Below are positions 1-22,386 of a stretch of DNA of 22,386 nucleotides, in pieces. A program made the translations under genes and the position numbers. Position 1 is the stretch's first letter. The number at the start of each line of letters is the position of its first letter. This DNA is from a virus. The stretch spans positions 1-22,386 of the IMG/VR virus record IMGVR_UViG_3300021520_000012. One strand, given 5' to 3'. The notes beneath the pieces were generated by a model. The model was not told the DNA's origin. It made no database searches and saw only the letters and a program-made list of their open reading frames with translations.

Positions 1-122
1 GATTCAATAAGACCAACAAATATTGAAATTACAAGTTGCTTATCTACTTCTCCAGCTATTGCGGAATTTAGAGCAAAATCGAAATCCGCACGGGTTTGGA
101 GAATTCTTGGAATACCATTCAT
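1..122 (-). CDS. Partial tail-fibre-region protein (N-terminus only)
   Basis: An ORF starts with ATG at 122 and stays open to the window edge, giving about 40 residues beginning MNGIPRILQTRADFDFAL. AAGGA lies 7 bases upstream of this ATG. The other nearby ATGs fail: one at 127 stops after two codons and one at 118 runs into a stop after about 16 codons. It begins 10 bases after the stop of the fibre-like gene, at the end of the baseplate/fibre run. Short proteins with a similar opening sit beside tail-fibre genes in other phages, where they are treated as fibre assembly or accessory proteins. That role is inferred from position and a loose memory of the family. Confidence 0.6.
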   Translation of the reverse strand, partial: MNGIPRILQTRADFDFALNSAIAGEVDKQLVISIFVGLIE

Positions 123-132
123 TTCATTTTCC

Positions 133-573
133 TTATTGTTCAATAATTGCTAAAACACCGCCGATGGTGATTAGTTTGTATGTTGTTGGTTCGTTGTCCA
201 CTACTGATTTTGGTGCGCTCTCAATAAGTTGGCTAATCTGCTCCGCAGTAAAGGCCCATAACGTCCACTTAGTAACGGAAGCAGTTGGAGTATTTGCTGT
301 GTTGTTATCTACCAGTGATTTATAGGTATTGCCATCATCACCAATAATGCAATCGCCAGTCATATATGTTTCTAGAGCGTCATAATCAGGCAGACCGCGC
401 CGGCTAAAGTAACGCACTCCATTAGCTAGGTAATTCAGAATCCAGTTAAAACGCTGACGACTTGGCGGGATATTTGAAACAGGCCAACCGATAGCTAATT
501 CAGCATCAGCAGGCTTTACTTTATCGCCCGCATCAGCCCAAGCAGTAAGTACCGCTGGTTTAATAATTGACAT
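133..573 (-). CDS. Tail-fibre / baseplate-attached adhesin-like protein
   Basis: A 146-residue protein following the DUF2612 baseplate gene, where contractile-tail phages keep receptor-binding genes. The segment near residues 37-60 (PPSRQRFNWILNYLANGVRY) and the later stretch of Asp-Gly, Tyr and Trp residues (near DDGNTYKSLVDNN and VTKWTLW) resemble the N-terminal, baseplate-binding part of fibre proteins. There is no long C-terminal shaft or tip, so it may be a short fibre, an adaptor onto which another protein docks, or the first part of a split fibre. ATG at 573 has TTGGAG 8 bases upstream, directly after a terminator-like hairpin. Fibre function is inferred from position and pattern. Confidence 0.6.
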   Translation of the reverse strand: MSIIKPAVLTAWADAGDKVKPADAELAIGWPVSNIPPSRQRFNWILNYLANGVRYFSRRGLPDYDALETYMTGDCIIGDDGNTYKSLVDNNTANTPTASVTKWTLWAFTAEQISQLIESAPKSVVDNEPTTYKLITIGGVLAIIEQ

Positions 574-592
574 TTGTTAATCTCCAAAAATG

Positions 593-613
593 AAAAAACC
601 CGCCAAAGCGGGT
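593..613 (-). terminator. Hairpin with T-tract in front of the fibre-like gene
   Basis: On the minus strand ACCCGC, loop TTTG, GCGGGT forms a 6-bp GC-rich stem followed by a run of T (598 down to 593). It lies after the stop of the DUF2612 gene (638) and ends about 20 bases before the ATG at 573. The T-tract leads directly into the TTGGAG ribosome site of that gene. It has the form of an intrinsic terminator. Since it sits inside a co-directional gene run, partial termination or protection of a downstream mRNA end are both possible. Confidence 0.7.
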
Positions 614-637
614 GCGAAGTACCGAATAAAAATCTAT

Positions 638-1294
638 CTAAAATTCATTTGCCATAGCGCCACCGCCAATAGTTGCGCCCTCTTCCATAAATCCCTGCGC
701 CCCCACTTGATTGTCAAAACCAAAGAATTGAGCGCCATCAAATACGGCTTTCCAGCCAATGCTTACACCCGCTGGTCTTGGCAAAATATCGAGCGACTTA
801 ATTAGTTGTTCCTCTAAGTAACTCAGGATTCGACCAATACCGACACCGAATGACATTGATCCTAAATCTTCAACATAGACGTAATCTGTATCGAGAATGA
901 TGGAAAGCGCATTAAGAACGTCATTACCAGTTCCCTTGCAGTAATTTCTTGCAATGGCAGCTTTTATGAGCAATCGAAACTCAGGGTCAGCCAAAACACT
1001 GGTAGCAAAAGCTGATTCAGCGTCATCCCTAAATCTTGATCCAACAAAGGAGTTGCCCTCCTCACCAAAAATATCAGCACCATTTTGACCTTGAAAGCCA
1101 AAAAATTTAACCGCCATTGATAAAGGGATGATTCTGGTAGCGCCTACGATTTGACCTATCACGTCAAGATTTACGCCAGTCATTAAATCTACGTCTGGCA
1201 GTAAAGCCAATTGAGCATAGGCAGACTCATCATTGGCCAGAGGGCTGATAATCGCATCTACATACTTCTGAAAGTTGGTATCTAGTAATGTCAC
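638..1294 (-). CDS. DUF2612-type baseplate protein (gpI-like position)
   Basis: A 218-residue protein immediately after the J-like and Ig-like genes. The opening (LLDTNFQKYVDAIISPLAND) and the middle (RLLIKAAIARNYCKGTGNDV) match the pattern of DUF2612 phage proteins, which take the place of P2 gpI: they connect the J-like wedge to tail fibres at the baseplate rim. The glycine/phenylalanine-rich tail is typical of that family. The start is GTG at 1294, directly after the TAA of the previous gene. GGGGGAG lies 5 bases upstream and strongly supports GTG. Confidence 0.75.
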   Translation of the reverse strand: MTLLDTNFQKYVDAIISPLANDESAYAQLALLPDVDLMTGVNLDVIGQIVGATRIIPLSMAVKFFGFQGQNGADIFGEEGNSFVGSRFRDDAESAFATSVLADPEFRLLIKAAIARNYCKGTGNDVLNALSIILDTDYVYVEDLGSMSFGVGIGRILSYLEEQLIKSLDILPRPAGVSIGWKAVFDGAQFFGFDNQVGAQGFMEEGATIGGGAMANEF

Positions 1295-1630
1295 TTATCT
1301 CCCCCTAAATTGAAGTGCTATACGTGATTGAGCGATGGACTTAATATCCATTGGCACTAGGCTTACAGAAGATTTGCCAACTAAGATGGTAAAGGTAGTC
1401 GCCGCCGAGCTAATGCCATCGCTTGCAGTTACCGTATATCTTAAATTTCTGGACAACTTATTGGGAGCACCCTGAATTATCCCGCTGACTGAATCGATTG
1501 ATAATCCACTGGGTAATAATGGACTGACATCATATGACAATCCTGACGATGAAAATGCTTGCATGGGTGCAAAAGATACTAATTCACCAACGAATAATGA
1601 GTATTCAGATTTATTTATCGTTTTCAGCAT
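1295..1630 (-). CDS. Small Ig-like (He_PIG/cadherin-like) protein in the baseplate operon
   Basis: A 111-residue protein between the J-like gene and the DUF2612 gene. Residues 30-85 follow the pattern of putative Ig (He_PIG) domains: LPSGLSID, then a Ser-Gly-x-Ile-x-Gly turn (VSGIIQGAP), then a strand ending YTVTASDGISS. These beta-sandwich modules usually sit on virion surfaces and are thought to bind carbohydrate weakly. ATG at 1630 lies 2 bases after the stop of the J-like gene, and the stop abuts the GTG of the next gene, so it is translated as part of the baseplate run. No signal peptide is seen. A virion-decorating or fibre-anchoring role is inferred. Confidence 0.65.
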   Translation of the reverse strand: MLKTINKSEYSLFVGELVSFAPMQAFSSSGLSYDVSPLLPSGLSIDSVSGIIQGAPNKLSRNLRYTVTASDGISSAATTFTILVGKSSVSLVPMDIKSIAQSRIALQFRGR

Positions 1631-1632
1631 CT

Positions 1633-2790
1633 TTAGCTTACCGTAACTGCAATATTGGCAATGCTAAAAGAGGCCAGCTCTGAATAAGCCATTTTAATAT
1701 TTGCACTAGATAATGAATCCTGCAATCGCCCAATAGCAAGGCTTGAAACTGAAAAGCCAGCAATTGAGTTGATCGGTTCATAAAGACGGGAATAAATTAC
1801 CTCCCCACCAATATCTTGATTCGCCAATCCCCAGGCCACGATTGCATTAGCTATATCTGCAGGTGCTGTAGATGGATAGCCGTCTTTTTTGGTGATCGCA
1901 ATATTTATATAAATAGGTGCGCTGATTGGTCTAGAAAATATGATCGAGTGCGATCTTCCTTTGTTATCAAGCGCAATACTCGATGAGGTACCAAACAAAG
2001 TAACGCCAAGCGACTTCAATAGCCAAATCATCTGCGCCACATCAGAATCAGACCCACCAGATACGATGCAGCAAACTGAATGAGGTGGTAAGCCATTGGA
2101 ATCCGTTAATTCCGTAGCATTTTCAAACACGATGCAGTTAGTAACATTAGCAACGGATAGCAAGCCACCCTCCAGTGAATCTACCATTGACTGAGAAGCA
2201 ATGGCAACAGATTTAGCGCGCCGAATTCTTAATTCTGAATCCGTTTCTTGTGATCTACCAATGGTCGCGTTACTCGGATTGCTAACCGTTGAAACCCCAA
2301 ATTGAGGTGTAACTAGCTTTGTAATTGAGTTAGATGGAGCTGATACTGCGCCAATTACAGTGCAGATAATAGCTACAGAAATAGAGCCATCGACCCCGAT
2401 CGTAGCATCAGCCATTGTCGAGAACTGGTCTTGTGTAGATGGGTTGGAGATCAATGTGCCCGACGGGATTACAGTATTTGCAATCCCTGTAAAGGTAGCC
2501 AAACCAATGCTATATGCCCCTGCAATGCGACTAATCCCGTTAAGCTGGACTAACCTAGAAAGACCTGATCCGCTTGCGAGAGAAGGATTAAAGGAGTTGT
2601 AAACAGCTTCCGCTAGTTGATCTTCACTACTGATTCCCTCAGAGAAGATGCCGAGCATTTGCCCGTCTTGTGTATCGGGGTCTAAGTTAATACTTGGGCC
2701 AAATATGGCGATCATAGCGGCTTGATAATTCGCCAAGATTACATCTAATCCGTCCCGTTGAAATCCTGTGCTGGTTAATTGCGTTGTCAT
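1633..2790 (-). CDS. Baseplate J-like wedge protein
   Basis: A 385-residue protein with the architecture of the Baseplate_J family. The N-terminus (FQRDGLDVILANYQAAMIAI, then PDTQDGQMLGIFSEG) matches the family. So does the central ATFTGIANTVIPSGTLISNP segment, with the entry motif IPxGT seen in nearly all members, and the RRAKSVAI region. In P2 and related tails J joins gp25/W to the fibre-carrying protein. The start overlaps the gp25-like gene by 4 bases (ATGA). The length is close to that of single-chain J homologues in simple baseplates. Confidence in the family is high. Confidence 0.88.
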   Translation of the reverse strand: MTTQLTSTGFQRDGLDVILANYQAAMIAIFGPSINLDPDTQDGQMLGIFSEGISSEDQLAEAVYNSFNPSLASGSGLSRLVQLNGISRIAGAYSIGLATFTGIANTVIPSGTLISNPSTQDQFSTMADATIGVDGSISVAIICTVIGAVSAPSNSITKLVTPQFGVSTVSNPSNATIGRSQETDSELRIRRAKSVAIASQSMVDSLEGGLLSVANVTNCIVFENATELTDSNGLPPHSVCCIVSGGSDSDVAQMIWLLKSLGVTLFGTSSSIALDNKGRSHSIIFSRPISAPIYINIAITKKDGYPSTAPADIANAIVAWGLANQDIGGEVIYSRLYEPINSIAGFSVSSLAIGRLQDSLSSANIKMAYSELASFSIANIAVTVS

Positions 2791-3149
2791 ACGACGTTAT
2801 CCACCTTAATGTTTTCAATCGTTCCGTAAACTGTTGTCAGATTTACGGCAATACTTAACTTTCTTGTTTCGTGACTAAATAACAGATCAAAGCTAGTTAT
2901 TTCTTTAACGCCCATAGTTCCGAGGATTGACTGTCTAATTAGCGATTCAGCCAATGGGATGTTTGCGGGGTTAATGCAAATATCACTTAGGTAAGGAACT
3001 CCAAAGCCATCGTCCAAGAACCATTCGCCCATGATTGAAAGTAGACGGGTTTTGACGTTCTGAGCTACCGCTTCTTGATCTTTGGCATAGTTGGCTAAGC
3101 CCTGACCGAAAGTCATGTCATGGTTTGAATCTAAGCGTCTAGTAAGCAT
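2787..3149 (-). CDS. gp25/gpW-like baseplate wedge protein
   Basis: A 120-residue protein with the gp25-like pattern: a central KTRLLSIMGEWFLDDGFGVP segment (R-x-x-G-E-x-x-x-D-x-x-x-G-V/I-P) followed by ESLIRQSIL and a C-terminal strand region. The family forms part of the wedge around the hub and primes sheath polymerisation. Its place between the spike and J-like genes is the usual one. It starts with ATG at 3149, sharing one base with the stop of the spike gene (TAATG), and overlaps the J-like gene by 4 bases. Confidence 0.87.
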   Translation of the reverse strand: MLTRRLDSNHDMTFGQGLANYAKDQEAVAQNVKTRLLSIMGEWFLDDGFGVPYLSDICINPANIPLAESLIRQSILGTMGVKEITSFDLLFSHETRKLSIAVNLTTVYGTIENIKVDNVV

Positions 3150-3934
3150 TAAATTGGATTCCCTGATTGATCTGAGCCAGCTTTTACGCCAGTTGTTTTA
3201 TGTGATTTGAGTGAAATTCCACCGCCAGTTACGTCTACAGTAGCGTTTAGAGTCCCATCAAACTTAGCGCTACCATTGCCACCGTTGCCGGGTGATCCAG
3301 CAATATTTCCAATTACGGTAGTGTTCCCATTTAGCGTGATATTTGGGCTATTAATTACGGTTCCTTCTGGAGCATTTATCTCCATCGCGCCACTAGCACT
3401 CATCTTGTAATCACCGCCTGGGGTCTTGGCCTGTACCGACCCATCAGCAAATAGCGTGATTGAGGCTGAGCCATCCTTCAATCTAAGCTGGGCTGAGTCG
3501 GCGCTATATCCACTGACCTTTTTAGGGTTACTGGAGAACCCGACAAATGCGAATCCGTCTGAGTAATCGTGCATCCGATAGTCGGCTGGGGGCGCTGTAC
3601 TTCCACCTGAGAACCAGCCATCTATGCAGCGCTCAGAGAATACTAATAAGCACTCATCGCCAGCCGTAACAGGCATGGTCATGGCAAAAACACCGCCTTG
3701 CAATACATGAACGGGTACATCAAGGCATAAAGGCAAATTAACCTGATTGCCATTGACCATCACCATCTGAATAGTCGGTTGAACTACTGCCGTTTGTACG
3801 TCAGAATTAAAACTCACGACAATGCCAGGGCAAGCCGTATGCAAGGATTTAAGGCGATTATCTAAGGCTTGATTTAATGCGCTTCCAAGTCCTGAGATTA
3901 GCTGAGCATCTTTCTGTAATAGTTCTCCGCTCAT
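3149..3934 (-). CDS. Baseplate central spike (Gp138/gpV-like)
   Basis: A 261-residue protein. Residues 35-130 look like the N-terminal OB-fold of gp138/gpV-type spikes, including PGIVVSFNSDVQTAVVQPTI and the ERCIDGWFSGG segment. Residues 150-235 are short beta repeats rich in Gly, Asn and Thr (INAPEGTVINSPNITLNGN), typical of a beta-helical spike shaft. The last 22 residues keep the apex pattern (SLKSHKTTGVKAGSDQSG) but with a single His (about H245) where many gpV-like tips have His-x-His for iron. It pierces the outer membrane on contraction. It overlaps the hub gene by 4 bases. Confidence 0.82.
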   Translation of the reverse strand: MSGELLQKDAQLISGLGSALNQALDNRLKSLHTACPGIVVSFNSDVQTAVVQPTIQMVMVNGNQVNLPLCLDVPVHVLQGGVFAMTMPVTAGDECLLVFSERCIDGWFSGGSTAPPADYRMHDYSDGFAFVGFSSNPKKVSGYSADSAQLRLKDGSASITLFADGSVQAKTPGGDYKMSASGAMEINAPEGTVINSPNITLNGNTTVIGNIAGSPGNGGNGSAKFDGTLNATVDVTGGGISLKSHKTTGVKAGSDQSGNPI

Positions 3935-4893
3935 TTTTTCTTACCCTTACTGACTGTTGATCTTCCACCCAATGCAACGCATAGGGCTTCGGTTTGCCAT
4001 GTTTGGCTTCTCGTATCGCCCTTGTGGGTGAGTTTGAGAATCTTGTAGATTCCGTCTGTATCTAGCTTGGTGGTCTTATCTGTTGCGGGCATATTGCTTG
4101 AATCAACCGTTGTGCCTGTTAGTTGGTTACCCTTTTGAGTTTCTCCAACCTTTTGACCTTTTAGTTTGATCGAGTTGTTATCCAGCTTTAATGATCCGTT
4201 CGCTCGCGCATTAGGGTTCATCAGAAACTTGACCGTAATACCTTCCTCGTTGATTTCGGGCGAACTGAGCATTCCAGTTAAAGCATTAACTACGATTGCC
4301 TCATTAGGAAGCAATAAATCAGTCTTAACGATCTGCAAAACTCCATCTTGAATTGACCAGTTGGCGCCTGATTGGTTGGCTACTTTATGGAGGGCATCCC
4401 GAGAATTACCCACTAAGACTTTTCCACGAGTGCGAGCTGCGCCAGTAACTTGCTTTACACCATTGTTTGAAGTGGATGTGAAGGTCTTGGCTACCTGATC
4501 GACTACATCAGCATTAGTCGTTCCCGAAGCTAGAACCGTATTGACAAAGGCATTGCGATAGTCGTTATCTCCATCGGCAGCTTCGATTTCAGTAATGAAG
4601 TCGTTGCCTTCACGATAGCGGAATACATGAATGATGTTTCCAGTAAAAACCAGCTTTATATTATCTTTATAGCCAGCATTAAGAAAAATATCGGTGTATT
4701 CCTTCTTGATCTTGGCTTCGTTCTCAGGGTTTAAGTTGAATATCTTAATGAGGGCTTTATTTGGGGTGTGATCAACGGTCTTAACGATCTCGAACTGAAT
4801 GCGGAGATTCGTCACTTTTAGACCGCTTCCACCTTTGCCGATAATCACTTCGGCTACCCTGCCCCATTGCCTTACTGCGCCTGAATCACTCAT
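3931..4893 (-). CDS. Baseplate hub protein (gpD/gp27-like)
   Basis: A 320-residue protein between the plug and spike genes. The N-terminal pattern (LKVTNLRIQFEIVKTVDHTP followed by ALIKIFNLNPEN) is that of phage hub proteins that bridge the tail tube and the spike. Downstream come AGYKDNIKLVFTGNIIHVFR and a segment (EIEAADGDNDYR) typical of the tube-like domains. The Lys-rich C-terminus is probably disordered. The start overlaps the plug gene by 4 bases (ATGA) and the end overlaps the spike gene by 4, which fits stoichiometric assembly of the hub. Confidence 0.78.
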   Translation of the reverse strand: MSDSGAVRQWGRVAEVIIGKGGSGLKVTNLRIQFEIVKTVDHTPNKALIKIFNLNPENEAKIKKEYTDIFLNAGYKDNIKLVFTGNIIHVFRYREGNDFITEIEAADGDNDYRNAFVNTVLASGTTNADVVDQVAKTFTSTSNNGVKQVTGAARTRGKVLVGNSRDALHKVANQSGANWSIQDGVLQIVKTDLLLPNEAIVVNALTGMLSSPEINEEGITVKFLMNPNARANGSLKLDNNSIKLKGQKVGETQKGNQLTGTTVDSSNMPATDKTTKLDTDGIYKILKLTHKGDTRSQTWQTEALCVALGGRSTVSKGKKK

Positions 4894-5210
4894 GGCAATA
4901 AGTCCTGACTGAACCAGTAAACATTGACCCTAGAGCCTAGATCATTCGCCCCAGCGTCAATACCTGAGTTCGATTCGTCATAAACCATTAGTGCGCCCAT
5001 CTTTAAATTGAATGGGGCTAGTAAGTTTTGACCTAAAAGAATAGCGATACCCGACACCAATAGAGTGCTACTGGCATCGTCAGTAATAGACATAGACCAA
5101 ACCCTAGAGCGATCATTAAAACGAATATCGAATTGATACTTTGTATCGCCAAGCTGGGTAACGAATCTCTGGGCTACTGAGGAATTGAGAGGGAGTGTAA
5201 TGATTGTCAT
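4890..5210 (-). CDS. Baseplate plug protein (Pam3 gp18-like)
   Basis: A 106-residue protein with the short beta-rich pattern of the cyanophage Pam3 gp18-type baseplate plug: an N-terminal ITLPLNSS, a GDTKYQFDIRFNDRSRVWSM strand pair, then two further strands ending in YWFSQDLL. Such plugs close the tube end inside the hub. The neighbours (Dit-like protein before, hub after, each overlapping by 4 bases) are those expected for this family. I rely on pattern and position; the alternative is an unrelated small baseplate protein. Confidence 0.7.
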   Translation of the reverse strand: MTIITLPLNSSVAQRFVTQLGDTKYQFDIRFNDRSRVWSMSITDDASSTLLVSGIAILLGQNLLAPFNLKMGALMVYDESNSGIDAGANDLGSRVNVYWFSQDLLP

Positions 5211-5794
5211 TTTCCGAATGATCCGAATACAGTTTTAAGTAAGGATTGCTTTTTATCTCCAGCAGGAACCTCTGCACCTTGCTTCTCGCCACCATCTTTA
5301 GGCTTCTGCGCCTGTCTTGCTTTTGATCTTGGAGGGTAAGTAACTGCCTCAGTGGTGACGATGATTACCTCTCTCAAATCAGCCTCGAAGATTAAAGCGG
5401 ATGAAGTGGCAGCATCTTGAACGGTACGAATACTTGTGCAAACCATGTTCTTGTAGAGCTTTAATCCTGTTTGAACATCGAATGGTTCTGCTGATTTTTG
5501 GAGCTCACAAAGTAAATCGAATGCCCTCTTTGATCTGCTTGTACCGCCTGAGAATTGATCTGCACCAAAGAATCGGGTAATTGGGTTGAGAACGGCATCC
5601 GATACACCCGCCTTGATCTTGACCCGCAAAGGCTTCATATATGCGTGGTCAGAAACTGTTACCCCTGATTCAACTGGGTTATCAGTGACCTCTAATTCAG
5701 CCGTATGATCCTCTTCAAATACTGCATCAAAGACAAATCCGCTAACTGATCGAATAATGGCAACACGGCCTGTGAGTATGCTAAGTAGGCTCAT
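5207..5794 (-). CDS. Dit-like tail/baseplate protein
   Basis: A 195-residue protein directly after the tape measure gene. Residues 18-150 (FVFDAVFEEDHTAELEVTDN, then SGVTVSDHAYMKPLRVKIKA) match the Dit-like tail proteins of this phage group, which ring the tube end and recruit the hub. The Asn-Pro-Val-Glu-x-Gly-x-x-x-x-Asp-His segment is the recognisable core. The C-terminus after residue 153 is lysine- and glycine-rich and probably flexible. The start shares one base with the tape measure stop (TAATG); the end overlaps the plug gene by 4 bases. Confidence 0.78.
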   Translation of the reverse strand: MSLLSILTGRVAIIRSVSGFVFDAVFEEDHTAELEVTDNPVESGVTVSDHAYMKPLRVKIKAGVSDAVLNPITRFFGADQFSGGTSRSKRAFDLLCELQKSAEPFDVQTGLKLYKNMVCTSIRTVQDAATSSALIFEADLREVIIVTTEAVTYPPRSKARQAQKPKDGGEKQGAEVPAGDKKQSLLKTVFGSFGK

Positions 5795-7455
5795 TAGTTA
5801 GCCACCGAATTTTGATGATTTCTAACGGCCTCACGAGTGGCTCGATCGAAGCTCTTAGCCATTACCTCTGGGTTATCAGTCTTGACGTTTACAACTGTGC
5901 CTTGGACCACGGTAGTAGTTGATTTGTTACTTACCGAACCTTGATTTGCAGATACCCCAATAACTCCACCAATTGCATTTATTCCACTAGCTTGTGTTTT
6001 TGAGGTTTGATTTACATCAACCTGAGAGCTAAACGAACCTCCCACAAACCCCTTGACCTGATTAAATAGATCAACAGCTTTTTGAAATGGGTCAATCACA
6101 TAATCATGCCAAAGTTTGCTTATCTTTTCACCAATGCTTTTAATGTCATCCCAAAAGTACCAAATTGCAGCACCTAATCCAGCAATTCCAGCGACCGCCA
6201 AGGTAATGGGCCAGAAAGCCCAAAGCCACATGACAGCAGTCCTGATACCAAAGGTATTCATTAGCAACATTAAACCTGTCATAGCAGCACTTAAAATTGC
6301 CAATGCAGCGGGGAACTGGTTGTAAAGTTGCTCGATTATTGAATCATTACCTTCGACCCAGTTCACTAGATCATCAATGATTAAGAAGATTGCACCAGTC
6401 AAAAGACCGTTGATTGCACCTTTTAATAACCTAACTGCGCCTGTCATCAACCCCATAAGAGTAATATTTGAAAGTATGGCGATGCCCTGCTTAACCATCC
6501 CAGCTATTAGTTCGTACGTTGCCGTTACTGCCTTGGCTATTGCCACACCAGCGAAGATAGTTAATGCGCCGCCAGCTAGATAGGTCAAGATATTAAACTT
6601 TTGAAGAGCATCGACTACGTACATCACACCATTCTTTAGGCGTACAACCCAGTCCCAAACAGTTTCGAGAACTGCTCCAAACAACTTAAACGCCGTAATA
6701 AATGTCCCGCTAGTCGCCTTACGCTGAGCGTTGTAAAAGTCTAGGAAGCCATTGAGGATCTTCTCTACTGCTGGGAAAAGATTAACGGCTAGTAACTTAG
6801 CTAATACACCGATCACAACACCAGTACGCTTAAATAAGATGTTTACATTCTCAGCACGTTCATAATCTGCATCTGAAAATAAGCCCTTTCCCTCCGCCTC
6901 TTCCCGCATTTTTTTGAACGCTTCGCCGCCATCTTTTAGGATTTTGACCATATTAGGGTCAATTCTTAATTTATTTAGATAAGCCAATTGCTCTGCTCTA
7001 GGCAAGCCATTGATCTTATCGGCTACAACTCCAAGCATTTCATCAACGGATCGGACATTACCAGAGGCATCTTTAGCGCTTAGGCCCAGCTTTTGAAAGA
7101 TCATTGCGCCACGGCCAACACCCAATGCAGCTTCACCAGTGATTGAGTTAAGCCCTGCAATACTGGATTTAACCGACTCCATATCAATACCAGCCTCTTT
7201 AGCAACACGGCCTAGAGCTTCAACACTTGATGCTGATACGTCATTAGTCTTAGCAAACTCATTTAATTCTGCCATTCCATGCGCGGCACCGCCAACGAAA
7301 GCAAGAAGTCCGGCGGCTGCGCCCACCATTACTGCGCCAACCTTTAAAGCGGAGGCGTGGATATTGGTAAGCGATTCATCAAATTGCTTGGCTGCCGTTG
7401 TGTCACCCTTGAAAAAGAGTTCTACAAAGAAGCTATCTAGTGCTTGTGCGCTCAC
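5794..7455 (-). CDS. Tail tape measure protein
   Basis: A 553-residue protein whose length sets the tail length; by the usual rule of about 0.15 nm per residue the tail would be roughly 80 nm. The N-terminus resembles tape measures (FVELFFKGDTTAAKQFDESL, then helices with hydrophobic stretch AVMVGAAAGLLAFVGGAA at about 37-54). Further hydrophobic segments lie near 290-310, 325-365 and 385-435, consistent with membrane insertion during DNA entry. The middle is helical and charged; the C-terminus is Ser/Thr/Val-rich. The start is GTG at 7455, 6 bases after the stop of the frameshift extension of the chaperone gene, with GTGAG upstream. No peptidase motif is evident. Confidence 0.87.
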   Translation of the reverse strand: MSAQALDSFFVELFFKGDTTAAKQFDESLTNIHASALKVGAVMVGAAAGLLAFVGGAAHGMAELNEFAKTNDVSASSVEALGRVAKEAGIDMESVKSSIAGLNSITGEAALGVGRGAMIFQKLGLSAKDASGNVRSVDEMLGVVADKINGLPRAEQLAYLNKLRIDPNMVKILKDGGEAFKKMREEAEGKGLFSDADYERAENVNILFKRTGVVIGVLAKLLAVNLFPAVEKILNGFLDFYNAQRKATSGTFITAFKLFGAVLETVWDWVVRLKNGVMYVVDALQKFNILTYLAGGALTIFAGVAIAKAVTATYELIAGMVKQGIAILSNITLMGLMTGAVRLLKGAINGLLTGAIFLIIDDLVNWVEGNDSIIEQLYNQFPAALAILSAAMTGLMLLMNTFGIRTAVMWLWAFWPITLAVAGIAGLGAAIWYFWDDIKSIGEKISKLWHDYVIDPFQKAVDLFNQVKGFVGGSFSSQVDVNQTSKTQASGINAIGGVIGVSANQGSVSNKSTTTVVQGTVVNVKTDNPEVMAKSFDRATREAVRNHQNSVAN

Positions 7456-7461
7456 TTAATC

Positions 7462-7683
7462 TCACTTTTTTTCTTGTCTGCGTTGATATTCAACTTCCTC
7501 ATCCATAGCCTCGTGAAAGTCTGCGAGGTCATTTAGGGTGTAGGAGCCGTCTTTTAATTCGATCAAGGTACATAGCGGCGGGTTACGCATAACCGGACGC
7601 ATGATGTACCAATTGATATTTGCTGATTCAAATACCTCTACGCTTGCTCTGTTCCTGACAGCGAAGTTAAGAGGTTTTCTGGA
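7462..7683 (-). CDS. Frame -1 extension of the tail assembly chaperone (frameshift product)
   Basis: A 73-codon open frame in -1 relative to the upstream chaperone gene. It is entered at a run of seven T and ends with TGA 6 bases before the tape measure start. It has no plausible start of its own: its internal ATGs lack a ribosome site. The translation looks like real protein (NWYIMRPVMRNPP, then an acidic helical end LADFHEAMDEEVEYQRRQ). Fusion with the first 119 residues of the upstream product gives 192 aa. This mirrors lambda G/GT and many other phages, where a shifted longer form helps wind tube subunits around the tape measure. Seen: the open frame and slippery run. Inferred: that ribosomes use it. 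Confidence 0.75.
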   Translation of the reverse strand, partial: SRKPLNFAVRNRASVEVFESANINWYIMRPVMRNPPLCTLIELKDGSYTLNDLADFHEAMDEEVEYQRRQEKK

Positions 7684-8039
7684 AAAAAATCAGCGAAGTT
7701 CGCTTTCAGGGCAGCAATAAACACTTGCCAAATTTCCTTATTGCGACCATTGAATGACTCTTCCATTGAGTTGATGCGCTTGCCGTCAATAGAAACACAC
7801 TTAAAAACGGTCTCCATTGTCTTAATCAGGTCATCGGCATCCATCTTGGAAGCCAATTGACCGATAGCCAAGGCAGTAATGCCCATCTTCTCAGCGCCAT
7901 CTTTAACCGTTGTCAAAGCTGCGAACAATGGTTCACCGATTACCTTGGCAATAGCTACTTCAACACGCAGGGCATCAATAATGCCAAGAGTGCCAATAGA
8001 GATTTGACGACCCCCAATATCAATTTGAGTAGCGGCCAT
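7638..8039 (-). CDS. Tail assembly chaperone (unshifted form)
   Basis: A 133-residue protein between the tube gene and the tape measure gene, the usual place for tail assembly chaperones. It is mostly helical after an N-terminal beta strand (TQIDIGGRQISIGTLGIIDA). The middle (GITALAIGQLASKMDADDL) and the helix WQVFIAALKANFADFF fit the phage TAC pattern. It starts with ATG at 8039, 3 bases after the tube gene's stop, with AGGAG upstream. Codons 118-119 lie in a T-run that can slip into -1, giving a longer form. In the normal frame 14 more codons follow before TAG. Confidence 0.72.
   Translation of the reverse strand: MAATQIDIGGRQISIGTLGIIDALRVEVAIAKVIGEPLFAALTTVKDGAEKMGITALAIGQLASKMDADDLIKTMETVFKCVSIDGKRINSMEESFNGRNKEIWQVFIAALKANFADFFPENLLTSLSGTEQA
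7683..7689 (-). promoter_or_regulatory. Programmed -1 frameshift slippery heptamer
   Basis: On the minus strand the seven-T run is read as (GA)T TTT TTT CCA, which is the form X XXY YYZ with every base T. A -1 slip lets both Phe tRNAs re-pair perfectly. Immediately upstream is a short inverted repeat, AGCGA ACT TCGCT. A weak stem (CTGT/ACAG) lies downstream. The shifted frame stays open for 73 codons, up to the tape measure gene. Confidence 0.75.
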
Positions 8040-8042
8040 TTA

Positions 8043-8489
8043 TTAAGCTCCTGCCAAAATATCAGCCGCATCGCCAAGCAATGTGTTCAAGTTTTCTACT
8101 ACGATTTCCCACTCTGTGTCACCAGCAGAAGCGCCACGCTTAATATCAGCAGGCTTAGTGATGTAGCCAACAGTACCGATAGACATATCGTTGCGGTATG
8201 TGTCTAAGAATTGAACGGTTACAGGCACGAATGTTTGGGCGCCAGCTTCGCCAAGTGACTGAATAGCACCAAGGAACTTGTTTGACGGGCTAGTAGCTTG
8301 CAATTTGAATGTGAAAGAGCCTGATTTATCAGATCCGATAGTCATCATCATCTTGCCATCTGCACCGACTTTATCTTCGATCGAGTTCTTGCGACGTTTG
8401 ATGTCAAGAACATCATCACCATCTGACCAGTTTGTAATTTCTACGCCATTAACTAAAACAACGCAGTTCTGAAATGAATAAGCCTTCAT
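8043..8489 (-). CDS. Tail tube protein (DUF3277)
   Basis: A 148-residue protein directly after the sheath gene. The opening (YSFQNCVVLVNGVEITNWSD) and the following DDVLDIKRRKNS with MTIGSDKSGSFTFKLQ match the DUF3277 family of contractile-tail tube proteins, which stack as hexameric rings inside the sheath. An upstream in-frame start at 8549 would add 20 residues, but they come from terminator sequence. ATG at 8489 has TTTGGAG 7 bases upstream and is clearly the right start. Two terminator-like hairpins separate it from the sheath gene, so its expression is probably set independently of the sheath. Confidence 0.85.
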   Translation of the reverse strand: MKAYSFQNCVVLVNGVEITNWSDGDDVLDIKRRKNSIEDKVGADGKMMMTIGSDKSGSFTFKLQATSPSNKFLGAIQSLGEAGAQTFVPVTVQFLDTYRNDMSIGTVGYITKPADIKRGASAGDTEWEIVVENLNTLLGDAADILAGA

Positions 8490-8504
8490 GTGTAGCTCCA
8501 AATG

Positions 8505-8527
8505 AAAAAGGCCACCCGCAGGCAGCC
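8505..8527 (-). terminator. Second hairpin/T-tract in front of the tube gene
   Basis: Minus strand GGCTGCC, loop TGCG, GGTGGCC forms a 7-bp stem with two G-T wobble pairs, then TTTTT. The wobbles become A-C mismatches on the plus strand, so the structure belongs to the minus-strand RNA. The T-tract leads into the tube gene's TTTGGAG ribosome site, leaving about 20 bases to the ATG. Confidence 0.65.
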
Positions 8528-8530
8528 CAA

Positions 8531-8557
8531 TAAAAAGAAAACCCCGCAAGTGCGGGG
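8531..8557 (-). terminator. Intrinsic terminator after the sheath gene
   Basis: Minus strand CCCCGC, loop ACTT, GCGGGG forms a perfect GC-rich stem followed by TTTTCTTTTTA. It lies 24 bases past the sheath stop and just before the second hairpin, making a tandem pair. A strong intrinsic terminator by form; late transcripts must partly read through or be antiterminated to reach the tail genes. Confidence 0.8.
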
Positions 8558-8580
8558 CTGTAATGTGTTTCTAAGTGTTC

Positions 8581-9696
8581 TTAGCGCTCAAATGTCAATG
8601 CAATATCGACACCATGAATAGCGCCAGCACCTTTAGCAAGGATCTGAATCGGCGGGGATTTGCGAGCTTCACGGTCTGACTGAGTTTGTGAGGCAACTTT
8701 AGGCGCCCAAACGTAGTAGCCTTTTGGCAAGAAATCGCCTGATTTAACCTCGCCTAAATCCATACCGTTCCATGTGCCTGGGGATAGTAATCCGCAATTA
8801 GTAGCGGCATCGCAAGCAATGGCTGCTTGATGCAATAAAGCGGCAACACCCTTATCGGTTTGTGGAACCTTAGTGGTACGGGTCAGCAGATAGCCGAATA
8901 CCTGAGTTTGAATAGTGTTCTGCAACCAATCCAAGCCAATTACTTCATCCAAGAATCGACCATTAGCTACGACACCCTCAGCCAACATCGCGCTATCACC
9001 GAAGTAGGTGTAATAGTTCAATTTCTTAGCGATCAATGCTTGACGCTGAGTTTCGGTTACGTTGATTGGAGTTACGCCAGGCTCTTGTTTGAATTTCAGC
9101 GTGATAGTGCTGTCCTTCATCGAGAAGTTAGTAGTTAGGATGCGAGCCATTGCTGAAACAACTGCATAAGCATCGTTATCGTCATACTGACCGAATGTGC
9201 GTGAGTAGCCTAATTGCTTTAGCTTGTAGCCAATATCGGTGATTGAACTTGCATCGAGTGAAGCTAGTACGTTTGTCGTATAGCCGAATACTTTAGTGTG
9301 AGCCTCAGTCCAAGCAGCAGCTTCAAGAATCTCAGCATCAGTAACGCCGCCAGCGATTGCAAGGGTTAAGCCATACCAGCTAGTATTTGCATCGTTAATA
9401 CGGATCAGGGCATTTGTAACAGTCTCGCCAGCATGAATACTTGCAATAGCGATCTGCTCAGGCCGTGGGGATTGCATAAAGAAGATATTGGCTGCTTTAT
9501 AAGCCTCAGAAGTAGAAGCCCAGTCAGCAGATACGCTATCCATATCAGAGTAGAAGCTAATTACTGATGTATTAGAAGCGTTTGAAGGTGCTGAATCCGT
9601 CAAGATGCAAGCTAATCCGAATCCTGCGCCCTGTGGGAATGTTGGAGATACATTAACGGTAACGCTAACGATTTTAGAAACTGGGATTTTACTCAT
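8581..9696 (-). CDS. Contractile tail sheath protein (DUF3383)
   Basis: A 371-residue protein matching the DUF3383 pattern: VSVTVNVSPTFPQGAGFGLA at the N-terminus, then a FYSDMDSVSADWAS segment followed by AANIFFMQSPRPEQIAI, and a C-terminus with GGVDIALTF-like strands (IHGVDIALTFER). DUF3383 proteins form the sheath in several myophages of this type. It precedes the tube gene, as expected. ATG at 9696 has AAGGGC upstream. The length is short for a sheath, in line with a compact tail. The contractile-tail assignment of the window rests largely on this gene and the tube gene. Confidence 0.85.
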   Translation of the reverse strand: MSKIPVSKIVSVTVNVSPTFPQGAGFGLACILTDSAPSNASNTSVISFYSDMDSVSADWASTSEAYKAANIFFMQSPRPEQIAIASIHAGETVTNALIRINDANTSWYGLTLAIAGGVTDAEILEAAAWTEAHTKVFGYTTNVLASLDASSITDIGYKLKQLGYSRTFGQYDDNDAYAVVSAMARILTTNFSMKDSTITLKFKQEPGVTPINVTETQRQALIAKKLNYYTYFGDSAMLAEGVVANGRFLDEVIGLDWLQNTIQTQVFGYLLTRTTKVPQTDKGVAALLHQAAIACDAATNCGLLSPGTWNGMDLGEVKSGDFLPKGYYVWAPKVASQTQSDREARKSPPIQILAKGAGAIHGVDIALTFER

Positions 9697-9723
9697 TTAG
9701 ATGCCCTTTGGTTAATGATTGAT

Positions 9724-10290
9724 CTATGCCTTTACGTCTAGGCTGATTGTGCTTATGGCCTCAATTAAGTTGCCATGTATGTCTTTTTTGTCTGAATGAA
9801 TGTCAATCTCTACAGTTCCGTAGGTGTTCAGAACTTCACCTTCCAAAACGATTGCGCTAAAGTCGATTGAAACCTTTGCCTGCTCTTCCCATTCCGTATT
9901 AATTACGGCGGTTACATTGGTAACACTAGAAGTCTTTAGAAGCCCCAATCCAAGCTGTTGCATCATGCTTACCGATGAGTCGAGAGAAAGAATTGAAAGC
10001 AACCTGAGAGCGTTTTGATAGGCTCCAAGCCTAAAGAATTGAACTGATACGCTACAAGTTCGTTGTCCAACCATGTTGGATTGAATAGTGTTGGTGCCAG
10101 CAATAACAGAAAGCCGTCTTTCATCACTACCTTTAGCATCAATGGCAGTAATTAATACCGTTGCGAATGGCTCCGATTTACCTCCCGTTGGTGCGTTTGA
10201 ATTCGCCTTGCGTACGCTATTAACGGGCATACCCATTACGGTGCGAATTAGAGTGCGAATCTTTAAATTAATGAGGTCTAAATCTGTCAT
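9724..10290 (-). CDS. Neck / tail terminator protein
   Basis: A 187-residue protein between the neck genes and the sheath gene, where the tail terminator that caps the tube and joins tail to head is usually encoded. The N-terminus (LINLKIRTLIRTVMGMP) and the stretch QRTCSVSVQFFRLGAYQNAL resemble neck-terminator proteins, which begin with a helix and carry repeated strands. The upstream in-frame start at 10338 would add 16 residues inside the previous gene. ATG at 10290 overlaps that gene's TGA (ATGA), matching the spacing used throughout this operon, so I chose it. Function is inferred mainly from position. Confidence 0.65.
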   Translation of the reverse strand: MTDLDLINLKIRTLIRTVMGMPVNSVRKANSNAPTGGKSEPFATVLITAIDAKGSDERRLSVIAGTNTIQSNMVGQRTCSVSVQFFRLGAYQNALRLLSILSLDSSVSMMQQLGLGLLKTSSVTNVTAVINTEWEEQAKVSIDFSAIVLEGEVLNTYGTVEIDIHSDKKDIHGNLIEAISTISLDVKA

Positions 10291-10643
10291 ATAGCCATTC
10301 CTGTTGCGATTGCGAACCAATAGCCATGCTGTTGCCACGGCTTAGCAAAAGCCACTCGATACTGAGAGCCATTCCATAGAACCGTGTCCGATCGTAGTGA
10401 TTGACCATCACCCATCAATACATCCTGAGTGCAGTAAATGGTGATCGCGTTAGATTGGCGCTCACCTTCCGGCAAGAATTGAAGAGCATCTTGCGCCTTG
10501 GTTGGTTGAATAACCCCGATACGATCGAGCGTTACAGGAGCATCCGACCACTCACCTTCATTGATGAATGAACCAAACATTCGGTTAATCTGAAAAGGCT
10601 GTGCGAAATCGGGATCATTGATAAGGTCTGATACTTCAATCAT
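10287..10643 (-). CDS. Head-closure / neck protein (unnamed)
   Basis: A 118-residue protein in the head-to-tail connector block. Its middle, IGVIQPTKAQDALQFLPEGE followed by ITIYCTQDV, and the end pattern VLWNGSQYRVAFAKPWQQHG, are beta-rich and typical of small head-closure or stopper proteins (the FII/gp16 role) in myophages. The D-x-V-x-W/Y-x-G-x-x-Y-x-V signature near the C-terminus is the main clue. It overlaps both neighbours by 4 bases. A stopper role is inferred; a minor tail protein is the alternative. Confidence 0.6.
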   Translation of the reverse strand: MIEVSDLINDPDFAQPFQINRMFGSFINEGEWSDAPVTLDRIGVIQPTKAQDALQFLPEGERQSNAITIYCTQDVLMGDGQSLRSDTVLWNGSQYRVAFAKPWQQHGYWFAIATGMAI

Positions 10644-11107
10644 TTAGCGACTACCTCATGTGTAATGCTTTGAATCAATAAGCCAGTATCAATAAGTGCT
10701 TTCGAGCTACCTTTTGCTTTGATTGTTGCTGGGTCTAAGGATTGGAAGGCTCCGGCTCTAATGAATTGCTGAACTAGGCTAGATGCCTTCATTCCCAATC
10801 GGTCTAAGCTGACTGTTACCGGAAGATTTTGGAGGAATACGCACTTTAAATTTGATTCATTGATCTTATTTAAGACCTCTGCACCTTCCGCTATTGCGTT
10901 TCTAAGGAATGGGCGCTCGGGAACTTTGCCCGGAACTCCAAACTCATGTACTGCAGCCACTAAAATTACGGGTGTGCCGTTTGGGTAAGCTAAATTACTA
11001 GGCACGCCAACGCGAACCTGCTCATCGCCAATCGTTGCGACAGTGCCTATGAATTGATCAAGCCTACGTTTAGCAATTTCTCCGCCACTTACTTTGGCTG
11101 AGATCAT
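10640..11107 (-). CDS. HK97 gp10-like neck / virion morphogenesis protein
   Basis: A 155-residue protein with the pattern of HK97-gp10-like and related neck proteins: a strand VRVGVPSNLAY, then the hallmark AAVHEFGVPGKVPERPFLRN (alanine-x-x-H/N-E-F/Y-G followed by P-x-R-P-F-L). A C-terminal ALIDTGLLIQSITHEV repeats the common D-T-G-x-L-x-x-S-I ending. Such proteins complete the neck between head and tail. It overlaps both neighbours by 4 bases. The family signature is clear; its exact position in the neck is inferred. Confidence 0.8.
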   Translation of the reverse strand: MISAKVSGGEIAKRRLDQFIGTVATIGDEQVRVGVPSNLAYPNGTPVILVAAVHEFGVPGKVPERPFLRNAIAEGAEVLNKINESNLKCVFLQNLPVTVSLDRLGMKASSLVQQFIRAGAFQSLDPATIKAKGSSKALIDTGLLIQSITHEVVAK

Positions 11108-11454
11108 GCTATTAGATGACCCGAGCCGATAATTTTCACCAAATAAAGGTAACGCTGACCATAGAGCGTTCTCATAAATGGGTTTTCTGCTTTCTTTTGC
11201 AACATCAAGTCCGATGATTGAACTTGAACATCGCCTACTTTCTTCATATTGAAGTCGGTAGATAGTCCACTTGTAGATGTAATGCCTTTCAAAACTAGGG
11301 AATGGGCAACATAGCTACCCATTCCTTCGTTCAAGTAATCCCCCCATCGAGACAGGTTGAAACTTGGCAATGCCATATCAAGCTGAGCCTGTAGCACCGT
11401 GTCGGTAACTGTCGAAAACTCTGGGAACAGAGCCTTAAATTCGATGGGGGTCAT
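11104..11454 (-). CDS. Head-tail adaptor (DUF4054)
   Basis: A 116-residue protein directly after the capsid gene. The opening (IEFKALFPEFSTVTDTVLQA), the central helix with G-x-Y-V-A-H-S-L, and the later RTLYGQRYLYLVK match DUF4054 head-tail adaptor proteins, which bind the portal and start the neck. The start is ATG at 11454, just after the capsid gene's stop. The end overlaps the gp10-like gene by 4 bases. Confidence 0.83.
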   Translation of the reverse strand: MTPIEFKALFPEFSTVTDTVLQAQLDMALPSFNLSRWGDYLNEGMGSYVAHSLVLKGITSTSGLSTDFNMKKVGDVQVQSSDLMLQKKAENPFMRTLYGQRYLYLVKIIGSGHLIA

Positions 11455-11457
11455 TGA

Positions 11458-12504
11458 TTACATTCCTTCCATGTAGTACGCAGACTTGCTATAGCGCACT
11501 TCAACACCGCTGTAACGGTAATCGCCAGGCACGAATACACCACGGCCACGCAATTGCGGAGCTAAGAAGCGTAAAGTTACTGGGATATGCATTACTAAAC
11601 GCTCTGCGCTGTTTGTGTAGAACAATGCGCGAGTACCCTTACTTGTGCCGGCAGTTTGCAAGCCAAAGCCCGGCAATACTGTAATTTCGCCACCAATGTA
11701 ATCTTTGTAAAGATTGTTGGCTTTGAAGTATTCCAAGATAGTCATATCGCTGTTATCAGAGCGTGGTGTGCTGTTGATAAGAGCGTATGCAGCAGGTGGC
11801 AATACGATTGTGTTTGGCACATCGTTATTTGCTGAGCTGTTGAACACTTGATACAAGCCAGCATTCAAGTCACCAAGAATTTGAGCAGGAGTAGCAGTAG
11901 CCCAAGTTTTACCAGACGGTACATTGCCCTTAGAAATACTTGGGTGCTGGAATAAGCCCTTCAAATCTGAGCCTTCGCCATTCAATGCAACATCGTTCAT
12001 GTGACGGCGATAGCCATCCATTGCCGCTTCCATGCGACCTTGTGGCAATGGGCGCTTAAGGTAAGCGGATTGGATCAATTCTTGTTGTGTGAAGTGGTAA
12101 CCAATATCACCCGGTGCGATGTCCATTGAACGCTCAGCAACAGTAATATCGACCAAGTTAATATCATCAGACTTGCTTGAAGCACGACGGCCACGAGCTA
12201 CTGAGTCATAAGTCTGGTAGCGAACAGTCTCAGCCCATTCGCCAGCTTCGCTAGAGATTGGAACTAAGCGCTCATACTGCATAGGTGTGTATTGACGGCT
12301 ATATACGCCTGCCTCTGTGTAAGCCAATTGACTTACGAGGAATGACATACCAGCAGTTGCATCGCTTACGGCGCGAACTTCAGGAGCTTGACCAATAGTC
12401 TGACGCAAAACTGCATCAAAAGCATTGATTTCAGCTTGGCGGGTTACTGCATAAGCATCGTTTGCGGACTTGATAGTAGCCGCATCTAAAACAATTTTAG
12501 TCAT
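11458..12504 (-). CDS. Major capsid protein (DUF2184)
   Basis: A 348-residue protein that follows the cement gene and precedes the adaptor. Its central part (DIAPGDIGYHFTQQELIQSA, then the helix AMDGYRRHMNDVALNGE and G-L-F-Q-H-P) and its end (LRFLAPQLRGRGVFVPGDYR) match DUF2184 capsid proteins with an HK97 fold. An in-frame TTG at 12516 would add 4 residues but lies inside the ribosome site. ATG at 12504 has TTGGAG 6 bases upstream. Two terminator-like hairpins stand directly in front of the gene, the second leading into its ribosome site. It should be the most abundant product of the window. Confidence 0.9.
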   Translation of the reverse strand: MTKIVLDAATIKSANDAYAVTRQAEINAFDAVLRQTIGQAPEVRAVSDATAGMSFLVSQLAYTEAGVYSRQYTPMQYERLVPISSEAGEWAETVRYQTYDSVARGRRASSKSDDINLVDITVAERSMDIAPGDIGYHFTQQELIQSAYLKRPLPQGRMEAAMDGYRRHMNDVALNGEGSDLKGLFQHPSISKGNVPSGKTWATATPAQILGDLNAGLYQVFNSSANNDVPNTIVLPPAAYALINSTPRSDNSDMTILEYFKANNLYKDYIGGEITVLPGFGLQTAGTSKGTRALFYTNSAERLVMHIPVTLRFLAPQLRGRGVFVPGDYRYSGVEVRYSKSAYYMEGM

Positions 12505-12516
12505 GTGTTTCTCCAA

Positions 12517-12541
12517 AAGAAAAACCCCGCATATAGCGGGG
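12517..12541 (-). terminator. Hairpin/T-tract directly in front of the capsid gene
   Basis: Minus strand CCCCGC, loop TATAT, GCGGGG forms a 6-bp all-GC stem followed by TTTTTCTTTT. The T-tract flows into the GGAG of the capsid gene, with about 13 bases from there to the ATG. It is the second of a tandem pair. Confidence 0.8.
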
Positions 12542-12550
12542 CTAGGACGT

Positions 12551-12571
12551 AAAAAAACCGCCCGTAGGCGG
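12551..12571 (-). terminator. Intrinsic terminator after the cement gene
   Basis: Minus strand CCGCC, loop TACG, GGCGG forms a 5-bp GC stem followed by seven T. It lies about 30 bases past the cement stop and 10 bases before the next hairpin. With it, it forms a double terminator between the cement and capsid genes. Confidence 0.8.
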
Positions 12572-12599
12572 CTTGATTGCGTGATTATTTGCTAAGTGA

Positions 12600-13082
12600 T
12601 TAGCGACCTAAAAGGTTGAACTCAATAATGCCAATTGAACCAGCTACTACGGGCTCAGCCCATTTAGCGCCGATGATTGCAACACGACCAGCACCAGCAG
12701 CGGCTTTGGACAAAGAACCTAAGCCACCAGCAGTAATGGAGATAACTTGATCGCCTTCAATTGCGTTTTCAGCAGCAGTAACATACATACGGCCTGACTT
12801 AGCAACTGGGACAGTTTGGTTAATAGCAAATGAAACTGTGCCATCAGCGTTGTATGGGTGATCTGCATAGCGAATAGCGAAGCCAATGATTGAATCGGTA
12901 TCAGCAACAACACCATGACAACCAACACCATCACCAGCAGTAGCTACAGGAGCGCCAAAGTCGATAACAGTAGCGCCAGTATTGATTTTGCTGACAGATT
13001 GGTAGACATTTTGATCTACGATCGAGCCAGCATAGCCACGATCACGCAGAATGCCGCCTGGGGTATTTAACAAGTCTTGCAT
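12600..13082 (-). CDS. Capsid cement / decoration protein (Gp24-like)
   Basis: A 160-residue protein between the DUF2213 and capsid genes. The opening GGILRDRGYAGSIVDQNVYQ, the VIDFGAPVATAG segment and a Gly/Ala-rich beta pattern (VPVAKSGRMYVTAAE, with the C-terminal IIEFNLLG) match structural cement proteins of DUF2184-capsid phages, which lock the surface lattice of the head. ATG at 13082 has TAGGAG 7 bases upstream. Two terminator-like hairpins follow it. A hydrophobic overlapping frame inside it (12719-12934) is a shadow. Confidence 0.8.
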   Translation of the reverse strand: MQDLLNTPGGILRDRGYAGSIVDQNVYQSVSKINTGATVIDFGAPVATAGDGVGCHGVVADTDSIIGFAIRYADHPYNADGTVSFAINQTVPVAKSGRMYVTAAENAIEGDQVISITAGGLGSLSKAAAGAGRVAIIGAKWAEPVVAGSIGIIEFNLLGR

Positions 13083-13108
13083 ATAAATCTCCTAAATGGA
13101 TAAAACCC

Positions 13109-13696
13109 TTATCGGGCGGATTGGTTTTGGATAAAGAGGTCACGAGCTGAAATAGCAGGTGCAGATTTAACTACGCCAGCCAATGCATCGCCTACTGCCT
13201 TCTCACCGTTTGCAGATTCTTTCTTAGAATCAAGGGAGATAGCTAAAACACCGAATGCGATAGAGATAGCTTCATCACTCGCATCGGCTACGGATTTGCC
13301 AGCCAATACAGGGGCAACTACTGCGCTTTTCTCAGCATCAACGGCGATTTGTTCGACAAACTCACGACGAATCTGAGTGCAAGTCTTACCATCAGTCGCT
13401 ACAGTCGAATGCTTCTTAACTGTTTCGATCATTGCAGCCCAAGCAGGGATCAATGAGTCGCGGATTTCAGGAGTGATTACATCCTTTTTAAGCTCATCCA
13501 CTTGTGCAGTATGTTCAGCTACTAGAGCCTCTGTCTCTGCTTTATGAGTAGCGTTAAGTTCCTCTACTTTAGAATCCGCATCAGTAGCCATTTTTAGGGC
13601 TTCATCACGGTCTTTTGCTAACTTTTCAATAACACCCGCTGTGGTCTCGCTGACCTCAAGAGGGATGCCATCAACTACGATCTTGCGATCAGTCAT
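13109..13696 (-). CDS. Nested in-frame scaffold protein from an internal start of the DUF2213 gene
   Basis: Within the DUF2213 gene, codon 191 is ATG (13696) preceded by AAGGA with a 7-base spacer, one of the best ribosome sites in the window. Translation from there gives 195 residues: an acidic, helical, coiled-coil-like stretch (ETTAGVIEKLAKDRDEAL and a Glu/Lys/Ala-rich run to about codon 255) and a C-terminal helix. This matches the lambda C/Nu3 arrangement, in which a protease gene contains an in-frame scaffold. The 20 codons before it (HDNAPAGNNKE) look like a linker. The ribosome site and composition are seen; independent expression is inferred. Confidence 0.6.
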   Translation of the reverse strand: MTDRKIVVDGIPLEVSETTAGVIEKLAKDRDEALKMATDADSKVEELNATHKAETEALVAEHTAQVDELKKDVITPEIRDSLIPAWAAMIETVKKHSTVATDGKTCTQIRREFVEQIAVDAEKSAVVAPVLAGKSVADASDEAISIAFGVLAISLDSKKESANGEKAVGDALAGVVKSAPAISARDLFIQNQSAR

Positions 13697-14266
13697 GGGG
13701 ATTTCCTTGTTGTTGCCTGCGGGGGCGTTATCGTGAACTCGGCAAGCTGACCCGCATCTTGCTTTGTCTACCAATGCGACATGATTGCCGCGTATTTGCC
13801 TTTGAATACCGTCATACGCTTCACCGTTAGGAGAAACACCTGCCGTCATATCCAAATTGAATTTGTAACCATTCGATAGCTCGCACTTACCGCTATCTAG
13901 GGCCCCAATAATTTCAGGGGTCTTAAATACAATCTCAGCACCTACATGCGAATCAGAGGCTTTAGCCACTCCCCTTACATCACCATGCGAATACTCTTTC
14001 CAGTTGTCTTTAGTTACTAAGACTGGGGGGTGATTGTTTGTTAATGGATTTCCATTAAATGAATCAATGCTCGATTGATCGAACACTTCCGAGGCTGGGC
14101 GATAAAGCACTACCTTGCGGATTGGATCGCCATCTAAGCCAAGTTCTGAGGCTAGATAGGTCTGAGTGCCAACCCTAGAGATAATGCCTTTAGCGACTAG
14201 AAAGCCCTCGTCTGTAACTGACCGAGAGCTAATGCCGATTGAGTCTTTTACTTCGATTGTTTTCAT
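13109..14266 (-). CDS. DUF2213 capsid maturation protease-scaffold
   Basis: A 385-residue protein in the head operon matching DUF2213. The N-terminal two fifths are compact, with TDEGFLVAKGIISRVGTQTY, NGNPLTNNHPPVLVT around residues 71-85, a CELSNGY motif at 128-134, and the block IRGNHVALVDKARCGSAC at 158-175. His79 or His162 with Ser131 are candidate protease residues by analogy with prohead proteases, but I cannot assign the catalytic set from one sequence. The C-terminal half is charged and helical like a scaffold, with a probable separate start at codon 191. ATG at 14266 overlaps the F-like gene by 4 bases. Confidence 0.82.
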   Translation of the reverse strand: MKTIEVKDSIGISSRSVTDEGFLVAKGIISRVGTQTYLASELGLDGDPIRKVVLYRPASEVFDQSSIDSFNGNPLTNNHPPVLVTKDNWKEYSHGDVRGVAKASDSHVGAEIVFKTPEIIGALDSGKCELSNGYKFNLDMTAGVSPNGEAYDGIQRQIRGNHVALVDKARCGSACRVHDNAPAGNNKEIPMTDRKIVVDGIPLEVSETTAGVIEKLAKDRDEALKMATDADSKVEELNATHKAETEALVAEHTAQVDELKKDVITPEIRDSLIPAWAAMIETVKKHSTVATDGKTCTQIRREFVEQIAVDAEKSAVVAPVLAGKSVADASDEAISIAFGVLAISLDSKKESANGEKAVGDALAGVVKSAPAISARDLFIQNQSAR

Positions 14267-15165
14267 AAATCCCCTAATGCTTGACCGATACTGAAACCAG
14301 TCATAGCCATACTTGCTGCCTGACTAAATCCGAATGAATCTTCATCTTCCGTTTCGATTACAGGAAGCGCCACGCATCTACATTGATAGTCGTCCCCTGG
14401 ATTACCTACATCCGGCGGGGAATCCCAACTAAAGGTTTCACCATCGAGCGCGGCATGCTCTTCTCGAACTCGCTCATCGCCTGATGTTTGCCATACATAC
14501 TTGGTAATTCCGACTGATTGCTGTCTTGCCTGAGTAAAGGCGCTATTCATCTTTGAGGTTTGATCCCTAGCGATTAACTGCGCCCTGCTCTCAGCTACAT
14601 CGCCCATATTCTTAACTGTGTCGAATAGGCTTTCTTGCCCCATTCCTTCTGACCAGTTTTTATAGACAGCATCAAGTATCTTTTGGTGATACTCGGGGGC
14701 GAATGAAGTAATCAGCTCGACATTGGCTTTAATGGCTAAGCTAAAAGGTTCACGAATAGCATCATTCGATAGCACGCTTGCCACATCAATTCCAAAGGCC
14801 GTCTTGATACTTGCTGAGAATCCAGCATCAACGCTATTCAGATTACGAGTGGCCGCCAAGGTAGATAACTGCTTGGCTTGTCCGTCGATAACCCCAAATT
14901 TCTTGGAGGCGGATATTACCGCCTGCCTAATCCATAGGGGTATCTCATCGAATGCCGCATTCATTGGCATTTTGTTAGCTTGTGCAGCAGCCCGAATCTC
15001 TTGCTCAGTAATCGCTCGTAACTTTCTAACGATTGCCAATAATTGGGACTTATACCAAAGATCATTAGCCTTGGATGGGTAGATCGGCTTTAACTTCCCA
15101 ACCTTACGTTTACCCATTCCAAGGGCTTTTCTACCCCTAACTAGAGAGGCCAAATTGATACTCAT
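14263..15165 (-). CDS. Mu gpF-like minor head protein
   Basis: A 300-residue protein. The C-terminal third carries the hallmark of the Phage_Mu_F/SPP1 gp7 family: DERVREEHAALDG at about 230-242, then the W-x-x-P-P-x-x-G-x-P-G-x-x-x-x-C-R-C run (CRC at 262-264) and A-x-P-V. The N-terminus (residues 15-35) is basic, and the middle is helical (DAVYKNWSEGMGQESLFDTV). Family members enter the head with the DNA or help portal and scaffold assembly. Normally it follows the portal gene directly; here four other genes intervene. It overlaps the DUF2213 gene by 4 bases. Confidence 0.87.
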   Translation of the reverse strand: MSINLASLVRGRKALGMGKRKVGKLKPIYPSKANDLWYKSQLLAIVRKLRAITEQEIRAAAQANKMPMNAAFDEIPLWIRQAVISASKKFGVIDGQAKQLSTLAATRNLNSVDAGFSASIKTAFGIDVASVLSNDAIREPFSLAIKANVELITSFAPEYHQKILDAVYKNWSEGMGQESLFDTVKNMGDVAESRAQLIARDQTSKMNSAFTQARQQSVGITKYVWQTSGDERVREEHAALDGETFSWDSPPDVGNPGDDYQCRCVALPVIETEDEDSFGFSQAASMAMTGFSIGQALGDL

Positions 15166-15174
15166 TTAATGGGT

Positions 15175-15444
15175 TTACTTCCCGAATAACCAAGAGAACA
15201 CTCCACCCTGCTTCTGATTGACAGATGCCTGATCTTGAGTGACAACGGGTTGAATCTGATTGACGGCTTGAACTTCTGCCTTGACAACCTCTGCAATTGG
15301 CTCAATCTCAGGCGGTGTATTGAATGCAATAACTAAAGCATCATCATCTTGCAATACGACTTCATTCTCCTGTGGGTTGTCAGTACTGCGGAATCCAACA
15401 ACTTTCCCATTTACAAGGGTGTAGGCTTTAACGATTTCAGTCAT
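15175..15444 (-). CDS. Small protein of unknown function, last gene of the surface cassette
   Basis: An 89-residue protein beginning MTEIVKAYTLVNGKVVGF, with DNPQENEVVLQDDDALVIAF after it. Its middle is rich in Val, Glu and Gln and its end is QGGVFSWLFGK. The first 45 residues resemble the short N-terminal segment of phage fibre-assembly proteins (strand, Gly turn, Asp-Asp-Asp). An in-frame TTG at 15471 would lengthen it by 9 residues but overlaps the previous gene. ATG at 15444, 2 bases after that gene's stop and with GGACGG upstream, is more likely. I do not recognise it securely; an assembly partner of the 385-residue protein is a position-based guess. Confidence 0.55.
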   Translation of the reverse strand: MTEIVKAYTLVNGKVVGFRSTDNPQENEVVLQDDDALVIAFNTPPEIEPIAEVVKAEVQAVNQIQPVVTQDQASVNQKQGGVFSWLFGK

Positions 15445-15446
15445 GA

Positions 15447-16604
15447 TTAAATATCCGTCCAGAGTTGGCAAAGACCTGTGTATTTGCCGAAGTTGAGCAT
15501 GTTAGCGGTTAGCTTAGTGTCGCAAACAATGCCAGTAGGTAGCATGTCGGCAGGCTTACGAATAGCTAATTCACCGTGATACATCATATAGCTCGTATTG
15601 GTACATGATGCTGAACCAAAAGCGATAAATAGAACCGTCTTGTTTGCTGGAATAGATACAGTTGAAGTAGTTGAATTGCTATTTACTGTTGATGCTGTAG
15701 TCTGAATATTTGAAAAAGTGTAGGAAGATGTAGTTGCACGCACATCATTAGTGACATTTGGAGTCAGGCTTACTAAACCGCCCATAGAATACGATGAATA
15801 CGAACTAGCAATAGTATTAATGTTGACGTTAATCGCCGCATTAGTAGTGTTTGTCAGTGCAAAACAAGCCCAATAAAACCGCGGAAATTGATAAGTATTA
15901 GATGTTCCTTGGTATGTAGCAAAATCTTCCCTGAAAAAGTAATTTGCAATCGTTGAGCGAATTCCATTAAACAACAATGCAGAACTTGGAATTTCTTCAC
16001 GGAAAACAGGTAAATTGTTATAGCGAAATAGTTTCCATGATTGATTAATCACGGTTGTGCTAGGAATGCCTGTATTTGTAACTGGGACATAGTTAATGCC
16101 AAGTAGTGTTGCCAAGAACTTTTCCCAATATAGAAGTGCAGATTGCTGACCCCATTCAGAGGTGAATCCACCACTAACCCCATCTAGCGGAGTTCCATCT
16201 CCAAAAGTCTCTTTAATACCAGCGATGCAAGTAAAGTTAGCCTGAGTGCTTAATGCTGGGGCAACTGGTAGCGATACCGGTGTAGTTGTAGCTTTTGCAA
16301 TTGCGTACTGAGTAGCGGCATTAGTTACTACCGTGTTGATTGTAGTAAGCAAAGCTGTACGGTCTGCCTCACTGGTTGAGTTTAGTAAATCAGAGCCTAG
16401 TCGTTTAGCTAACGCCGTCCAAAAGTCACCAGTACCAGCAGGGGTAGAAAGTGTCGTTGTACTGTTTTCAATAACAAGGAGTGAGTTGATTCGATCAGCA
16501 ATTTGATATAAAACTGAAGCATCTGCGGCATTTGCAGTGGCGGCGGTAGCGGTGATCTCGCTAAATAGCGTTGATAGTGCATCAACTGGGACAATATTAG
16601 TCAT
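15447..16604 (-). CDS. Unrecognised 385-residue protein, probable virion-surface or fibre protein
   Basis: I do not recognise a family. The first 120 residues are helical and Ala/Thr-rich (DALSTLFSEITATAATANAA). Residues 125-240 are mixed and aromatic, with NYVPVTNTGIPSTTVINQSW and FYWACFALTNTT. The rest is Ser/Thr/Asn-rich beta sequence (NTIASSYSSYSMGGLVSLTP and TVNSNSTTSTVSIPANKTVL), as in phage fibre shafts and heads. Four Cys are scattered. It sits between a fibre-like gene and a possible assembly partner, upstream of the F-like gene. A capsid- or neck-attached fibre is my best inference. ATG at 16604 has AAGGA 5 bases upstream. Confidence 0.55.
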   Translation of the reverse strand: MTNIVPVDALSTLFSEITATAATANAADASVLYQIADRINSLLVIENSTTTLSTPAGTGDFWTALAKRLGSDLLNSTSEADRTALLTTINTVVTNAATQYAIAKATTTPVSLPVAPALSTQANFTCIAGIKETFGDGTPLDGVSGGFTSEWGQQSALLYWEKFLATLLGINYVPVTNTGIPSTTVINQSWKLFRYNNLPVFREEIPSSALLFNGIRSTIANYFFREDFATYQGTSNTYQFPRFYWACFALTNTTNAAINVNINTIASSYSSYSMGGLVSLTPNVTNDVRATTSSYTFSNIQTTASTVNSNSTTSTVSIPANKTVLFIAFGSASCTNTSYMMYHGELAIRKPADMLPTGIVCDTKLTANMLNFGKYTGLCQLWTDI

Positions 16605-16611
16605 GGTTTCC

Positions 16612-17250
16612 TTAGATTTTTGAGAATGCAGTGAATGGCACTAAATTTGCCGTCAGAGAATTGATATTTTTAATAAATGGGAGATATGCTGGGTACTTAC
16701 TACCAGATGATCCTGAAGAAGCAGCGGAGCTTGTAGAGGATGAACTTCCCGCACTTCCCGTTGAGCTTGTGGAACTTTTCGCACCTGTACCGCCTGCTAC
16801 GCTACCTGATGCCGTCCTAAATATGGAGATAAGTGCATCTGATACTGTTGAGCCAAGCGAAGATAGTGCGGCGGGCAATGTAATCTGATCAGCTGAGTAG
16901 TCCCCTGCCGTTGGTGTCACATTTCCCTTGCGCCCTAAGAAGCTGGATACAACGTCAGTCGGTACTGCAAGCTGCCTCCAATTGCTTAGAGTTGATGCTG
17001 GGGTAGCCATCAAGATATAACACCCACCATCCAATCGAACTGCCAGTGAAACGCCTGTCGCTGGAATAGCGAGCATTTCTGCTTCACTTGCTACGACATA
17101 GGGCTTTACTGCCGTTAAATCAGGAAGGTATGCAGGTTTGATCTTGCTATCTAAGCCAAGCATTGCGGATGCTGCTGCATTAGACAGACCGACAGAGTTA
17201 ATCGGCAATCCAAGTGCTAGTAGCCCTTTTAGGGTATCTGAAACACTCAT
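16612..17250 (-). CDS. Fibre-like protein with serine-rich linker
   Basis: A 212-residue protein in three parts. Residues 25-105 include DSKIKPAYLPDLTAVKPYVV and a WRQLAVPTD motif seen in short fibre N-termini. Residues 105-120 (RKGNVTPTAGDYSADQI) are a signature widespread in tail-fibre and adhesin proteins. Then comes a Ser/Gly/Thr-rich low-complexity run of about 35 residues, and a short C-terminus with YPAYLPFIKNINSLTANLVP. The upstream TTG at 17262 would add 4 residues; ATG at 17250 overlaps the previous TGA (ATGA) and is preferred. A head- or neck-attached fibre is suggested by position; no receptor-binding domain is visible. Confidence 0.6.
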   Translation of the reverse strand: MSVSDTLKGLLALGLPINSVGLSNAAASAMLGLDSKIKPAYLPDLTAVKPYVVASEAEMLAIPATGVSLAVRLDGGCYILMATPASTLSNWRQLAVPTDVVSSFLGRKGNVTPTAGDYSADQITLPAALSSLGSTVSDALISIFRTASGSVAGGTGAKSSTSSTGSAGSSSSTSSAASSGSSGSKYPAYLPFIKNINSLTANLVPFTAFSKI

Positions 17251-17486
17251 ACTGTTACCCAAGCATCAACGCCAATATATGCTCCTGTAGTGTCATATAT
17301 CCATGTTTGACGCTCTGTTACCCCGCTAAGTGTGCGAGTTTCTGCAATGGTTTGACCAGTAGCAGGGTCTTTGATTAAGCGAGTTGAGTAGTTAGTGTCT
17401 GTTGACGCAGCACTAGCCGTTGATGTAGCGCCACCTTGGACAGAGAACACCTCGATAAAATCTCCATTTGCCAATCTAATTTGCAT
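17247..17486 (-). CDS. Small protein of unknown function after the portal
   Basis: A 79-residue protein starting with ATG at 17486, with GAGGAA 6 bases upstream inside the portal gene's end. After a short strand (MQIRLANGDFIEVF) comes an Ala/Ser/Thr-rich loop, then a strand pair (TRLIKDPATGQTIAETRTL) and a Trp-containing end. I cannot name it. It overlaps the fibre-like gene by 4 bases and abuts the portal gene, so it is part of the same unit. A small structural or docking protein for the following fibre-like product is possible but not shown. Confidence 0.5.
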   Translation of the reverse strand: MQIRLANGDFIEVFSVQGGATSTASAASTDTNYSTRLIKDPATGQTIAETRTLSGVTERQTWIYDTTGAYIGVDAWVTV

Positions 17487-17488
17487 AT

Positions 17489-18856
17489 CTATTCCTCGCT
17501 TATGGGATTTTTATTGGTTCCCGCGCTGTAATCTGGGGCTTTAGTTGCGCCAGCCAATTCAACATCCTCATCGGTCATGCCTGAGTAAGTACCGCTGGTT
17601 TGCAATGTCTTAGCCACTACGCTCTCAGTAAGTACGCCAAGGGATAAATAGATCTGATCGCGTTGAGCGTTTGATAGCTCGATCTTGGCTTTGTCCATAT
17701 CGGACATTTGCCATAGAGAATTGAAATCGAACTCGTAGTCCTCTGGCATATCGCCAAGAGCCGAACGAATCAATATCTGATCGAGTTTTTCGAGTTGCGG
17801 TCTTAACTCTGATTCTTGTTTTGCATGAATCGAGTCGTAGTAATTCGATAGGTCACCGTCACCAGTAGCATTTAAGCCACCAGGGGATTGACCAAATAAA
17901 CGAGTTCTGGGGATTTCTGAGGCGCCACATACATCGTCTGAGAACTTATCAAGCAATGCATCTAGGCCTCCAAAGGTATAGCTCTTTTGCTCGTAATCCT
18001 CTTCGCCACCGATGACTAGCGTGTTATTGACACTTTTCATCATTGAGGCAAGGTTTAGGCGCTTGATTAAGTTTGCTTCGCCATCCCTTGTAGAAACTAA
18101 GTCACCAAGGTTAGGGATTTTGACCACATCAACTTTGGATTCGTAGATCAATGAGCCTGCCACTGAGCTTGCTGTGTCTTTATTAAGAACCGCATCCCAA
18201 ACAGTCATCAATACCGAGTCTGACCATCTTGCGTTAGCAATCCAAGGTAGATAAGGGAGTTTTTGGCCATCAAACCGCAATACACGGCTATGGTGGTAAA
18301 CAATCCCACTCTCTGCTACTTGATAGGTAACTGGTAATCCAAAATCAGGGGAATCTAAATCAGTAACGAGTTCAGCCGATGGGCTTACTCTCCAACGATC
18401 GACTACTTGAAGATAACTAAGTCCGCCTAGTTCGATAGCTTCAACATCGAGCTTAGTAGCTAATACATTAGGGTCGGCCTTCGCATCCTCTGTACCGATC
18501 AGGATAAGGCTACCTCCGTATAACCGACCCCAGCGTATTGCTTCATTAGACTTGCCCCGCACATTTAAGCGGCGCCCTTCTCTTTCAATGGCTTTAAGCT
18601 GAGTTCCGTCATCATCAGCAATTTCTAAATCACGCCAGTTGCGTGTCATGTCATCAGCTACGGCACTAACAATCCGATTGCTGATCCATGATGTGCGAAA
18701 AGCATTTTCAAGCGTTACACGGTCTTTGATTACTGCTTGATATGAAGCATAGGACTTCTTATCCTTGTTCGACCCTACCCCTGCTATGACGTTCTCTAAG
18801 CCATCTTTGGCTACTAAGGACTTTGCTTTAGCAGTAATAGGCTTAGAGGTTTTCAT
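17489..18856 (-). CDS. Portal protein (DUF1073)
   Basis: A 455-residue protein next to the large terminase, matching the DUF1073 portal family: RLYGGSLILIGTED at about 111-124, YLQVVDRWRVSP near 148-159, YHHSRVLRFDG near 187-197, and the strong signature EIPRTRLFGQSPGGLNATGD at about 314-333. A TTG at 18901 would add 15 residues, but ATG at 18856 gives a modest 14-bp overlap with the terminase gene and is preferred; its ribosome site is weak. Some databases label this family by an Acb1-like anti-CBASS name because of fusions. No Acb1 domain is seen here; the protein ends normally. It forms the dodecameric DNA gate. Confidence 0.88.
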   Translation of the reverse strand: MKTSKPITAKAKSLVAKDGLENVIAGVGSNKDKKSYASYQAVIKDRVTLENAFRTSWISNRIVSAVADDMTRNWRDLEIADDDGTQLKAIEREGRRLNVRGKSNEAIRWGRLYGGSLILIGTEDAKADPNVLATKLDVEAIELGGLSYLQVVDRWRVSPSAELVTDLDSPDFGLPVTYQVAESGIVYHHSRVLRFDGQKLPYLPWIANARWSDSVLMTVWDAVLNKDTASSVAGSLIYESKVDVVKIPNLGDLVSTRDGEANLIKRLNLASMMKSVNNTLVIGGEEDYEQKSYTFGGLDALLDKFSDDVCGASEIPRTRLFGQSPGGLNATGDGDLSNYYDSIHAKQESELRPQLEKLDQILIRSALGDMPEDYEFDFNSLWQMSDMDKAKIELSNAQRDQIYLSLGVLTESVVAKTLQTSGTYSGMTDEDVELAGATKAPDYSAGTNKNPISEE

Positions 18857-20285
18857 AGAGTGAGTTTCTTGTGTTCGCCAACATATCTGTAATGGCGTCA
18901 ATCATTGGGTCGATCTGGTCATCATGTTTATGCGTGTTATCAGGCGTAAACGATTCACACTCAGTCACAAAGTCGCTAGTGAAAGAGGCTTGTGATGGAA
19001 TGCAGACCAGCTTTGCTTCTATATGACTCACTACATCCATGAGGCGAGTGAGTTTGTCTTTAACGCGAGTAATCCCTTTAATGGGGATATGCCCGAGAGC
19101 TTTAATTTCTTGAATAAGCCCAGTACCTGAACTAGCCTCTTCGACTAGCATCTGCCTGAGTACGGGAGCGTGATAGTCACCCTCTCCAATAGCTAGATGC
19201 TTTTGCCAGAAGGCAATTGCTCTTCGCTTCATTTCGGGGGCTTCCCACTTACCTCTGATTTGATCTATGAGATAAATTCGACCATCTTCACCACGGCCCC
19301 AGCATTGGAATACTGAGTAATCGTTTCGCTCACCCGTCTTTTGGGCGGTATCGGCGAATATCTTGCGGTAGAGCAATCTAGGTAAAGTTTCATACCTTAC
19401 GAACCACTCACCTTTAATCAGTCCACCACCTAAAGGTGATGGTCTTTGTTGGTACTGCCCGGCAAAGGTATAGGAATCAGCTTTCTCCATTTGCTGTAAA
19501 CGCTCTAAAGAATGTTTATCAGGCCATAAAGGAGTGCCATCATCTTGAATTGCTGGTAGGCATAAGTGAGTCCACTCTTCACCTGACCCGCCACCAAGTA
19601 GGTAGCCAGTCATATCATCCTCATGCAATCTTTGCATGATTACGATTACTGGGGTATCAGGGCTATTTAAGCGGCTGGCAATCGTATTGTTGAATCGGCG
19701 ATTGATACGACCTCGAATAGTGTTCGAGAAAGCATCATCAGGCTTTAATGGATCATCAATAATTAAGGCGCCATTGAAACCTTCGGCTGGTAATCCAGTT
19801 CCGAATCGCTCTCTGCCTAATGCGCCAGCACCGAATCCAGTTACCGGGCCACCTGTGCCGGTAGCGTACATACCGCCACCGTCTGTTGTGTACCACTTCT
19901 TTTTACTGTCTGAATCGTCTTTGATACCTGTAGGGAATAAGGCTTGATACTCTTCGCTCTTAACTAACTCACGAACTACTGAGCTGTTATCTAATGCCAA
20001 CTCATCCGAATAGCTTAGATGAATGAACTTAGCTTTTGAGTTATTGGCAAGGCACCAGGCTATGAACAGCTTAACTACTAATTCAGTCTTACCGTACCGA
20101 GGGGGTACATTGATAATCAACCGCTTGGTATGCCCTGCCGCTAATTTTTCTAATGCTTCGATGATCCTGTCATGGTGTGGCGCGAATATGAATTCAACAC
20201 CGCTAAGAACCTTAAAGTAGATGCAAACAAAGTATTTGAAACTAGCTAAAGCGCATGAGTATTCATCTTTTTGAGATTCATTCAT
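18843..20285 (-). CDS. terL: Terminase large subunit
   Basis: A 480-residue protein with an N-terminal ATPase and C-terminal RNase-H-like nuclease. The Walker A-like loop is PPRYGKTE at 61-68; the Walker B strand ends ALIIDDP at 173-179. Nuclease candidates are Asp312 in FADTAQ, Glu382/383 in VEEASSG, and Asp455/456 in HKHDDQID, the usual acidic cluster. It drives DNA packaging through the portal and cuts the genome ends. Its start overlaps the small terminase gene by 8 bases (ATGAATGA). Its size is normal for the family. Whether the phage uses cos or pac ends cannot be told from this sequence. Confidence 0.93.
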   Translation of the reverse strand: MNESQKDEYSCALASFKYFVCIYFKVLSGVEFIFAPHHDRIIEALEKLAAGHTKRLIINVPPRYGKTELVVKLFIAWCLANNSKAKFIHLSYSDELALDNSSVVRELVKSEEYQALFPTGIKDDSDSKKKWYTTDGGGMYATGTGGPVTGFGAGALGRERFGTGLPAEGFNGALIIDDPLKPDDAFSNTIRGRINRRFNNTIASRLNSPDTPVIVIMQRLHEDDMTGYLLGGGSGEEWTHLCLPAIQDDGTPLWPDKHSLERLQQMEKADSYTFAGQYQQRPSPLGGGLIKGEWFVRYETLPRLLYRKIFADTAQKTGERNDYSVFQCWGRGEDGRIYLIDQIRGKWEAPEMKRRAIAFWQKHLAIGEGDYHAPVLRQMLVEEASSGTGLIQEIKALGHIPIKGITRVKDKLTRLMDVVSHIEAKLVCIPSQASFTSDFVTECESFTPDNTHKHDDQIDPMIDAITDMLANTRNSLYENL

Positions 20286-20817
20286 TACCTACCGATAGCC
20301 CAAGTCTTTTTAGGCGATCCCTAATTTCGTTAGCTGGGATTCTTAGGCCGCCATTGTTATTGATCTGTATCAGGGTTTCAGGTGACTTACCCAAAACACC
20401 GTCACGACTCTTTTGCAATATGTTTGCGGCTGCATTCATATCTTGAAAGCTCATCTCATCCGATACCCAAGGCTTACCATCCTCACCAAGCGTAATATGC
20501 TGGTCCAATTTCAATAGGGTAAGTTGAGCCAGTTTGTTTTGACTGTTGTCGTAGAACTCAATATGCTTTGTTTTTTCTTCGACTACGCTTTCAATAGCGG
20601 TCACATTGCGGTCATCATGCCCCGCTAAGCCATGTAGGTACTCAATTCCTGCGGTCACGATGACCGCTGTATCTTGTGGCATTCCTTTTGTCAGCTTATT
20701 AACTGCGCCCTTACTTACGCCATGGCGATCCGCTAGTTTTTGCTGGCTATATTCACCAGTACGCCACTCAGCAATAATTGCTTGCTTGATGGAGTCTTGA
20801 ATAGGTTTTGCAGCCAT
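20278..20817 (-). CDS. terS: Probable terminase small subunit (HTH protein)
   Basis: A 179-residue protein immediately before and overlapping the large terminase gene. Residues 12-45 contain a helix-turn-helix (EWRTGEYSQQKLADRHGVSK followed by GAVNKLTKG), as in many small terminases that bind the packaging site. The middle is helical with an acidic/basic mix (EEKTKHIEFYDNSQNKLAQL), and the C-terminus carries IPANEIRDRLKRLGL, which could contact the large subunit. ATG at 20817 directly follows the previous gene's TAG. The role is based on position and fold pattern. Confidence 0.78.
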   Translation of the reverse strand: MAAKPIQDSIKQAIIAEWRTGEYSQQKLADRHGVSKGAVNKLTKGMPQDTAVIVTAGIEYLHGLAGHDDRNVTAIESVVEEKTKHIEFYDNSQNKLAQLTLLKLDQHITLGEDGKPWVSDEMSFQDMNAAANILQKSRDGVLGKSPETLIQINNNGGLRIPANEIRDRLKRLGLSVGNE

Positions 20818-21051
20818 CTAAGCACCAAACAGGCTATTAGCCTTCTCTAGTGCTGAAACTGTCTTAGCCCTGTAGTCACCGCATAGGGACATTCTTGTGC
20901 CAACATGGTCGTGCTTATTGCACACTCTGATTCTCTTACTGCCGACATAAGCATGACTCTTGCAAGTCCTGCACACCTCTGATGATTTAGATTGATCGTC
21001 TCTCTCAGCCTTGATATGCGGTGGTAAGTATTCTCGTTGGGTAAAAGTCAT
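20818..21051 (-). CDS. Small four-cysteine, probably zinc-binding protein
   Basis: A 77-residue protein with cysteines at 27, 30, 44 and 57 (VCRTC, then RVCNKHDH, then SLCGDYRAK) plus His47 and His49, a spacing that suggests a zinc ribbon. The end is helical. Small cysteine proteins of this kind sit next to terminase genes in other phages; no function is established to my knowledge. ATG at 21051 has no recognisable ribosome site, and a structured RNA segment ends 33 bases upstream, so its translation may depend on that leader. The stop abuts the small terminase ATG (TAGATG). Confidence 0.6.
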   Translation of the reverse strand: MTFTQREYLPPHIKAERDDQSKSSEVCRTCKSHAYVGSKRIRVCNKHDHVGTRMSLCGDYRAKTVSALEKANSLFGA

Positions 21052-21083
21052 CTAGTGAGTGATGCGGTTGTTTAGTTATTGAA

Positions 21084-21186
21084 TACCCCGTTCTGCCTAG
21101 CTTTGGCAAGGTGGGGTAAGGCCTGTAGCCTCGGCACCGAGTTCTCCCAATGCCTAGCCAACCTGATAAGCCAAAAGGCTTACAGG
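21084..21186 (-). ncRNA. Structured RNA leader with alternative stems
   Basis: Three paired elements are visible on the minus strand. (a) CCTGTAAGCC at 21186-21177 can pair locally with GGCTTATCAGG (ending 21162) or, with one bulged A, with GGCTACAGG at 21130-21122. These two states exclude each other. (b) GGCATTGGG, loop AGAA, CTCGGTGCC at 21154-21133 is a 9-bp stem whose three G-T wobbles are possible only in the minus-strand RNA. (c) TACCCC at 21118-21113 pairs with GGGGTA at 21089-21084, with an inner TGCC/GGCA stem. The segment precedes the cysteine protein gene. It could be a regulatory leader or a DNA site for packaging proteins; no known riboswitch is recognised. Confidence 0.45.
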
Positions 21187-21203
21187 AAATCACTTAAAGA
21201 CAT
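21180..21203 (-). CDS. Possible 7-codon leader peptide
   Basis: ATG at 21203 begins a seven-codon frame (MSLSDFL) ending in TAA at 21182-21180, inside the 5' arm of the alternative stems of the downstream RNA structure. AGGA lies only 3 bases upstream of the ATG, which is close. A ribosome stopping here would cover that arm and change which stem forms. Short ORFs arise easily by chance, so this is tentative. Confidence 0.2.
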   Translation of the reverse strand: MSLSDFL

Positions 21204-21297
21204 ACTTCCTTACGGCTGACAACTCAAGACGAATATCAGTCACTAAATTAGTTATTTGATGAGGACTTATTGCGAAAATTGTCATGCGTAAGAAAGC

Positions 21298-21318
21298 AAA
21301 AAGCCCCCGAAGGGGCTT
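21298..21318 (-). terminator. Strong intrinsic terminator with UUCG loop
   Basis: Minus strand AAGCCCC, TTCG tetraloop, GGGGCTT, then a T-run: a 7-bp stem closed by the very stable C(UUCG)G loop. It shares a 13-base identical stretch (GGGGCTTTTTGCT) with the terminator after the antitoxin gene. No protein gene lies between the two, so this one should end a short transcript. Confidence 0.88.
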
Positions 21319-21420
21319 AGCCGACCATTAAAAATGATCTAGGTTAGATTCCGTTACCTCTGCGGTTGCAGAACCAAATTGGCGGCTAGTCCTTTTTTCA
21401 CCACTTATAGGACTTCTTTA
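21298..21420 (-). ncRNA. Candidate small RNA between two terminators
   Basis: This roughly 120-base minus-strand segment lies between two copies of a similar terminator and has no credible ORF. It contains three small hairpins: AGTCCT (21414-21409) with AGGACT (21393-21388); TCTGC (21372-21368), loop AACC, GCAGA (21363-21359); and ATCTA (21349-21345), loop ACC, TAGAT (21341-21337). The UUCG terminator follows. A TATAAG at 21408-21403 could be a -10 box, but no good -35 is at the right distance. Expression is not shown. Confidence 0.35.
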
Positions 21421-21425
21421 GCAAA

Positions 21426-21454
21426 AAGCCCCAAACTTTTTAGGTAAGGGGCTT
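21426..21454 (-). terminator. Terminator downstream of the antitoxin gene
   Basis: Minus strand AAGCCCC, 15-base loop, GGGGCTT then TTT: a 7-bp stem with a T-run. It lies about 140 bases beyond the antitoxin stop and should end the AlpA-toxin-antitoxin transcript. The T-rich side fits only minus-strand transcription. Confidence 0.75.
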
Positions 21455-21542
21455 CTTATTAGATCAACACATCATATAGACGCGTTAACCTTGTGAGGAT
21501 TGTATCGTGTTTTAGGGTGTTTTTATGCCGTTTTTAGAAGTG

Positions 21543-21574
21543 ACATTGTGTACATTGTGTACATTGTGTACATT
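21543..21574. repeat. 9-bp tandem repeat, 3.5 copies
   Basis: The unit ACATTGTGT is repeated three times exactly plus five further bases, without a mismatch. Each junction gives the palindrome TGTACA, spaced 9 bases apart. It lies 20 bases past the antitoxin stop. Phased short repeats can bind a regulator or replication protein, or can be simple slippage; nothing here decides between them. Confidence 0.85.
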
Positions 21575-21593
21575 AAAACTTTTGCAACATTCA

Positions 21594-21884
21594 TTAAGCG
21601 CTTGCCATTGGTCTAACCATTGGCTTAATTTTTGGAATGCGTAATTTCCTTGCTTGCCATAAATCCCAAGCAACTTGCATACCTAGCCAAACATCGGGTG
21701 ATGTACCAAGCCATGCGGATAACTTAATCGCCATGGGTGCAGTAATACCAGCTCTAGCGTTCAAAATCTTAGATAGAGCAGTTCTAGACATCTTAAGGTC
21801 TTGCGCAGCCTGCGTAACAGTTACATCACCAATCCACTCCCTTAATACTTCCCCTGGGTGTGCTGGGTTGTGCATTTCACTCAT
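21594..21884 (-). CDS. higA: HigA-like antitoxin (XRE family)
   Basis: A 96-residue protein with the classic opening of HigA/VapI antitoxins, NPAHPGEVLREWI, then a helix-turn-helix (TQAAQDLKMSRTALSKILNA) and the family sequence AGITAPMAIKLSAWLGTSPD followed by W-x-x-M-Q. It should bind and neutralise the neighbouring toxin and repress the operon. An in-frame ATG at 21890 stands only 1 base from AAGGAG, whereas ATG at 21884 has it at 7 bases, so I chose the latter. The toxin stop overlaps this ribosome site. The C-terminal tail after residue 80 is basic. Confidence 0.9.
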   Translation of the reverse strand: MSEMHNPAHPGEVLREWIGDVTVTQAAQDLKMSRTALSKILNARAGITAPMAIKLSAWLGTSPDVWLGMQVAWDLWQARKLRIPKIKPMVRPMASA

Positions 21885-21895
21885 ATTCATTCTCC

Positions 21896-22174
21896 TTAAT
21901 GGTAGTCCTGATAGTTAACCAAAACTGCATCTTCACCTTCAAACCTAAATGTCATTCTCCAGTTGCCACTTACTGATACTGACCAATGATTTTTAAGATC
22001 GCCTGAAAGCGGGTGTAATCCCCACCCTCCTACGTTCATATCTGCCTCATCTTTGGCTTTATCCAATAGAGACAGCATCAAGCGCAACTTGCTGGCGTGA
22101 GAAGCATTTATTCCAGCCCTACTTCCATTCTCAAAGAACTCTCTCAGTCCCTTGTGTTTGAATGTCTTTATCAT
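21896..22174 (-). CDS. higB: HigB-like toxin (RelE/ParE superfamily)
   Basis: A 92-residue protein matching the HigB-1 pattern: IKTFKHKGLREFFENGSRAG at the start, a helix with ASKLRLMLSLLDKA, then LHPLSGDLKNHWSVSVSGNW and the RMTFRFEG strand typical of the family, ending NYQDYH. Relatives are ribosome-dependent mRNA interferases. The order toxin-then-antitoxin is the normal HigBA order. It overlaps the upstream AlpA-like gene by 4 bases (ATGA) and has only a weak ribosome site, so its translation is probably coupled to that gene. Confidence 0.9.
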   Translation of the reverse strand: MIKTFKHKGLREFFENGSRAGINASHASKLRLMLSLLDKAKDEADMNVGGWGLHPLSGDLKNHWSVSVSGNWRMTFRFEGEDAVLVNYQDYH

Positions 22175-22383
22175 GAGTCTATTGTAGCGTGTTGCTTAAC
22201 ACTTTGCAATAAGGTTTTGACCAGCAATTTATATGTAGCATCCGAATAGCCTGATACACGAGTGTTTATTGGGTTTGGGTGCTCAAGTGAAGGCCATTTA
22301 CCAGAATTAACGTTGTTATAAAGAGTTTTATGGCCTATCCCCAAATTAATGCAAATCTCTTTAATTCGATAAAAGTAGTTCAT
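22171..22383 (-). CDS. AlpA/excisionase-like DNA-binding protein
   Basis: A 70-residue protein. YRIKEICINLGIGHKTLYNN is a winged-helix or MerR-like helix-turn-helix, followed by NSGKWPSLEHPNPINTRVSG and a YSDATYKLL end; the P-x-P-x-x-x-x-R-x-x-G-Y/W pattern is that of AlpA-type regulators and phage excisionases. The ATG at 22383 is 3 bases from the window edge, so its ribosome site and promoter are not visible and an upstream start cannot be excluded. The 4-base overlap with the toxin gene makes it the first visible gene of a three-gene unit. Confidence 0.65.
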   Translation of the reverse strand: MNYFYRIKEICINLGIGHKTLYNNVNSGKWPSLEHPNPINTRVSGYSDATYKLLVKTLLQSVKQHATIDS

Positions 22384-22386
22384 ACC

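Follow-up and report, generated by a model that had tools for sequence, protein, structure and literature searches.

A putative terminator-gated, structured leader RNA ahead of the packaging genes of a temperate phage

The lambda pR' leader transcript is short and ends at tR'. Late leaders of this type (pR'-pause-tR', with Q antitermination) resemble the locus described here, which is also non-coding, carries terminators, separates the early region from the late operon and is part of a temperate phage that encodes nin-type proteins (NinB, RusA). As in the lambda-type leaders, intrinsic terminators, in this case T1 and T2, stand between the promoter, a putative one here, and the late genes. The locus differs from them in that no Q protein of PF06530, PF03589 or PF06323, the Q families listed in PMC7171158, was found among the 10 early proteins scanned against Pfam, in that its two terminators are followed by ~200 nt of hairpins, and in that the packaging genes, not the lysis genes, come first. 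A second comparison is offered by the put RNA of HK022, which is about 70 nt long, has two stems, renders polymerase resistant to termination and is found in early transcripts (PMC9378689). The likeness lies in nascent hairpins near the 5' end of a phage transcript, upstream of terminators (PMC9378689), and is one of layout; the hairpins first noted in our locus lie, in contrast, 3' of the terminators. Leader-peptide attenuators of the erm/trp type share a short ORF ahead of alternative stems, but here the alternatives are 5 kcal/mol apart, the start of the ORF lies buried, and neither state acts on a terminator or on the start codon that follows. GOLLD and ROOL are large structured non-coding phage RNAs as well (PMC12286853), whereas the present leader is smaller, is laid out as a hairpin array, has no tRNA nearby and has no match in Rfam.

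The phage is known from two metagenome contigs that are identical where they overlap. The window analyzed here is the whole of record IMGVR_UViG_3300021520_000012 (22,386 nt), whose convincing genes are all on the minus strand. They encode tail and baseplate proteins, head proteins, the portal, the large terminase subunit TerL (18843-20285; phrog_38, E 7e-117), a probable small terminase subunit TerS (20278-20817), assigned from phrog_1206 (E 0.0027) and its position before TerL, and a 77-aa cysteine protein (20818-21051; CxxC...C...C), which is weakly endonuclease-VII-like, has no Shine-Dalgarno (SD) sequence and is the first gene 3' of the leader. Upstream of the latter are HigA, HigB and a 70-aa HTH-like protein. 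The second contig, IMGVR_UViG_3300020163_000027 (L002/L003/L005), overlaps the window at 100% identity and reaches into the early region, where CI-like and Cro-like regulators, replication genes, NinB and RusA are encoded, together with a DUF968/HNH protein, a 67-aa protein resembling sigma-70 region 4 (L003:2429-2632, minus strand; PF04545 E 6e-5) and a 136-aa protein of unknown kind. The phage is temperate, with a lambdoid-style layout, and the leader sits between the early/nin-type genes (NinB, RusA, DUF968) with HigBA on one side and TerS-TerL-portal on the other. The HigB-HigA toxin-antitoxin pair (21594-22209) has its own sigma-70-type promoter at 22209-22181 and is placed in the manner of a moron, with the early region on one side and the late operon on the other. 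Judged by codon use, the 77-aa cysteine protein ranks at the 1st percentile among the genes of this phage, and searches for homologues were negative; the gene may have been horizontally acquired, or it may be a doubtful gene. A single-sequence structure model of its product was unusable (pLDDT 50).

The first-pass annotation had drawn attention to a 120-nt segment (21084-21203). Our analysis revealed that this segment is only the 3' third of a non-coding leader of ~440 nt, extending over about 21491-21052 on the minus strand. Among 202 windows of 440 nt, 21051-21490(-) showed the largest folding excess, -9.67 kcal per 100 nt, placing it about 4 sd away from the minus-strand mean of -1.28 (sd 2.1), and the plus strand of the leader had half the folding excess of the minus strand. 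The fold of 21020-21500(-) gave a z of -7.95, global folds at 440 nt being unreliable in detail, with domain B (below) and the closing helices of low probability. Stop codons are present in all three frames of the leader, and the one open frame over its 3' part has non-coding codon use.

The 5' side of the leader is described here in the direction of the minus-strand RNA. Tandem 9-bp repeats of TGTACACAA (21543-21574, 3.6 copies) are a candidate activator or operator site of the leader promoter; of two tandem arrays in the window, this one scores higher and it alone is perfect. In L145, a motif similar to TGTACACAA occurs at the promoter of a gene for a probable ribbon-helix-helix-type antitoxin. 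Next comes a candidate -10 box, TACAAT (21499-21504), without a good -35; a sigma-70 scan left this box unscored because no -35 matches it. The start predicted from TACAAT falls near 21492-21494, a few bases 5' of the first hairpin. This hairpin, H1 (21461-21491), would form the 5' end of the transcript and consists of 13 bp with several G-U pairs (mean pair probability 0.99). It is followed by T1 (21422-21458), an 11-bp hairpin and T-run resembling an intrinsic terminator, by the branched domain B (21318-21388), closed by TAGCCG/CGGCTA with moderate pair probabilities of 0.4-0.8 and folding modestly better than its shuffles (z -1.92), and by T2 (about 21296-21318), an intrinsic terminator found by scan and made up of AAGCCCC-TTCG-GGGGCTT and TTTGCTTTCT. 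T1 or T2 may have no role beyond terminating the HigBA transcript. A long stem of 21 bp (12+9, with a 2x2 internal loop) then spans 21203-21298, its arms at 21298-21276 and 21225-21203 pairing with a probability of 0.97-0.98; it was reached in 0 of 300 shuffles, where the longest stem had 18 bp.

Four abutting hairpins, H5-H8, lie 3' of the 21-bp stem. H5 (21162-21186) is the local hairpin of the arm CCTGTAAGCC (21186-21177) with its partner GGCTTATCAGG (21172-21162). In H6 (21133-21154), nine GU-rich base pairs between GGCATTGGG and CTCGGTGCC are predicted by folding to enclose an AGAA loop. H7 (21118-21132) is a 6-bp hairpin, GAGGCT/GGCCTT, with a probability of 0.87, and H8 (21085-21117) is a two-part hairpin, ACCCC..TTGCC/GGCAG..GGGGT, with probabilities of 0.94-0.99. 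A short unpaired A-rich stretch separates H8 from the cysteine protein gene. The stems and the 7-codon frame reported by the first-pass annotation are all present exactly where it had placed them, and its preference for the minus-strand RNA was borne out, with -50.0 kcal/mol (z -3.2) for this strand vs -39.6 (z -2.1) for the plus strand, whose RNA loses the GU-rich hairpin 21154-21133. The 120-nt fold as a whole exceeds chance, and because 21081-21200(-) has the lowest MFE among 1114 windows of 120 nt, we regard this fold as real in a thermodynamic sense.

The explanation that we favor, and to which we give somewhat better than even credence, is that the late operon of this temperate phage carries a structured, terminator-gated 5' leader whose hairpins are stable and do not switch. 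The promoter, the activator, the control of read-through and the processing are parts of this model that we infer. Under this model, transcription would start near 21493 from an activator-dependent promoter, the polymerase would run into the intrinsic terminators T1 and T2, and a late regulator would let it pass both of them. The read-through RNA would then fold into the 21-bp stem and the four stable hairpins, and the short A-rich stretch, left unpaired, would be the site from which the genes for the cysteine protein and the terminase are translated without an SD. Most likely the hairpins are static and protect or process the late mRNA while keeping the leader untranslated, and the 21-bp stem is plausibly an RNase III site. 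A long structured leader is a possible way for this seemingly uncatalogued temperate phage to insulate and time its packaging genes.

As to the agent that would carry the polymerase past T1 and T2, none of the known Q families is represented among the early proteins scanned, and a sigma-region-4-like protein is encoded nearby. The latter, the 67-aa protein described above, is encoded near the usual site of Q and other late activators and is a candidate late regulator. For these reasons, we also keep RNA-driven read-through (cf. HK022 put, PMC9378689) at a low probability. It is quite improbable that the 440-nt leader represents a new RNA class that replaces a Q-type protein, either by itself driving the polymerase past T1/T2 or as a stable packaging RNA. 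A late region without Q is nonetheless worth flagging, as RNA-based or sigma-like control is conceivable.

The T2-ended transcript (~195 nt, 21493-21297) could instead be an independent small RNA, with the downstream hairpins made from a separate late promoter located between T2 and 21203. The -10-like box (21504-21499), H1, T1, domain B and T2 do form a compact unit, and such a transcript would be similar to the one from lambda pR' that stops at tR'. However, T1 precedes domain B, the z of domain B is modest, and the scan found no promoter between T2 and 21203; we consider this arrangement unlikely, although it fares best among the alternatives to the terminator-gated leader.

Sites of the cos type or for terminase binding are often found just upstream of terS. 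The location of the segment beside terS and its inverted repeats would fit a DNA element of this kind, in which case the repeats would mimic RNA stems by accident. Against this, the stems rely on G-U pairing and lose strength in the plus-strand RNA, an asymmetry that a DNA dyad would not show, and both contigs run unbroken through the region. This possibility therefore appears distinctly unlikely.

The first-pass annotation had itself proposed mutually exclusive stems with a tiny ORF ending in the shared arm. On this model, translating the 7-codon frame would move the arm 21186-21177 from one pairing to the other, local hairpin or long-range stem, and so control the packaging genes. Both pairings do exist: the arm can also pair with the distal partner GGCTACAGG (21130-21122), forming a long-range stem that encloses H6, which is present in both alternative states, and the frame ATGTCTTTAAGTGATTTCCTGTAA (21180-21203; MSLSDFL*), with a weak SD-like TAAGGA 3 nt 5' of its ATG, stops inside the arm. 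The energies do not support a switch, as the local state (-50.0 kcal/mol) is 5.1 kcal/mol more stable than the long-range one (-44.9), the local hairpin dominates with a probability >0.95, H7 takes up the distal partner, and the long-range pairing has an occupancy of ~1e-4 in the full leader, which does not exceed 7e-4 when the transcript is shorter. Nor are the competing arms clearly above chance. A competing pair occurred in 37% of shuffles under a loose test; a strict one (at least 9 near-Watson-Crick pairs) lowered this to 1.7% of shuffles, a figure in favor of the switch, but 15 of 744 windows of the genome were as good. The same holds for the tiny ORF, which is present and ends in the arm, while an SD-led ORF of 3-25 codons arises in 14% of leader shuffles. 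Moreover, the 21-bp stem buries both the SD and the AUG of this ORF in the full leader, and the SD is unpaired at no more than 0.01, both there and in a leader starting at 21300. Since the two alternatives share one arm, a ribosome on the stop codon of the frame would preclude the one as much as the other. No U-run follows either fold, neither forms a terminator, and the start of the next gene, 33 nt further downstream in unpaired sequence, is neither masked nor freed by them. It is true that this gene lacks a ribosome site, but this is ordinary here, since TerL, the portal, HigB and several tail genes also lack an SD as annotated. A structured leader ahead of the packaging and late genes thus survives from the original proposal, on the strength of its position, strand asymmetry and over-stability, whereas the leader-peptide stem switch does not. 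We consider the switch very unlikely; it is unsupported on the present single-sequence evidence and should not be carried forward as such. Least probable of all is that a small gene of 62 aa (21193-21005) spans the segment and makes the folding incidental, since the open GTG frame that exists there was rejected on its codon use, which scores lower than every in-frame window of the phage genes and ranks at the 40th percentile among off-frame windows, and no homologue of it was found.

Returning to the leader RNA, the only relative that we found was the 100% identical contig IMGVR_UViG_3300020163_000027, so that the 'conserved-looking' label given to the enclosed stem by the first-pass annotation has a single sequence behind it. 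For the cysteine protein and TerS, no close relative beyond that contig was detected in phages, viral contigs, plasmids and genomes, within the extent of the searches made for each. TerL does have clear relatives, at 56% identity or less, and the regions upstream of these contained nothing leader-like by blastn or by the single-sequence covariance models R1 and R2. We rejected the one weak genome match of the covariance models, which lay within a sensor-kinase gene in antisense orientation. When the leader was compared by blastn with 399 genomes of one order, the matches were chance ones of 20-43 nt, and the model matches were likewise at chance level. Searching Rfam gave 0 hits at the gathering threshold and nothing relevant at E up to 10, GOLLD and ROOL included, and ARAGORN was negative. 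DNA-pattern scans with a 47-mer, the GU hairpin, the arm hairpin, domain B and the repeat array were discarded as giving chance matches only; besides the identical contig, these fell inside unrelated genes or unrelated tandem repeats.

Some structured stretches were noted elsewhere. Model R2 weakly matched a terminator-like hairpin between tail genes of the window, at 592-680 on the minus strand; the match probably reflects the terminator part alone. Located 2 kb upstream of a related terminase, a giant near-perfect inverted repeat (L011:1098-1529, z -16) has the appearance of a palindromic mobile element. Structured intergenic stretches with repeated GGGGCAG or GGGGGTC units are also found upstream of two related terminases (L024:1880-2118 and L025:1835-2120).
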